DNA of 64,000 nt, from positions 1,922,001 to 1,986,000 of the forward strand of contig NZ_UHCT01000001.1 of NCBI RefSeq assembly GCF_900458435.1, read 5' to 3'. The notes below the pieces were generated by a model. It was not told the DNA's origin and did no database searches. It saw nothing but the letters and a program-made list of their open reading frames with translations. A program made the translations under genes and the position numbers. This document shows positions 1 through 64,000 of this stretch, piece after piece. Position 1 is the first letter of the stretch. Each line of letters begins with the position of its first letter. The stretch comes from Staphylococcus carnosus. GTDB lineage: Bacteria; Bacillota; Bacilli; Staphylococcales; Staphylococcaceae.

Positions 1-178
1 TCTCTAATAAATCATATTTATCTAAATAATGAAGATAAAAGGTCTTTCTAGCTATTTGAGCTATTGTCGTAATTTCTTTCACAGAAATTTGTTCTATTTC
101 CTTTTGATAAAACAGATTCAAAAAAGCATTTTCAATATTCATTTTAGTTTTAATTACTCTTAAATCTTCTTTTTGCAT
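1..178 (-). CDS. TetR family transcriptional regulator, N-terminal part (cut by window edge)
   Basis: The minus-strand reading frame begins at ATG 176-178, preceded by a good ribosome binding site (GAGGTG), and runs off the window after 59 residues. The visible part is the DNA-binding domain of a TetR repressor: the segment IAQIARKTFYLHYLDKYDLL has the helix-turn-helix signature of the family. It is divergent from the alpha/beta hydrolase at 377, which is the usual arrangement for a TetR repressor and its target, so control of that gene is a reasonable inference. The ligand-binding domain is outside the window. Confidence 0.85.
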   Translation of the reverse strand, partial: MQKEDLRVIKTKMNIENAFLNLFYQKEIEQISVKEITTIAQIARKTFYLHYLDKYDLLE

Positions 179-320
179 TATAATTCACCTCACTTACAAC
201 CCACAATCATAAAAAGTGAGTATTAATTCTCGATTAATATTTTAATTATTTAGTTTTCTTGTTTTCATATCTTAACATAATCATAAGAAGTTGCTATATT
301 AGGTTGCCTAAGTTTCTCAA

Positions 321-330
321 AAGTATACTT
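321..330. promoter_or_regulatory. Small perfect palindrome, candidate TetR operator
   Basis: AAGTATACTT reads the same on both strands and lies in the 198-base gap between the divergent TetR gene and the hydrolase, about 46 bases before the hydrolase start. Operators of TetR repressors usually sit in such gaps, but no binding data can be seen and 10 bp is short. Confidence 0.3.
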
Positions 331-376
331 GGGGTATAGTAATCTTCGTACAATAAATGAATGGAGGCAATAATTT

Positions 377-1192
377 ATGAAACACAGAATACAAGTAAGC
401 GATGAAGTTGCATTAAACGTTGATGATTTCGGTTCAGGTCAACCATTGGTTTTCTTACACGGCTGGCCAGCAAATAATACGATGTTCGAATACCAAGCTG
501 ATTTTGTAGTTGAAAATGGTTACCGCTATGTAGGTATTGATCATCGTGGCTTCGGCTTATCTGATAGAGCAGCAGATGGATATGATTATGACACTATTGC
601 AGACGACATTCAAAAAGTAGTAGACGAATTAAACTTGAAAGATTATATCGTTGTAGGTTTCTCTGTAGGCGGTGCTTTAGCATTGAAATACGGAGTTAAA
701 CATAATAATGATAACTTGAAAAAAATGGTATTACTAGGACCTGCGGGACCAAGCTTTGTACAACGCGATGGTTACCCTTATGGATTAAAAGCAGAAGACG
801 TTACTGCTTTAATTGACTCAATCAATGACGATCAACCTAAAGCAATTGGTGACTTTGGTGAAAATTCTTTCTTCAACTCAGATGTTGAAGTATCAGAAGA
901 ATATAAAGATTATTTTAATAATATGACTTTAACTTCTTCTCTTATCGGAACAGTAAAACTTGCTGAATCATTAAGAGATGAAGACTTACGTGAAGAAATC
1001 AAATCCTTAGATTTACCTGTTTATGGTATTCACGGTACTGCAGATCATGTGTGCCCTATCGAATTCTCTGAATATCTTGAAAAAGAAGCACCTGATTATA
1101 CACTTTCTAAAGTTGAAGGTGCAGGACACGCTTTATTCTTCGAGAAAAAAGATGAAGTAAACAGATTATTATTAGAAGCTTTAAAAAAATAA
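377..1192 (+). CDS. Alpha/beta hydrolase (esterase / haloperoxidase-like)
   Basis: A 271-residue single-domain alpha/beta hydrolase. The oxyanion strand HGW is at 28-30, the nucleophile elbow GFSVGG puts the catalytic serine at about 96, and the acid and base are probably Asp223 and His251 (EGAGHALF). There is no signal peptide, so it is cytoplasmic. The start has the ribosome binding site GGAGGC. The family includes esterases and cofactor-free chloroperoxidase-like enzymes; the substrate cannot be read from sequence. A divergent TetR regulator lies upstream and an intrinsic terminator follows, so it is probably a single-gene inducible unit. Confidence 0.85.
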   Translation: MKHRIQVSDEVALNVDDFGSGQPLVFLHGWPANNTMFEYQADFVVENGYRYVGIDHRGFGLSDRAADGYDYDTIADDIQKVVDELNLKDYIVVGFSVGGALALKYGVKHNNDNLKKMVLLGPAGPSFVQRDGYPYGLKAEDVTALIDSINDDQPKAIGDFGENSFFNSDVEVSEEYKDYFNNMTLTSSLIGTVKLAESLRDEDLREEIKSLDLPVYGIHGTADHVCPIEFSEYLEKEAPDYTLSKVEGAGHALFFEKKDEVNRLLLEALKK

Positions 1193-1212
1193 CTACTTAA
1201 TATAGATTTATT

Positions 1213-1245
1213 TATGAGGCGCTATCATGCGCCTCATTTTTTATT
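1213..1245 (+). terminator. Intrinsic terminator after the hydrolase
   Basis: Stem ATGAGGCGC / GCGCCTCAT with a six-base loop is followed by a T-rich run. Confidence 0.85.
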
Positions 1246-1269
1246 TTTATTAATATTCAGAATTTTCTA

Positions 1270-1298
1270 TTGAAATGCCTTTTGTTTCGTGCTATGAT
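1270..1298 (+). promoter_or_regulatory. Promoter of the his operon
   Basis: TTGAAA (1270-1275) and TATGAT (1293-1298) are separated by exactly 17 bases, a good SigA promoter. Transcription would start near 1305, leaving a leader of about 60 bases. The leader contains a 7-bp hairpin (TTTTACT 1315-1321 with AGTAAAA 1336-1342). There is no room for a T-box and no run of His codons. Confidence 0.7.
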
Positions 1299-1367
1299 AC
1301 TGTCATTAATTCATTTTTACTTTAGTTCGGTAGAGAGTAAAAGTGTATGTGAAAGCGAGGCTAAGAA

Positions 1368-2198
1368 ATGGACTACATCGAATATCAAGACAAAGTGCTG
1401 GAACGTAAAAATTTAGAATTCAAATTTTTAAATTATTTTAAAAACCATCATTATACAGTAATTGATTTGCATTTTATCGAACGATTAAATTGGCAGCAGT
1501 TAACCCAAGATGATTTAGAGAGTATGAGTACTAGAAGCATTTGGAAAAATGGTCAAAACTTCTTTGCATTGCGCAACGACTGGACAGATCAGCTTCAACA
1601 TTATGCAAGAACCTTTGATTTGAATTTCAAACGTGCAGTTTATGCAGGTCCAATTGCTAATAATGAACATATAAGCACCAATCTTGGTATTGAAGTTTTC
1701 AATCCATCTTACGAAGATATGCTGACAAGCTTTCAATACATGTTGAAATTCATAAAAGAAGAAATGCAGCAACCAGTCGACTTTGCAGTAATTGGTCATT
1801 ACCAATTACTAAACTTGCTTTTATCGGAATCAGAGCAAACACCAGAAATCTTACAACTGATAAATGAACGCAACATTTCAGAACTAAGTAAAAAATTATC
1901 AGAAATACATCCTCTGGTAAATTTACTGAAACAGCCTACTCATTTACAGTTGGATTATATTCCATCCCTTATTCCTAACGACCACCCTACCTATTTATCA
2001 TTATTACGCTGGTCTGAGGAATTAAAACGAGTTGGTATTGAAAGTATTCATTTAGACATTACAACAATGCCGCCTAAGTCATATTATATTGGTAGTTTTA
2101 TGCAAATATTTAAAAATGATCAGTCAGAACCTATAATGTCGGGCGGACATTATGATGGCGAAATTGAAGGTTTCGGCTTTGGTATTAAATTGGATTAG
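1368..2198 (+). CDS. hisZ: ATP phosphoribosyltransferase regulatory subunit HisZ
   Basis: A 276-residue protein distantly related to the catalytic core of histidyl-tRNA synthetase, first gene of the his operon and directly upstream of a short-form hisG. In this arrangement HisZ is needed for activity and histidine feedback of the short HisG. It is shorter than many HisZ proteins (about 320-390 residues) but typical of the divergent staphylococcal version. The C-terminal SGGHYDGEIEGFGFGI matches the glycine-rich motif of class II synthetase-like folds. The assignment rests on position plus this motif. Confidence 0.85.
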   Translation: MDYIEYQDKVLERKNLEFKFLNYFKNHHYTVIDLHFIERLNWQQLTQDDLESMSTRSIWKNGQNFFALRNDWTDQLQHYARTFDLNFKRAVYAGPIANNEHISTNLGIEVFNPSYEDMLTSFQYMLKFIKEEMQQPVDFAVIGHYQLLNLLLSESEQTPEILQLINERNISELSKKLSEIHPLVNLLKQPTHLQLDYIPSLIPNDHPTYLSLLRWSEELKRVGIESIHLDITTMPPKSYYIGSFMQIFKNDQSEPIMSGGHYDGEIEGFGFGIKLD

Positions 2199-2210
2199 GA
2201 GGTAAGTACT

Positions 2211-2828
2211 ATGTTAACTGTTGCCCTCAGTAAAGGAAGATTACTCAAAGACTTTATCAAATTCTTAGAACGAAATAACAATCATGTATGGGCAGATGCA
2301 ATAATTCATCGCGAACGTAAATTACAAATCACTGCAGACTCTATTAAATTCATACTAGTAAAAGGCTCAGACGTACCGACATATGTAGAAGAAGGTATTG
2401 CAGATATCGGGATAACTGGCAGTGATATTTTAAAAGAAAGACCTAATCGCAATATTAATAATTATATCGATCTCCCATTTGGAGAATGTCATTTTTCTGT
2501 AGCCGCTAAACCGAACGTTACTAATATACAGCGAGTAGCCACAACATATGTAAAAACAACACGTGATTACTTTAATCAAAAGGGCACTGATATCAGCATC
2601 ATTCAATTATCCGGTTCAGTTGAATTAGCTGCTGTAGTCGATATGGTAGATGCAATAGTAGACATTGTACAAACAGGTACAACGCTTAAATCGAATGGTT
2701 TGGAAGAGAGAGAACAAATCGGTGAAATCAATGCACGTCTTATCACAAATAAGCATTCATTTTTCAGCAAATCAAAAGCAATTGAAAATTTCATCCAACA
2801 ATTGGGGGTTTCTATTCATGCTCAGTAA
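2211..2828 (+). CDS. hisG: ATP phosphoribosyltransferase, short form (HisG)
   Basis: First committed step of histidine synthesis, joining ATP and PRPP. At 205 residues this is the short form that lacks the C-terminal regulatory domain and depends on HisZ. The start [11 protein letters not shown] is characteristic of the family, and the PRPP-binding region [15 protein letters not shown] is near residues 145-160. A strong ribosome binding site (AGGAGG) precedes the ATG. The 3' end overlaps hisD by 11 bases, consistent with translational coupling. Confidence 0.95.
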
Positions 2829-4077
2829 AAAAGAATTTTATCATCATTTTGAAACAGCATCGGCTTTAAATCAAAAATTAATTAATAACGTCCAAAACAT
2901 TATTGAAAATGTTCGAGTACATCAAGATGAAGCTCTTTTTCAATATAATCAACAATTTGATAATGTCGAGCTTTCAACGCTTGAAATATCTCAGACTGAT
3001 ATTGATAACAGCTTAGATAAGATTTCTTCCGAATTACGAGATGCGCTTAAAGAAAGTTACGAAAACATAAAATCCTTTCAAGAACGTATTAAACATGAAA
3101 ATGTTATCGGAAAAAATACGAGTTTAATATATAATCCACTAGAAAGTGTCGGTATCTATGTGCCTGGCGGCAAAGCTGCTTACCCTTCTACTGTATTAAT
3201 GACTGCAACACTAGCTGAAGCAGCAGGTGTCGAAAATATCATTGTTGTAACACCTCCCCAACCTGAAGGTGTCGCACCTAGCATTTTAGCTGCTTGCAAA
3301 ATCGCTGGTGTCAATCGTGTATTCCAAGTGGGCGGAGCACAAAGTATTGCTGCTTTAGCTTTTGGAACAGAAACCATTCCGAAAGTAGATAAAATTGTTG
3401 GGCCAGGTAACCAATTTGTCGCTACTGCTAAGCAATTACTTTATGGGCAAGTTGGTATCGATCAGATTGCAGGTCCAAGTGAGATTATGATTATAGCCGA
3501 TGAAACATCTGAACCTGAGTTTATTGTACAAGATATTCTCGCTCAAGCTGAGCACGATGAAAATGCACGTACCTTCTTACTTTCTACGAGTAAAGTACTT
3601 TTAGAAAAAGTAGAAGCATTATTACCTGAAGCGATTAATAAAGCACCTAGAAAAGCAATAATTGAACCAAGCATCCAAAATTTCCATTATGCAATATTAA
3701 CAAAAGACAACGAAGAAAATATCGAAATCGCTAATTTTGTAGCACCTGAACATTTATCAATTCAATCAAGCAACCCTGAACAATATATTCATAAAATCAA
3801 ATATGCTGGTGCGATGTTTTTAGGGCCCTATGCTCCAGAAGCACTTGGTGATTATAATGCTGGTCCAAGTCATGTATTGCCGACAAACCAAACTTCTCGT
3901 TTTACAAATGGTCTTACAGTCAATGACTTTTTAACAAGTCATTCTGTCATCAGCTACAATAAATCAACGTTTAATCAGCTTGCAGAAGGCGCGATGGAAA
4001 TTGCACATACAGAAGGATTATACCAACATGAAGAATCGGTGCGTGTCAGAGTGAATAAGGTGGTGCAAGAAGAATGA
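2818..4077 (+). CDS. hisD: Histidinol dehydrogenase
   Basis: Catalyses the last two oxidations, histidinol to histidine, with NAD and zinc. The start was set at ATG 2818 ([10 protein letters not shown]), inside the hisG end and preceded by GGGGG at 2804-2808, because the frame further upstream is shadow sequence within hisG. This gives 419 residues, the normal size. Family motifs include [23 protein letters not shown] and [10 protein letters not shown], and AEHDENA is in the catalytic and zinc-binding region. The stop overlaps hisC by 4 bases (ATGA). Confidence 0.96.
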
Positions 4078-5078
4078 TTAACATTAACCAAAATGAAAGT
4101 CCTATCCCTGCTTTGACTCAAGAAGAGATTCTAAAAATAGTAGGCTCTTCTGATTTCAAAGTATATCCGGAGGGACAATATAATGATTTTTTACAAGCTT
4201 ATGCTGATTACTATAATTTAAACGTCAACCAAGTTTTAGCAGCAAACGGCTCAGATGAATGGATTCAAAAATGTATGCTTACATTACCAAAGGGACCAGT
4301 TTTAGCGTTGAATCCAGACTTCGTGATGTATACAGAGTTCGCACAACAAACAGACCGCCCTATTGAATATGTAGAAAGCGATGAAAATTTCCGATTTTCA
4401 CTTGATACAATACTCTCGCGAATCGAAGAGGTGCAGCCTGCTTTCTTCATCATGAGTGTGCCGCATAATCCGACTGGTGTACAGTATCCTACAGAATTTT
4501 TACTCGCAATCAGCGATAAATTGAAAAGTATCGGAAGTTATTTTGTTTTAGATGAGGCGTATATTGAATTCGGAAAAACCATTGATATTCCGCTTCAATC
4601 CCATCTCATCATCATGAAAACGCTAAGTAAAGCCTTTGCTTTAGCAGGATTACGTATCGGTATCGTCATTTCAACACCAGAAACGATACAACAACTTAAT
4701 CGTCTTGCACATCCCTATCCAATGAGCACCTTATCATTACGTCTCGCTGAAGCACTTTTTAAAGACCAAAAGCGTGTAAAACAATTAATTGCTGAACAAC
4801 GTTTCTTGTGCCGTAAATTACAAGATATTTTCAACCAATATGTTGCCGATAAAATTACAATAATTCCTTCACAAGCTAATTTTGTATTCACATACGGCAA
4901 ACATGCACGTGAACTAGGTGAATATGTCAAAGCACATGGCTTCTTGCCTCGTATTTATAAAGAACCTTTATTATCAGAAGCCGTACGTTATTCTATCGCA
5001 ACAGAACAAGAGCTCGATCAATTGGAAGCAATTGTAAAAGAATGGAGTGATCAATTTGAGTTACAGAAAACAACGTGA
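4074..5078 (+). CDS. hisC: Histidinol-phosphate aminotransferase
   Basis: PLP-dependent class I/II aminotransferase acting on imidazole acetol phosphate. The 334-residue protein has the PLP lysine in the context KTLSKAFALAGLRIG and the DEAYIEF strand (cofactor-binding Asp) before it. The N-terminus INQNESP is typical. ATG overlaps the hisD stop (ATGA) and the 3' end overlaps hisB. Confidence 0.94.
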   Translation: MININQNESPIPALTQEEILKIVGSSDFKVYPEGQYNDFLQAYADYYNLNVNQVLAANGSDEWIQKCMLTLPKGPVLALNPDFVMYTEFAQQTDRPIEYVESDENFRFSLDTILSRIEEVQPAFFIMSVPHNPTGVQYPTEFLLAISDKLKSIGSYFVLDEAYIEFGKTIDIPLQSHLIIMKTLSKAFALAGLRIGIVISTPETIQQLNRLAHPYPMSTLSLRLAEALFKDQKRVKQLIAEQRFLCRKLQDIFNQYVADKITIIPSQANFVFTYGKHARELGEYVKAHGFLPRIYKEPLLSEAVRYSIATEQELDQLEAIVKEWSDQFELQKTT

Positions 5079-5637
5079 AACTAAAGAAACAGCAATCGAT
5101 ATTAGAATGGACTTGAACGACAATCAAGCATCCTCAATTAATACAGGTGTCGGCTTTCTTGATCACATGCTGACATTATTCAGCTTCCATAGCGGCATTA
5201 ATCTGCAAATCAACGTCCAAGGTGACACTGAAGTAGATGATCACCATACAACAGAAGATATCGGAATTGTATTAGGTCAGTTACTCTTAGAAGCCATCAA
5301 AGATAAACAATCCTTTACACGCTATGGCGCTTTCTATATTCCGATGGATGAAACATTAGCACGTGTTGTTACAGACATCAGCGGTCGACCATATCTTTCT
5401 TTTAATGCTGAGTTTTCCAAAGAAAAAGTGGGTACTTTCGATACTGAACTTGTTGAAGAATTCTTCCGAGGCCTCGTGATAAATGCGCGTTTAACGACAC
5501 ATATCGATTTAATCCGTGGAGGCAATACACATCATGAAATCGAAGCAATCTTCAAAGCATTTGCCAGAAGTTTAAAAATTGCATTATCTGACGATGGTTC
5601 AAAAGGTGTGCCTTCCTCGAAAGGCGTGATTGAATGA
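5056..5637 (+). CDS. hisB: Imidazoleglycerol-phosphate dehydratase
   Basis: Manganese-dependent dehydratase of the histidine pathway. Metal-binding repeats are visible: GFLDHMLTLFSFHS, DDHHTTEDIG, HIDLIRGGNTHHEIEAIFKAF. I place the start at TTG 5056, which has the ribosome binding site GGAGTGA about 5-8 bases upstream and gives 193 residues beginning SYRKQRETKET; from memory this aligns with the S. aureus N-terminus. An in-frame GTG at 5047 lies on the ribosome binding site itself and is less likely. The start overlaps hisC and the stop overlaps hisH by 4 bases. Confidence 0.94.
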   Translation: MSYRKQRETKETAIDIRMDLNDNQASSINTGVGFLDHMLTLFSFHSGINLQINVQGDTEVDDHHTTEDIGIVLGQLLLEAIKDKQSFTRYGAFYIPMDETLARVVTDISGRPYLSFNAEFSKEKVGTFDTELVEEFFRGLVINARLTTHIDLIRGGNTHHEIEAIFKAFARSLKIALSDDGSKGVPSSKGVIE

Positions 5638-6215
5638 TAGCAATCGTTGATTATGGTGTCGGAAATATCAAAAATGTTGAACGTGCAATTCACCACCTGA
5701 GTTATGAAACAGCTTTAACAAATGATCCTGAAGTTATTCGTTCAAGCTCTCATATCGTTTTGCCTGGAGTCGGTCATTTTAAAGACGCCATGCAAGCACT
5801 CAAAAATTCAGGACTAGATAAACTATTAATTGAACTGCAAAATGATAAACCATTTATCGGAATATGTCTTGGTATGCAGTTAATGTTCAATCATAGTGCA
5901 GAGGGAGACACAGATGGTCTTGGCATGATAAATGGTGAAGTTGTCCCTATCAAAACAGACTATCCAGTCCCCCACCTTGGTTGGAACAATTTAGAAAGTA
6001 AACACCCCTTACTTAATCAGGATGTTTACTTTATTCATTCTTTTTACGTACAAACAGATGCACCGATTATTGCTGCAGCCGATTACGGCATACCGATTAC
6101 GACGATTGTCCAATCAGGTAATAAAATCGGCATACAGTTTCATCCAGAGAAAAGCGGCGACTATGGTTTGGAAATTTTAAATCAGGCATTGAAAGGCGGT
6201 TTTATTCATGATTGA
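5634..6215 (+). CDS. hisH: Imidazole glycerol phosphate synthase, glutamine amidotransferase subunit
   Basis: Class I glutamine amidotransferase that feeds ammonia to HisF. The catalytic Cys is in GICLGMQLM, and the His-Glu pair is in [11 protein letters not shown] near the C-terminus. Length 193 residues, normal. The start overlaps the hisB stop (ATGA) and the end overlaps hisA by 8 bases. Confidence 0.95.
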
Positions 6216-6912
6216 AGTATGGCCAGCGATAGACCTTATTGATTCAACAAGTGTGAGATTAACCGAAGGTGATTATGAAACTAAAGAAGCAATGTCACGT
6301 ACAGCAGAAGAAGCTATTGAATTTTATAGCCGATATAACTGCGTCACACGTATTCATGTCATAGATTTAATTGCTGCAAAGCAACAAACGCCTTTAGAAA
6401 CGAATTACATTGAACAACTTGTCGGGTTAACTCAATTACCATTTGAAGTTGGTGGCGGTATCCGTACACTTGAAACGATTGAAACCTATTTTGATAAAGG
6501 CATTCAAAACGTCATTATAGGCACTAAAGGTATTCAAGATCCAGAATGGTTGAAAACTGTTGCAGAGAAATACCCTGGACGTATTTATATCTCTGTAGAT
6601 GCCTACATCGATGAAATTAAAGTCAACGGATGGTTAGAAGATACAGGATTAAATTTGTTTGATTACGTTCAGCAAATTGATAGTGCACCTTTAGGCGGCA
6701 TTATTTATACCGATATTTCTAAAGATGGAAAATTAGAAGGACCTAATTTTGAATTAACCGCAAAACTCGCAGCATCAACGAAACTCCCAGTCATCGCATC
6801 AGGCGGTATTCGAAGCAAAGAAGACTTAGAACGGTTAGAAAAAGCTGGTGTTGCTGTAGCGATTGTAGGCAAAGCAGCGAATACACAAAGCTTTTGGGAG
6901 GGATTATCGTGA
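6208..6912 (+). CDS. hisA: ProFAR isomerase (phosphoribosylformimino-AICAR ribotide isomerase)
   Basis: TIM-barrel isomerase of the histidine pathway, 234 residues. The first-strand catalytic Asp is in WPAIDLIDS; phosphate-binding loops [11 protein letters not shown] and [12 protein letters not shown] mark the two half-barrels. The start overlaps hisH, and the TGA stop overlaps the GTG start of hisF. Confidence 0.95.
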
Positions 6913-7673
6913 TTAAAAAACGTATTATCCCTTGCTTAGATGTAAAAGATGGTCGTGTAGTAAAAGGGGTTCAATTTAAAGGACTGCGAGATATCGGAGA
7001 CCCTGTCGCATTAGCCGCTTATTATAATGCAGAACTTGCTGATGAATTGGTTTTCCTAGATATTTCTCGTACTGAAAATGGTCATCAAATGATGTTAGAT
7101 ATTATTGAAGAAACAGCATCAAAATTATTCATTCCTCTCACTATCGGCGGAGGTATCAGTTCGACTGATGATATATCAACCTTGCTGAAGCACGGTGCAG
7201 ATAAAGTTTCATTGAATTCCAGTGCTTTACGCAACCCATCGTTAGTAAAAGAGGCCAGTGAAAAATTCGGTTCCCAATGTATTTGTATTGCTGTAGATGC
7301 GAAATGGGAAGATGAACGTAATGATTGGTTTTGTTATACCCATGGCGGCAAACAGCCGACAGATATCCGTGTCCTTGACTGGGTGCGCCAAGTAGAATAT
7401 TTAGGTGCTGGAGAGTTGTTAGTCACAAGTATGGATTACGACGGTGTCAAACAAGGTTTTGACCACCAACTGCTGAATCAGATTAATACGGTGGTATCTA
7501 TACCAGTTATCGCATCAGGCGGCGGCGGAAACGCACAGCATTTTGTAGATCTATTCCAACAAACAAATGTTTCTGCAGGACTGGCTGCAAGTATCTTTCA
7601 TGATAAAGAAACAACCATCGGCGCTGTTAAAACGTATTTAAAAGATAAAGGAGTGGATGTAAGATGGCACTAA
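6909..7673 (+). CDS. hisF: Imidazole glycerol phosphate synthase, cyclase subunit
   Basis: TIM-barrel cyclase partner of HisH. The start is GTG 6909 (GTGA overlap with the hisA stop), with the ribosome binding site GGGAGGG 7-13 bases upstream, giving 254 residues beginning with [19 protein letters not shown]. The two phosphate-binding motifs [11 protein letters not shown] and [11 protein letters not shown] and the catalytic Asp residues ([19 protein letters not shown]) are present. Confidence 0.95.
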
Positions 7674-8293
7674 AACCAGACTTTTCCAAGGGACTTGTAC
7701 CAGCAATCTTACAAGATAATCAAACAAAGCAAGTCTTGATGTTAGGCTATATGAATGAAGAAGCCTATGAATTGACCTTACGTGATAAAGTATGTTGGTT
7801 CTACTCTCGCAGTAAAGGCCGTTTATGGAAAAAAGGCGAAAGTTCTAAAAACTATCAGCACGTTGAAGATATTCGTCTTGATTGCGACCAAGATACAATA
7901 CTTGTGATGGTTACACCGGATGGTCCTACTTGCCATACTGGCAATACCAGCTGCTTCAACACAGAAGTTCCCTTCTTTGTCGATAGTTTAGAACAAATCG
8001 TAACTTCTCGCGTAAATAGCGATGATGAAAAATCTTATACACAATATCTATTGAAATCTGGTGTTGAAAAAATCACTAAAAAGTTTGGAGAAGAAGCGTT
8101 TGAAGTTGTGATTGCAGCAATGAAAAAAGATAAAGCAGAACTTACGAATGAAACTGCAGATGTCTTGTATCACTTATTTGTCTTATTAAATGCTTGCGGT
8201 GTTTCTATTTCAGAAGTCAAAGCAGTATTACAATCCAGACACCAAAAAAGCGGCAATTTTAAAGGTGAAAGAAAAGATATTAAAAAATGGTAA
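7664..8293 (+). CDS. hisI: Bifunctional phosphoribosyl-AMP cyclohydrolase / phosphoribosyl-ATP pyrophosphatase
   Basis: Fusion of the second and third pathway activities (also named hisIE). The cyclohydrolase half (about 1-110) shows CWFYSRSKGRLWKKGESS and DCDQDTILVMV with GPTCHTGNTSCF; the pyrophosphatase half (about 120-209) has the MazG-like helix KFGEEAFEVVIAAM and ETADVLYHLFVLL. It overlaps hisF by 10 bases and is the last gene of the operon, followed by a strong terminator. Confidence 0.95.
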   Translation: MALKPDFSKGLVPAILQDNQTKQVLMLGYMNEEAYELTLRDKVCWFYSRSKGRLWKKGESSKNYQHVEDIRLDCDQDTILVMVTPDGPTCHTGNTSCFNTEVPFFVDSLEQIVTSRVNSDDEKSYTQYLLKSGVEKITKKFGEEAFEVVIAAMKKDKAELTNETADVLYHLFVLLNACGVSISEVKAVLQSRHQKSGNFKGERKDIKKW

Positions 8294-8311
8294 ATACTAT
8301 AATACAAAAAC

Positions 8312-8355
8312 AAAGCGATGGTGCACTGAAAAGTATCACCATCGCTTTATTTTTA
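8312..8355. terminator. Bidirectional terminator between his operon and merA-like gene
   Basis: A perfect 12-bp stem (AAAGCGATGGTG 8312-8323 with CACCATCGCTTT 8337-8348) has T-rich sequence on the outside in both directions and lies between convergent genes. Confidence 0.88.
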
Positions 8356-8356
8356 C

Positions 8357-9679
8357 TTATTTGAATAAATCATTAAACGCTTCTGCCATTGTTGGATGTG
8401 TATAAATGTTATTTCCTAATACACTGTATGGAATTTTTTGATCAATTGCGAGTTTTACCAAATTGATAAGTTCTTCAGAACCAGTACTATATAGCGTAGC
8501 TCCTAAGATTAAACCAGTTTTTTCATCCATAACTGCTTTCAACATACCTCGTCCATCATTATTTATTTTATGACGCGGAATATTATTAACAGGTAATTTT
8601 GTTTCATACACGCTATAACCCGCTTCTCTCGCTTCATCTCCTGTCATACCTACTCTAGATAATGGAGGGTCAATAAATACTGTATAAGGCACAGCACCTC
8701 TATTTTGAGTACTGCGTTCTCCGTTGCCGAATAATTGATCTTTTATAATTCTGAAATCATCTAAAGAAATATACGTAAACTGCATACCGCCAACAACATC
8801 GCCTGCTGCATACACATTTGGTACATCTGTTTGTAAATGATCGTTAACGACGATTTCTCCTCGTTCTCCTACTTTTATATCTGTATTTTCTAAACCTAAA
8901 CCTTGTGTATTCGGCTGACGACCTGTCGCTAGCAACACAGCATCTGCTTCATATTCACCATCATTTGTATAAACGATAGTACCATTCTCAATATCTTCAA
9001 AACGTTTTGTGTCAACGTTAAACACCAAATTTACACCCGCTGCAGTTAAATCTTCTTTTACTAATTCAACAATCTCAGGATCTTCTTTAGGTAAAATATC
9101 GTCATGATTTGCAAGTACAGTGACGTCTACATCTAAATGCGCAAAAAGTGAAGCAAATTCTAAAGCAATGTATTCGGCACCTACAATTACTAATTGTTTA
9201 GGTTTAAATGGCAAATCCATAATACCTGCTGAATCATATAAGTGTTCTGATGTTTCAATGCCTTCAATATCCGGAATGACAGGAGTTGCACCTGTATTAA
9301 TTAAAATATCATCTGCAGTCAACTCACCTAAATCTTGATTTTCATGATCTAATAACACAATTTCATGGTTCGATTTGAATTGTGCAACTGCATCAATGAC
9401 ATCAATCGAAGGTTCATCTGCCAACATATGATAATTTTTTTGATTTAATGCACTTACAACCTGACGCTTGCGATCAAAGGCACTTTCGAATGAGTCACCT
9501 TCTAATCCATCGTGAATTAATGTTTTTGAAGGAATGCACCCTACATTAATACATGTTCCGCCATACATTTTTTGATCTCTTTCTATCATAGCAACACGTT
9601 TACCTTGTGATGCTGCAAATTTTGCTAATGTTTTTCCTGCTTTACCAAAACCAATTACTGCCAAATCATACTGTTCCAT
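8357..9679 (-). CDS. merA: Flavin disulfide reductase, MerA/RclA-like (hypothiocyanous acid reductase type)
   Basis: A 440-residue pyridine nucleotide-disulfide oxidoreductase with N-terminal FAD motif VIGFGKAGKTLA, redox pair Cys43/Cys48 in GGTCINVGCIPSK, NAD(P)H motif IVGAEYIALEFAS and FAD motif VYAAGDVVGG. In S. aureus the homologous MerA, under the Rrf2 regulator HypR, protects against hypochlorite and hypothiocyanite. The gene directly upstream here is a HypR-like regulator, which supports this function over lipoamide dehydrogenase or true mercuric reductase (no heavy-metal domain, no mer genes). Cytoplasmic, probably co-transcribed with hypR (29-base gap). Confidence 0.85.
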   Translation of the reverse strand: MEQYDLAVIGFGKAGKTLAKFAASQGKRVAMIERDQKMYGGTCINVGCIPSKTLIHDGLEGDSFESAFDRKRQVVSALNQKNYHMLADEPSIDVIDAVAQFKSNHEIVLLDHENQDLGELTADDILINTGATPVIPDIEGIETSEHLYDSAGIMDLPFKPKQLVIVGAEYIALEFASLFAHLDVDVTVLANHDDILPKEDPEIVELVKEDLTAAGVNLVFNVDTKRFEDIENGTIVYTNDGEYEADAVLLATGRQPNTQGLGLENTDIKVGERGEIVVNDHLQTDVPNVYAAGDVVGGMQFTYISLDDFRIIKDQLFGNGERSTQNRGAVPYTVFIDPPLSRVGMTGDEAREAGYSVYETKLPVNNIPRHKINNDGRGMLKAVMDEKTGLILGATLYSTGSEELINLVKLAIDQKIPYSVLGNNIYTHPTMAEAFNDLFK

Positions 9680-9708
9680 ATTTTATCCTCCTCAGAAGTT
9701 GAATCACT

Positions 9709-10173
9709 TTATATCGTTGTTACTGTTTCTTCTAAAATATCTTGAATTGTAAAATCGTCATAATACTGTTTCAACAATGCTTGTTCTTTTGCATGGTGTA
9801 CTTTCATCGTATCTTCAATTTTTTGAGATATTTCACAATCACTCTCTTTAGTTCCCGTGTACAAACGTCCTTGTGTGCTATGTGCTGTAAAAATCTGAAA
9901 TAAATCACCCAGGTTAGCAGTTGCGGTGCTTTCATTAGCTTGATACCCGCCATATTTTCCGCGAATCGTTTCAACGTATTGATGTTCGACTAATTGACTT
10001 GTCACACGCCGTAATTGTACGGGATTGATACATATCAACTCTGATAATGCTCTACTGCTGAAACGTTCATCTGCATGTTTCGTTAAAAAAGCCAGGAAGT
10101 GTACTGCGATATTAAATTCTAAATTGATGGTAGTCACCTTCTTAATGTAACTTTTATAATTACATTTAAACAT
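9709..10173 (-). CDS. hypR: Rrf2-family redox-sensing regulator, HypR-like
   Basis: Winged-helix Rrf2 regulator. The core begins NLEFNIAVHFLAF and continues with the recognition segment RALSELICINPVQLRRV and the wing RGKYGGYQ. Counted from the codon before NLEF, the two cysteines fall at 33 and 98, close to the redox cysteines 33 and 99 of S. aureus HypR. The start is uncertain. ATG 10173 (ribosome binding site AGAGG) adds 15 residues including an extra Cys4. The position where related proteins begin is an ATC codon (10126-10128), which nevertheless has an excellent ribosome binding site (AAGAAGGTGA) 6 bases upstream. GTG 10137 is another option but overlaps that site. Confidence 0.82.
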   Translation of the reverse strand: MFKCNYKSYIKKVTTINLEFNIAVHFLAFLTKHADERFSSRALSELICINPVQLRRVTSQLVEHQYVETIRGKYGGYQANESTATANLGDLFQIFTAHSTQGRLYTGTKESDCEISQKIEDTMKVHHAKEQALLKQYYDDFTIQDILEETVTTI

Positions 10174-10295
10174 ATGATTGACCTCTAAAGCAATTTATCC
10201 AACTCGGTTATCCTATTTTCCTCAATTACACTACTTAAAACTAATTACTCAGATAGACGAAACATTTTGAGGTGATTAAAAATACTGGTTGTATA

Positions 10296-10358
10296 ACGCA
10301 AAAAATACGCACTTTATTGTAAATTCTGCTAACAGAATTTACAATAAAGTGCGTATTT
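10296..10358 (-). terminator. Very long perfect terminator hairpin after ktrD-like gene
   Basis: A perfect 26-bp inverted repeat (10303-10328 and 10333-10358) with the four-base loop CTAA. Read on the minus strand it is followed by a short T-run, so it should end the ktrD-like transcript. It also separates that unit from the hypR promoter. Confidence 0.85.
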
Positions 10359-10391
10359 ATAATGTGATTATTCTTATAGTATTTTAAATGA

Positions 10392-11750
10392 TTATCCTAT
10401 CTGAATTTTTTCTTTAGGATAGTGATACATGACTGGATCTTTACGTCCCCCAATCATGATAATAAAGGAAATTAATCCCACACGTCCTATAAACATCAGT
10501 AACATTAAAATCACTTTTGTGAAATCATTGCCGTCGCCGGATGCGCCAAGTGACAAGCCGCATGTTCCAAAGGCTGACATAATTTCAAAGAACACTTGTA
10601 AGAAAGATAATTTTGTCCCTTCAAAAGCTGAAGTTAATATAATTGCAACGGATGTTAAGATTGTCGCAACACCAAATACAGTAAATGTTTTTTGGATATC
10701 TGATGGTTGGATTTCACGGTTGAACACCTTGATTGTCGTGCTGTTGGTATCATTTCTGAAATTAATAATAAATAATATCAAAATTGCAAAAGTGGTTGTA
10801 CGGATACCGCCTCCGACTGAACTTGGTGATGAACCGATAAACATCAATAAGCCCATCAAAATATTGGTTGCATCTGAGAAATGCGTGATGTCGATCGTTT
10901 CTAAACCTGCACTTCTTGTTGTTGTCGATTGGAACATCGCATAAAATAATGCTTTGTGCCAGCTAGCACCTTGGAATGCATGGTTGGCTTCTAATAACAA
11001 AATCACAATTGTGCCGAATGCAAATAAAGCAAAATATGTAATTGTTGTGATTTTGGCGAAGAGTGAGAAGCGAAAGTTTGGAATTCTATTTTTAATATAA
11101 GCTTTCACTTCCAACAATACAGGAAATCCTATCGATCCTAATGTAATTAAGAACATCACGATAGTTTGTACAAAATAATCATCTGCATATGGAATCAAAG
11201 AATTACCTGTAATATCTAAACCAGCATTTGTGGTAGACGAAATAGCTACAAAGAATCCTTGCATTAATGCATATTGGATATCTGATGAATCTCTGTAAAA
11301 GTAAAACGCCAATAAAAGTGCGCCGACTAATTCTATCAGTAAAATCGCACGAACGATTTCAATAATCAATTTTACCGCACCGCTCATCGTATTACGGTTA
11401 TTGTCTAACATTATCAATTGTCTTTCTCTTAAACCGATACGCTTTCTAAGCACTAACCATAAAACTGTACCCATTGCCATAACACCCACACCACCAATAT
11501 TTAAGATGATGAGGATAATAATCTGACCAAATGTTGAATAAGTATCCACTATTGAAATTGATGTTAATCCAGTCACACTAATCCCAGATACTGCCACAAA
11601 AAGTGTATCTATAGGATTTACATGTACACCTGGTTTGTGTACGTACGGCAGGTTCAACATTAAGAATGCTGCGACGATGGCAATCAGATAATACATTACT
11701 ATACCTTGTTGAGGACTGGTTTTTTTAAATAATTGATTAAAAATGGACAA
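10392..11750 (-). CDS. ktrD: Potassium uptake membrane subunit, KtrB/KtrD family
   Basis: A 452-residue polytopic membrane protein of the TrkH/KtrB superfamily with four pore-loop repeats; selectivity-filter-like segments include SVTGLTS, STTNAGLD, SPSSVGGG and GTCGLSLG. It conducts K+ with Na+ coupling together with a cytosolic KtrA/KtrC RCK subunit, which is not encoded nearby. Its place beside the htrA-like gene matches my recollection of S. aureus ktrD, so I prefer KtrD to KtrB. The start is TTG 11750 with GGGGTG 7-8 bases upstream. It follows the htrA-like gene by 17 bases, so an operon is likely. Confidence 0.83.
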   Translation of the reverse strand: MSIFNQLFKKTSPQQGIVMYYLIAIVAAFLMLNLPYVHKPGVHVNPIDTLFVAVSGISVTGLTSISIVDTYSTFGQIIILIILNIGGVGVMAMGTVLWLVLRKRIGLRERQLIMLDNNRNTMSGAVKLIIEIVRAILLIELVGALLLAFYFYRDSSDIQYALMQGFFVAISSTTNAGLDITGNSLIPYADDYFVQTIVMFLITLGSIGFPVLLEVKAYIKNRIPNFRFSLFAKITTITYFALFAFGTIVILLLEANHAFQGASWHKALFYAMFQSTTTRSAGLETIDITHFSDATNILMGLLMFIGSSPSSVGGGIRTTTFAILILFIINFRNDTNSTTIKVFNREIQPSDIQKTFTVFGVATILTSVAIILTSAFEGTKLSFLQVFFEIMSAFGTCGLSLGASGDGNDFTKVILMLLMFIGRVGLISFIIMIGGRKDPVMYHYPKEKIQIG

Positions 11751-11767
11751 CTTTTTTCACCCCAACG

Positions 11768-13519
11768 TTACTTCAATTTAATCGTAATATCTTTCAGTTT
11801 ACCATTTCTATAGATTTTTGCCGATAGTGATTTTTTGTCATCTTTATGTTCAAAAATAATTTGGCGATAACGTAAACTATCTTCTATATTCGTACCACCT
11901 AATTTTACTATAACATCATCAGGTTTCAAGCCTGCTTTTTCTGCGATAGAACCGTCTTTTACTGCTCTAACAACAGCGCCTTGTTTTACACTGCTAGGCA
12001 AATCAAACTGCTGACGTTCACTATCAGATAAATCACCTACGTTTGAAATTTGAACACCTGTATTAGGATAATCAATATGTCCATGTTTTTCTAATTGTTT
12101 TGCTAAATCAAGGGCATGATTGACAGGGATTGCAAAGGCCATTCCCTCTACTGCCTGCATATCAATTTTCAAAGATACAATACCGATTAACTTACCATTT
12201 TGATCTACCACTGCCCCACCTGAGTTACCAGGATTGACTGGTGCATCGATTTGAAATGCTTTTGTTAAAGTATCATAATTTCCGTCTTTGTCCATATCGA
12301 CAGGCACGTTTCTATTTAATCCAGAAATAATCCCGCTTGAAACACTGCCTTTAAAATCAGCTCCTAACGGATTCCCTACTGTAATAATAGGTTCAGCTAA
12401 CTGTAATTGATTAGAATCACCGATTGCTATCGGTTGGACATTGCTATTCTTTTTCACTTTAGCTTTGACAACCGCTATATCTGAATACTTATCTTTACCA
12501 ATCACTTTGCCGTTTGTTTCTTGTTTATCATCATATAAAATATTCTGGCTTGATTTATCTCCTACTACATGAGCGTTTGTTAATATAAAAATAGAGTCGC
12601 CTACTTTTTTGTAGACGACACCTGAGCCGATTTCTCCGTCAGATTTTGGTGCTTCTTTTTCTACCGAACTTTTATTGCTTCCTTTATTTTCAACTGTTAC
12701 AACAGAATGAATAGTTTCTTTTGCTGCTTTCATCATCGCTGTTTGTTTTTTATCACTGCCGCCAAAGGAAGAAACTTGACCTGAAGATGTTCCATCTCTA
12801 TCTTGCAGGTTATGGAAAATCGCAAATAACAACAATACTAGAATAATCGCACCGATTACAACTGCAATCTTAGCCCAATTGCGACGCAGAAAATCTGACA
12901 CTTTAGAATTGCCTTCGTTTTTAGATACATCATTTCTTTTAGAATTCATATTTTTATTTTTAGGTTCCTCATATTCTGACATGTGTGCCGTATCTTCTTT
13001 CGATGCTGATTCATTTTCGTATTTGTTTTCAGTTGCCTTGGTTTCAGCTGTATGTACTTCTTTTTGAGTATCCTTACCAGTGTCTTCTGGTCGAATACCT
13101 GCTGCACCAGTTTCAATTGCTTCTTTTTTGTCCTGATTGTGATGTTTCGGTGACTCTGCAGTAGCAAATTCTGACTTATCTTTTTGGTTTTTGCTTTCAG
13201 CGCTATGTAAATCATCAGAAGATGAATTTTTATCAGTGTTTTCATGCGCTTTTTGTTTTTGATGTTGAATTTCTTCTTGTGTCAGTTTTTCAATCCTTGC
13301 TTTTCTCAAATTATCTTTTACACGTTCTTCGTTGTTTTTAGCAAGTTTTGCTTCACGTTCTTTCTCTAGTTTTTTTGCTTCATGTTCTCTTTGTACACGT
13401 TCTTCGCGCTCTTTGTTATGGAAGAATGCACGACGTTTGCGTTTATAATGACGTTTCGGTATGACTTGTTTTCCATCCTTATGATTTTTCTTGTCATTTG
13501 AATGATTATCTTCTGCCAT
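11768..13519 (-). CDS. HtrA/DegP-like membrane-anchored serine protease
   Basis: A 583-residue protein. Residues 1-210 are highly charged and of low complexity (Lys/Glu/Gln/Asn) and presumably cytoplasmic; one transmembrane segment (AKIAVVIGAIILVLLLFAIF) is near 215-235. A trypsin-like domain follows with His in LTNAHVVGD, Asp in YSDIAVVKA and Ser in PGNSGGAVV, and a single C-terminal PDZ domain ends the protein. It degrades or refolds damaged envelope proteins. The long charged N-terminus is typical of the staphylococcal version. A good ribosome binding site (GGAGGCG) precedes the ATG. Confidence 0.9.
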   Translation of the reverse strand: MAEDNHSNDKKNHKDGKQVIPKRHYKRKRRAFFHNKEREERVQREHEAKKLEKEREAKLAKNNEERVKDNLRKARIEKLTQEEIQHQKQKAHENTDKNSSSDDLHSAESKNQKDKSEFATAESPKHHNQDKKEAIETGAAGIRPEDTGKDTQKEVHTAETKATENKYENESASKEDTAHMSEYEEPKNKNMNSKRNDVSKNEGNSKVSDFLRRNWAKIAVVIGAIILVLLLFAIFHNLQDRDGTSSGQVSSFGGSDKKQTAMMKAAKETIHSVVTVENKGSNKSSVEKEAPKSDGEIGSGVVYKKVGDSIFILTNAHVVGDKSSQNILYDDKQETNGKVIGKDKYSDIAVVKAKVKKNSNVQPIAIGDSNQLQLAEPIITVGNPLGADFKGSVSSGIISGLNRNVPVDMDKDGNYDTLTKAFQIDAPVNPGNSGGAVVDQNGKLIGIVSLKIDMQAVEGMAFAIPVNHALDLAKQLEKHGHIDYPNTGVQISNVGDLSDSERQQFDLPSSVKQGAVVRAVKDGSIAEKAGLKPDDVIVKLGGTNIEDSLRYRQIIFEHKDDKKSLSAKIYRNGKLKDITIKLK

Positions 13520-13629
13520 ATTAACGCCTCCTTCACTACAATATAACTATGTCTTATTATGACATATCTAATTATGAATTTCTTGTAAATCCTTGTTATT
13601 AGCACAAATAATTTATATTTATCCTTCTA

Positions 13630-13677
13630 AAAATTAAAAATACTTTCTGATTGCACCTTTTCGGCCTATCAGAAAGC
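13630..13677 (-). terminator. Intrinsic terminator after terC
   Basis: On the minus strand the arms ATCAGAAAG-type 13642-13651 and 13668-13677 form a stem with further pairing inside (GGCC with GGTG-type wobble pairs), followed by a T-rich run. Confidence 0.75.
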
Positions 13678-13696
13678 ATTTTCTTACATTCCTATA

Positions 13697-14512
13697 TTAT
13701 TTATTTTTATCTTGTGCTGCTTTTTTATTATGACGTAATGACGTTAACCAACCAATGATAACTAATCCGATCATAACGCCCCAGAAAATACATTGCCATA
13801 AAATTGTATGCGGGAAGTTTTCTGGAATAATTTGCACTTGTGGATGTGCAAGTACTAATACAACTAATTTAATACCTACCCAACCTACAATTGCGAACGC
13901 TGCTCCTTCTAAACCTGGATACTTATTAAGCAATTCAACAAACCAAGTTGCCGCGAAACGCATTAAGATAACACCAATCATTCCACCAGCAAACATAACT
14001 AAGAATTGACCTAAGTCCATTCCGCCAAAGTGAATACCTACTGGTTTTAAAGTGAAAGCAATTGCCATTGCAGCTAACATTGAATCAATTGCGAAAGCGA
14101 TATCTGCAAATTCAACTTTTGCTACAGTGCCCCAGAAAGCTTTAGGTCCAACTTTCTTTTCATTTCCATGTTGATCATAATGATGGTCATCCCCAGCTTC
14201 TGGACTTTCAGGTCCATGCTGGTCGACTTTGAAGAATTGATATAAATTCCGCGCTGACATATAAAGTAAATAAACGGCACCAGCTGCTTGAATAAACCAG
14301 AAGTTCACTAAGTAACTAATTAAGAATAATGAAGCAAAACGAAATACAAATGCACCAAGCAAACCATAGAACAATGCTTTCTTTCTTTGTTCAGGTGGTA
14401 AATGTCTAACCATTACGGCCATTACAACAGCATTATCTGCTGCTAACAAGCCTTCCAAAAATACTAATACGAGCAATACCCATAAATAAGGTAAAATTAA
14501 ACTCGGATCCAT
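13697..14512 (-). CDS. TerC family membrane protein, probable Mn2+ exporter / metalation factor
   Basis: A 271-residue protein with about seven transmembrane helices. The family motifs EGLLAADNAVVMAVM (helix 1) and FADIAFAIDSMLAAMA carry the conserved acidic residues, and a His/Asp/Glu-rich loop (ESPEAGDDHHYDQHGNE) lies between them. Bacterial TerC proteins of the MeeF/MeeY/MntY type export Mn2+ or load it on secreted enzymes. The yybP-ykoY leader directly upstream fits manganese control. Monocistronic by its own promoter and terminator. Confidence 0.88.
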   Translation of the reverse strand: MDPSLILPYLWVLLVLVFLEGLLAADNAVVMAVMVRHLPPEQRKKALFYGLLGAFVFRFASLFLISYLVNFWFIQAAGAVYLLYMSARNLYQFFKVDQHGPESPEAGDDHHYDQHGNEKKVGPKAFWGTVAKVEFADIAFAIDSMLAAMAIAFTLKPVGIHFGGMDLGQFLVMFAGGMIGVILMRFAATWFVELLNKYPGLEGAAFAIVGWVGIKLVVLVLAHPQVQIIPENFPHTILWQCIFWGVMIGLVIIGWLTSLRHNKKAAQDKNK

Positions 14513-14581
14513 TAAAAGACCAACTCCTTATTTCATCAAATGTCGCAAGTAATACACGTTGTATACCCACTTTTACACAAT

Positions 14582-14745
14582 AAAAGAGACCCATGCTAAA
14601 TAAATAGCAAAGGTCTCACTTGAATGTCTCTTTATATAACATTCCATTTTACCGGAAGTAGATTACTTCGTAATGACGATAAAATGTACCGGCAAGCTTT
14701 CTGCTTGTCCATCTAAGTTACTCCCCTCTGACATTGCTGTCATAG
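14582..14745 (-). ncRNA. yybP-ykoY manganese riboswitch with terminator, upstream of terC
   Basis: On the minus strand the leader has the hallmark GAGGGGAGTAAC (14721-14728 region) of the yybP-ykoY aptamer, then two helical arms converging again near 14650. It ends with a terminator (GAGACC 14617-14612 with GGTCTC 14591-14586, inner stem TGCTA/TAGCA) followed by TTTTA, about 70 bases before the terC start. This is the architecture of an Mn2+-sensing transcriptional ON switch. A TATAAT box at 14766-14771 on the minus strand, inside the prfC 3' flank, is a plausible promoter. Confidence 0.85.
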
Positions 14746-14784
14746 GTATTCAATTATTTAAAACTATTATACCTTATGCAAGTC

Positions 14785-16347
14785 TTACAATAAACTATAA
14801 AGTTTAATTTCTGGGAATTTTTCTTCAAACCAGCGTGTCGCAAATTCATTTTCAAATAAAAATACCTTTTGCTCATATCGGTCTTGCACTAAGATGGAAC
14901 GTGATGTACTCATTTTATCTTTGATATCATCTTCATTTTCTACCCAGCGCGCAATCTTACGTCCTACTGGTTCCATAACGACATCAACATTATATTCATT
15001 TTTCATTCGGTGTTCGAATACTTCAAATTGTAATTGTCCAACTGCACCTAAAATGATTTGGTTCGTATGCAATGTTTTATAGTATTGAATCGCACCTTCT
15101 TGAACAAGCTGCTCAATACCTTTATGGAAATGTTTTTGTTTCATAACGTTTTTAGCTGATACTTTCATGAAAAGCTCAGGTGTAAACTGTGGCAAATCTT
15201 CAAAACTGAATTTTTGATTTCCACCAACTAAAGTGTCTCCGATTTGATAATTACCAGTGTCATATAAACCGATAATATCGCCTGCAACCGCATGATTAAC
15301 AGTTTCTTTATCATCTGCCATAAATGACGTTGAACGTGTGATCTTTTGTTTTTTATTCGTACGTTGCAATTTAACATCCATACCACGTTCGAATGCACCG
15401 CTGACAATACGCATGAAAGCAATACGGTCACGGTGTTTAGGATCCATGTTAGCTTGGATTTTAAAGATAAAACCTGAAAAATCTGGTGTAAATGGACTGA
15501 CTTCCTCTGCTTCTTTTGTAATACGTCCATTAGGCATTGGCGCATGGTCAACATAAGCATTCAAGAAGCTTTGTACTCCAAAGTTAGCTAATGCAGAGCC
15601 GAAGAATACTGGTGTTAATTCACCTGCTAATAACATTTCGTTATCAAATTCTTCTCCAGCTTCTTCTACTAACATGAACTCATCTATTGCTTGAGAAAAC
15701 GTACTGTCTTTTGTGATTTCATGTTCTTCTTCCAACTCATAATCATCATTAAGATGTAATAAGTGTTCTTCATCTCTGAATGGTTCAATTGTACGTTGTT
15801 CACGATCGATTATTCCGAAGAAATTTTGTCCCATACCGACTGGCCAATTCATCGGATACGTTTTAATGTTCAATGTTTCTTCAATTTCATCTAATAATTC
15901 AAACGGTTCTTTACCGACACGGTCTAACTTATTGATAAATGTAAAAATTGGAATACCGCGCATTTTACATACCTTGAATAATTTTAAAGTTTGCGGCTCA
16001 ATCCCTTTTGCACAGTCGATTACCATTACAGCACTATCGACTGCCATTAATGTACGATACGTATCTTCAGAGAAGTCCTCATGCCCTGGTGTATCTAAAA
16101 TATTAATATTGTAATCATCATAATCAAATTGCATCACTGAACTGGTTACTGAAATACCACGCTCTTGTTCTACTTTCATCCAGTCACTTGTTGCAAATTT
16201 CCCAGATTTCTTACCTTTAACAGTACCCGCTTCACGAATGGCACCGCCGAATAACAATAATTTTTCTGTTAATGTGGTTTTACCAGCATCCGGGTGAGAA
16301 ATTATCGCAAAGGTTTTTCTGGATTCTATTTCATCCTTAATACTCAT
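14785..16347 (-). CDS. prfC: Peptide chain release factor 3
   Basis: Translational GTPase that recycles RF1/RF2 from the ribosome. The G1 motif SHPDAGKTT is near residue 18, G3 DTPGHEDF, G4 NKLDR. The start was placed at ATG 16347 ([13 protein letters not shown]), which has the ribosome binding site AAAGGAG 7-13 bases upstream, giving 520 residues as in S. aureus. A further in-frame ATG at 16365 lies upstream of that site and is unlikely. The start overlaps the small upstream gene by 11 bases, so translation is probably coupled within the murE operon. Confidence 0.95.
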
Positions 16348-16591
16348 CTTTTGTCTCCTTTTCAAAAATAATTAAAGTAATTTCTTGTGCAAGGTTTTCT
16401 GCCTTGTCTTCATCCATTAAATTAAATAGATACATAATCAAATTTTCTTCTACATCTTCTGCAGACTCCTTTATATCTAATTCAGCAGACCAATTGATAT
16501 CAGGTATAACAACTAATATACAATTTGTCGCAGTTACTTTATCTATATAAGCAGTTGCACCTTCTAAATGCTGAAGTGTTCTAATCTTCAG
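16337..16591 (-). CDS. Small acidic protein, probably YueH family
   Basis: A protein of about 84 residues ([18 protein letters not shown]...) rich in acidic residues, between murE and prfC; a YueH-family protein occupies this place in other staphylococci. Function unknown. The start is unclear: the best-spaced ribosome binding site (GGAGGTG) points to CTG 16591, while GTG 16600 is part of that site. The N-terminus overlaps the murE end and the C-terminus overlaps prfC, arguing for a tightly coupled operon. Confidence 0.65.
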
Positions 16592-18065
16592 AAGGCCCAC
16601 CTCCGAATTTTTTATAAGCAGCTTCTAAACCGATCAAATCATCACGGTGTGGTACTTTAACATGTCCTGGCATAATTTGATAAGGTTCGCGGCCTTTAGA
16701 AGCTAAGACAACTGTATCTCCAGGTTCAGCTACATCAATTGCATGGCGAATGCCTTCAGCACGATCTGTATATTCTACATAATTATCATGTGTAGCACCT
16801 TTAGCAAGTTCTGCTGTTAACATTTTAGGATCATCGTTTGCTGGGTTATCTGGTGTGAAAATAACATAATCCGCACGGCTTGCTTGTTTACCCATTTCAG
16901 GTGTTTTTGTAAGGTCTCTTTCTCCGGCCATACCTATTAAGAAAATCAATTTTTGTTTAACAAACGGTTTGACTGCATCAATTAACTTTTCAATGCCGTC
17001 AGTAGTATGTGCATAGTCAATAATCAAGTCTATCGGCAAACTAGGGTCCAATACTTCTAAACGCCCTTCAACAGGCTCCAATTGACTCACTACATCTACA
17101 ATTTCCTGCATAGGTGTTCCTGTTCCCCATACAGCTGTCATTGCAGCCATGATATTAGAAATATTGAACTTTCCAACATATGGAGAATCTACATGAAACG
17201 TTCCATCTGGTGTTACAAAATCAAACGAAGCGCCTGTTAACGATTCTTGTATACGTTCAGCTTTGAATTGAGCAGGACGATGAATACCATAAGTAAATAC
17301 TTCATATGGTGTCACGCTTGTGAGATACTCAGAAAAATCATCATCTGCATTAACTACCGCAAATTTTTCTTTACGCAAATCTTCGCCTAGCTGGCTGAAA
17401 AGCAATGATTTCGCATGACCATAAGCTTCCATAGTCCCGTGAAAATCTAAATGGTCTTGAGTTAGGTTAGAAAAGATTGCAACATCAAATTCAACACCGC
17501 TTAAACGTCCTAAAGCTAGACCATGACTTGATACTTCAAGTGTCATCGATTCCGCACCCGCTTCAACTGCCTCATGTATTTTCTTTGTTAAAGTCACAGT
17601 TTCTGGTGTTGTATTTTCACCTTTAGTGACAGTTTCATTAATTTGAAATCCGTTTGTTCCAAGATAGGCACTGCCTTTACCTAATTTACGATGAATTTGA
17701 TGAATCATAGTTGCAATAGAAGTTTTACCATTTGTTCCAGTTACACCATACGTTGTAAGTTGTTCACTCGGATAGTTATACAATTTATGTACAATTAAAC
17801 TTGCGACACGGCGTGTTTTCGGCACAATAACTTGTGTTACGTCCCCTTCAACTTCTTGTTCACTTTCTACCACAATCAATTTGCAGCCTTGGTTCACTAC
17901 ATCCTGACAGAATTTATGACTATCGACGGTATAACCTTTTGTAGCTACAAAAACACTGCCTTCTTCAGCGGTACGAGAGTCTGTAGTAATGTCAGTAATT
18001 TCTCTATCCAAACTGCCCAGCACTTGTTTCGATTTTATTTTTTCGAACAATTCGTTCGCTTTCAC
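16581..18065 (-). CDS. murE: UDP-MurNAc-L-Ala-D-Glu:L-lysine ligase MurE
   Basis: Cytoplasmic Mur ligase adding the third stem-peptide residue. It is 494 residues, with the ATP loop [10 protein letters not shown] near 108-117, the substrate-binding TTPETVTLT, and the motif [12 protein letters not shown] rather than DNPR is the hallmark of lysine-adding enzymes, fitting staphylococcal peptidoglycan. First gene of the murE / YueH-like / prfC unit. The opposite strand carries ugtP, so the 396-base gap holds divergent promoters. Confidence 0.95.
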
Positions 18066-18461
18066 ATCGATCGCTCCTTTTTTTCCAATACTACTATTTT
18101 ATACATTTTTATCTCATAAATCTACATACTGATGTTTAATTCTATTGTACAGATTTTTTGTTTGTACATATATTGATTTCTATCGGCTTAATTGTCTCAT
18201 TATAGTTTGAAAAAGTTTAAACCAGGCAATATGATAGTGTAATATATCTCATTTATTATACAAGAAATGTTAAGTCAGTATGAAAATATTTTTATCTCTT
18301 ATTAATAAATGTTATAATTCAGTGATGTTAACACGAATCCGGTTTAATGTTCTTAAAATATGCGTTAAACTCATAGCAAGCGGTGGAGGGACAAGCAATT
18401 TTTTCTTCACGACATATAGGATAAAACTATAAATTCAATTAACTGGAGGGTGGCTACTCAC
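18066..18461. promoter_or_regulatory. Divergent promoter region between murE and ugtP
   Basis: No gene seen in this 396-base gap. A perfect TATAAT lies at 18313-18318 on the plus strand with only a weak -35. A small inverted repeat GTTTAA/TTAAAC is near 18342-18371 in the presumed ugtP leader. On the murE side a direct repeat of TTGTACA occurs near 18145 and 18162. Confidence 0.4.
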
Positions 18462-19637
18462 ATGGTTACTCAAAATAAGAAGATATTGATTATTACAGGC
18501 TCGTTCGGTAATGGCCACTTGCAAGTAACCAATAGCGTTGTGAACCAATTAAATGAAATGAATCTAAAGCATCTTTCTGTGATAGAGCATGATTTATTTA
18601 TGGAAGCACATCCTATTTTAACTTCTATTTGCAAAAAGTATTATATCAATAGTTTTAAATATTTTAGAAATTCATACAAGCAGTTTTATTACAGCCGCCC
18701 AGAAGATGTAAATAAATGCTTTTACAAATACTACGGTTTAAATAAGCTCATTAATTTACTGATTAAAGAAAAGCCCGACTTGATATTACTGACTTTCCCT
18801 ACTCCCGTTATGTCAGTTTTAACAGAACAATTCAACATGAATATTCCTATTGCTACTGTAATGACAGATTATAGACTACATAAAAACTGGGTTACACCGC
18901 ATTCATCTCGTTATTATGTAGCTACACCAGATTTGAAACAAGAATTTGTGAATGTAGGTGTGCCAGAAGATATCATAAAAATTACAGGAATTCCTATTTC
19001 TGAACAATTTGATGAAGACATAGATACTAAAGTATGGATGCATAAAAACCATCTTGATCCAAACCGACCTACAATTTTAATGTCTGCAGGTGCCTTTGGT
19101 GTTTCAAAAGGATTCGACGTAATGATTTCTGATATATTAGAACGTTCTCCAGAGACACAAATTGTCATGATATGTGGACGTAACAAAGAATTAAAACGTG
19201 CTTTACGCCAACAATTTAAAGAATATGCCAATGTATTAATTTTAGGCTATACACATCATATGAACGAATGGATGGCCTCATCTCATTTGATGGTAACAAA
19301 GCCTGGAGGCATAACAATTTCAGAAGCATTAGCTAGAAAAATACCAATGATATTCTTAGACCCGGCACCAGGTCAAGAATTGGAAAATGCACACTACTTC
19401 CAATCTAAAGGAATGGGAAAAATTGCAGACACAACTGAAGAAGCTATTCAACTGATAACAGAGTTAACTCAAGATGAAAATGCATTAGCTCATATGGCAG
19501 AACAGATGCAAGACTTAAAAGTTAAATACCCTACCTATAAATTATGTCGTGATCTTTTACATCTGTTAGATCATTCATCACAATTCGAAGAAATTTATGG
19601 AAAGGTTCCTATGTATGCAAAGCTCTTCATCAAGTAG
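18462..19637 (+). CDS. ugtP: Processive diacylglycerol beta-glucosyltransferase (glycolipid anchor synthesis)
   Basis: Also known as ypfP. It transfers two glucoses from UDP-glucose to diacylglycerol to make the lipoteichoic acid anchor. GT28-type enzyme; the start motif [18 protein letters not shown] and the donor-site [12 protein letters not shown] match closely. The start at ATG 18462 (MVTQNKK) gives 391 residues, the S. aureus length; GGAGGG is about 12 bases upstream. The in-frame GTG at 18450 overlaps that site and is rejected. It overlaps ltaA, with which it forms an operon. Confidence 0.95.
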
Positions 19638-20820
19638 ATACAATAATAAGAACTATCAACGTAATTTCATAATTATGCTTGTCATCCTATTCTTAATTGA
19701 GTTTGCACGAGGGATGTTTGTCTTGAGCTACTTGCCAATCCTCCCGACTGTGTCATCAGTAGCAGTAGGTCTTACTTCTGCAGCTGTTTCTGTCCACTAT
19801 ATTTCAGATGCAGCAACCAATTTTGTAATTGGATTTTTATTAAAGCGATTTGGTGCTAAACCTGTTTTAACTTTAGGCTTTTTAATGGCATTCGGCAGCC
19901 TATTCTTAGTAATATGGTTCCCGTTCAATCCATATATCCTGTTTATAAGTGCAATCTTACTAGGAATTGCATCTAGTCCGATTTGGGTTATTATGCTATC
20001 TAGTGTCCGTGATGAAACACGCGGAAAACAAATGGGACATGTTTACTTTGCATGGTTGTTCGGTCTTTTGCTTGGTATGATCGGTATGAATTTGATTATG
20101 AAAGTTCATCCGACTTCCTTTGCATTCTTGATGTCATTAATGGTTTTAATTGCTTGGATACTTTATTACTTTGTAAAAATAAGATTAACAAACTACAATA
20201 CGCGTAAAGTGAGTCAACAATTGAAACAAATCGGTGGGGTGGCTAAGAAAAATGGTGTACTTTTCCCCGGCATTATTTTACAAGGTGCCTCAATTAGTGC
20301 GCTTGTCCCAATTTTACCTATCTATGCAACAAAAATTATAAAAGTAAGTACAGTTGAATACACAGTTGCGCTTATTATCGGTGGTATCGGGTGCGCGATT
20401 TCAATGCTCTTTTTATCTAAAATCATTGATAATCATGGAAAATCGTTCATGTATCTTACTATCTTTACAGGGTTTATACTGTATACTCTAGGAATATTTG
20501 GACTCTCTTTAATTACGAATATATACATTGTTTGGGGAATCGCACTCTTTATCGGCTTAATGTATGGCTTCTTGCTTCCGGCATGGAATACGTTTATGGC
20601 TAGTTTTATTCATAAAGACGAGCAAGAAGAAACTTGGGGTGTTTTCAATAGCATTCAAGGTTTCGGAGCAATGTTCGGCCCTATCATCGGCGGTATGCTT
20701 TACCAATTTACAGGCTCTGTCAACAACACATTCTATTTTTCAGCAGGTGTATTTATCTTCCTTGCGATTTTCTATGGAGTTTATTTTATAAAACTAAGAA
20801 GACATAGAATTTCTTCATAA
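19615..20820 (+). CDS. ltaA: Glycolipid permease LtaA
   Basis: MFS-type flippase that presents diglucosyl-diacylglycerol on the outer leaflet for lipoteichoic acid assembly by LtaS. The 401-residue protein has about 12 transmembrane helices; [11 protein letters not shown] in helix 1 and [16 protein letters not shown] in helix 2 match LtaA. The start at ATG 19615 (MQSSSSSR) has GGAAAGG about 9 bases upstream, within the 3' end of ugtP; the overlap suggests coupled translation. A terminator follows. Confidence 0.93.
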
Positions 20821-20827
20821 AAATAAT

Positions 20828-20868
20828 AAAGCGGCACTGATTCCATTTTGAATCAGTGCCGCTTTTGT
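20828..20868 (+). terminator. Intrinsic terminator after ltaA
   Basis: AAAGCGGCACTGATTC pairs perfectly with GAATCAGTGCCGCTTT across a six-base loop, followed by T residues. Confidence 0.9.
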
Positions 20869-20876
20869 TATGTATG

Positions 20877-20976
20877 AAAGTATGAGGTCGGGACATTGAA
20901 TTTGAAATCTTTCAGATCAATTTTCATTTCAATTAAAAGCCCACTATTTCTGTACAATGTCCTAGCCTCGTACTTT
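20877..20976. repeat. 100-base hairpin element with 22-base arms, probable dispersed staphylococcal intergenic repeat
   Basis: Left arm 20877-20898 (AAAGTATGAGGTCGGGACATTG) and right arm 20955-20976 pair along 22 positions, with wobble pairs and one mismatch. An inner stem TTGAAAT/ATTTCAA lies between them. The GAGG..GGGACATTG sequence resembles multicopy intergenic repeats of staphylococci. It lies between convergent genes and contains no ORF. Confidence 0.6.
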
Positions 20977-21021
20977 AAATCATTTTAATCAGTACATTCA
21001 AAATTGAATGCTTTTCATTCA

Positions 21022-21531
21022 TTATTTAAAGCTAAATGTGTCAATCTCTTTCCACTTTTCAGCATCATTATCATATTGCAATAATGTCAATGCATCAATT
21101 GTTTCTTTATAATCGATACCTGCAAGTGCAACTTGACCAAAAATATCTTCGAATTCTTGACTAGTTAAACCTTGGGCAATTGTAAAATGCGGAACAAATG
21201 AGTGTTCTGGTTTGCCGTAAAAATCGCCATTATTAAAGCGATTGTCCAACTCTTCTAATTCTGGTGTTTTTTCAACTTTAAAATAAATAACATTGTTGAT
21301 TGGCGCAAAATTTGACGCTTTAGTTGCGTGAATATGCAATGGCTCAACACCTTGCACACGCTCTTTAATTTCTTCTTTTACTTTATCGAAATCCCCATCT
21401 TCTACCTCAAACGAATCTTTAATTGTGATGTGAGGTGGAATTTGCGCATAACGCTCATCGTAACGTTTACGATATGCATCGATTTTTTCACGGAACGTTT
21501 TTGATGGAATTAATGCTAACCCTAAGATCAT
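21022..21531 (-). CDS. 2H phosphoesterase family protein, YjcG-like
   Basis: A 169-residue protein with the two HxT motifs of the 2H phosphoesterase/ligase-T fold: HITIKD near residue 34 and HFTIAQG near 115-121. Such enzymes open 2',3'-cyclic phosphodiesters or act on small nucleotide or RNA substrates; the physiological substrate of the YjcG group is unknown. It is followed downstream of an esterase gene, the same pairing as yjcG-yjcH of Bacillus subtilis, 96 bases apart, so co-transcription is likely. Confidence 0.85.
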
Positions 21532-21627
21532 TTGAATTCCTCCTTAATTTAACTATATTGCCATTATAGCAAACATTCAATGAAATCGTTACCAAAAACA
21601 ATAATTTTACAGAATTAACTGAATAAT

Positions 21628-22365
21628 TTATTCTGCCAAAAAATAAATTAACAACGGTTCCATTAATGTTTTCCATGATTTCCATCGATGTGTACCGTCA
21701 AATTCTTCATAATAATGCGTGACTTCTTTTTGATTCAAGACTTGATTTAATTCTCGGTTCGGAGTTAAAAAATCAGCACGTTCTCCTGTTGTCGGTAAAG
21801 CAAAATCAATTTCTTCTTTTCCAACGGCCTGCCAAATATTTAAATGGTCGATAAATTGACAACGATCAGCCAAAACATCTACAACTTCATTGAACATTGG
21901 ACTAAACATTCCAACTTGACTAAATAATCTAGGATAAGAAAGTGCAGTCATCAATGCAATTGAACCCGCTAAACTATCCCCTAATAAAATACGTCCATTT
22001 GCGACTTTATATGTTGGGAAGTTTTGATCAATGTATGGAAGTATTTCTTTAGCCATCGCTTTTACTGTCAGAGGGGCTTTACTACCATTCGGTGAAAACT
22101 CTTCTCTGCGCAAATCTACTGTTTCATAATGAAAACCAATAATAATAGCACGTTCAATCTTGTCTTCTTTTCTTAATTTTTCATATGTACGATGAATACG
22201 ACCGTATCTGAAAAAGTCTAGACCATCAAAACAAAAAATCACTTTATATTTAAATAAGGGTGTGTAATCCTCAGGAAGATAAATGGAAAATGTGATATCC
22301 CGTTTTAAAAGTTCACTATGGAAAGTTGTTTTATTTACAGTACCTATTTTAAATTCAGTCATCAT
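21628..22365 (-). CDS. Esterase-family alpha/beta hydrolase (YjcH / esterase D-like)
   Basis: A 245-residue protein with the putative-esterase fold. The nucleophile elbow is GDSLAGSIA (Ser within G-D-S-x-A-G), and the C-terminal HRWKSW carries the likely catalytic His. There is no signal peptide. Related proteins hydrolyse S-formylglutathione, siderophore or simple esters; the substrate here is unknown. It starts at tandem ATGs preceded by GAGGAGAG and probably forms a unit with the 2H phosphoesterase gene. Confidence 0.82.
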   Translation of the reverse strand: MMTEFKIGTVNKTTFHSELLKRDITFSIYLPEDYTPLFKYKVIFCFDGLDFFRYGRIHRTYEKLRKEDKIERAIIIGFHYETVDLRREEFSPNGSKAPLTVKAMAKEILPYIDQNFPTYKVANGRILLGDSLAGSIALMTALSYPRLFSQVGMFSPMFNEVVDVLADRCQFIDHLNIWQAVGKEEIDFALPTTGERADFLTPNRELNQVLNQKEVTHYYEEFDGTHRWKSWKTLMEPLLIYFLAE

Positions 22366-22516
22366 TCATCTCTCCTCAATTAATATATGCTTCATTGTAA
22401 CAATTTTTTAACTGATATGGTATCAAGCTAGATATATACTACATCTTTCAGCAAATTTCCGATAGATTTACTACGAATTTGAATTGTTAATTTATTTATT
22501 AATTTCATTAAAACTG

Positions 22517-22545
22517 TTGCACGGAACCTTTTATAACAGTATAAT
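22517..22545 (+). promoter_or_regulatory. Promoter of the alanine/glycine symporter gene
   Basis: TTGCAC (22517-22522) and TATAAT (22540-22545) are separated by 17 bases. This leaves a leader of about 117 bases that contains an 8-bp hairpin (ACGTTTAT 22606-22613 with ATAAACGT 22628-22635). Confidence 0.75.
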
Positions 22546-22668
22546 TATTAAAAATCATTGTAACTTATGCATGTCGACACACATACAAATAAATTGAAAA
22601 GTTATACGTTTATTTTTAGGGATGGATATAAACGTGTTATTTTTCGGTTTTATAAGGGGGAAGTCATT

Positions 22669-24315
22669 ATGCTAGAAAGTATTGTAGCTTGGTTTAATGA
22701 AGTAGTATGGAGTAAACCACTTGTTTACGGCTTGTTGATTACTGGTATTTTATTCTCATTAATGATGAAATTTTTCCAGGTCAGGCATTTTAAAGAAATG
22801 ATTCGACTGATGTTCCATGGTGAAAAATCACCTACTGGGATTTCGAGTTTTCAAGCGATTGCATTATCTCTAGCCGGACGTGTAGGAACTGGTAACATTG
22901 TCGGAGTATCCACTGCTATCTTCATTGGGGGGCCTGGAGCTGTTTTTTGGATGTGGATTACAGCATTCTTAGGAGCAAGTAGTGCATTTATTGAATCTAC
23001 TTTAGGTCAAATTTTCAAACGAGAAGAAAAAGGTGAATACCGAGGCGGGCCTGCATACTACATTCAATATGGAATTAAAGGGCGTTTAGGCAAAATTTAT
23101 GGTCTTGTTTTTGCGATTGTAACTGTGATTTCTGTTGGTCTCCTTTTACCTGGAGTTCAATCCAACGCAATTGCCAGCTCTATGCATAACGCTTTTAAAG
23201 TTCCGAGTTGGATTATCGCTACAATTTTAGCTGTAATTTTAGGCTTAATTATATTTGGCGGTGTTAAATGGATTGCTAACGTCGCAACTGCAGTTGTTCC
23301 ATTCATGGCAATTATTTATATCTTAATGGCTGTATTTATTATCATTCTTAATATACAAGCAGTTCCTGCATTATTCGCACTTATTTTTAAATCAGCATTC
23401 GGGATGCAAGCAGCATTTGGGGGTATCTTCGGTGCTATGATTGAAATCGGTGTGAAGCGTGGACTTTACTCAAACGAGGCAGGTCAAGGTACTGGGCCGC
23501 ACGCCGCTGCAGCTGCAGAAGTTTCTCACCCAGCTAAACAAGGACTTGTACAAGCTTTCTCAGTTTATGTTGACACATTATTTGTATGTACAGCGACTGC
23601 ATTAATTATTTTGATTTCAGGAACATATAACACAACTAATGGCGATGTAGGACCTGGCGGATTACCGAAACTGATTAAAGATAACGGAATATTCGTACAA
23701 TCAGCTGACGGAACAAAAGACTATTCTGGTACAGCGATGTATGCACAAGCAGGTATTGATAAAGCCTTGCAAGGCGGCAGTTATCATTTTGATCCGACAT
23801 TCTCAGGTGTAGGTTCATACTTTATTGCAATTGCATTATTCTTCTTTGCCTTTACTACTATTTTGGCATACTACTATATCGCAGAAACAAATATCGCTTA
23901 TATGACACGAAATAGCTCACGCTTTACGACTACTATCTGGATTAATGTTGCACGTGTGGTATTAATTGGTGCAACTGTATATGGTTCAATTAAAACAGCT
24001 GACATTGCATGGAGCATGGGTGACTTAGGTGTAGGTATGATGGCTTGGCTAAATATCATTGCTATTTGGATTCTTCATCGTCCTGCCGTAGACGCCCTTA
24101 AAGACTATGAAAGTCAGATGAAGCGTTTAGGATCAGGTAACCACGCTATTTACCACCCTGACCCGAAAAAATTGCCGAATGCGACATTCTGGCTCGAAGA
24201 TTATCCAAAACGATTGAAAAAAGCACATTTCAACGAAGAACAGGATAACGATGAGGATAATGATCAAAATCCAGAACCTAATGTACCACTTGGCAAAAAT
24301 TTGAAAGAAGTTTAA
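22669..24315 (+). CDS. Alanine/glycine:cation symporter (AGCS family)
   Basis: Na+- or H+-coupled amino acid importer with about 11 transmembrane helices. Family motifs are GRVGTGNIVGVSTAIFIGGPGAVF, split here as GTGNIVGV and GGPGAVFWMW, and SNEAGQGTGPHAAAAA. The start is set at ATG 22669 (MLESIVAWFNEVVW), with the strong ribosome binding site AAGGGGG 8 bases upstream, giving 548 residues. The in-frame ATG at 22567 is at the beginning of the transcript leader and has no site. The C-terminal tail is highly acidic. Confidence 0.9.
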   Translation: MLESIVAWFNEVVWSKPLVYGLLITGILFSLMMKFFQVRHFKEMIRLMFHGEKSPTGISSFQAIALSLAGRVGTGNIVGVSTAIFIGGPGAVFWMWITAFLGASSAFIESTLGQIFKREEKGEYRGGPAYYIQYGIKGRLGKIYGLVFAIVTVISVGLLLPGVQSNAIASSMHNAFKVPSWIIATILAVILGLIIFGGVKWIANVATAVVPFMAIIYILMAVFIIILNIQAVPALFALIFKSAFGMQAAFGGIFGAMIEIGVKRGLYSNEAGQGTGPHAAAAAEVSHPAKQGLVQAFSVYVDTLFVCTATALIILISGTYNTTNGDVGPGGLPKLIKDNGIFVQSADGTKDYSGTAMYAQAGIDKALQGGSYHFDPTFSGVGSYFIAIALFFFAFTTILAYYYIAETNIAYMTRNSSRFTTTIWINVARVVLIGATVYGSIKTADIAWSMGDLGVGMMAWLNIIAIWILHRPAVDALKDYESQMKRLGSGNHAIYHPDPKKLPNATFWLEDYPKRLKKAHFNEEQDNDEDNDQNPEPNVPLGKNLKEV

Positions 24316-24385
24316 CTAATTCCATCTATATTTTCTGATTCTATTTATACCTTAAAAAGTAATTATGATATTCAATGATTATATG

Positions 24386-24432
24386 ACATGGGTTCCAAGA
24401 GAAACTTTAATTCTTTTGGAACCCATGTTCTT
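24386..24432 (+). terminator. Intrinsic terminator after the symporter
   Basis: An 18-bp stem (24386-24403 with 24411-24428, one wobble pair) is followed by TTCTTT. Confidence 0.85.
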
Positions 24433-24567
24433 TCAATAACCAATCAATTGACCCTATTTTATAATGTATCTGTTTTCTCTTACAATTTCTTTTAAAATAT
24501 TACTTTTTGAGCGTTATTAAATAGGATATACTAATATGTAAGTCTATTTCTTTAGGAGGAAATAATT

Positions 24568-25653
24568 ATGCTTAACAAAGTATGGTTCAGGACAGGCATA
24601 ATGCTTATCATTCTGTTCGTACTGATTAAGTTGATAATGGAAGTTCATGTTATTTTCAATCCAATTATCATTATAGTTAAATCAGTATTATTGCCATTTA
24701 TTTTGAGCGGATTCTTATTTTATGTATTCCTGCCGCTTCAAAAGTTATTAGAAAAATATCGCGTTCCTCGTTGGGGAAGCATTACAATTATATTTGTAAT
24801 CCTAATTGGTATCATAACAGCTGCTGTTACTGTAGTAGCTCCACTAATTATGAACCAAATCAACAACTTAATAAAACAAGCACCGCAATTACAACAAGAA
24901 ACTCAAACGATGATTAAATATGCATTAGATCAAATGGATAAATTGCCTAATGATGTGACAGATCGTGTAAATAAAGTCGTTAAATCATTTGGAGATAACG
25001 TTACAAATGTCTTAACAAACTCTATTTCGATTGTATCTCAAATCATTTCAACGTTATTCTTATTGATTATGGTTCCGTTCTTCTTAATTTATATGTTGAA
25101 AGACCATGAAAAATTCATTCCATCCATTGCTAAATTGTTTAATGGAGATCGTAAAGTATTCGTAGTAAACTTGCTAAAAGATTTAAACCATACTTTGCAA
25201 TCATATATTCAAGGACAAGTAACAGTTAGTTTTATCTTAGGTGTAATTCTTTATATCGGATATTCAATTATCGGATTAGATTATACATTATTACTTGTAC
25301 TCTTTGCCGGTGTCGCTAATATGATTCCGTTCTTAGGACCTTGGATGTCCTTTGCACCTGCTGCAATTATCGGTATTATCCAAAGCCCTACGGCGTTCAT
25401 ATGGGTTTGTGTCGTTACACTTGTAGCACAACAATTAGAAGGTAACGTCATTACTCCTAACGTAATGGGTAAATCATTGAGCATTCACCCGCTTACAATC
25501 ATCGTCGTCATTTTAGCTGCAGGTAATCTAGGTGGATTCGTATTAATTTTAGTTGCTGTTCCATTATATGCAGTGATTAAAACAATTGTACGTAACGTCT
25601 TTAAATATCGTCAGTCTATAATGATGAAAGCTCAAAGCGATGTAAAAGATTAA
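24568..25653 (+). CDS. AI-2E family transporter (PerM-like membrane protein)
   Basis: A 361-residue membrane protein with an N-terminal hydrophobic pair of helices, a soluble loop rich in Gln/Asp (about 110-150) and a C-terminal membrane bundle. GPWMSFAPAAIIGIIQSP and EGNVITPNVMGKSL are typical of the AI-2E/PerM/YtvI superfamily. Members have been linked to Na+/Li+ export or quorum-signal export; which applies here is unknown. The ribosome binding site AGGAGG precedes the ATG, and a TATACT box near 24526 is a possible -10. Single-gene unit. Confidence 0.85.
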   Translation: MLNKVWFRTGIMLIILFVLIKLIMEVHVIFNPIIIIVKSVLLPFILSGFLFYVFLPLQKLLEKYRVPRWGSITIIFVILIGIITAAVTVVAPLIMNQINNLIKQAPQLQQETQTMIKYALDQMDKLPNDVTDRVNKVVKSFGDNVTNVLTNSISIVSQIISTLFLLIMVPFFLIYMLKDHEKFIPSIAKLFNGDRKVFVVNLLKDLNHTLQSYIQGQVTVSFILGVILYIGYSIIGLDYTLLLVLFAGVANMIPFLGPWMSFAPAAIIGIIQSPTAFIWVCVVTLVAQQLEGNVITPNVMGKSLSIHPLTIIVVILAAGNLGGFVLILVAVPLYAVIKTIVRNVFKYRQSIMMKAQSDVKD

Positions 25654-25682
25654 TACCATTAAAACTTAAAAATTAACAACAT

Positions 25683-25730
25683 AACAGGCGTGCATACTTG
25701 AACAAATAAGTATGCACGCCTGTTACTTCT
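25683..25730 (+). terminator. Intrinsic terminator after AI-2E family gene
   Basis: A perfect 17-bp stem (AACAGGCGTGCATACTT 25683-25699 with its complement 25708-25724). Confidence 0.85.
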
Positions 25731-25777
25731 ACAATAAAGCGCTGTAATTATCTCTTTAAAAAGAAATTACAGCGCTT
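25730..25777 (-). terminator. Intrinsic terminator after MFS gene
   Basis: A perfect 13-bp stem (AAGCGCTGTAATT 25737-25749 with 25765-25777) just beyond the stop of the minus-strand MFS gene. Together with the neighbouring hairpin it gives each convergent transcript its own terminator. Confidence 0.8.
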
Positions 25778-25781
25778 AATT

Positions 25782-27020
25782 TTATGCGTTTTCTAAATAG
25801 CGTTTCCCGCGCAACGGAATATGTTTCAATGATAAAAGCATCACGAGTGAAATCATATATAAACAAGCAAGGAAAATCATTGTACCTAACATACCTGAAT
25901 GATCCATCAAGAAGCCAATCGCAATCGGCGATAATCCCCCTACTGCACGCCCAACATTGAAAATAACATTATTGGCCGTACTTCTGATATGTGTGGGATA
26001 AAAACTGCTGATAACAGCCCCATAACCCGCAAACATTCCATTAACGAAAAAGCCGACAAAGGCACCACCGATTAATAAAGCAATGGAACTTTGCGCAAAA
26101 ACATAAAGAAATACAGAAGCCGCAGAGGCAATTAAGAAAATACTATATGATATTTTGGCTCCGAATTTATCAAGAATCTGTCCAAAGCACAACATACCAA
26201 GGCTCATACCAATAATTGTACTTATCGTCCATAAAGATGAGTTGGAGACACTTAATCCATGTTGCTTTTGCAAAATTGAAGGCAACCAGTTCATAAGACC
26301 GAAGTATCCTGCTACTTGTACACTAGACATTATTGTCAAAGCGATAGTTGTGTGTGCTTTATTCTTTGAATTAAACAAAAGCGTAATCGGTGAATTCTCT
26401 TTCTTTTCTAGCGTCTGTTTTGCTTTTGTACGTTTCCAAGCATCTGTTTCATCGAGATTTCGGCGAATATAGAAAGCTAAAATAACTGGAATCACACCGA
26501 TTAAAAAGAGCGCACGCCATCCCCATAAAGGTAAAATTGCTGCAGCAAGCAATGCTGCTGTTAAAGCTCCCACTTGACCGCCAATCGCAACAACTGAAGA
26601 TACTCTTCCTAACTTTTTCATCGCAAACACTTCGGCTACGAGTGCCATTCCAATTCCAAACTCTCCGCCGCCTCCCATTCCGGCAATGAAACGTAAAATA
26701 TATACAATATAAATGTTATGCGCTATTGAAAGCAATGCAGTAGCAATCGCAAATAAGAATATCGTATATGTAAAAATACGAATACGTCCATATTTATCAG
26801 CAAGCACTCCGAAAATCACGCCGCCAAAAAGCATACCAAAATTAGTAATTGATGATATAAGCCCCGCTTCTGCAGACGTAATATGAAATTCATTAATAAT
26901 ACTTGATAATGCAAATGCTAAAAACATCACGTCCATGTTCTCAAGACCGAATCCAAGCATAGAAGATGTAAGTATCTTATTAGAATATGACTTGTCTTGC
27001 TGATTAATCTTTTTTACCAT
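25782..27020 (-). CDS. MFS transporter, AAHS / NiaP-like group
   Basis: A 12-helix major facilitator. The first helix GFGLENMDVMFLAFAL and the loop motif ADKYGRIRIF are typical of the branch that includes aromatic-acid, nicotinate and sugar-phosphate importers. The substrate is not identifiable. The start is taken at ATG 27020 (MVKKINQQ, 412 residues), with a weak GGGTGA site 5-6 bases upstream; an in-frame TTG 18 bases earlier has none. Confidence 0.78.
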   Translation of the reverse strand: MVKKINQQDKSYSNKILTSSMLGFGLENMDVMFLAFALSSIINEFHITSAEAGLISSITNFGMLFGGVIFGVLADKYGRIRIFTYTIFLFAIATALLSIAHNIYIVYILRFIAGMGGGGEFGIGMALVAEVFAMKKLGRVSSVVAIGGQVGALTAALLAAAILPLWGWRALFLIGVIPVILAFYIRRNLDETDAWKRTKAKQTLEKKENSPITLLFNSKNKAHTTIALTIMSSVQVAGYFGLMNWLPSILQKQHGLSVSNSSLWTISTIIGMSLGMLCFGQILDKFGAKISYSIFLIASAASVFLYVFAQSSIALLIGGAFVGFFVNGMFAGYGAVISSFYPTHIRSTANNVIFNVGRAVGGLSPIAIGFLMDHSGMLGTMIFLACLYMISLVMLLSLKHIPLRGKRYLENA

Positions 27021-27179
27021 GATAGTCACCCATTTCAATAATATGTATTATTAAATTTTCTCTGTTACATATCATACACTTTTAAAAACCTATTGGATAG
27101 ATGTTTTTATACAAAAAACTCTGTAACCCAAAATAGGTACAGAGTAATAGATACATATTTATTATTTAAGCTCTCTCTA

Positions 27180-27385
27180 ATAGGACTGGCTGCTCAAATT
27201 ATAGAGGTTAAGCAACTTTTAGCTGCTTAACCTTTTTTATACTCTTTTTCTTCAATCATAGTGTCGAATTCTATATTTTTTAATTTCCAGTGTAGTTGAT
27301 ATAAAATGATTCATAGGCGCAACTTATCTCCTTTAATTTTGGTGTGGTTACTTTAAATTATAGAGATAATTGCGCTATTTTTATA
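27180..27385 (-). mobile_element. Probable internally deleted ISL3-type insertion sequence remnant
   Basis: On the minus strand a strong ribosome binding site (AAAGGAGATAAG) leads to ATG 27314, whose first 12 codons (MNHFISTTLEIK) resemble, from memory, the N-terminus of ISL3-family staphylococcal transposases. The frame then diverges and stops at 27252 after 20 residues. The site is buried in a 13-bp hairpin with the upstream GCGCAATTATCTC, as in many IS elements that silence read-through. A second hairpin (AGGTTAAGCA/TGCTTAACCT, 27205-27233) lies at the other side. The sequence AAATTATAGAG occurs at both ends in the same orientation. The central transposase is missing. Confidence 0.5.
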
Positions 27386-27426
27386 TCAAAAAATCGGACG
27401 AGTGATTTTCTCACCAGTCCGATTTA
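27384..27426 (-). terminator. Intrinsic terminator after fabI
   Basis: On the minus strand AAATCGGAC-type arms (27391-27399 and 27417-27425) with inner pairing are followed by a run of T. Confidence 0.85.
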
Positions 27427-27437
27427 GTATAGAACTA

Positions 27438-28208
27438 TTATTTAATAGCATGGAAACCAGCGTCAACATGAATATTTTCGCCTGTTACACCACTTGATAA
27501 ATCACTTAATAAGTAAGCAGCTGTTTTACCGACTTCTTCTTGGTCGACATTACGTTTTAATGGTGCACGTTCTTCGACTTCTCTTAAAATCACATTTAAG
27601 TCGCCTACACCTTTCGCACTTACCGTACGGATTGGCCCAGCAGAAATAGAATTTACGCGAATGTTTTCTCCGCCTAAATCTAATGCTAAGTAACGTACAT
27701 TCGCTTCTAAACTTGCTTTTGCAACGCCCATTACATTGTAATTAGGGATTGCTAATTCGCCGCCAAGGTAAGTTGTTGCTACAATACTTCCGCCTTCTGG
27801 CATTAATTTCTTCGCTTCACGCGCAACAATTGTTAAAGAATAAGAACTGATATCTTGTGCAAGCAAGAAACCTTCACGTGATGTATCTGAGAAACGGCCG
27901 CGTAAATCTTCTACATTAGAAAATGCGATTGAGTGATAAACACCGTCAATATTTCCTAAGTCTTCACCAATTTGTTTAAAGCCATTGATGACATCCTCAT
28001 CACTTTGAACATCAATTTGGTACATGTGCTGTTGTTCTTGATTTAATTGATCGTACAATTTTTCTAATTGTTTTTTACTGCGTTCTTTACGATATGTAAA
28101 TACAAGTTTCGCTCCTAATTGATCTAATACTTTAGCAACACCAAAACCAATACTGCGTTTGTTTGCTACTCCCATAATGACATAAGTTTTACCTTCTAAA
28201 CTGAACAT
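27438..28208 (-). CDS. fabI: Enoyl-[acyl-carrier-protein] reductase (NADPH) FabI
   Basis: Last step of each fatty-acid elongation cycle; a short-chain dehydrogenase fold of 256 residues. The catalytic Tyr147, Tyr157 and Lys164 (S. aureus numbering, identical here) are all present, as is the nucleotide-binding GVANKRSIGFGVAK. Residue 204, Phe in S. aureus FabI, is Leu here, and 99 is Val instead of Met; both positions lie at the inhibitor pocket. Own terminator, and preceded by a gap with no FapR-type box that I can see. Confidence 0.96.
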   Translation of the reverse strand: MFSLEGKTYVIMGVANKRSIGFGVAKVLDQLGAKLVFTYRKERSKKQLEKLYDQLNQEQQHMYQIDVQSDEDVINGFKQIGEDLGNIDGVYHSIAFSNVEDLRGRFSDTSREGFLLAQDISSYSLTIVAREAKKLMPEGGSIVATTYLGGELAIPNYNVMGVAKASLEANVRYLALDLGGENIRVNSISAGPIRTVSAKGVGDLNVILREVEERAPLKRNVDQEEVGKTAAYLLSDLSSGVTGENIHVDAGFHAIK

Positions 28209-28344
28209 GAAAACGCTCCTTCATTTCATTATTATTTTCATTCACGATTATAGATATTATAACATTTTTAAACAGTTTACACTGCTTAAAGCTATTCTAG
28301 TTATTGGCAATAGAAGTATTTTATCACTTCTAACATATATAGCA

Positions 28345-28403
28345 CAACTCTTAAATAAAACGAAGAAACCCTCCGTATACTTTTCAATATACCGAAGGAT
28401 TTC
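28345..28403 (-). terminator. Intrinsic terminator after cpaA
   Basis: Arms 28365-28379 and 28389-28403 (GAAATCCTTCGGTATA with wobble pairs on the minus strand) are followed by a T-rich tract. Confidence 0.75.
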
Positions 28404-28420
28404 TAAAATCTTTATAACTA

Positions 28421-30277
28421 TTATGAATTAAATGCATAATATTCGAGGTCTCGTTTTAATTCGTCTACATATTCTTTTGAACCTGTAACAATCAAACGGT
28501 CACCATAACGAAGCGTTGTATCACCATGCGGTACAATTGATTCATTATCACGTACAATTCGAACAAAGATAATATCACCATCGAATGGGAAATTACGTAA
28601 TTGGATATGATCGAATTTATAGTTAAGCATTTGAATTTCGTAAAGTGATGTTTCAACGTTACTTAATAAGTTCAACATGTTCGGTGTTTCAATTAAACCT
28701 GTAAGTAAAATTTTATTACTTAAGAAACTGCTGAAGATTTCGATGCCCTCTTCACGCAAGTTAGATTCTCTTTCTCCTCCTGCTTCAAAACGACAAATCA
28801 CACGATTGACACCATGTTCTTTTGCCATCGTAGCCACATTGAAGTTAATATCATCATCGTTCGTTGAACATACAACAATATCACTATCGAAAAGCCCTAA
28901 TTTATCTAGCATTGCTTCATCATAATCCGCAATTTCTACAGTTGTAATGTCATTAGATAGATTACGTTGATCACTTAAATCTTTACGATAATACAATGTA
29001 ATGGCGTATAAATCAGACATCAAGTTCTGAGCGATTGGAATTGTCAATTGGTTTTTACCAATCAAACTTACATTAATACGTCGCGTTGCTTCTTCTGGCA
29101 TTGGGAATGTTTTCTTAAATACCATTGGGACAAAGACACATGTAATAACGGCACTTAAAATCAAAATACCTGAAATCTCTGGCGTAATCGTTTTTAATTG
29201 TTCAGCAATTTTTGCAGCTGCGATAACCAAAGATAGCGTAGATGTTAATAAAAATGCTGAAGATATCGTTGTCTTTTGATCAAACCAAGGACGTATTGCA
29301 AAAACAGGTATAATTTTTGAAATCAAGAATGCTACGATTAAAATTGGAATGATAATCAAAATAGACGGTTCTTTTATTAAAGAAGGAATATTTAAGTCTA
29401 CACCTACCATAATGAAAAAGATTGGAATAAAGAATCCATATCCAAAAGAATCTAGTTTCTCTACCATATCCTCATTCGGTCCTAGTAAGGATACAATGAC
29501 CCCGGCTAAAAATGCGCCTAAAATATTTTCAGCGCCTACTCCTTCTGCAAGTGCAACGAGTAAAATAATCAACGCAAAACAAGCACGAACACCAATTTGC
29601 GTTGTTCCATCATTTAATTTTTGTAAAAATTGTGCTTTCTTAAACACACCGCCTAAGAAATAAAAGATGACTGTGAAAATGACTAAAACGCCGATCAACC
29701 ATAATGTTGCACCGCCCTTGCCATTTAAAGCACCATATACAGTTAAAAGAATCATCGTGAATAAATCAGCTAAGACTGCAGTCAATAAGATAAATTGACC
29801 GATTCTCGTGCGCATAATATTCATTTCTTTTAACGTTGGTACTACGACACCTAAAGAAATCGTTGAGATGATAATGACCATTAAGAGTACATCATCAATT
29901 AAACCAAACCATTTAAATAAATAAGCCAAGATTACAGAAACAACCATAATAAGTCCGAATACAAGTAAAGCTAATTGTAAATGACTTGGTTGCTTTTTCT
30001 TATTTTTAGATTTCTTTGTGTTTTGTGTAGGCTGGCTTTTAAAAGCGCTGAAATCTATTTCTAATCCACTAAGGAACATTAAGAAAATAAAACCTAACGT
30101 GGAAAGGATGTTTAAAACGTTATCTCTTTCTACCAAGTGAAAACCTGATTGACCAATAACAAGTCCCATAAGTATTTCAGCTACCACTACTGGCAAAAAG
30201 TTAATGTTAAGTCTGTTGACAATGATCGGGGTTAAAAAGGCCGCCATGACAACAATTACGAGTGATACAAACTCCAT
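28421..30277 (-). CDS. cpaA: Cation/proton antiporter with RCK domains, CpaA-like
   Basis: CPA2-type K+/Na+:H+ antiporter, 618 residues. About 12 membrane helices (1-395) with a Lys-rich cytoplasmic insert near 75-95, then an RCK_N domain (about 400-520) and an RCK_C domain (about 530-615). In S. aureus the neighbour of fabI is CpaA, whose RCK_C domain binds cyclic di-AMP; sequence and position agree. It is the last gene of the relQ-nadK-rluD-mgtE-cpaA cluster, linking K+ export to nucleotide signalling. Confidence 0.9.
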   Translation of the reverse strand: MEFVSLVIVVMAAFLTPIIVNRLNINFLPVVVAEILMGLVIGQSGFHLVERDNVLNILSTLGFIFLMFLSGLEIDFSAFKSQPTQNTKKSKNKKKQPSHLQLALLVFGLIMVVSVILAYLFKWFGLIDDVLLMVIIISTISLGVVVPTLKEMNIMRTRIGQFILLTAVLADLFTMILLTVYGALNGKGGATLWLIGVLVIFTVIFYFLGGVFKKAQFLQKLNDGTTQIGVRACFALIILLVALAEGVGAENILGAFLAGVIVSLLGPNEDMVEKLDSFGYGFFIPIFFIMVGVDLNIPSLIKEPSILIIIPILIVAFLISKIIPVFAIRPWFDQKTTISSAFLLTSTLSLVIAAAKIAEQLKTITPEISGILILSAVITCVFVPMVFKKTFPMPEEATRRINVSLIGKNQLTIPIAQNLMSDLYAITLYYRKDLSDQRNLSNDITTVEIADYDEAMLDKLGLFDSDIVVCSTNDDDINFNVATMAKEHGVNRVICRFEAGGERESNLREEGIEIFSSFLSNKILLTGLIETPNMLNLLSNVETSLYEIQMLNYKFDHIQLRNFPFDGDIIFVRIVRDNESIVPHGDTTLRYGDRLIVTGSKEYVDELKRDLEYYAFNS

Positions 30278-30287
30278 GCGTCCCTCC

Positions 30288-31694
30288 TTATATGAGATAT
30301 GACATAAATGTTGTTGCTAAACCGAAATAAATTAACATACTGACAATATCATTTATTGTAGTAATAAACGGACCACTAGCTACTGCCGGATCAATTTTTA
30401 ATTTATTCATTATCAGAGGAATAATTGAGCCCATAATCGTACCTACTGTCATGGCAATTGTCAAGCTTCCAGCGACAATAAGACCGAGGAGCGGTGTGCG
30501 GTAAAGTATCATAATAATAGTAAATAAAACGATAGCACATACTAATCCAGATAAGAAACCTGCACCAGCTTCACGCAATGTAATTTTAAATTTACTCTGA
30601 TTCTCTACTTCACCTGTTGTAATGTTACGTACTGAAACGGCAAGTGACTGCGTTCCAGAATTTCCGGACATCCCACTGATAATTGGAATAAATGCTGCAA
30701 GTAATGCTACTTTCTCTAATGTATCTTCAAATGAGCCTAAAATGGTTGCAGTTATCATACCTAAAAACGTCAATATGAGCAACCAAGGCAGACGTTTAGA
30801 TGCAGTTTTAACAATAGAATCATCTGTTGAATCGATATCAGATACACCGGCTAAACCAGAGTAGTCTTCTAATGCCTCTTCATCCATAACATCTAAGATA
30901 TCATCAATTGTGATAATACCCAGTAAGTGGTCTTGATAATCCACTACAGGCAATGCAATAAAATCATAATCTCGCATCGTTTGTGCGACATCTTCTTGGT
31001 CATCAGCCACATTTACACTGACAACACGCTCGCTCATAATATCTTCGATATAATCATCATTTTCAGCAACGATTAAATCCCGCAGTGAAAGTACGCCGAC
31101 TAGTTGCTTATCGTCATTTACTGCAAAGATAACATAAATCGTCTCTGCTTCAGGTGCTTGTTCTTTTACTAACAGCAGCCCTTCTTTGACCGGTGTCGTT
31201 GTTTTCAACGAAATATATTCCGTTGTCATAATACCGCCGGCAGTATCTTCTTCATAATGCATTAAAGCTTTAATTTCTTTAGCATCATCTTTATCCATTA
31301 TTGCAAGTAAAGTTGCAATTTTACGTTTAGATAAATGGTTCATTATATCTACTGCGTTATCGTATGACATATCTTCTAAGATGTTTGCAGCATAATTTAC
31401 TTTCATTTGGTCAAAAATTTCTTCATATTCATCATCGTCTATTTCTAATTGATCGAAGAAATCTGCCACTTCTTTCGGAGACAGTAAATGATACATTTTT
31501 TGATGAATTTCATTATCGCTGTCTTCGAAATATTCACTTTGTTCATAAGTATGCATAGATAAAAATTCTTCACGGAATTTATCAATATCATTATTCAACA
31601 AAAGGTTATCTAAAAGCTCTTTATTATATACTTCTTTTTCATCCATGAATTTTTTATCGTCTTTTGCCAATTCATTGTCCTCCTCACTTCTCAA
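30288..31694 (-). CDS. mgtE: Magnesium transporter MgtE
   Basis: Homodimeric Mg2+ channel of 468 residues: an acidic N-terminal domain (about 1-140), two CBS domains (about 145-270, with AGGIMTTEYISL at the junction) and a five-helix membrane domain. The pore motif GNSGTQSLAVSVR matches the family; Mg2+ binding between N and CBS domains closes the pore. The start overlaps the rluD-like stop (ATGA) and cpaA follows 10 bases later. Confidence 0.94.
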   Translation of the reverse strand: MRSEEDNELAKDDKKFMDEKEVYNKELLDNLLLNNDIDKFREEFLSMHTYEQSEYFEDSDNEIHQKMYHLLSPKEVADFFDQLEIDDDEYEEIFDQMKVNYAANILEDMSYDNAVDIMNHLSKRKIATLLAIMDKDDAKEIKALMHYEEDTAGGIMTTEYISLKTTTPVKEGLLLVKEQAPEAETIYVIFAVNDDKQLVGVLSLRDLIVAENDDYIEDIMSERVVSVNVADDQEDVAQTMRDYDFIALPVVDYQDHLLGIITIDDILDVMDEEALEDYSGLAGVSDIDSTDDSIVKTASKRLPWLLILTFLGMITATILGSFEDTLEKVALLAAFIPIISGMSGNSGTQSLAVSVRNITTGEVENQSKFKITLREAGAGFLSGLVCAIVLFTIIMILYRTPLLGLIVAGSLTIAMTVGTIMGSIIPLIMNKLKIDPAVASGPFITTINDIVSMLIYFGLATTFMSYLI

Positions 31695-32575
31695 TTTGCT
31701 TTACAAAGTTGTTGGAAAAGATTATCTAATTCTATCCTTTTCGCATCATCTCTTAACTCAATTTGTTCGTGAGTAATTGGATGCTTGAAACTTAAATAAC
31801 AACACGCTAACGCTTGACCAGTCACAAAAGTATGTAACCCGCCATATAAACCATCTCCTACAATAGGATGATTGATATATTGGAAATGAACGCGTATTTG
31901 GTGTGTTCTTCCTGTATGCAGACGTACTTCACATAATGTATATTGCTCCGAAGCATTGATGGGCTGGTAACTTGTTGCTGCATACTTTCCAGCTTGATCT
32001 ACTTTCCGCTCAATGATACTGTCTCCAGCTCTCATTATAGGGGCAACTATCTTACTAGTATTTTCTAATTTTCCATTACAAATACAATGATAAACTTTCT
32101 TCATTTCAGTTGAAGACATCCTATGATGAAGGTGTCCATGTTTCGCAAACAAAACAATACCGCTTGTATCACGATCTAAGCGTGTAACAATATGAGGTAT
32201 GGACTGATAATTCCCATCAGCAGCTTGGTCTTTCAAATATCCGATGACTTGTTCAATCAAACTGCCATGCGGGTGTTCACGAGAGGGTGCACAATTCTGC
32301 TTTTTGCCTTTTGAGACAGCTATAAAATATTGATCTTCAAAAAGAACATCAATCGGTTGATAATCAGGCACTAGATTCTCACTAGCTTGTTCATCTGGCA
32401 ATTTCACCACTAAAACATCTCCAATTTCCAATGTTTTTCTAACCGTGACGGGTACTTCATTCACAATTAAAGCACCATCACGTTTAATGGCACTTATCAT
32501 TTTCTTGGAATATTGGTTTTGTTGTAAAAAGTTTTTTAATACTATAGGCGATAATATTTTATATCTAAATTCCAT
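31691..32575 (-). CDS. RluA/RluD family RNA pseudouridine synthase
   Basis: Converts uridine to pseudouridine in structured RNA. The 294-residue protein has an S4-like N-terminus and the catalytic motif IVTRLDRDTSGIVLFAK with the conserved Asp near residue 135, plus the RTHQIRVHF motif near 225. The exact RNA target (rRNA or tRNA) is not determinable. It is translationally coupled: its ATG overlaps the nadK stop (TAATG) and its stop overlaps mgtE. Confidence 0.9.
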   Translation of the reverse strand: MEFRYKILSPIVLKNFLQQNQYSKKMISAIKRDGALIVNEVPVTVRKTLEIGDVLVVKLPDEQASENLVPDYQPIDVLFEDQYFIAVSKGKKQNCAPSREHPHGSLIEQVIGYLKDQAADGNYQSIPHIVTRLDRDTSGIVLFAKHGHLHHRMSSTEMKKVYHCICNGKLENTSKIVAPIMRAGDSIIERKVDQAGKYAATSYQPINASEQYTLCEVRLHTGRTHQIRVHFQYINHPIVGDGLYGGLHTFVTGQALACCYLSFKHPITHEQIELRDDAKRIELDNLFQQLCKAN

Positions 32576-33384
32576 TAGTCATCGCGTCCGTCAGATATGA
32601 ACGAATCGTGTACACGTTTCCAGAACGGAAATGGTCTAAAACGTGCAAAACGAATTTCTTCTTCAGATACTTTATATTCAATACTCTTCACGTTATGATG
32701 CTTTGTTGTAACGTGATCGATTGAAGTCATAATTGTTCTTTGGTCTACAGGTGTAATTAAGCAATAATGGTGTGCTGGCAGCACTAATGGTGATCCTACT
32801 GTACGGAATACACGGTTATTGATAGATGCAATTTCTGTTAATTGAATTGCACGCAATGATGGATGAATCAAAGCACCGCCAAGTGCTTTATTATAAGCAG
32901 TAGATCCTGAAGGTGTCGAGATACATAAGCCGTCACCTCTGAAACGTTCGAAATGCTGCCCTCTCAAACTGACATCTGCAACTAATGTAGTATTATCCTC
33001 AGTTTTCATTGTTGCTTCATTTAGTGCAATATGATGTGATGGGTTCTTCTCATCATTGTAATTAACTGTGATGTCTATTAAAGGATATTTAATCACTTCG
33101 TAGTCACCATCAATAATTTCTCTAATCAATTTATCTGATTCATGCGGCAGCCAATCAGCATAGAAACCTAAATGTCCCGTATGCACGCCTACAAATGCTG
33201 TTTCTGATAATCTATAGCTGTATTTATGAAAAGCTTCTAAAAGCGTCCCGTCCCCACCGACTGAAATGACAATTTCAGGCGTTTCGGTATCTTTTATCAT
33301 CTTTGTATCTTGCATTTGTGCTTCCATATTTTCTTTGATGCTGTTAGATTTATGATCTCCCTTTGACACAATATTATATCGCAT
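32575..33384 (-). CDS. nadK: NAD kinase
   Basis: ATP-dependent NAD phosphorylation producing NADP (also ppnK). The family motif [12 protein letters not shown] is near residue 40-50 and [20 protein letters not shown] near 145-165. The start at ATG 33384 ([10 protein letters not shown]) has GAGGTG 5 bases upstream and gives 269 residues as in S. aureus; a GTG at 33396 overlaps that site. It follows relQ with an 8-base gap. Confidence 0.95.
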
Positions 33385-33392
33385 GCTGCACC

Positions 33393-34028
33393 TCACTCTT
33401 GATTATGTTTTTTTGCCCTTTTTTTCGAATAGTATCGTTGCGCTTCTTGGATTTCATCTTTAATTTCAGACATTTCTTCATCTAATGAAAAGGCGGCTTC
33501 AGCTGCATTTTCTAAACGCTTTTGAATTTCCGGCGGATAATCACCATCATATTTATAACGTAAAGTGTGCTCAATTGTAGCCCAGAAATTCATCGCTAAT
33601 GTGCGGATTTGAATTTCAGCTAAGATTTTACTTTGTCCCTCTAATGTTTCAATCGGATATTCAATAATAACATGATATGAACGATAACCGCTCTCTTTTG
33701 TATTATTAATGTAATCTCTTTCTTCTACCACTTTAAAATCTTTTCGTTGACGCAATAAATTTACGACAATTTCTATGTCATCAACAAATTGGCACATGAT
33801 ACGCAATCCTGCAATATCGTACATTTCTTCGTGCAGACGATCAAACGGAATTTCTCGTTCTGTAGCCTTTTCAATAATACTAGTTAAAGGTTTAACGCGA
33901 CCAGTCACAAACTCAATTGGTGATGCATCTTGCTCTAAATCGTATATTTTGCGTAAACCTTTCAATTTTATCTTTAATTCATCAACTGCTTGTCTATAAG
34001 GGGTTAAAAATCGGTCCCATTGATTCAT
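33393..34028 (-). CDS. relQ: Small alarmone synthetase RelQ
   Basis: A GTP pyrophosphokinase of 211 residues made only of a synthetase domain; no HD hydrolase, TGS or ACT domains. Conserved segments include ITSII-type [23 protein letters not shown] and [14 protein letters not shown], with [17 protein letters not shown] near 135-155. It makes (p)ppGpp and pGpp-type alarmones as a tetramer, often under cell-wall stress. The operon with nadK, rluD-like, mgtE and cpaA is conserved in staphylococci. Confidence 0.93.
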
Positions 34029-34044
34029 AGTGATTCACTCCGCT

Positions 34045-34392
34045 TCACTCCAACTCAAATGCTTCTTCAACTTCTGCTACAAAGTCTTTACCATAATTTG
34101 AGTTGCCTTTAATATTGCTTAAAATGTAGTCTAATTCTTGATCAAACTCTTCTAATTTTAAATCATCATTGATATATATTGTTTTACCCTTATTTTCATG
34201 AAGCATCGACCACGTTTCTTTCACAAAGATAAGATACGAATAGGATTGACCGTCATCTAATATATAGGCAAATCCATAATTATCGCTATCTACCAGCATT
34301 TGTCCTGCCTCTTTTAAGCCTTCTGTAGATTTATCAGTATAGCAATAAATGCCATCGTCTTTCACCTTGATTTCATTCACATAAATTCGCAT
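34045..34392 (-). CDS. UPF0738 family protein (YjbL-like)
   Basis: A 115-residue acidic soluble protein of unknown function occupying the same place beside relQ as in S. aureus. The start at ATG 34392 ([14 protein letters not shown]) has AGGAGG about 9 bases upstream; an ATG 30 bases further upstream lies before this site. It precedes relQ by 16 bases and probably begins the operon; the divergent neighbour is the CYTH gene. Confidence 0.8.
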
Positions 34393-34544
34393 ACCTTCGT
34401 TCCTCCTTGTGTTATTCTCCATTATTTTAACATATGTACAGATTCCATTACATAACCTAAACCATTCCTATACTATTAAAGAATTTGAATTACTTTCAAT
34501 CAATTAAAAAATCATCCATAATAGATAGACAAAGAGGTGAAAAT

Positions 34545-35117
34545 ATGGCGATTAATCAAGAAATTGAATACAAACAACTCTTATCTGAAGACCAATATAA
34601 TGAAATCAAAAAAGCCTTTTTCAGTGGGCAAAAACCTTTCACACAAACTAATTTTTATATCGATACGCCTAATTTTGAATTAGCAGAACAATTAATGGCC
34701 TTGCGTATTCGTCAAATTGATAATAATTATGAAATGACACTAAAAGTTCCTGCCAAAGTGGGTCTGACTGAATACAACCATGAAACTGAAATTGTGCCAG
34801 AAGAAGGACTACATATTCAGCCTGAACAGCTACCTGATGATATTTATTCAGTATTGCAAAAAAACAATATCAATTTTAAGCAACTCGATATACTAGGTTC
34901 CCTCACGACGCATCGTATCGAAACTAAAATTAAAGAAGGATTACTAGTTTTAGACCACAGCGAATATTTAGACACAGAAGATTATGAATTGGAATTCGAA
35001 GTTGAAAATCCTGAAATCGGTTTGAAAAAGTTCCAAGAGATTTTAAAAGAATTCAATATAAAATCTGAAATTCCAAAAAATAAAGTTGCACGATTTTTCG
35101 AAGCTAAAAGTAAATAA
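34545..35117 (+). CDS. CYTH domain protein (triphosphate tunnel metalloenzyme, YjbK-like)
   Basis: A 190-residue CYTH protein with the family signature ExExK as EIEYK at residues 6-10, followed by alternating charged strands that build the tunnel (RIRQID, LKVPAK, ETEIV, RIETKIKEG, ELEFEVE). Enzymes of this fold hydrolyse inorganic triphosphate or thiamine triphosphate; the substrate is unproven here. The start at ATG 34545 has GAGGTG 5-10 bases upstream. Confidence 0.87.
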   Translation: MAINQEIEYKQLLSEDQYNEIKKAFFSGQKPFTQTNFYIDTPNFELAEQLMALRIRQIDNNYEMTLKVPAKVGLTEYNHETEIVPEEGLHIQPEQLPDDIYSVLQKNNINFKQLDILGSLTTHRIETKIKEGLLVLDHSEYLDTEDYELEFEVENPEIGLKKFQEILKEFNIKSEIPKNKVARFFEAKSK

Positions 35118-35219
35118 ATTCACATATAATGTATAACTCTCTACATCAAAAGTCGTATTACTTTAAAATGTAAAAATTCATGTTATATTAGATATATATT
35201 TAAGAAACAGGGTGATGTT

Positions 35220-35591
35220 ATGGCTCCAAAACCATATGAAGTCATAGGTAAAGAGAGATTATATAGTATGATAGATTACTTTTATTCGCTTGTTGAAAAA
35301 GACGAAAGAATAAATTATCTATTTCCTGGAGATTTTGCTGAAACCAGTCGCAAACAAAAACAATTTTTAACACAATTTCTAGGCGGACCAGCACTATATA
35401 CTGAAGAACATGGCCACCCTATGTTAAAAATGCGGCATATGGAATTTAGAATTACGCCGTTTGAAAGAGATGCTTGGTTAGACAATATGAATAAAGCGAT
35501 TCAACATGCAGAACTGCCTGCAGGTGTTGGTGAATACCTATATGAAAGATTGCGTATAACCGCACATCATATGGTTAATTCTGAAAATTAA
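35220..35591 (+). CDS. Truncated haemoglobin, group II (YjbI-like)
   Basis: A 123-residue 2-on-2 globin. The heme-binding proximal His is at about 73 in KMRHMEF, and FPGDFAETSRKQKQFLTQFLGGP is the conserved CD/E segment. Group II globins of Firmicutes occur next to yjbH and bind O2, NO or peroxide. It lies 15 bases upstream of yjbH, so the two are probably co-transcribed and linked to redox or nitrosative stress. Confidence 0.92.
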   Translation: MAPKPYEVIGKERLYSMIDYFYSLVEKDERINYLFPGDFAETSRKQKQFLTQFLGGPALYTEEHGHPMLKMRHMEFRITPFERDAWLDNMNKAIQHAELPAGVGEYLYERLRITAHHMVNSEN

Positions 35592-35606
35592 TTGTAGGTG
35601 AATTAG

Positions 35607-36392
35607 ATGTCTGAAGAATTGAAATTAATATGTAACAATAGACAAGATGAAACCAATCTTTCACCTGTGAGTAAAATTGAAATTTATTCTTTCTTCGATC
35701 CTTTTGATGAAGATTGCTTCAAACTTTCAGCAATCTTGTCAAAATTAAGAGTTGAATATAAACAATATATCCGTATTCGTCATATTTTAAACCCATCATT
35801 GAGAATTTTGACGAAATGTCAAGCACAAAGCAGCTCTGAAAACGATAATATCGCGTTAGCATACAAAGCAGCAGAGTTACAAGGTCGCTCTCGCGCTGAG
35901 CGTTTCATCCATTTGATGCAGAATGAAATTATTCCTAAACGAGATATTATTACAGAACAAATGATAAAAGATGCTGCTAAAAATGCAGGTTTAGATTATG
36001 AAGTTTTCAAGGAAGACTTAAAGAGCGGAAAACTTAAAGAGAGCTTGAAAGTTGATTTGCACATTGCTCGTGAAATGGAAATAGATCAAGCACCTTCCCT
36101 TGTTTTCTTCAATGAAGATGTTACTGAAGAAGGGTTGAAAGTTGAAGGTTTATATCCTTATCATATTTATACTTATATTATTAATGAATTGATGGGTACA
36201 CCTATTGAAAAAGAATTACCGCCTAAACTTGAGACTTATATAAAAGAACAACAATTTGTTACATTTGAAGAATTATTAACGATATATGAATGGCCAGAAA
36301 AGATGTTGCTGAAAGAGTTGAAGAAATTAGCTCTGCAACAAAAAATAGAAAAACTCAGCAATCCTGAAGGCGACTTCTGGAAAGCGAAATAA
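35607..36392 (+). CDS. yjbH: YjbH, ClpXP adaptor for Spx degradation
   Basis: A 261-residue DsbA-like thioredoxin-fold protein. The active-site region DPFDEDC has one cysteine instead of CxxC, as I recall for S. aureus, so it acts as a proteolytic adaptor rather than an oxidoreductase. The segment RIRHILNPS and the cis-Pro loop region QAPSLVFF are conserved, and a helical C-terminal domain follows (about 195-261). It delivers Spx, encoded at 41769 in this window, to ClpXP and so sets the disulfide-stress response. Confidence 0.92.
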   Translation: MSEELKLICNNRQDETNLSPVSKIEIYSFFDPFDEDCFKLSAILSKLRVEYKQYIRIRHILNPSLRILTKCQAQSSSENDNIALAYKAAELQGRSRAERFIHLMQNEIIPKRDIITEQMIKDAAKNAGLDYEVFKEDLKSGKLKESLKVDLHIAREMEIDQAPSLVFFNEDVTEEGLKVEGLYPYHIYTYIINELMGTPIEKELPPKLETYIKEQQFVTFEELLTIYEWPEKMLLKELKKLALQQKIEKLSNPEGDFWKAK

Positions 36393-36405
36393 ATCATTTA
36401 CTTAA

Positions 36406-36479
36406 GCACTTGCACATTCAGTAGCTTAACCAAAAAGTACAACTTTTGGTTAAGCTATTTTTTAGGCAAGTGTTTTTTT
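36406..36479 (+). terminator. Double-stem terminator after yjbH
   Basis: A 14-bp stem (TAGCTTAACCAAAA 36422-36435 with 36444-36457) plus T-run is nested in an outer stem (CACTTGC 36407-36413 with GCAAGTG 36466-36472) followed by seven T residues. Confidence 0.82.
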
Positions 36480-36806
36480 CTATCCAATACATGTATTGGA
36501 TTGCATTTAACATATACATTTCCCCTATAATCTCAAAACCTCTTTAAATTTATATAACTTACAATACATTTTACAACCATATTTATTCGTACTCCACTAA
36601 GGCCTCCGCTACTATTATCTCTGCTACCCAATTGCTCGTAATTAAATTTTTATTTTTAATTTATCAATTTATCTTATGCTAAATAATTTGTTTATACTTT
36701 AATTCTATCACACGAAAACAAATGTTTTATATAACAAATTATATGTTATATTCGAATTGAGATATTTTGCATTATTAATTATTAAAAAATGATTGGAGGA
36801 ATTATT
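36480..36806. promoter_or_regulatory. Upstream region of the staphopain gene
   Basis: AT-rich gap without a gene. An inverted repeat TATAAC (36730-36735) / GTTATA (36745-36750) with a 9-base spacer overlaps likely -10 sequences, so it could be an operator. No convincing -35 was found. Confidence 0.35.
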
Positions 36807-37966
36807 TTGAATAACACCAAGTCTCTTTTAAAAAGCTTTACTATTATTTTGTTCTCATTGATTATGGCACTAAGCGGACTACTCTCTTTCTCAACATCAA
36901 GCCAAGCACAAGCAGTACACAAAGCACCTTTAAAAGTAAAAGTCAGCAACACTGAAGTTCCTGCGAAAGCTGAACAACAAGCTGAAACTCAATTCTCCAG
37001 CTACGCGCAAGCTTTGTCTCAAATCGACAAATCAGGTACAAATGGAGAATATCAATTAGGTAAGCCTTTTAAAATTTATAAATTTAATGGACAAGAAGAC
37101 GGCAACTATTACTTCCCTGTATTACAAGGCGAACATATTAAATATGTATTGACTGTTACTCCTAAAAATGAAAATGATGTCAACGCCAATAAAAATAGTG
37201 CAAATTACAGTGTGCGTATTTCTAAATTTATCGCAGATTCATTAAATCAATATCGCCAAGCAAATACACCAATCACTATATATACAAATAAAGATGGTTA
37301 CTTTGCAGAGCATAATCATAAGATTGAAATGATCAAACAAAATTAGCAGATGATAAAACTGCTCCAAGCACACCAGCTGCCCCTAAAATGCAAATGAACA
37401 AGACAGTGGACGCTTCACAACCAATTTCTCAACAAAGAAGTGTTGCTACAAAATATGTCAACACATTACCTCACTTCCAAATCCGTGAAACTCAAGGCAA
37501 TAATGGTTGGTGTGCAGGATTCACTATGGCTGCATTATTAAATGCTACTAAAAATACAAGCCAATACAGAGCACAAGATATTATGAGAACGATTCACCCT
37601 GGTTTATCAGGACAGCGATTCCAGTTTACAGGTTTAACACCTGATGAAATGATTCAATATGGTCGTTCACAAGGAAAAAACCCAACTTATTATAACAGTA
37701 TGCCAAGTTATGATATGGTAGACCAATATACATCAGATAATAAGGGTATAGCTATACTAAGTGAAAGAGTAGAATCTACTAACGGACTACATGGACGTCA
37801 TGCTATGGCCGTGGTAGGAAATGCTGTACTCGCAAATAATCAAAAAGTAATTGTATTTTGGAACCCATGGGATAGTGACGTATCATTACAACCAGTAGAT
37901 AGTAACATTATTCCAGTTTCAGACGGTTCTCACTTTAGATGGTTTGCTTCTATCCCTGGTTACTAA
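36807..37966 (+). pseudogene. Staphopain-family cysteine protease, frameshifted (prepro and catalytic parts in different frames)
   Basis: The first part (TTG 36807, ribosome binding site GGAGG 7 bases upstream) encodes a signal peptide (ALSGLLSFSTSSQAQA, cleavage before VHKAP) and the staphopain propeptide (GKPFKIYKFNGQEDGNYYFPV). It stops at 37344-37346. The mature domain continues in another frame, open from 37328: QGNNGWC with the catalytic Cys at codon 37511, GRHAMAVVG with the catalytic His, FWNPWDS with the Asn. Restoring one A in the A-run at about 37327-37329 would rejoin them (KIE-NDQTKLADD). All catalytic residues survive. The intact staphostatin follows. A sequencing error cannot be excluded. 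Confidence 0.88.
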
Positions 37967-37996
37967 ACTGGTTACTGAAAAGGAATGACTTGTAAT

Positions 37997-38326
37997 ATGG
38001 ATAAAATAAACATTAATGTGAAATATCTCGAATCTTTATCAAAAGCAGAAGAAGAATTATTGAATCACTTTAAAGGCGAATGGATCAGCCAAGATGATTC
38101 GTTATCAGTTAATATACGAATACTTTTTGCGGAACCTAGCGACTTAGAAGATATATATGATATCAAAACAATAAGTACTACGGATAACGAATTAACTTTG
38201 TCACAAACTTCAACTCAAGATTTTGTAGTTTGTTTAAAGAAGAAGGATTTACAACATATCAGTTATGAAGTTATGGATATTGAAGGTATCGGAAGTTCTA
38301 AGCCTTATTTATTAGAAAAAGGATAA
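37997..38326 (+). CDS. Staphostatin (cytoplasmic inhibitor of staphopain)
   Basis: A 109-residue protein directly downstream of the staphopain gene. Similarity to staphostatins is low except at the C-terminus: EGIGSSKPYLLEKG matches the inhibitory IGTS loop, with the glycine that occupies the P1 position of the protease cleft. It protects the cytoplasm from prematurely folded protease. The start is taken at ATG 37997, which gives the family length; the ATG at 37985 abuts the AAAAGGA site with no spacing. Confidence 0.82.
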   Translation: MDKININVKYLESLSKAEEELLNHFKGEWISQDDSLSVNIRILFAEPSDLEDIYDIKTISTTDNELTLSQTSTQDFVVCLKKKDLQHISYEVMDIEGIGSSKPYLLEKG

Positions 38327-38379
38327 CCCCCACTTTTTTCTAATACTAAAAGCCTCTCTCACCTATACAATAAAGTTAA

Positions 38380-38432
38380 AATACCGGCAGGAGCATGAAT
38401 TCAATTCATGCACTGCCGGTATTATTTTATAT
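38380..38432 (+). terminator. Intrinsic terminator after staphostatin gene
   Basis: AATACCGGCAG 38380-38390 pairs with CTGCCGGTATT 38413-38423, with an inner GCATGAATT/ATTCATGC stem; T-rich sequence follows. Confidence 0.8.
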
Positions 38433-38450
38433 CAATTAAAAAATTCCAAT

Positions 38451-38549
38451 AAAAAAAACGCCGTGTATTCAGACACGGCGCTAAACAAAGGGGATGGGAG
38501 AAATTTTTCACTTCAAACAAAGGGGTATGTTTGTTATGTGATTAATTTC
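38451..38549 (-). ncRNA. rsaE: Small regulatory RNA RsaE (RoxS homologue)
   Basis: The minus strand from about 38549 reads GAAATTAATCACATAACAAA, then two C-rich single-stranded motifs (TACCCCTTTG and CTCCCATCCCCTTTG) and ends in a strong terminator (CGCCGTGT/ACACGGCG, 38459-38480) with an eight-T run. This is the sequence and layout I know for RsaE, which base-pairs through its UCCC motifs with ribosome binding sites of central-metabolism mRNAs. Its place next to pepF matches S. aureus. About 99 nt. Confidence 0.92.
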
Positions 38550-38557
38550 ATGGTCAT

Positions 38558-38617
38558 AATATACCATGCAGAAATCCCCTTTTCAAGACGGTTGTATTAT
38601 GAAAACGTTTTTGTCAC
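38558..38617 (-). promoter_or_regulatory. RsaE promoter with upstream regulator-type sites
   Basis: On the minus strand TTGAAA (38587-38582) and TATATT (38563-38558) are 18 bases apart. Upstream, 38601-38617 holds the palindromic core GAAAACGTTTT resembling a degenerate cre site, and TGACAAGTTTGTGACAAA resembles SrrA/ResD-type repeats. SrrAB control of RsaE is known in S. aureus; the cre idea is mine. Confidence 0.65.
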
Positions 38618-38650
38618 AAACTTGTCATATTATAAACGATTTCACAATGT

Positions 38651-40459
38651 TTAAGCTTTGATTAGCTTTTCAAATTCGTCTAATTTTCTTTCAAAAGTTT
38701 GGCATGCTTGTTCAATCGGTTCAGGTGATTTCATATCCACACCCGCATTTTTAAGAATTTCAATTGGGTAATTTGAGCTGCCTTTTTTCAAGAATTCATT
38801 AATATAACGTTTAACTGCAGGTTCTCCTTCGTTTAAGATTTGATAACTTAAACTTTGTGCTGCACTATAACCTGTAGCATATTGATATACATAATAATTC
38901 ATATAGAAGTGAGGGATTCGAGACCACTCTTTACTGATATCTTCATCAGTATCTACAATATCGCCAAAGTATTCACGATTAAGTTTCGCATATTCTTCAT
39001 TCATTCTATTAGCAGTCAATGGTTCCCCTGCTTCTTCGATTTGATGAATTTTATGTTCGAATTCTGCAAACATTGTTTGACGGAATAAAGTTGCGCGGAA
39101 ACGCTCTAATTCTTGATTTAATAATAATAAACGACGTTCGTCATCTAAATGTTTTTCCATATAGTCACTTAATAATGCTTCGTTTGTAGTAGAAGCAACT
39201 TCTGCTACGAAGATAGAATAATCACTGTGATTAGATGGTTGATTTTTTCTGCTGAAATAACTATGTGCAGAATGACCGAATTCATGAATTAATGTGAATA
39301 AATCAGATACAGTGTCTGACCAATTTAATAAGATAAATGGATTAGTTAAGTGTGCACCTGAAGAATAACCACCTGAACGTTTACCTTTATTTTCGTAAAC
39401 ATCTACCCAGCGATTGTTTAAGCCTTCTTTAACCACTTCTAAGTATTCATCGCCCATTGGTTCTAACGCTTTTAACATCCAATCTACCGCTTCATCATAA
39501 GGCATTTCAAATTTAATATCTTTTACTAGCGGTGTATATAAGTCATACATTTTCATATCATCTAAACCTAATACTTCTTTACGTAAAGCAGTATAGCGAT
39601 GAAGTAAAGGAAGATATTTATGAACTGTTTTAACTAAGTTATCATATACTTCTTCTGGAATATGGTTGTTGCTTAACGCTTGTTCACGTGCAGTTTTATA
39701 ATTGTGTGTACGTGCATTGAATACATGTTTTTTCACTTCGCCTGTTAACGTAGCAGCTAAAGTATTATTGTATGCACCGTATGCTTTATATAGATTACGG
39801 AATGCAGAACGGCGTAATTCACGATCATCAGATTCAAGATATTTAATAAATGTACCTTGAGTAAGCGGATGTTTATTTCCATCTTTATCTACTGCATCTT
39901 CAAATTCTAAATCTGCATTGCTGAACATACCATACACATTACTTGGTGTAGACAATGCATCTTGTGCTTCTGTTAATAATTTTTCTTTATCCGCACTTAA
40001 AATATGTGGACGTTGTTCATTGATTAATTTCAAATCAAATGCATAACGTTCTAAATCTTTATTTTCATCAATGAATGATTGGATTTTATCTTCATCGATT
40101 TGTAGAATTTCTGGCACAAGGAAACTCCAGCTAGAACTTAATTTAATTGCTAATTGATGAGCACGTGCTTCATATCCTGTATATTTATCATTGCCTGTAT
40201 CTTGGTCTTGTTTAAGATGAGCATATACATAAACTTTCTCTAGCTCTGTTTCAATCTTATCTTCTAATGCAAGTGCATCATATAATGTTTCTGCATTATC
40301 AGCTAAATGGCCTTTATATTTTTCTTCAGCTCCTAAGTAGCTTTCAACATCTTTGAAAGCTTTCTCGAACGCTTCATCACTCTCAAAAATAGTTGTTAAA
40401 TCCCAAGTGTACTCAGGATATTTTTGTTCTTGTTGTTCTCTTGTCAATTGTTGACTCAT
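38651..40459 (-). CDS. pepF: Oligoendopeptidase F
   Basis: Cytoplasmic M3-family zinc metallopeptidase of 602 residues that trims peptides of roughly 7-17 residues, such as those imported by Opp. The HExxH zinc motif is in LIHEFGHSAHSYF (near 387) with the third ligand Glu in the following helix (EVASTTNEAL). The MSQQLTREQQ start has GGAGGC upstream. Probably a single-gene unit; RsaE lies immediately downstream on the same strand. Confidence 0.95.
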   Translation of the reverse strand: MSQQLTREQQEQKYPEYTWDLTTIFESDEAFEKAFKDVESYLGAEEKYKGHLADNAETLYDALALEDKIETELEKVYVYAHLKQDQDTGNDKYTGYEARAHQLAIKLSSSWSFLVPEILQIDEDKIQSFIDENKDLERYAFDLKLINEQRPHILSADKEKLLTEAQDALSTPSNVYGMFSNADLEFEDAVDKDGNKHPLTQGTFIKYLESDDRELRRSAFRNLYKAYGAYNNTLAATLTGEVKKHVFNARTHNYKTAREQALSNNHIPEEVYDNLVKTVHKYLPLLHRYTALRKEVLGLDDMKMYDLYTPLVKDIKFEMPYDEAVDWMLKALEPMGDEYLEVVKEGLNNRWVDVYENKGKRSGGYSSGAHLTNPFILLNWSDTVSDLFTLIHEFGHSAHSYFSRKNQPSNHSDYSIFVAEVASTTNEALLSDYMEKHLDDERRLLLLNQELERFRATLFRQTMFAEFEHKIHQIEEAGEPLTANRMNEEYAKLNREYFGDIVDTDEDISKEWSRIPHFYMNYYVYQYATGYSAAQSLSYQILNEGEPAVKRYINEFLKKGSSNYPIEILKNAGVDMKSPEPIEQACQTFERKLDEFEKLIKA

Positions 40460-40659
40460 ACTAAAAAAAGCCTCCTTGAATGATTAAAAATAGTAATAAC
40501 TTAATTTTCTCATTTATCCCGCTAATTTGCACGTCATTACAACTACACCTATCTCATTTATTAGAATTTACTGATATCTTTAATTAATCGTCGCTGTTAA
40601 AAATAGAACAATAGTCAAAAGCACCTTAAACTTTCAATTCATATCTGAAATTTATTTTA

Positions 40660-40713
40660 TTTATAACTAAAAAGCCCCTAAAACCGAATTTTTAACACTC
40701 GATTTTAGGGGCT
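40660..40713 (-). terminator. Intrinsic terminator after mecA
   Basis: Arms AGCCCCTAAAA 40673-40683 and TTTTAGGGGCT 40703-40713, with T-rich sequence beyond on the minus strand. Confidence 0.85.
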
Positions 40714-40747
40714 CAATATATAATAGAACGATTTTATCTATATCAAA

Positions 40748-41464
40748 TTAAATTTCTTCAGTATCAGTAAAGAAACGACGAACTTGAGCTGTAACATTGT
40801 GGCTCATAATGATTTTAGCGTAATCATTCAAGTACATTTCTGATCTGTCGCTTGGTTGTGTAAATTCAAGTAATTGACTATAGAAGTCGTTAATTACTTC
40901 TTCACCTACGTTATCATCAAAATGAATAGCGTAGTAGTATTCATTGTTCAACATATATAATAAATCTTCAAAGTCATCAGTAGGTTGGTTGCTATGATGT
41001 GCATAATCAATTACTGACTCTAAATCTTCAAATTTCACGATTACTAAACGTCCATTTGTATGACGTGCACGTTTAGAATGATCAGAAGCATGTGATCTTC
41101 TTTGTTGTTGATTACCTTGTACGCTTTCTTCATTTTCATCTTCAAACGATTGTTCTAGTAATTCATTTAATTGTCGGTCGAATTCGTTATTCATATTGTC
41201 ATCAGCCATATTCATCATTTCTTCATTTTTTGATTTAGAAATGACAACTTCCACGCCTTTTTCAAAAGCATGAACTTGAATCCATAATGGTCCTTCAACT
41301 ACAAAGTCTTCTTCTTCGTTGATTTCTTCCATCATTGACCAGAAGAATTCTTCGCCACGTTGACGGTTTGTCCATAAATCTTCTCTTTTGAAGCCTCTTG
41401 ATTCAATATCACCATACGTTATGAAAAGTTTAACTGTTGTGTCATCTACGCGCTCTATTCTCAT
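40748..41464 (-). CDS. mecA: Adapter protein MecA
   Basis: ClpC adaptor (not the methicillin-resistance gene of the same name). It is 238 residues: N-terminal substrate-binding domain MRIERVDDTTVKLFITYGDIESRGF, an acidic Gln/Asn-rich linker (about 85-135) and a C-terminal ClpC-binding domain. It targets ComK-like and other substrates to ClpCP. Next to spx as in other Bacillales. The leader carries an inverted repeat CTAGACT/AGTCTAG (41500-41530). Confidence 0.92.
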   Translation of the reverse strand: MRIERVDDTTVKLFITYGDIESRGFKREDLWTNRQRGEEFFWSMMEEINEEEDFVVEGPLWIQVHAFEKGVEVVISKSKNEEMMNMADDNMNNEFDRQLNELLEQSFEDENEESVQGNQQQRRSHASDHSKRARHTNGRLVIVKFEDLESVIDYAHHSNQPTDDFEDLLYMLNNEYYYAIHFDDNVGEEVINDFYSQLLEFTQPSDRSEMYLNDYAKIIMSHNVTAQVRRFFTDTEEI

Positions 41465-41499
41465 ATCATCTCACTCCTTACAGTCGATGAATAGCAAAA

Positions 41500-41530
41500 C
41501 TAGACTTTAGACAAACTTCCTAGAGTCTAG
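41500..41530 (-). promoter_or_regulatory. Inverted repeat in the mecA upstream region
   Basis: CTAGACT (41500-41506) and AGTCTAG (41524-41530) form a 7-bp dyad 36-66 bases before the mecA start. It could be an operator or a leader hairpin; nothing else is seen in the 304-base gap up to spx except the spx terminator. Confidence 0.35.
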
Positions 41531-41699
41531 GTATGGTCTACTTTTTCGACAACCTAGAATAGTACCCATATTGTATTAAAACGGTATGCAAATTACAATT
41601 TATTTGTTTATAAGTTTGTTAAGTGAAGAGTGACGTACCGTTGACTTATTATACTAACATATTACCCTGTAATACTCTATGAAAACGGTTTGCATTTCA

Positions 41700-41736
41700 A
41701 AATCATAAAAAGCCACAGCACAACTGTACTGCAGCT
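41700..41736 (-). terminator. Intrinsic terminator after spx
   Basis: The minus-strand RNA AGCTGCAGTACA pairs fully (with G-U wobbles) with TGTGCTGTGGCT (41711-41736) and is followed by TTTTTATG. The wobbles mean it works only in the minus orientation. Confidence 0.72.
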
Positions 41737-41768
41737 CCTTACATGGTAATTCAGTTAGAACGTGATTC

Positions 41769-42167
41769 TTATAAGTCGACCATTCGTTGTGCTTCTTGTA
41801 ATTGGAACGTACGCACTTTTCTTGGTAAGAAACGACGAATTTCGTCTTCATTATAACCAACTTGCAAACGTTTTTCGTCTAAGATAATTGGACGACGTAA
41901 TAATCCTGGATTATCTTGGATGATTGTGTATAATTCTTGCAATGGTAAAGAGTCGATATCGACGTTTAATTTTTGATATGTTTTAGAACGAGTTGAGATA
42001 ATCTCATCTGTTCCGTCTTCTGTCATTTTTAAAATTTGTTTAATTTCATCAATTGTTAAATGTTCTGAAAAAATGTTACGCTCCGTATACGGAATGTCAT
42101 GTTCTTGTAACCATGCTTTCGCTTTACGGCAAGATGTGCAGCTTGGTGATGTGAATAGTGTTACCAT
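41769..42167 (-). CDS. spxA: Transcriptional regulator Spx
   Basis: ArsC-fold RNA polymerase alpha-CTD-binding regulator of thiol stress. The start at ATG 42167 ([13 protein letters not shown]) has GAGTGAGATG upstream and puts the redox switch at Cys10-Ser-x-Cys13, exactly the Spx spacing; 132 residues. The protein level is set by ClpXP with YjbH (35607 in this window). The frame extends further upstream without a site and is not used. Confidence 0.96.
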
Positions 42168-43559
<1,392 letters not shown>

Positions 43560-43574
43560 CATATTACACACTGA

Positions 43575-43607
43575 AATGCACCCTGAATTTTAGGGTGCAT
43601 TTTTTAA
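43575..43607 (+). terminator. Intrinsic terminator after trpS
   Basis: AAATGCACCCT pairs with AGGGTGCATTT, followed by a T-run. Confidence 0.88.
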
Positions 43608-43702
43608 TCTTACAATTATTTTTAAATTACACAACTTTATATTTATGCAGTAATGAAAACGTTGTATAATAAAATTACAACAACGAATCGGAGTGAGACA
43701 TC

Positions 43703-43918
43703 TTGAAATTACATCCATTTAGAATTCTTTTATACATCGCGCTAATCTTATATTTACTTTTTAATTTACTCGTTACTTATCATGCTATCGTAAACTACAC
43801 TTTGTTTGTTTTATCATTTGTGATATTTGCAAGTATTTTAATTAAAAAGTTATATCATGGCGGTCATTTTCACTTCAACAATAAAAAACAACTGAAAAAT
43901 CCGCTTCTCAAACATTAA
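43703..43918 (+). CDS. Small membrane protein of unknown function
   Basis: A 71-residue protein not recognised. It has two hydrophobic helices (about 8-28 and 31-47) and a basic C-terminus rich in Lys and His (KKLYHGGHFHFNNKKQ), suggesting an inner-membrane hairpin with a cytoplasmic tail. It starts at TTG 43703 with GGAG about 9 bases upstream and is preceded by a TATAAT box (43665-43670). A small hairpin (43923-43951) could terminate it. Confidence 0.6.
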   Translation: MKLHPFRILLYIALILYLLFNLLVTYHAIVNYTLFVLSFVIFASILIKKLYHGGHFHFNNKKQLKNPLLKH

Positions 43919-44004
43919 GCTCTATCCAAAATTCGGATGCTTTTTGGATTATCACAAGCCTGATATTATATGTCGAAACAATGTTGCTTGCAGTAATACA
44001 TCAT

Positions 44005-44065
44005 TAAATAATAAATCCCTCTATTAAGCAGTCGCTGAATAAGCGAAATGTTAATAGAGGGATTT
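44005..44065. terminator. Terminator between the small membrane protein gene and thiC
   Basis: A perfect 15-bp stem (AAATCCCTCTATTAA 44013-44027 with 44051-44065) just beyond the thiC stop; T-rich on both sides. Confidence 0.82.
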
Positions 44066-44069
44066 TATA

Positions 44070-45906
<1,837 letters not shown>

Positions 45907-46008
45907 CAGAAAAGACTCTATTTTATGACTTCGAAAAAATTATGTAATAACTAACCTATTACAGGAATATACATATTTTCGAGTTTAAATTTCTCTTATC
46001 ATTTTTAC

Positions 46009-46089
46009 ACGCTTCCCTACGCTAGTGCTAACTAGATCAGGTTCAAAGGGTTGATAATATATCTTTCAGCCTATACGGCACCCCTAGCA
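46009..46089 (-). ncRNA. TPP riboswitch aptamer (THI element)
   Basis: The minus strand shows all conserved blocks: AGGGGTGCC, GGCTGAAAG, ACCCTTTGAACCTGATCTAG, GTTAGCACTAGCG and TAGGGAAG. It binds thiamine pyrophosphate and turns thiC off through the downstream terminator. The element appears fully intact although thiC is frameshifted. Confidence 0.96.
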
Positions 46090-46112
46090 ATGAATATTTA
46101 ATTTACAAATTT

Positions 46113-46141
46113 ATATTAACATTCATTATTTTAATGTTCAA
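46113..46141 (-). promoter_or_regulatory. Promoter of the TPP riboswitch-thiC transcript
   Basis: On the minus strand TTGAAC (46141-46136), a 17-base spacer and TAATAT (46118-46113) place the start near 46106, just before the aptamer. Confidence 0.65.
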
Positions 46142-46191
46142 GTCAATATCTAAAATGAAAAGTAATTAATATCATTCGAGTTTTTTAGCAG

Positions 46192-47193
46192 TTACACGTT
46201 TTCATTTGGATTCAACGGCGCTAATTCCCTGATTGTGTTCATTCTTAATTTATGGCTTTGTACAGGCATATGCAACATCCATTCATCAATCAAACCGCTT
46301 CGATTAACCTCATTCAATGTATCAACCACTTCTTCTTTGCTTCCGCTGATAATCCTCATTCTTTTCTCGGTAACTTCGAAGTTTTTTTCTGACTCATTTC
46401 GGTATTCATCCACTTGTTGTTTCGTATTTAATACAATTCTGCTTCCATCTTCAAATGTTAATTCGTAATGTCTTTGGGAGAATCTCATAGGCATCTTTTG
46501 ATTTCCATCTGTTGTCACCACAGCAGGTATCGATACGATGAAACGCCCTTTTGGATAACGTTTTTTATATGCTTTCAACGCATTTTCTAACTCCGACAAA
46601 TCAGAGTTAATGAAATAAGCATAGACAATACCTGTTTGTGCTTCTGCAGCTTGAATGGCTGAATGTTCACTTGTTCCTAATAAATATACCGGCACAGGTT
46701 TATCAGTTTCATCACGATGTGCAGTACGAATACCTTCATATTCACTATGATCAGTAAATTTTTGGGTGTTCAGTTGGTTTAAAAGTGAGAATTTCTCATC
46801 AAATTGCTTTAATGGTTTTTGCAGCTCTTCTTGTAATAAATCAACGACTTTTGGATATCCTCCAGGTGCTTTACCTACTGCTAAATCAACACGTTGATGC
46901 GACAGTTTATCTATTAAATGAAATTGTTCAATTACTTTTAGAGGATGACAGTGTTGCAGCATAACACCTCCAGAACCAATCCTCATTTGTTTTGTATGAT
47001 CAAGCAAATACATAATCAGTATTTCTGGAGAAGTTCCTACCACATCTTTAAGATTATGATGTTCAGAGAGAAAATAGCGTGTATAACCTGATTGATCTGC
47101 TAGTTGGGCTAATTCTAACGTATGATTCAAAGCTTCTGTTACTGTTTGCCCTTTGTTTATGGGTGTTTGATCTAATATACTCATCGGTAACAT
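46192..47193 (-). CDS. LLM-class flavin-dependent oxidoreductase (luciferase-like)
   Basis: A bacterial luciferase-like TIM-barrel monooxygenase of about 333 residues. Family features include LSEHHN near residue 45, RIGSGGVMLQHCHPLKVIEQF and DLAVGKAPGG. It uses reduced flavin and O2; the substrate is unknown. The start is placed at ATG 47193 (MLPMSILDQT), with GAGGTGA about 5-8 bases upstream; the ATG at 47202 touches that site. Isolated between the thiC locus and the opp operon. Confidence 0.82.
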   Translation of the reverse strand: MLPMSILDQTPINKGQTVTEALNHTLELAQLADQSGYTRYFLSEHHNLKDVVGTSPEILIMYLLDHTKQMRIGSGGVMLQHCHPLKVIEQFHLIDKLSHQRVDLAVGKAPGGYPKVVDLLQEELQKPLKQFDEKFSLLNQLNTQKFTDHSEYEGIRTAHRDETDKPVPVYLLGTSEHSAIQAAEAQTGIVYAYFINSDLSELENALKAYKKRYPKGRFIVSIPAVVTTDGNQKMPMRFSQRHYELTFEDGSRIVLNTKQQVDEYRNESEKNFEVTEKRMRIISGSKEEVVDTLNEVNRSGLIDEWMLHMPVQSHKLRMNTIRELAPLNPNENV

Positions 47194-47272
47194 GACATTC
47201 ACCTCAATCTATTTCTTTTCTTAAATGCTAGGTTTGTTCGCTTTTAAAGTCAATTTTATAGCTTTCAGCAAA

Positions 47273-47302
47273 CCAAAAACACACAGCCGAATTGACTGTG
47301 TG
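47273..47302 (-). terminator. Intrinsic terminator of the opp operon
   Basis: CACACAG 47280-47286 with CTGTGTG 47296-47302; on the minus strand followed by TTTTTGG. It lies about 50 bases after the oppA stop. Confidence 0.72.
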
Positions 47303-47355
47303 CTTTATTATATAGATTCTTTTGTTGAAGTGAATTTCTACCATTAAATTTCACT

Positions 47356-49020
47356 TTATTGATCTTTCTTTTTCTTTCCTGTTTCTCTATCAATACTCTT
47401 GTCGATATAGGCATGTTTAAGTGTAGTCTCTCCGCCAATTTCATGGTATACAATACCTTTCAATTGAGGATTACGAAGGCTTGCTGCACCTTGTTGATAA
47501 ATCGGTGCAACTGGTGCTTCACTTAACATAAATTCTTCAGCATCTTTTAGTTCATTAATACGTTCATTAGGTTTTTTCAATAATGGACCATTCGCTTCTT
47601 TCAGCATGTTGTCATATTTCTTGCTGCCCCAACCTGTATTATTTTGAGCATTGCCAGTAGTCATTGTGTCTAAATAAGTCATTGGGTCAGGATAATCTGG
47701 TCCCCAACCTGATAATGACATTGAGTAATTCATTGTTAACTCTGCAGTTACACGTTGTTTAAATGGTAATTGTTTAATATTCACAGTTACCCCTGGCAGA
47801 TTTTTCTCAATCTGTGATTTGATAAACTGTGCTGAAATTTTAGAACTTGGTGTATCTTCAGTGTTCAATGTAAATGTAAATTGGTCTTTACCTAAAGCTT
47901 TTTTCGCTTTATCGAGATGTGTTTTTGCTTCTGATTTATTATATTTAAGTGGTGATTTTACTAAATCAGCATAGTCTTTGCCATCTGGAAGAATATCTGT
48001 CTTTTTAGAAGTAAATCCATCAAATGGTTTCGAACCATCTCCTAATACATTATCAACATATGCTTTTTTATCAATTGATTGTGCAATTGCATAACGCATA
48101 TCTTTATTTTTAAATTCAGGCTGCTCTTTTTCGTTCATTTTCAAGAAGAATGTAGAAGCTTTTAAGCGTTTAAATAATGCTGGACTATCTTTATATTTAT
48201 CAACTTGTTCAGATGTAATACCAGTATTATCTACTGAACCTGTATCATACAAAGATGCACCTGCTTGCTGGTCCTTCAAAATTTTGAAATTGATTTTATC
48301 TAACTTAACTGCTTTTTTATCCCAATATTTTGGGTTCTTTTTCATTAAAATTTTGTCTTCCACTTTCCAATCAGTAAGTTCAAATGGACCATTATATACT
48401 GCTTTGTCTGCAGTTGTTCCATATTGTTTGCCATATTTCTTCGCAACTTTTTCATTTTGCGGCATATATGTACCGAATGCTAACATTTGGTTGAAATATG
48501 GTAACGGCTTGTTCAATTTAATTTGCACTGTATACTTGTCTAGTGCTTTAGCACCTAATTTATTAACCGGCATTTTACCTTCATTAATTTTTTGTGCATT
48601 TTTAATATCATACATGATATAAGCATATTCAGAAGCTGTTTGTGGATCTAATGCTTTACGCCAAGCATACACAAAGTCATTTGCGGTAACCGGATCACCA
48701 TTTGACCATTTTGCATTTTTACGCATCTTGATTGTTAAAGTTTTACCGCCATCGCTTTTCTTAGGCATTCCTTTGGCAATTGCTGGAATAGCTTGGTCTT
48801 TTTTATCTAAAGAATATAGTCCTTCGTAAACTTGATTGTAAACATTGAATGAAACAGTATCTGTCGCAAGAACAGTATCTAATGTACTCATGTCTTGAGA
48901 TAATACTGAACGATATACTTGCCCTTTACCATCATAAATACCGCCGCCTTGGCTGCACCCGCTTAAAACTAACGCTGCAATTCCAAGCATTAAGGCGAAT
49001 GAAATTAATTTTTTCTTCAT
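47356..49020 (-). CDS. oppA: Oligopeptide ABC transporter, substrate-binding lipoprotein
   Basis: A 554-residue extracellular lipoprotein (SBP family 5). The signal peptide MKKKLISFALMLGIAALVL is followed by the lipobox LSGC (Cys at about 22). The body has VLSQDMSTLDTVLATD at the N-lobe and WGPDYPDPMTYLDTM typical of OppA. It captures peptides for OppBCDF. Last gene of the operon, 14 bases after oppF. Confidence 0.94.
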   Translation of the reverse strand: MKKKLISFALMLGIAALVLSGCSQGGGIYDGKGQVYRSVLSQDMSTLDTVLATDTVSFNVYNQVYEGLYSLDKKDQAIPAIAKGMPKKSDGGKTLTIKMRKNAKWSNGDPVTANDFVYAWRKALDPQTASEYAYIMYDIKNAQKINEGKMPVNKLGAKALDKYTVQIKLNKPLPYFNQMLAFGTYMPQNEKVAKKYGKQYGTTADKAVYNGPFELTDWKVEDKILMKKNPKYWDKKAVKLDKINFKILKDQQAGASLYDTGSVDNTGITSEQVDKYKDSPALFKRLKASTFFLKMNEKEQPEFKNKDMRYAIAQSIDKKAYVDNVLGDGSKPFDGFTSKKTDILPDGKDYADLVKSPLKYNKSEAKTHLDKAKKALGKDQFTFTLNTEDTPSSKISAQFIKSQIEKNLPGVTVNIKQLPFKQRVTAELTMNYSMSLSGWGPDYPDPMTYLDTMTTGNAQNNTGWGSKKYDNMLKEANGPLLKKPNERINELKDAEEFMLSEAPVAPIYQQGAASLRNPQLKGIVYHEIGGETTLKHAYIDKSIDRETGKKKKDQ

Positions 49021-49034
49021 AATGCTTCTCCCCC

Positions 49035-50078
49035 TTACACCGTTTGTTTTAATCTTTGTTTCAATTCTTCCGCTTCTTTATCCGTCACAAATACATAATG
49101 TTCCGGTTTAATCTCCTGTAAAGAACGATTCGGATTTTCTTCAGCGTTTTCTTTATAAGTAATACGCGTTCTTGTACGTTCACTTTCAGGATCAGGTTGC
49201 GGTACCGCTGATAACAAAGATTGTGTATAAGGATGTAAAGGATGGTTATAAATTTCATCCGCTGAACCGATTTCCACAATTTTCCCAAAGTGCATTACAG
49301 CGATACGGTCTGAAATATATTTAACCATAGATAAATCATGCGCAATGAATAAGAATGTAATATTCTTTTCACGTTGCAGTTTCAACAGTAAGTTAACAAC
49401 TTGTGCTTGAATCGAAACGTCTAATGCCGAAATCGGTTCGTCTGCAATAATAAATTCCGGTTCAACTGCTAATGCACGTGCGATACCAATACGTTGTCTT
49501 TGTCCCCCTGAGAATTCATGCGGATAACGATTGGCGTGTTCTTTGTTTAATCCTACTGTTTCTAACAAATCATACACTCGTTTTTTACGTTCTTTTGTAC
49601 TTTTTGCTAATTTATGAATATCAATGCCTTCTGCAATAATATCCATTACTTTTAATCTTGGATTAAGTGAAGCATATGGATCTTGGAAAATCATTTGAAT
49701 TTTCTTATTGAACTTCAACATATCTTTGCGGTTTTTAATATCTTGAATATTAACCCCTTCGTAATACACTTCTCCGCTTGTTGCATCATTTAATTTAATT
49801 AATGCTTTACCTGTTGTAGATTTACCACATCCAGATTCTCCAACTAAACCAAATGTTTCCCCTTTGAAAATGTCGAAAGAAATATCTTCGATTGCACGAA
49901 CTTCGTTTCGCTTTCCGACATTAAAGTATTGTTTTAAATTTTTAACACTCACTAATACTTCTTTATCTCCAGCAGGTTGACGTTGTGCGTTTAATTCTGA
50001 TTGTTCTCTTTCAATTTCGTTTTGTTTTTCTAATGCACCGCTTGTTTCTTCAAAATCTTTGTTTTGATTATCCTTCAT
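49035..50078 (-). CDS. oppF: Oligopeptide ABC transporter ATPase OppF
   Basis: A 347-residue ABC ATPase with Walker A GESGCGKS, signature SGGQRQRIGIARALA and Walker B IADEPISALD. It has the C-terminal oligopeptide-transporter extension (HPYTQSLLSAVPQPDP) and an N-terminal charged lead of about 35 residues. It pairs with OppD; overlaps the oppD end by 11 bases. Confidence 0.95.
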   Translation of the reverse strand: MKDNQNKDFEETSGALEKQNEIEREQSELNAQRQPAGDKEVLVSVKNLKQYFNVGKRNEVRAIEDISFDIFKGETFGLVGESGCGKSTTGKALIKLNDATSGEVYYEGVNIQDIKNRKDMLKFNKKIQMIFQDPYASLNPRLKVMDIIAEGIDIHKLAKSTKERKKRVYDLLETVGLNKEHANRYPHEFSGGQRQRIGIARALAVEPEFIIADEPISALDVSIQAQVVNLLLKLQREKNITFLFIAHDLSMVKYISDRIAVMHFGKIVEIGSADEIYNHPLHPYTQSLLSAVPQPDPESERTRTRITYKENAEENPNRSLQEIKPEHYVFVTDKEAEELKQRLKQTV

Positions 50079-51150
50079 TGAACGCCACCCTTTCTACACG
50101 TTCAGCGTGCTCAAATTTATTCGGCATTTCTCTTTGACGTCTCACAACCAGTTCAGGTGGTTGTACTTTAGGAGAACGTTCATCTAACAACCATGATTTT
50201 ACAAAATGTGTTGGTGAAACTTGGAACCACGGAGGTGCTTCTTTAAAATCAATACCTAAAGCATATTGGCTTCTCGCTGCAAATGCATCACCTTTTGGCG
50301 GATGCAATAAGTCAGGCGGTGTACCTGGAATAGCGACAAGTTCTGTGTCAGTACCAGTTTCTAAATCAGGCATTGAAGATAACAGTCCCCAAGTATAAGG
50401 ATGTTGCGGATCATAGAAAATTTCATCAACATCTCCCGTTTCTACCATTTGACCTCCATACATTACAGCCACTCTGTCAGCAATGTTTGCAACAACACCT
50501 AAGTCATGTGTAATAAAGATAATGGATGTATCAATTTTCTTTTGCAGCTCTTTCATTAAGTCTAAAATTTGAGCTTGCATTGTAACGTCTAAAGCTGTTG
50601 TCGGTTCATCTGCGATTAATACTTTCGGTTCACAAGCAAGCGCTGTAGCGATTACGATACGCTGTCTTTGTCCACCAGAGAATTGGTGAGGATATGCTTT
50701 AAAACGTTCTTTTGCATTTGGCAATCCAACCATATTTAGAATTTCCAGTGCTCTTTTTTTAGCTTGTGATTTATTATAGCCGCGATGTTTCATAAGTGGT
50801 TCCATGACTTGTTTCCCAATTTGCATTGTAGGATTCAATGAAGTCATCGGATCTTGGAAAATCATTGAAATATCTTTTCCTCTTAATTTAATTAATTCAC
50901 TTTCCGGCTTTTCAACTAAGTCTTCTCCTAAGAAGTTGATTTTACCTTTCTTGATTCGTCCAACATCGCCTTGGAACAATTTTGTCAAAGCTTTTGTTGT
51001 CACAGACTTACCAGAACCAGATTCACCCACAATTGCGAGTGTCTCCCCTTTGTCTAAATAAAAGTCTACGCCTCGAACTGCTTGCACTTCTCCTGCGTCA
51101 ATATCAAAGGAGACATGCAAGTCGTTCACTTCTAATATTCTTTCTGCCAT
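50068..51150 (-). CDS. oppD: Oligopeptide ABC transporter ATPase OppD
   Basis: A 360-residue ABC ATPase with Walker A GESGSGKS, signature SGGQRQRIVIATALA, Walker B IADEPTTALD and the C-terminal oligopeptide domain (QHPYTWGLLSSMPDL ... IPGTPPDL). The usual cysteine-rich C-terminal stretch of many OppD proteins is not seen (GDAFAARSQYAL instead of a Cys motif), so an extra Fe-S site is unlikely. Confidence 0.95.
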   Translation of the reverse strand: MAERILEVNDLHVSFDIDAGEVQAVRGVDFYLDKGETLAIVGESGSGKSVTTKALTKLFQGDVGRIKKGKINFLGEDLVEKPESELIKLRGKDISMIFQDPMTSLNPTMQIGKQVMEPLMKHRGYNKSQAKKRALEILNMVGLPNAKERFKAYPHQFSGGQRQRIVIATALACEPKVLIADEPTTALDVTMQAQILDLMKELQKKIDTSIIFITHDLGVVANIADRVAVMYGGQMVETGDVDEIFYDPQHPYTWGLLSSMPDLETGTDTELVAIPGTPPDLLHPPKGDAFAARSQYALGIDFKEAPPWFQVSPTHFVKSWLLDERSPKVQPPELVVRRQREMPNKFEHAERVERVAFNEG

Positions 51151-51164
51151 ACGATCTGCCTCCC

Positions 51165-52229
51165 TTATTTACGCATTTTCGGATCGAATGCATCACGCAA
51201 TCCATCACTAAACAAGTAAAAGAATAAAATTAATAAACTTAAAATAAGTGCTGGAATAAATAATTCATGCGGATGAATCAATAACATCGCACGCCCATCA
51301 TTTACAAGAGAACCTAATGAAGTCTTCGGAGCTGGTACACCAATACCGATGAAACTTAAGAAGGCTTCGAAGAAAATTGCACTTGGTACTGTAAACATTG
51401 ATGTAACTACAATCGCACCTAATGTATTTGGTAAGATATGTCTAAAAATCAATTTTGTTTTTGAAGCACCTAATGTACGAGATGCTAAAACAAATTCTTG
51501 TCCCTTTAATTTTAAGAATTCACCACGAACCACACGGCTCATTCCTATCCACCCTGTAATTGCCATCGCAATAATAATTGTCCAAATAGATGGCTCGAAA
51601 ATTAATACGAAGAGAATTACGACAATCAAGTTTGGTATAGAAGCGATGATTTCTATAATCCTTTGCATGACATCGTCAATCCTGCCTCCGAAGAAACCGG
51701 ATATTGCGCCATATACTACCCCTATGAAAATATCTAGTGCTGCAGCTACTACACCGATAAATAGTGAAACTTGAGCACCTTGCCATGTACGTGACCATAA
51801 ATCACGACCTAATTGGTCTGTACCGAACCAGAAGTTTTCTTTTACTCCTGCATCTTTATAAGCATTTGTTCCATCTGCACCTTGTCCATCAAATGGTAAA
51901 AATGGAATTTTATCAAGTACTGGAATTTTAGCTGGTAAGTTACGGCGGTCTACATCTTGTTCAGCATAATCATGACCGCTCATCAACGGCCCAACCAATG
52001 CCATAATGATAATAAGTATTAAGCCGATCATACCGATAACTGCTAATTTATTACGTCTTAACTGACTCCAAGCATCTTGCCAGAAGTTTTTGCTTTCACG
52101 TTGAATTTCCGGTTCTCTTTCAATATCTTGTTCAACGAGTAAAAAATCTGGAGCATTTTCACCGTCAGTAGTATGTGTAAGTGCTGCATTGGAATAGTCT
52201 CCATGCAAATGTTCTTTGTTTTCTGCCAT
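51165..52229 (-). CDS. oppC: Oligopeptide ABC transporter permease OppC
   Basis: A 354-residue inner-membrane permease with about six helices. A soluble N-terminus of about 60 residues, LRRNKLAVIGMIGLIL helix 1, and the EAA loop SRTLGASKTKLIFRHILPNTL are typical. Its ATG overlaps the oppB stop by one base (TAATG), so the two permeases are translationally coupled. Confidence 0.94.
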   Translation of the reverse strand: MAENKEHLHGDYSNAALTHTTDGENAPDFLLVEQDIEREPEIQRESKNFWQDAWSQLRRNKLAVIGMIGLILIIIMALVGPLMSGHDYAEQDVDRRNLPAKIPVLDKIPFLPFDGQGADGTNAYKDAGVKENFWFGTDQLGRDLWSRTWQGAQVSLFIGVVAAALDIFIGVVYGAISGFFGGRIDDVMQRIIEIIASIPNLIVVILFVLIFEPSIWTIIIAMAITGWIGMSRVVRGEFLKLKGQEFVLASRTLGASKTKLIFRHILPNTLGAIVVTSMFTVPSAIFFEAFLSFIGIGVPAPKTSLGSLVNDGRAMLLIHPHELFIPALILSLLILFFYLFSDGLRDAFDPKMRK

Positions 52230-53155
52230 TATTTTTTACCTCCTTGCACCCTAATACGCGGATCGATAATTCCATATAAAATATCTACAATGAAAATCGA
52301 TACAATGAATAACGTACTGAATAAAAGTGTAGTGGCCATAATGACAGAGAAGTCGTTCGTTTGAATCGATCTAACGAATTGATCCCCTAGTCCTGGAACG
52401 CCGAAGATGTTCTCGATTGTTAGTGTCCCTGTTAAAATACCTGCTAACATCGGAACGATTATTGTAATAACTGGAATAAGTGCATTTCTAAGTGCATGAC
52501 CGAAAAGTACACGCATCATAGAATTACCTTTAGCTCTTGCCAATAAAATGTAGTCCGAACTCAACACTTCGATCATTTCCGCCCGTATGTATCGTGCGAC
52601 TGTCGCAAGTACGCTCGCTGAAAGTGCAAGTGATGGCAAGATGGCAGTTGAAATCCCTTCCCAACCTGCTACTGGGAACCATCTTAATCTTACTGAGAAA
52701 ACATATTGTAATAACACTGCTAAAACGAATGATGGAACTGATACAGCAATAACTGAAATAACTGTAGAAGAGTAGTCCACCCAAGTATTTTGTTTCGTTG
52801 CAGCAGCAACCCCTAAAATTAATCCTAAAATAACTCCAATAACCATTGCCGTTAATCCCATTTCCATTGATGGAATTAAACGAGGTTGAATTAAATCCCA
52901 AACCGGTTGGTTATGATATTGGAATGACACCCCGAAATCTCCTGTCACAACATTTTTAAGATAATGCAGATACTGTACAATGACTGGATCATTTAAACCG
53001 TATGTCTCGTTTAAAATTTCCTTTTGGTCTGCACTTAACTTTGCATCATTAAATGGTGAACCTGGCATCAATTTCATTAAGAAGAAAGTGATAGTCATAA
53101 TAATGAACAAAGAAATCAGCATATATCCAAAACGTTTGAGTATATATCTAAACAT
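52229..53155 (-). CDS. oppB: Oligopeptide ABC transporter permease OppB
   Basis: First gene of the operon; a 308-residue permease with six helices and the EAA loop ARAKGNSMMRVLFGHALRNAL. The start is ATG 53155 (MFRYILKRFG), with AAGGGGG 7 bases upstream; an in-frame TTG two codons earlier is too close to that site. A CodY-type box lies about 42-56 bases upstream. Confidence 0.94.
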   Translation of the reverse strand: MFRYILKRFGYMLISLFIIMTITFFLMKLMPGSPFNDAKLSADQKEILNETYGLNDPVIVQYLHYLKNVVTGDFGVSFQYHNQPVWDLIQPRLIPSMEMGLTAMVIGVILGLILGVAAATKQNTWVDYSSTVISVIAVSVPSFVLAVLLQYVFSVRLRWFPVAGWEGISTAILPSLALSASVLATVARYIRAEMIEVLSSDYILLARAKGNSMMRVLFGHALRNALIPVITIIVPMLAGILTGTLTIENIFGVPGLGDQFVRSIQTNDFSVIMATTLLFSTLFIVSIFIVDILYGIIDPRIRVQGGKK

Positions 53156-53196
53156 AGACAATCCCCCTTATGAATTCAAAATAAACATTCCCTCAA

Positions 53197-53211
53197 AATT
53201 TTCAGAAATAT
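53197..53211 (-). promoter_or_regulatory. CodY-type box upstream of opp operon
   Basis: AATTTTCAGAAATAT matches the near-palindromic CodY consensus AATTTTCWGAAAATT at 13 of 15 positions. Opp operons are CodY targets in S. aureus, so nutrient repression is expected. Confidence 0.7.
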
Positions 53212-53272
53212 TTTAATATTATTATATCTATAATTTGCATTCCAAATCAACACAATTTTTAGAATATTTTAA

Positions 53273-53284
53273 TTGTTGCAACAA
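53273..53284. promoter_or_regulatory. 12-base palindrome in the oppB-DUF3899 gap
   Basis: TTGTTGCAACAA is perfectly self-complementary and lies 19 bases before a TATAAT box (53303-53308) that may serve the plus-strand gene. Confidence 0.3.
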
Positions 53285-53426
53285 AATGTTCCGTAAAACA
53301 TGTATAATAAACTTAGTATTAACAAGGGATTCTCTAATTTAAAACATCTGTTATTTATGTAAAAAATATTTATAGATATAGTTAATAGTCAGGAAAGAAT
53401 ATAATTTTTAAGTTTAGGAGAAAAAT

Positions 53427-53801
53427 ATGAATAAATATATACAATGGTTAATTTGGGTGTTATTTGCACCTATCATAAGTTTAATAATATGGGGTTTCAG
53501 AACACATACCTGGTCAAATTACATAGATATCTTATTTATCGTAAGTATGATTTTATTTATAGCAGGCTTCGTGGTAATTCTGGTTCAAGACGGTATTTTT
53601 GATGCGACAAGCTATGGATTTAGACGGATTCGTTATCAAATGGGAGGAAAAAAGCACCGTAAAGCTTGGGAAAATGATGAATTTATGAACCCTAAGCAAG
53701 CAAAAAGAGACTTTTATTTGGTAGAAGCATGGGCGAAAAGAATGACGATTATCAATGCGATATTAATACTTTTATGTTTATGCGCAATATTTACTTTTTA
53801 G
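53427..53801 (+). CDS. DUF3899 domain membrane protein
   Basis: A 124-residue protein of unknown function. It has two N-terminal helices (about 6-25 and 33-55), a basic cytoplasmic stretch (RRIRYQMGGKKHRKAW) and a C-terminal helix (105-124). It sits divergently beside opp as in S. aureus. The start ATG has AGGAG 6-10 bases upstream. Confidence 0.8.
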   Translation: MNKYIQWLIWVLFAPIISLIIWGFRTHTWSNYIDILFIVSMILFIAGFVVILVQDGIFDATSYGFRRIRYQMGGKKHRKAWENDEFMNPKQAKRDFYLVEAWAKRMTIINAILILLCLCAIFTF

Positions 53802-53803
53802 AA

Positions 53804-53831
53804 AAAAACGGCAACTAACGTCGCCGTTTTT
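53804..53831. terminator. Bidirectional terminator
   Basis: AAAAACGGC with GCCGTTTTT (53804-53812, 53823-53831); A-run and T-run on opposite sides serve both convergent genes. Confidence 0.82.
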
Positions 53832-53837
53832 AATTTA

Positions 53838-55085
53838 TTATTCTTTAACTTGTTGTACCTTCGGCATTTTAAACAGCACAAGATACATTAAAACAAATCC
53901 GATTAATACAATCACACCAGTATAGATTGACATCATCCAAGGGGTTAAAAATGTACTAATTACCAATCCTAATTGAGCAAGTATTTTTGCAGTAGTAAAA
54001 CCTAATGAACCGATTGAACTATACACACCTCTAGCATGTTCTGGTGTTAATGCAAATCTTTCTGAGTTATATATTGGCGAATAAATTATTTCGCCAATCG
54101 TTGCAATAAATGCAAAAACTAAAATAAAAAATAAGACATTAGCTGATGTGATTATAATATAGCCGAAGGTATAGCAAAAAATTCCAATCACAAATATCGC
54201 TTTCTTCGAATAACTTTCCATCAAACGATTAACATAAAAGGTTAAGAATGCAACTGTGACTGTATTTACAATCATGATTAATGTGAAAATACGTACTCCA
54301 TCAATTCTAATCCCTAAAAATGATATCGGGTCAAATGTCTTTTGTAGACGTACAACGACGTATGTATCTAAACTAGCTTCTGCCATAAATACAAAACTAA
54401 ATGCTAACATCAAGATAATATAGGGTTTGTTTTTGAAGGCTTGTACATATCCATGCAGAAACTTTTTAACTACAGAATCCAACGAATCATGATTTGCAAA
54501 TTTCTGTTGCACATCATAAATGAATACAAACACATACCAACTAATCAAATTCGCAGCAAGAAACAAACCAAACAGTAAATGACGATGCTCAGCATACAAT
54601 GCAGCACCTATCAACATACCAATTGCCATAGCGATATTGTTCATCCAATAGAAGAAACGATAAATAAAGTCACGGTGTTGAACTTGAATAGCATCCATAA
54701 TTGCTGCTTCTAAAATAGGCATTTCAAATGAATTGGTAATGGAAAAAATAAAGAAGGTGATACAAAACAAGATCAATCCAATACCATGCATATTTACGGA
54801 GATTATAAGAATCACTAAACACACTGTATAAATACCGTGGACAAAACTGATTACTTTTTTACGTTCAAAGTGATCAGACACATAACCGCCGATAAACGAC
54901 ACTATAAATCCGATGATAACAGTCGCCATCAAGAAAATACCTGCAAAAACAGCGTTAATCATAGTAATTAGATATAGTGCTATAAAGGGTAAAATCGCAG
55001 AACTTGAAAGTGTGAGTAAAAAATCACACAGCATTCTTGCTTTTAATGTTCTAGAAAGTTGATTCAATTGATGCACCGATTCCAC
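53838..55085 (-). CDS. MFS transporter (DHA1-like drug/solute exporter)
   Basis: A 415-residue, 12-helix major facilitator. FIGGYVSDHFERKKVI is the loop 2-3 motif; the rest is hydrophobic and divergent. Likely an exporter, substrate unknown. My recollection of S. aureus has fabF next to the DUF3899 gene, so this may be an accessory insertion. The upstream gap contains a 9-bp inverted repeat (55138-55160). Confidence 0.75.
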   Translation of the reverse strand: MESVHQLNQLSRTLKARMLCDFLLTLSSSAILPFIALYLITMINAVFAGIFLMATVIIGFIVSFIGGYVSDHFERKKVISFVHGIYTVCLVILIISVNMHGIGLILFCITFFIFSITNSFEMPILEAAIMDAIQVQHRDFIYRFFYWMNNIAMAIGMLIGAALYAEHRHLLFGLFLAANLISWYVFVFIYDVQQKFANHDSLDSVVKKFLHGYVQAFKNKPYIILMLAFSFVFMAEASLDTYVVVRLQKTFDPISFLGIRIDGVRIFTLIMIVNTVTVAFLTFYVNRLMESYSKKAIFVIGIFCYTFGYIIITSANVLFFILVFAFIATIGEIIYSPIYNSERFALTPEHARGVYSSIGSLGFTTAKILAQLGLVISTFLTPWMMSIYTGVIVLIGFVLMYLVLFKMPKVQQVKE

Positions 55086-55137
55086 CCACCCTTATTTATG
55101 TATTTAACCTTTTTATTTTAATGCATTAAAGCATTAA

Positions 55138-55160
55138 TTGAAAAATGTGTTATTTTTCAA
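55138..55160. promoter_or_regulatory. 9-bp inverted repeat upstream of MFS gene
   Basis: TTGAAAAAT (55138-55146) and ATTTTTCAA (55152-55160) with a 5-base spacer, about 55-75 bases before the MFS start; candidate operator or leader hairpin. Confidence 0.35.
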
Positions 55161-55245
55161 GGTCTTATTTCATTATACACATTTAATGTTATTATAGTGT
55201 ATTCATTTCAGTTTATGATTTTAAAATCATTATTCCTATTTTGAA

Positions 55246-55296
55246 TTAAAAGAAAAAAGCATTTGAAACGATTAAAAATAACCGCTTCAAATGCTT
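55246..55296 (-). terminator. Intrinsic terminator after fabF
   Basis: AAGCATTTGAA 55258-55268 pairs with TTCAAATGCTT 55286-55296; the minus strand continues with TTTTTTCTTTT. Confidence 0.88.
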
Positions 55297-55331
55297 ATCA
55301 TTTCTTAATGTATTAATAAACTTTTCTACTA

Positions 55332-56576
55332 CTAGTCTTCGAATTTTTTAAATACTAATACAGCATTGTGTCCGCCAAATCCAAGACTGTTACTCATTGC
55401 ATAAGTAATATCTAAATCTTGCGCTTCGTTAGGTACGAAATCTAAATCACATTCTGGATCTGGAGTTACTGCATGAATTGTCGGTGCAATTTTGCTATCA
55501 CGAATTGATAACGCTGAGAAGATTGCTTCTAAACCACCTGTAGCCCCTAATAAGTGACCTGTCATTGATTTAGTTGAGCTGACTTTCAAGTTATTCGCTG
55601 CATCACCGAATGTATTTTTAATTGCAAGCACTTCGTTTAAGTCACCTACTGGTGTACTTGTACCATGTGCATTTAAATATTGTACATCTGATGGTTGGAT
55701 ACCTGCATCATCCATAGCTGCTTGCATTGCACGTGAACCGCCTTCACCTTCTGGAGCTGGAGCGGTAATATGGTATGCATCGCCTGTTGAACCATAACCT
55801 ACAATTTCTGCATAGATTTCAGCACCGCGTGCTTGAGCTGATTCTAATGATTCAATTACTAAAACGCCTGCACCTTCACCCATTACAAAGCCGTCACGGC
55901 CTTCTTGGAATGGACGACAAGCTGTTTCTTTATCATCATTTGTAGAAAGTGCTCTGCTCGCACTGAAACCAGCAATAGCCATATGTGTAATAGGTGCTTC
56001 ACTGCCACCTGTAATCATAGCGTCTGCATCGCCACGTTGAATGATTTTAAATGCTTCACCGATTGAGTTAGTACCTGTTGCACAAGCTGTAACAGTAGAA
56101 CCATTCGGCCCTTTTGCACCTAAATCGATAGAAACTTGTCCAGTAGCCATATCAGGGATTAACATTGGTACAAAGAATGGGCTGACACGACGAGGACCGC
56201 GATTAAGTAATTGGCTGTGTGCAACCTCGAATGTTTCCATTCCGCCGATACCTGAACCAATCCATACACCAATTCTATTTGCATTCGTATCATTGATATC
56301 TAATTTAGCATCTTTAACCGCTTCACGTGCAGCAACGACTGCATATTGTGTAAAACGATCCATACGACGTGCTTCTTTTTTCTCGATATAATCTTCAATA
56401 TTAAAATCTTTTAATTCTCCGCCTAAGTGAACATTGTAATCAGATGTATCGATGCGTGTAATTTCATCAATACCATTAACACCGTTCAAGGCATTTTCCC
56501 ATGAAGTTTTCGCATCATTACCTAGTGGAGATAATGCGCCTAGTCCTGTAATTACAACGCGTTGCTCTTTGCTCAT
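55332..56576 (-). CDS. fabF: Beta-ketoacyl-ACP synthase II
   Basis: Condensing enzyme of fatty-acid elongation, 414 residues. The Cys-His-His triad is visible: Cys in [16 protein letters not shown], His in [11 protein letters not shown] and His in [15 protein letters not shown]. It is downstream of fabH by 11 bases in one operon under a FapR-type operator. Confidence 0.96.
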
Positions 56577-56587
56577 ACTTTATCCTC

Positions 56588-57529
56588 CTATTTTCCCCAT
56601 CTTAGTGTAATTGCGCCCCAAGTCAGGCCGCCGCCGAAACCAACAAGAACCAAGACATCATCATCTTTGATTCTGCCGTTTTCAAGTTCTTGGCCGATAC
56701 TTAACGGAATAGATGCCGCTGAAGTATTACCAAATTTATTTACTGAAACGCTCATTTTCTCTTTAGGGATTCCTAAACGTTCTCTAGCTGATTCCATAAT
56801 TCTGATATTCGCTTGGTGAGGAACAAACATATCTACATCATCAGCAGTTATACCAGCTTTCTCAACAACATTACGTGAAGCTTCTCCCATAATACGTACC
56901 GCAAATTTAAATACTTCACGACCATTCATAAATATTTTACCGTTTTCAGGGTTCAAGTATAAATATTTACCGCCACTGCCGTCAGAGCCCATTTCATAAC
57001 TCATGATACCGCGTCCTTCTGACACTTCTCCGATGACTGCTGCACCAGCACCGTCACCAAAAAGAATAGCTGTTGAACGGTCTGTCATATCTGTGATTTT
57101 AGATAATTTGTCTACACCAACGACTAAAATATTTTGATAATCGCCTGATGCTATGTACTGCTTAGCAGTAATCAATGAATACATAAATCCTGAACAAGCT
57201 GCAAGTTGATCCATTGTTGCTACTTTACCTAGTCCAAGACGCTCTTGAAGCATGTTGGCTACTGTTGGAAATGGAAAATCTCCTGTTGAAGTCGCAACGA
57301 TAACCATATCTATATCTTCAGGTTTTATACCTGCATCTTTAATTGCTTTAACGCTAGCTTCATATGCAAGATCTGATGTTTCTTGATCTTCTCCTGCCCA
57401 TCTGCGTTCTTTAATTCCTGTCATTTTAGAAATCCATTCATCTGAAGTTTCTAAAAAAGTTTCAAAATAGGCATTGTCTACAACTTTTTCCGGAACATAA
57501 GTTCCGAAACCTTTAATACCCACGTCCAT
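56588..57529 (-). CDS. fabH: Beta-ketoacyl-ACP synthase III
   Basis: Starts fatty-acid synthesis by condensing acyl-CoA primers (branched in Gram-positives) with malonyl-ACP. It is 313 residues. The catalytic triad is Cys in [11 protein letters not shown], His in [10 protein letters not shown] and Asn in FGNTSAAS. The ribosome binding site AAGGTG lies about 7 bases before the ATG; the FapR-type palindrome is 26 bases upstream. Confidence 0.96.
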
Positions 57530-57555
57530 GGTTCTACACCTTCTTAAAAATATTT

Positions 57556-57572
57556 TTAATACCAGGTATTAA
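57556..57572 (-). promoter_or_regulatory. FapR operator of fabHF
   Basis: TTAATACCAGGTATTAA is a 17-base near-perfect palindrome of the FapR type (TTAGTACC..GGTACTAA class). FapR releases it when malonyl-CoA accumulates. Confidence 0.85.
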
Positions 57573-57660
57573 TTTATCATATTTTTCTTTTTAAACACAA
57601 GTGCTTTAACTATCATCTATTATGGGATTACTCATACTATTATAATATCTGAAGACCCGT

Positions 57661-57677
57661 ATCACAATTATTGTGAT
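57661..57677. promoter_or_regulatory. 17-base perfect palindrome between fabH and the DUF2929 gene
   Basis: ATCACAATTATTGTGAT is symmetrical around a single central base and lies 114 bases before the DUF2929 gene and 132 bases before fabH. Strong symmetry suggests an operator, but I cannot name the regulator. Confidence 0.4.
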
Positions 57678-57790
57678 GTGAATCCTCATATTAAATAAAG
57701 TATAAGTATTCTATTTTCCTTCCATCACTATACAAAGTTATTATTCTAATTTATAATTAAACTAAAGATAATTCTATGGAGGCACTACAG

Positions 57791-57994
57791 ATGAGATACA
57801 TTATGGTACTATTCTGGTCAGTATTGTTGCTTGAAATGGTAAACTTCGTATTAAATAGTTTAGCAGGCGGCGGCAAATTGAATTTTATTATCCCACTTGT
57901 ATTTGCGGTTATCTTCACAATTGTAGTTGCAATTTTAGATGTGCTTATGAAGCCGGTTAAAAATTCAACTTCTGTGGAAGACAGCAAGCAATAA
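57791..57994 (+). CDS. DUF2929 family small membrane protein (YjzD-like)
   Basis: A 67-residue protein with two transmembrane helices (about 2-21 and 29-50) and a short charged tail. The family is found next to fabH in Bacillales (YjzD); function unknown. The start is ATG 57791 (MRYIMVLFWSV), with GGAGG 8 bases upstream; the frame continues upstream through that site and is not used. Confidence 0.8.
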   Translation: MRYIMVLFWSVLLLEMVNFVLNSLAGGGKLNFIIPLVFAVIFTIVVAILDVLMKPVKNSTSVEDSKQ

Positions 57995-58007
57995 CATATC
58001 GACATTA

Positions 58008-58036
58008 AATCCGGTATTTAATACTGGATTTTTTAT
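58008..58036 (+). terminator. Intrinsic terminator after DUF2929 gene
   Basis: AAATCCGGTATT pairs with ATACTGGATTT over a tiny loop, then a T-run. Confidence 0.8.
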
Positions 58037-58042
58037 TTTACA

Positions 58043-58087
58043 AAAAATGCTGGAATCTCGAGAAAACCAAGAGATTCCAGCATTTTT
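58043..58087. terminator. Terminator after clpB, likely bidirectional
   Basis: A perfect 17-bp stem (AAAAATGCTGGAATCTC 58043-58059 with 58071-58087), 9 bases from the clpB stop. Confidence 0.88.
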
Positions 58088-58095
58088 GTTTTATC

Positions 58096-60705
58096 TTAAT
58101 TTAATTGTGCTTCTTCAACTTTGAAATTTAATTCATTATCGCCTAAATCAACTTTTACAGTTGTACCTTCTGGTAATGATTCTTTAATCATCATACGTGC
58201 TAATGGTGTTTCAATTTGACGTTGTACAAAACGTTTAAGAGGTCTTGCACCGAATTGAGGTTCGTAAGCTTCTTCACCTAACCATTTTTTCGCTGCATCT
58301 GATACTTCAATAGAAATACGTTGATCAAGCAAGCGAATATTAAGTTCTGTAAGGATTTTTTCTACAATCATACTCATATCGTTAACAGATAATGGACGGA
58401 AAAGAACAATATCATCCATACGGTTCAATATTTCAGGTTTAAAGTATTGATTTAAACTTGTCATTACCGCAGATTCTGTAGTTTCTGAAATAACGCCTGT
58501 TTCTTTTACTTGTTCAAGTAAAATTTGAGAACCAATGTTGCTTGTCATAATAATAATTGTATTTTTGAAGTCTACATTGCGTCCTTTAGAATCAGTTAAA
58601 TGTCCTTCATCTAAAATTTGAAGCAATACGTTGAACACATCTGAATGTGCTTTTTCAACTTCATCTAACAAGATAACTGAGTAAGGGTTACGACGTACTG
58701 CCTCAGTTAATTGACCGCCTTCATCATGACCTACATAACCTGGAGGTGCTCCGATTAATCTAGATACAGAATGTTTTTCCATATATTCACTCATATCAAT
58801 TCGAATCATATGTTTTTCTGAATCAAACAATGATGAAGCTAAGGCTTTTGCCAATTCTGTTTTACCGACACCAGTTGGCCCTAAGAATAAGAAGCTGCCG
58901 ATTGGGCGATTAGGATCTTTTATTCCTGCACGTGCTCTGATAACCGCATCTGCAACTAAATCTACTGCTCTGTCTTGACCTACAACACGTTCATGCAAGA
59001 TGTCATTTAGATGCAATAATTTATCGCGTTCGCTTTCTACTAACTTAGTTACTGGAATACCTGTCCATTGACTGACGATGTCTCCTATTTCTTCATCTGT
59101 TACTATTTCTCGAATAATACGGTCATTATCTTCACTTTGTTCATCTTGGAAAGCATCTTCTAAATCACGCAGTTCTTTTTCTAATTTCGGTATTTTACCA
59201 TGTTGTAATTCAGCTGCTTTTTCCAAATCATAATTATTTTCCGCATCTTCTAAAGCTTTGCGGCTTTCATCCAATTCTGCACGTTTTTCTTGCAGTTTTG
59301 AGATTTTTTCTTTTTCTTGTTCTACGCGAGATTGCAATGCTGATTGTTTTTCTTTCTCATTTGAAAGTTCTTCTTGCAACTCTTTTAAACGTTGTTGACT
59401 GACATTATCAGATTCATGTTTCAATGCATTTTCTTCAATTTCTAATTGCATAACACGGCGATTGACTTGATCTAGTTCTGTCGGATTAGAACCTATTTCA
59501 GTGCGGATTGTTGCACAAGCTTGGTCTACTAAATCAATTGCTTTATCCGGCAAGAAGCGATCTGTAATATAGCGGTCAGATAATTCCGCTGCTGCTACTA
59601 AAGCACGGTCTTGAATTCTCACACCATGATATACTTCATAACGTTCTTTCAAACCACGTAAAATTGATATTGTATCTTCTACATCTGGTTCAGAAACACC
59701 TACTTTTTGGAAACGGCGTTCTAACGCAGAATCTTTTTCAATATATTCACGATATTCATTTAATGTTGTAGCACCGATACAGTGCAACTCACCTCTAGCA
59801 AGCATTGGTTTCAACATATTGCCGGCATCCATTGCGCCATCTGTTTTACCTGCTCCGACTAGCATATGCAATTCATCAATAAATAATATAATTCTGCCGT
59901 CTGAATCTTTGATTTCTTTCAATACAGCTTTTAAGCGTTCTTCAAATTCACCACGGTATTTCGCACCGGCTACTAAAGCACTTAAATCTAATTCAAAAAT
60001 AGTTTTATCTAATAAAGACTCAGGCACATCTTTTTTTACAATTCGTTGGGCTAAACCTTCAACAATTGCAGTTTTACCTACACCTGGTTCCCCTATTAAT
60101 ACAGGATTGTTTTTAGTTTTACGGCTTAAAATTCGTATTGTATTACGAATTTCTTCATCACGTCCGATAACAGGATCCATGTTGCCTTGACGGACTTCTT
60201 CAACTAAATCACGTCCGTATTTTTCGAGCGCTTCATAATTTGCTTCAGGATTTTGTGATGTCACGTGATTTCCTCCTCTGACTCTCTTAATAATTTCTTT
60301 TATTACTTCATCTTTATTGCCTACAAATTGCTGAGTTATTTCATTTGTTTCAATCGCAGCAAGTAAAAGATGTTCCATAGAGACGAATTCATCTTCATAC
60401 GTTTCCATGATTTTTTCAGCTCTATTAAAAAGCGTATTCGTATTATTACCAATATATTGACCATATTGTATATTATCGCCTTTAACTGTTGCATAATGAT
60501 TTAATTTTTCTTCATATGCTTCAGAAAGTGCTGCTATATCTATATTAGCGCGTTCAAGCACACTTTTAAAAAGACTATTATCACTATTTAATGCAGCAAT
60601 CAGTACTGCTTCTGCTTCTACATTTTGCTGTTCATGCTGTTTTGCAATTTCAATTGCGCCTTGCAATGATTCTTGAACAGCGTACGTCATTTTATTTGCA
60701 TCCAA
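58096..60705 (-). CDS. clpB: Disaggregase chaperone ClpB
   Basis: AAA+ disaggregase working with DnaK. It has an N domain (1-145), NBD1 with Walker A GEPGVGKT, a coiled-coil M domain (about 400-520; Glu/Lys/Gln rich), and NBD2 with Walker A GPTGVGKT. The start is TTG 60705 ([10 protein letters not shown]), with GAGGTG 6 bases upstream, giving 869 residues as in S. aureus; the longer frame starting at 60741 lies across that site. Controlled by CtsR. Confidence 0.95.
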
Positions 60706-60754
60706 TTTATTCACCTCTGTCGATTCAGTATACTTAGCCAAGAACCTTCTTGAC

Positions 60755-60771
60755 TTTGACTTACTTTGACC
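60755..60771 (-). promoter_or_regulatory. CtsR operator of clpB
   Basis: On the minus strand GGTCAAAGTAAGTCAAA is a perfect match to the CtsR heptad repeat (RGTCAAA-N3-RGTCAAA). A promoter TTGAAA (60809-60804), 18-base spacer, TATACT (60785-60780) lies just upstream, so the operator covers the transcription start. Confidence 0.92.
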
Positions 60772-60824
60772 TTAATAATAGTATAAGCTATATTCTAAGA
60801 TTTTTTCAACTCATTACTCTCTGT

Positions 60825-60880
60825 GAAAAGAAAAAAATTAAAAAGAAGCGAGGATTGGATTTCATTGAATCCAACCCTCG
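60825..60880 (-). terminator. Intrinsic terminator after the acyltransferase gene
   Basis: CGAGGATTGGATT (60849-60861) pairs with its near-complement to 60880; the minus strand continues TTCTTTTTAATTTTTTTC. Confidence 0.82.
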
Positions 60881-60901
60881 AATCTACATTTACTTTACTA
60901 T

Positions 60902-62737
60902 TTATTTATCTTTTTTTAATCTCATTGTTTTAATAATTTCATCAGACAGTGCTTTGACCCCTGAGTATTCTAAATGGATACCATCAGGCGCGAAGTATTC
61001 GGTGTGCCCTGCTGATCTGCTGTACCAATCTACTAATTTTACATTTTTATGTTTAGCAGCTGCTTCTTTCATCAAGTCATTCACATGTTTTTCGTAATCA
61101 CGCGGCACACGTGTGTTTACAAGGTACACGTCAGCTTTTCCAAATGAATTGATTACAGTATCAAGTTGATTTTTATCAAAATCACCATTTGTACCAAGTT
61201 CAATAATGACCTTGTCTCCTTTTTTATTGTAATGACTATATTGCGAATCAATTAATGGTTTCGCCTGATACATATTTCGACCTACTTTACCATCAATAAC
61301 AGAACGCGGCACACTTTCTTTAAAGTGTTCACCAATATCTACCATGACAGAATCACCGATTAACAATGGTTGTACATCATCATAGACATCTGTATTTTCT
61401 TCCGATTCTGTACCTCCGCCATTTCCTAAGAAATCCATTTTGCCATAAGGAATAGGTCTAACTACATATTTATCAATACTATTTGTATCAAATTGTGTTG
61501 CTTTGTCTCCAACAGTATCTTTACCGTATTTATCAAAAAGTCCAGCTAAGATAAGCACAAACGGAATCAAAATAAGCAATATTAAAATCCAGCGGATAAT
61601 ATTACTTTTAGTCCAGTTTCCGATAGAAAGTGCTTTAAACCCTTTTTTACGGAATGGCGTTTCTACATATCGATAAGAGAACTCTGCCATAATAACTGTC
61701 AATACTAAATCAATGAAGTACACATAGATTGGAATTTGGCCTGCTACAAAATATCTGTGTGTAAAAATAATGACTGGAAAATGCCATAAATATAAACTGT
61801 ATGAACGTTTACCTAAATACACAAACACAGGATTACCCATAAATCGAGCCAACAAGCCAGATGGATGTACGATGCTGGCAATCAAGAATAGAGTAATACC
61901 AGAAATTAAGTAAAAACCGCCATTATAAATCCAATAACTTTGGTCATCTACATATATAAATAGACAAACTAAAATAGCTAATGCGATTACACCTACAATG
62001 TCCACAACTGAACGTACTGCAAGTGGTGGCTCTTTCTTCAACCGATTCGGCGGCCATAAGAACGCTAAAATAACACCTAATAACAATGTTTGCAATCTTG
62101 TATCCGTACCGAAATACACGCGTGAAAAATTCATTCCTGGATGTGTCAGCAATACCATCGCTAATAATGAAATTAAAGAAATCACCCAAAAAATCAGTGT
62201 AATTTGTTTCGGCTTTTTAACTTTATTCAATAATAAAATGAGAACTACTGGGAAAAATAAATAAAATTGTTCTTCAATTGCGAGTGACCATAAATGTTTT
62301 AATGGCTCGAATGAGAATTGATCGAAGTAGTTAACGTCTTTTGCAATGTACCACCAGTTAGAAACATAAAAGAGTGCCGCAAAAGCATCCTGTTTCACTC
62401 TTATAATTTCTTCTCTCTGTAAGAGTAAAGTAACAATGGTGACGATGCTGACAACAAATACCATGGCTGGTATCAAACGCTTAATTCGTCTAGTCCAGAA
62501 TTTTTTTAAGTCAATTTTTCCATTTTTCTTATATTCTATAAGCAATAAACTTGTGATTAAATAACCAGAAATAACAAAAAATGTATCTACGCCTAAGAAA
62601 CCGCCTGCGAGCCATTGTTTATTTAAATGATAAATAATGATTCCTAGAACCGCAATTGCTCTTAACCCATCGAGTCCAGGCATGTAATTCATTTTTTTAG
62701 GCGAGTTATTACTTGAACTGCGCTTCAAATTATTCAT
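60902..62737 (-). CDS. OatA-like O-acyltransferase (membrane acyltransferase 3 plus SGNH domain)
   Basis: A 611-residue protein: an acyltransferase-3 membrane domain of about 11 helices (YMPGLDGLRAIAVLG at 18-33; catalytic-type His in IIIYHL) and an extracellular SGNH domain (about 440-611). Ser is in LLIGDSVMVDIG and the Asp-His pair in APDGIHLEYSG. It transfers acetyl groups to an envelope polymer, most likely peptidoglycan MurNAc. It sits between clpB and sufT, where S. aureus has an OatA paralogue, so it is probably that paralogue rather than OatA itself. Confidence 0.88.
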   Translation of the reverse strand: MNNLKRSSSNNSPKKMNYMPGLDGLRAIAVLGIIIYHLNKQWLAGGFLGVDTFFVISGYLITSLLLIEYKKNGKIDLKKFWTRRIKRLIPAMVFVVSIVTIVTLLLQREEIIRVKQDAFAALFYVSNWWYIAKDVNYFDQFSFEPLKHLWSLAIEEQFYLFFPVVLILLLNKVKKPKQITLIFWVISLISLLAMVLLTHPGMNFSRVYFGTDTRLQTLLLGVILAFLWPPNRLKKEPPLAVRSVVDIVGVIALAILVCLFIYVDDQSYWIYNGGFYLISGITLFLIASIVHPSGLLARFMGNPVFVYLGKRSYSLYLWHFPVIIFTHRYFVAGQIPIYVYFIDLVLTVIMAEFSYRYVETPFRKKGFKALSIGNWTKSNIIRWILILLILIPFVLILAGLFDKYGKDTVGDKATQFDTNSIDKYVVRPIPYGKMDFLGNGGGTESEENTDVYDDVQPLLIGDSVMVDIGEHFKESVPRSVIDGKVGRNMYQAKPLIDSQYSHYNKKGDKVIIELGTNGDFDKNQLDTVINSFGKADVYLVNTRVPRDYEKHVNDLMKEAAAKHKNVKLVDWYSRSAGHTEYFAPDGIHLEYSGVKALSDEIIKTMRLKKDK

Positions 62738-62757
62738 GCACTTACCTTTCTTTCCAT

Positions 62758-62814
62758 CTAAAAATTTCCGTTAACATGTGCTATGTATCTATTTAGGAAG
62801 CACGTTTGCGTCAT
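62758..62814 (-). CDS. Possible 18-residue upstream ORF before the acyltransferase
   Basis: ATG 62814, with AGGTGG 5 bases upstream, encodes MTQTCFLNRYIAHVNGNF and stops 20 bases before the acyltransferase start. The spacing and site would suit a leader peptide, but so short an ORF can arise by chance. Confidence 0.3.
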   Translation of the reverse strand: MTQTCFLNRYIAHVNGNF

Positions 62815-62949
62815 AATTACCACCTGTAATATTAATGTAATATTCTTGCAATATCAAGTTATTATATGCGATTTGAGTTAATTCTAAATCGCAGAAAAAC
62901 ATACATCGTTTAAATATGACAATTTTGTGATAGTTTAATTTTAAATAAC

Positions 62950-63020
62950 AAAAGAGAAACGACACGCATTGCATTAAACTTTTTTACAGTTTAACGTTGG
63001 GCAATGTATCGTTTCTCTTT
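62950..63020 (-). terminator. Long imperfect hairpin after sufT, likely terminator
   Basis: AAAGAGAAACGA (62951-62962) pairs with TCGTTTCTCTTT (63009-63020), with inner CATTGC/GCAATG and AAACT/AGTTT stems. Flanked by A/T runs on both sides. Confidence 0.7.
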
Positions 63021-63051
63021 ATTTAGCGATAACACTATTTATTAATCAAAA

Positions 63052-63360
63052 TCAGCTCACGCCTAAAGCAATTTTCGCATAGCGTGACATCATATCTTTA
63101 TTCCATGGCGGATTCCATACAATATTAACTTCTGTTTCTTGAATTTCAGGAATCTCTGCAAGTACCATTTTAATTTGTTCAATGATTTGCGGTCCAAGCG
63201 GACAACCCATTGAAGTTAAAGTCATTTCTACTTTACATAAACCATCATCATCAAGATCTACTTTATATATTAAACCCAAATTAACGACATCTATGCCTAG
63301 CTCAGGGTCAATTACATTTTCTAGTGCACCAAGAATATTATCTTTTAATGCTTCATCCAT
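63052..63360 (-). CDS. sufT: MIP18/DUF59 family Fe-S maturation protein SufT
   Basis: A 102-residue protein with the DUF59 signature IDPELGIDVVNLGLIYKV and the conserved Cys in LTSMGCPLGP. In S. aureus SufT helps mature Fe-S proteins such as aconitase. The start at ATG 63360 (MDEALKDN) has AGAGGTG 7 bases upstream. Its order relative to the acyltransferase and clpB matches S. aureus. Confidence 0.9.
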   Translation of the reverse strand: MDEALKDNILGALENVIDPELGIDVVNLGLIYKVDLDDDGLCKVEMTLTSMGCPLGPQIIEQIKMVLAEIPEIQETEVNIVWNPPWNKDMMSRYAKIALGVS

Positions 63361-63432
63361 TTCGCTCACCTCTCTAAGCAATAATTATTAATATTAATAT
63401 ATCAAATATCCGACAAAACTCCAATAAAATGC

Positions 63433-63472
63433 TATTATTAGAATACACTGAATAAGGTGTCTACTAATAATA
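63433..63472. repeat. 40-base inverted repeat upstream of sufT
   Basis: TATTATTAG (63433-63441) pairs with CTAATAATA (63464-63472), with an inner ACACT/GGTGT stem. It lies in the gap between divergent sufT and the HAD gene, with no T-run, so an operator or structured leader is possible. Confidence 0.4.
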
Positions 63473-63658
63473 TAACATCAAAAGATGCGATATTATTAAT
63501 TACAAACAGCAATGTTTTGTTTATGACTACAAAGGCTAGAACAATAACCTAAAGAATATCATTATACTTGTCTTTAGAAAGTTCAACCTACTTTTAAATT
63601 AAAGTTAGCAGTACTTGTATCATTTAACGAATCCTCGCAGCATTAAGGAGTTAATTTT

Positions 63659-64000
63659 ATGGAACCCTATTTAATTTGTTTAGATTTAGACGGGACATTA
63701 TTGAATGACAAAAAAGAAATCTCACCTTATACATTGAAAGTTTTAGAAAAACTGAAAGAACAAGGTCATTATATTATGATAGCAACAGGCAGACCTTTCC
63801 GTGCAAGCAAACCCTATTACGAACAATTAAAACTCAATACACCTATTGTTAATTTCAACGGTGCATTTGTACATAATCCAACTGACCCAGATTCACCTGT
63901 GATACACGAAACACTTGATCCTGATTTAGCTACAAGCATTATTGAATCTCTTCAAAAAATGCAGGTAAAAAACATTATTGCTGAAGTCAAAGACCATGTA
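63659..64000 (+). CDS. HAD superfamily Cof-type phosphatase, N-terminal part (cut by window edge)
   Basis: The first 114 residues of a Cof/YidA-type sugar-phosphate phosphatase. HAD motif I is CLDLDGTLLND (nucleophile Asp9), motif II is IATGRPF. The start ATG 63659 has AAGGAG 8 bases upstream. The cap domain and motifs III-IV lie outside the window; substrate not predictable (often flavin or sugar phosphates). Confidence 0.88.
   Translation, partial: MEPYLICLDLDGTLLNDKKEISPYTLKVLEKLKEQGHYIMIATGRPFRASKPYYEQLKLNTPIVNFNGAFVHNPTDPDSPVIHETLDPDLATSIIESLQKMQVKNIIAEVKDHV

What the first reader, a model, noticed from the sequence alone, without database searches (positions are those of the whole stretch)
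36807..38326. Staphopain gene broken by one base while its staphostatin inhibitor is intact
The prepropeptide and the catalytic domain are in different frames, separated by a single missing base in an A-run near 37327. Signal peptide, propeptide, and the catalytic Cys, His and Asn are all otherwise preserved, and the cognate inhibitor gene follows in good shape. This points to very recent inactivation, phase variation by A-tract slippage, or a sequencing error. The cassette sits between yjbH and rsaE-pepF, a place where S. aureus to my knowledge has no protease.
Basis: partly seen in the sequence, partly recalled or inferred. Interest (0 to 1): 0.7.

Follow-up and report, generated by a model that had tools for sequence, protein, structure and literature searches.

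The report
Recently broken staphopain gene, inhibitor intact
A food-associated Staphylococcus (most likely S. carnosus) carries a secreted protease gene that was knocked out so recently that the rest of it, and the gene for its inhibitor, still look unspoiled; it is most likely an ordinary young pseudogene, not a switch.

Summary
A staphopain prepropeptide (PF14731, 36807-37346) and catalytic domain (PF05543, 37388-37966) lie in different frames, followed by an intact staphostatin (37997-38326). It is the only C47 gene found in the genome, most likely S. carnosus.

The cassette sits between yjbH and pepF in 8 of 84 genus genomes.

The break is young: the catalytic domain differs from that copy by 33 bases but 1 amino acid, so under neutral decay the break spans at most about 7% of the branch. 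Four of 21 assessable staphopain copies in the genus are broken, apparently independently, all upstream of the catalytic domain; yjbH and pepF are broken in 1 of 84. A 1-base break close to this place is published for S. aureus scpA (PMC9684519).

Phase variation is unlikely (no run over 4 bases near the break) and no slippery heptamer lies there. Real recent loss fits best; sequencing error cannot be excluded without reads.

The parts
36807..37346 (+). Staphopain signal peptide and propeptide, TTG start with a GGAGG ribosome site at 36795-36799; the frame ends in a stop before the catalytic domain
   Evidence: PF14731 at 2.8e-41 over residues 42-178; matches the proregion of 1x9y at 4.3e-35
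37328..37346 (+). Zone in which the two frames overlap and the break must lie; no homopolymer over 4 bases, no X-XXY-YYZ slippery heptamer
   Evidence: the scan left out heptamers ending in G; by reading there is none of those in the zone either
37388..37966 (+). Staphopain catalytic domain (peptidase family C47), open, with active-site Gln 37493, Cys 37511, His 37799, Asn 37862; in another frame than the propeptide
   Evidence: PF05543 at 9.1e-82; 8oig and 1cv8 best PDB matches; residues
37997..38326 (+). Staphostatin, the intracellular inhibitor, intact, with the inhibitory IGSS loop
   Evidence: ORF; PF09023 26.8 bits, cut-off 25; loop Gly and Ser invariant in the 10 sequences aligned
35607..36392 (+). 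yjbH (spxH), the upstream neighbour that marks the place; gene name recalled
   Evidence: PF13743 at 6e-48; a match in 84 of 84 genus genomes
38454..38551 (-). RsaE/RoxS small RNA between inhibitor and pepF
   Evidence: Rfam RF01820, 92.2 bits
38651..40459 (-). pepF oligoendopeptidase, the downstream neighbour
   Evidence: TIGR00181 682.7 bits; a match in 84 of 84 genus genomes

Best explanation
This is a staphopain-staphostatin cassette of a third staphopain lineage, inherited vertically at the yjbH-pepF place in one clade of the genus. The secreted protease was inactivated in this strain very recently by a small frameshift at the end of the propeptide. Translation from the normal start now makes a secreted propeptide stump without enzyme. 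The catalytic domain has no recognisable ribosome site of its own, so active protease is probably not made. The cytoplasmic inhibitor can still be made but has lost its partner; it has not visibly decayed because too little time has passed. Shown here: the frames, the families, the place, the open sister copies, the lack of decay, and more broken copies in the genus than in the flanking genes. Inferred: that the mutation is real and not a sequencing error, that no protease is made, and that loss is tolerated or favoured in a rich food or skin niche.
For: Pieces in different frames, both strong family matches. Same order in 7 other genomes, 6 of them with the protease frame open from a start codon; one origin in the tree, support 87/85. 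Catalytic domain against G017: 33 nt and 1 aa different, dN/dS 0.007; at most about 7% of the branch since the break if decay is neutral. The other 3 broken copies also keep catalytic dN/dS of 0.018-0.059, within the 0.015-0.32 of five intact pairs. Staphopain broken in 4 of 21 assessable copies against 1 of 84 genomes for yjbH and for pepF, Fisher p 0.005. Similar breaks elsewhere in G000: 6 others kept among 416 ORFs, 412 kb. Published analogue: S. aureus isolate BJI040, 1-nt loss in scpA at ORF nt 532-536, and 13 of 13 group V isolates without mature enzyme (PMC9684519 section 11).
Against: One genome only; no reads and no second strain of the species could be examined. A catalytic domain without decay is equally what a sequencing error would give. 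The 4 of 21 counts copies in unnamed assemblies, some of which may themselves carry errors. Selection for loss is not shown. The one amino-acid change in the catalytic piece falls on the window's branch.
Confidence: 0.75

Rival explanations
1. Sequencing or assembly error: the gene is intact in the living strain.
For: The catalytic domain shows no decay. Single-base breaks are the usual residual error of long-read-only assemblies (recalled); how G000 was sequenced is unknown. The sister genome, published as PacBio-only (PMC5635325), shows frame breaks in a globin and a His_biosynth gene in the same 64 kb.
Against: G000 shows few breaks. Of 416 ORFs with a counterpart (412 kb), 15 were flagged and 7 kept after inspection, staphopain among them. 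If the other 6 are all errors, about 0.017 breaks are expected in a 1.16-kb gene (0.039 if all 14 other flags count), against 3 of 20 other staphopain copies broken. The run at the site is at most 4 bases.
Confidence: 0.2
2. Phase variation: the gene is switched on and off by slippage in an A-tract, so part of the population has an intact frame.
For: Intact inhibitor and undecayed catalytic domain; a published S. aureus break lies in an A stretch nearby (PMC9684519).
Against: In G000 the longest homopolymer is 4 in the last 150 nt before the catalytic match and 6 in the gene region; over all 22 copies 4-7 and 5-7 (the G001 copy is cut by a contig edge). Classical switch tracts are longer (recalled). 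The four breaks in the genus lie at different places and one is an in-frame stop, not a shift.
Confidence: 0.03
3. Programmed ribosomal frameshift or two separate functional proteins: the split is normal for this gene.
For: The catalytic piece kept strong constraint since the split from G017.
Against: In the propeptide frame the scan finds X-XXY-YYZ heptamers only at 36828 and 36930, far from the overlap zone (heptamers ending in G were left out of the scan). No ribosome site by pattern before the catalytic ATG. Six of the 7 relatives at this place encode one open frame.
Confidence: 0.02

Closest known systems
Staphopain A / ScpA (S. aureus; EcpA in S. epidermidis), PDB 1cv8
   Same: Propeptide, catalytic domain and downstream staphostatin in one cassette; the tree places this lineage beside the group I read as A-type; the catalytic piece scores 242.6 bits with 1cv8 (that 1cv8 is type A is recalled)
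   Different: Different chromosomal place (yjbH-pepF); own group of 8; broken here; the inhibitor scores with Staphostatin_B and not with Staphostatin_A at E 0.001
Staphopain B / SspB and staphostatin B / SspC (PDB 1x9y, 1pxv, 1y4h; type recalled)
   Same: Propeptide matches 1x9y at 4.3e-35; inhibitor matches PF09023 and 1qwx weakly
   Different: Catalytic domain is further from these chains, 179-184 bits, and outside the group I read as B; no trypsin-like (PF13365) gene next to it, the nearest being about 24 kb away
Naturally broken scpA of S. aureus clinical isolate BJI040 (PMC9684519 section 11)
   Same: One-base frameshift in a staphopain between propeptide and catalytic domain; by alignment to two 388-residue S. 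aureus proteins it lies about 4-12 codons downstream of the break zone here, and by a third, 399-residue one right at it
   Different: Another species and lineage; there the missing protease was confirmed by western blot

Membership tests
Staphopain (peptidase family C47) | C47 catalytic domain match above the curated cut-off | tested here: met
   273.3 bits against 22.6
Staphopain (peptidase family C47) | Papain-like Gln, Cys, His, Asn | tested here: met
   All four present in the catalytic piece; roles recalled
Staphopain (peptidase family C47) | Signal peptide and staphopain propeptide in one frame with the catalytic domain | tested here: not met
   Propeptide present (141.8 bits) but in another frame: a broken member, not a working one
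Staphopain (peptidase family C47) | Secreted, active cysteine protease | not testable with these tools
   Needs an assay; expected absent
Staphostatin | Staphostatin domain directly downstream of a staphopain | tested here: met
   PF09023 26.8 bits, cut-off 25; starts 30 nt after the staphopain stop if ATG 37997 is used
Staphostatin | Inhibitory-loop glycine conserved | tested here: met
   IGSS; loop Gly and Ser invariant in 10 of 10 aligned; role recalled
Staphostatin | Inhibits the cognate staphopain | not testable with these tools
   Needs an assay
Phase-variable (contingency) locus | Long simple repeat at the switching site | tested here: not met
   Longest run 4 near the break
Recent pseudogene | Broken frame with little decay, open orthologues elsewhere | tested here: met
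   dN/dS 0.007; open frames in 6 of the 7 others at this place
Recent pseudogene | Break confirmed in the organism | not testable with these tools
   No reads and no second strain available

The most novel reading that the evidence does not exclude
Staphopain genes across the genus may be a place of recurrent, short-lived null alleles: lost again and again in single lineages, upstream of the catalytic domain, while the inhibitor is kept. That is what fluctuating selection on a shared exoprotease (loss in rich, domesticated or intracellular niches, keeping elsewhere) would leave behind.
Probability: 0.3. Interest if true: 0.5.

Novelty: new member of a known kind. Interest (0 to 1): 0.3.

Why it matters
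If real, this is another species group in which a staphopain has been lost by a fresh mutation, like S. aureus isolates in which loss of staphopain A changes infection behaviour (PMC9684519 section 11). It may also bear on why some S. carnosus strains secrete no exoprotease, the trait for which TM300 was chosen as a production host (PMC5694512 section 8); TM300 itself was not examined. It further points to a third staphopain lineage with its own inhibitor at a fixed place, useful for the study of protease-inhibitor coevolution.

Tried and rejected
Phase variation and programmed frameshifting were checked by run lengths and a heptamer scan and not supported. A split-form protein in other isolates was sought with the two pieces apart: the catalytic piece found 3 proteins (2 partial S. 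aureus staphopains, 1 unnamed fragment; 55-66% identity) and the propeptide piece 1 (61%), none close to the window. The nearest full-length database cluster (P0001, 34 members; catalytic 99.5% and propeptide 92.7% identical) may hold S. carnosus copies, but its members cannot be listed. The genome-contig scan returned one locus, S. schweitzeri. The promoter and terminator scan gave no more than shuffles. NCBIfam matched neither protease piece nor inhibitor. S. carnosus LTH 3730 was considered as the strain, but its chromosome is 2,645,106 bases (PMC5043556, whole text).

Paper searches: (listings only; passages read of PMC5880176, PMC11083402, PMC9684519, PMC5320583, PMC3214034, PMC10572719, PMC8443034, PMC5694512 and PMC7913919; sections). 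In what I saw of them there is no report of this broken gene; most subscription papers are not held.

Scripts: searches (wrong orientation for minus-strand loci; stopped with an error after its first part) were replaced by 47 and 65 for the affected parts. The background count was replaced. One search flagged 15 of 416 ORFs as broken in G000; after and reading the pieces I kept 7 (staphopain, 4 other shifts, one of them doubtful because the mirror search flags it too, and 2 internal stops) and set aside 8 (5 stops within the first 40 residues, which fit a different start, and 3 shifts with a first piece of under 30 residues).

Full report
What is there. The window holds, in order on the plus strand, yjbH (35607-36392), a staphopain prepropeptide (36807-37346), a staphopain catalytic domain (37388-37966) and a staphostatin (37997-38326), then RsaE and pepF on the minus strand. 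The prepropeptide matches Staphopain_pro (PF14731) at 141.8 bits and the catalytic domain Peptidase_C47 (PF05543) at 273.3 bits, but in different frames. The frames overlap only in about 37328-37346. Active-site Gln, Cys, His and Asn are present (roles recalled). The inhibitor matches Staphostatin_B just above the cut-off (26.8 against 25 bits) and keeps the loop residues. A search of the whole genome finds one C47 gene only.

Which organism. The genome's PTS enzyme I shows no difference from PDB chain 2hro_A in the printed alignment of 570 residues. That this chain is from S. carnosus is recalled; the table names no organism. The nearest relative, G017, has 556 of 573 residues identical. Its contig of 2,659,676 bases has exactly the length published for S. 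condimenti DSM 11674 (PMC5635325, first of three parts read). The window therefore most likely comes from S. carnosus. It is probably not TM300: a second contig of 5,450 bases matches staphylococcal rep and cadmium-resistance plasmids, while TM300 is described as free of plasmids (PMC5694512 section 6).

The place. yjbH and pepF matches were found in 84 of 84 genus genomes, on one contig in 79. In 8 of these 79 the gap holds the staphopain cassette (2,095-5,215 bases); in the other 71 no C47 match lies there (median gap 664, range 266-9,764). The 8 are also the 8 genomes with the most similar yjbH, 92% or more against 82% or less in the rest. In a tree of the 22 catalytic domains they form one group (support 87/85) next to a group of 8; a further group of 6 stands apart. 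S. schweitzeri (G058, by the contig length shared with L001) has one copy in each of the latter two. I read the group of 6 as type B, because the inhibitor beside its member G006b scores 234 bits with Staphostatin_B, and the group of 8 as type A by elimination and recall. So the cassette looks like an old, vertically inherited resident of this clade and a third staphopain lineage.

How young the break is. Against G017 the 64 kb are colinear at 90.5-92.7%. The catalytic piece differs by 33 bases, 1 of them changing an amino acid (dN 0.0022, dS 0.324, ratio 0.007); the ratios are 0.10 for the propeptide, 0.008 for yjbH, 0.019 for pepF and 0.33 for the inhibitor. With G049 as outgroup, amino-acid changes on the window and G017 branches are 1 and 0 in the catalytic piece, 3 and 4 in the propeptide, 3 and 3 in the inhibitor, 4 and 2 in pepF. 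About 71 neutral amino-acid changes would be expected over the whole branch (76% of sites taken as nonsynonymous, my assumption), so a break older than about 7% of it is rejected at 5% if the broken gene decays neutrally. The inhibitor shows no faster change on the window's branch.

Recurrence. Nineteen of 84 genomes have C47 genes, 22 copies in all. One copy (G001) is at a contig edge. Of the other 21, four lack an open frame from a start with a signal peptide: G000, G020, G055 and the first copy of G080. Three show frame changes; G055 has an in-frame stop. Each has an open sister copy in the tree, so four separate events are the simplest count. In all four the catalytic domain is open, as in 22 of 22, and an inhibitor-like ORF follows; by my loose motif rule one follows in 19 of 22 copies. 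Catalytic dN/dS in the four broken-open pairs is 0.008-0.059, in five intact pairs 0.015-0.32, and 0.078 in one pair with the edge copy. yjbH and pepF are broken or incomplete in 1 of 84 genomes, the same one, G057; 4 of 21 against 1 of 84 gives p 0.005. Against this reading: the numbers are small, the flanks are housekeeping genes under stronger constraint, and some unnamed assemblies may carry errors.

Error or mutation. Of 416 G017 ORFs with a counterpart in G000 (412 kb in four regions), 15 were flagged as broken in G000. Seven were kept after a second look, staphopain among them (the reasons are in Tried and rejected). If the other six were all errors, about 0.017 breaks would be expected in a gene of this size, against 3 of 20 other staphopain copies broken: roughly 9 to 1 for a real mutation, or 4 to 1 if all 14 other flags are counted as errors. 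G017 also carries frame breaks, among them the globin and a His_biosynth gene in the same 64 kb.

Mechanisms tested. The longest homopolymer is 4 in the last 150 bases before the catalytic match and 6 in the gene region, too short for a classical switch (recalled). The scan for slippery heptamers finds two, at 36828 and 36930, none in the overlap zone. The catalytic piece has no ribosome site by my pattern. So the gene most likely yields a secreted stump and no enzyme.

What is known. In S. aureus, staphopain A is secreted as a zymogen and staphostatin A protects the cell (PMC9684519 section 11; PMC8443034 passages). In 13 of 13 group V clinical isolates the mature enzyme was not detected. One of them, BJI040, had a 1-base loss in an A stretch at scpA nucleotides 532-536. 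By alignment this lies about 4-12 codons downstream of the break zone here with two S. aureus proteins, or right at it with a third. In bovine S. simulans, staphopain A orthologues were reported in 7 of 8 isolates (PMC5880176 passages). S. carnosus TM300 is said to secrete no soluble exoprotease and to have an unusually high number of truncated genes (PMC5694512 sections 6 and 8). The TM300 genome paper itself is not held. A search of the 8 genomes of this clade found no M4 metalloprotease (aureolysin type, recalled) but did find trypsin-like families in all 8, including a 293-residue frame in G000, so staphopain is not the only candidate exoprotease gene.

Verdict. A real, young loss of a secreted protease in a third staphopain lineage is the best reading (0.75). 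Sequencing error (0.20) is the main rival and needs reads. The single case is ordinary; the recurrence across the genus is the more interesting part and remains a small-sample lead.

Noticed in passing
G000:C1 about 2241085-2243253 (L054:1085-3253), minus strand: A 720-residue AraC-type regulator of G017 (PF12833) is spread over four pieces in three frames in the window's genome.
   Followed up: partly
window 6208-6912 and 35220-35591, counterparts in G017: A His_biosynth gene and a bacterial globin gene, open in the window, are split over two frames in the S. condimenti-like relative: residual errors or real losses.
   Followed up: partly
L024:7230-7550 and L027:5665-5985: The staphostatins at the same place in G065 and G064 are only 36% identical to the window's, and the G065 one scores as Staphostatin_A while the window's scores as Staphostatin_B: fast inhibitor change beside a slower protease.
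   Followed up: partly
L029:2483-5834: G049 has about 3 kb of extra DNA between yjbH and the staphopain gene.
   Followed up: no
G057:C1:1932638-1935244: Both yjbH and pepF are broken or incomplete in this one genome of 84.
   Followed up: no
G000:C2:1-5450 (L056): Small second contig resembling staphylococcal rep plasmids with cadD cadmium resistance.
   Followed up: no
window 27324-27381 (+) and 45997-46095 (-): sau-5949 small RNA and a TPP riboswitch, both ordinary.
   Followed up: no
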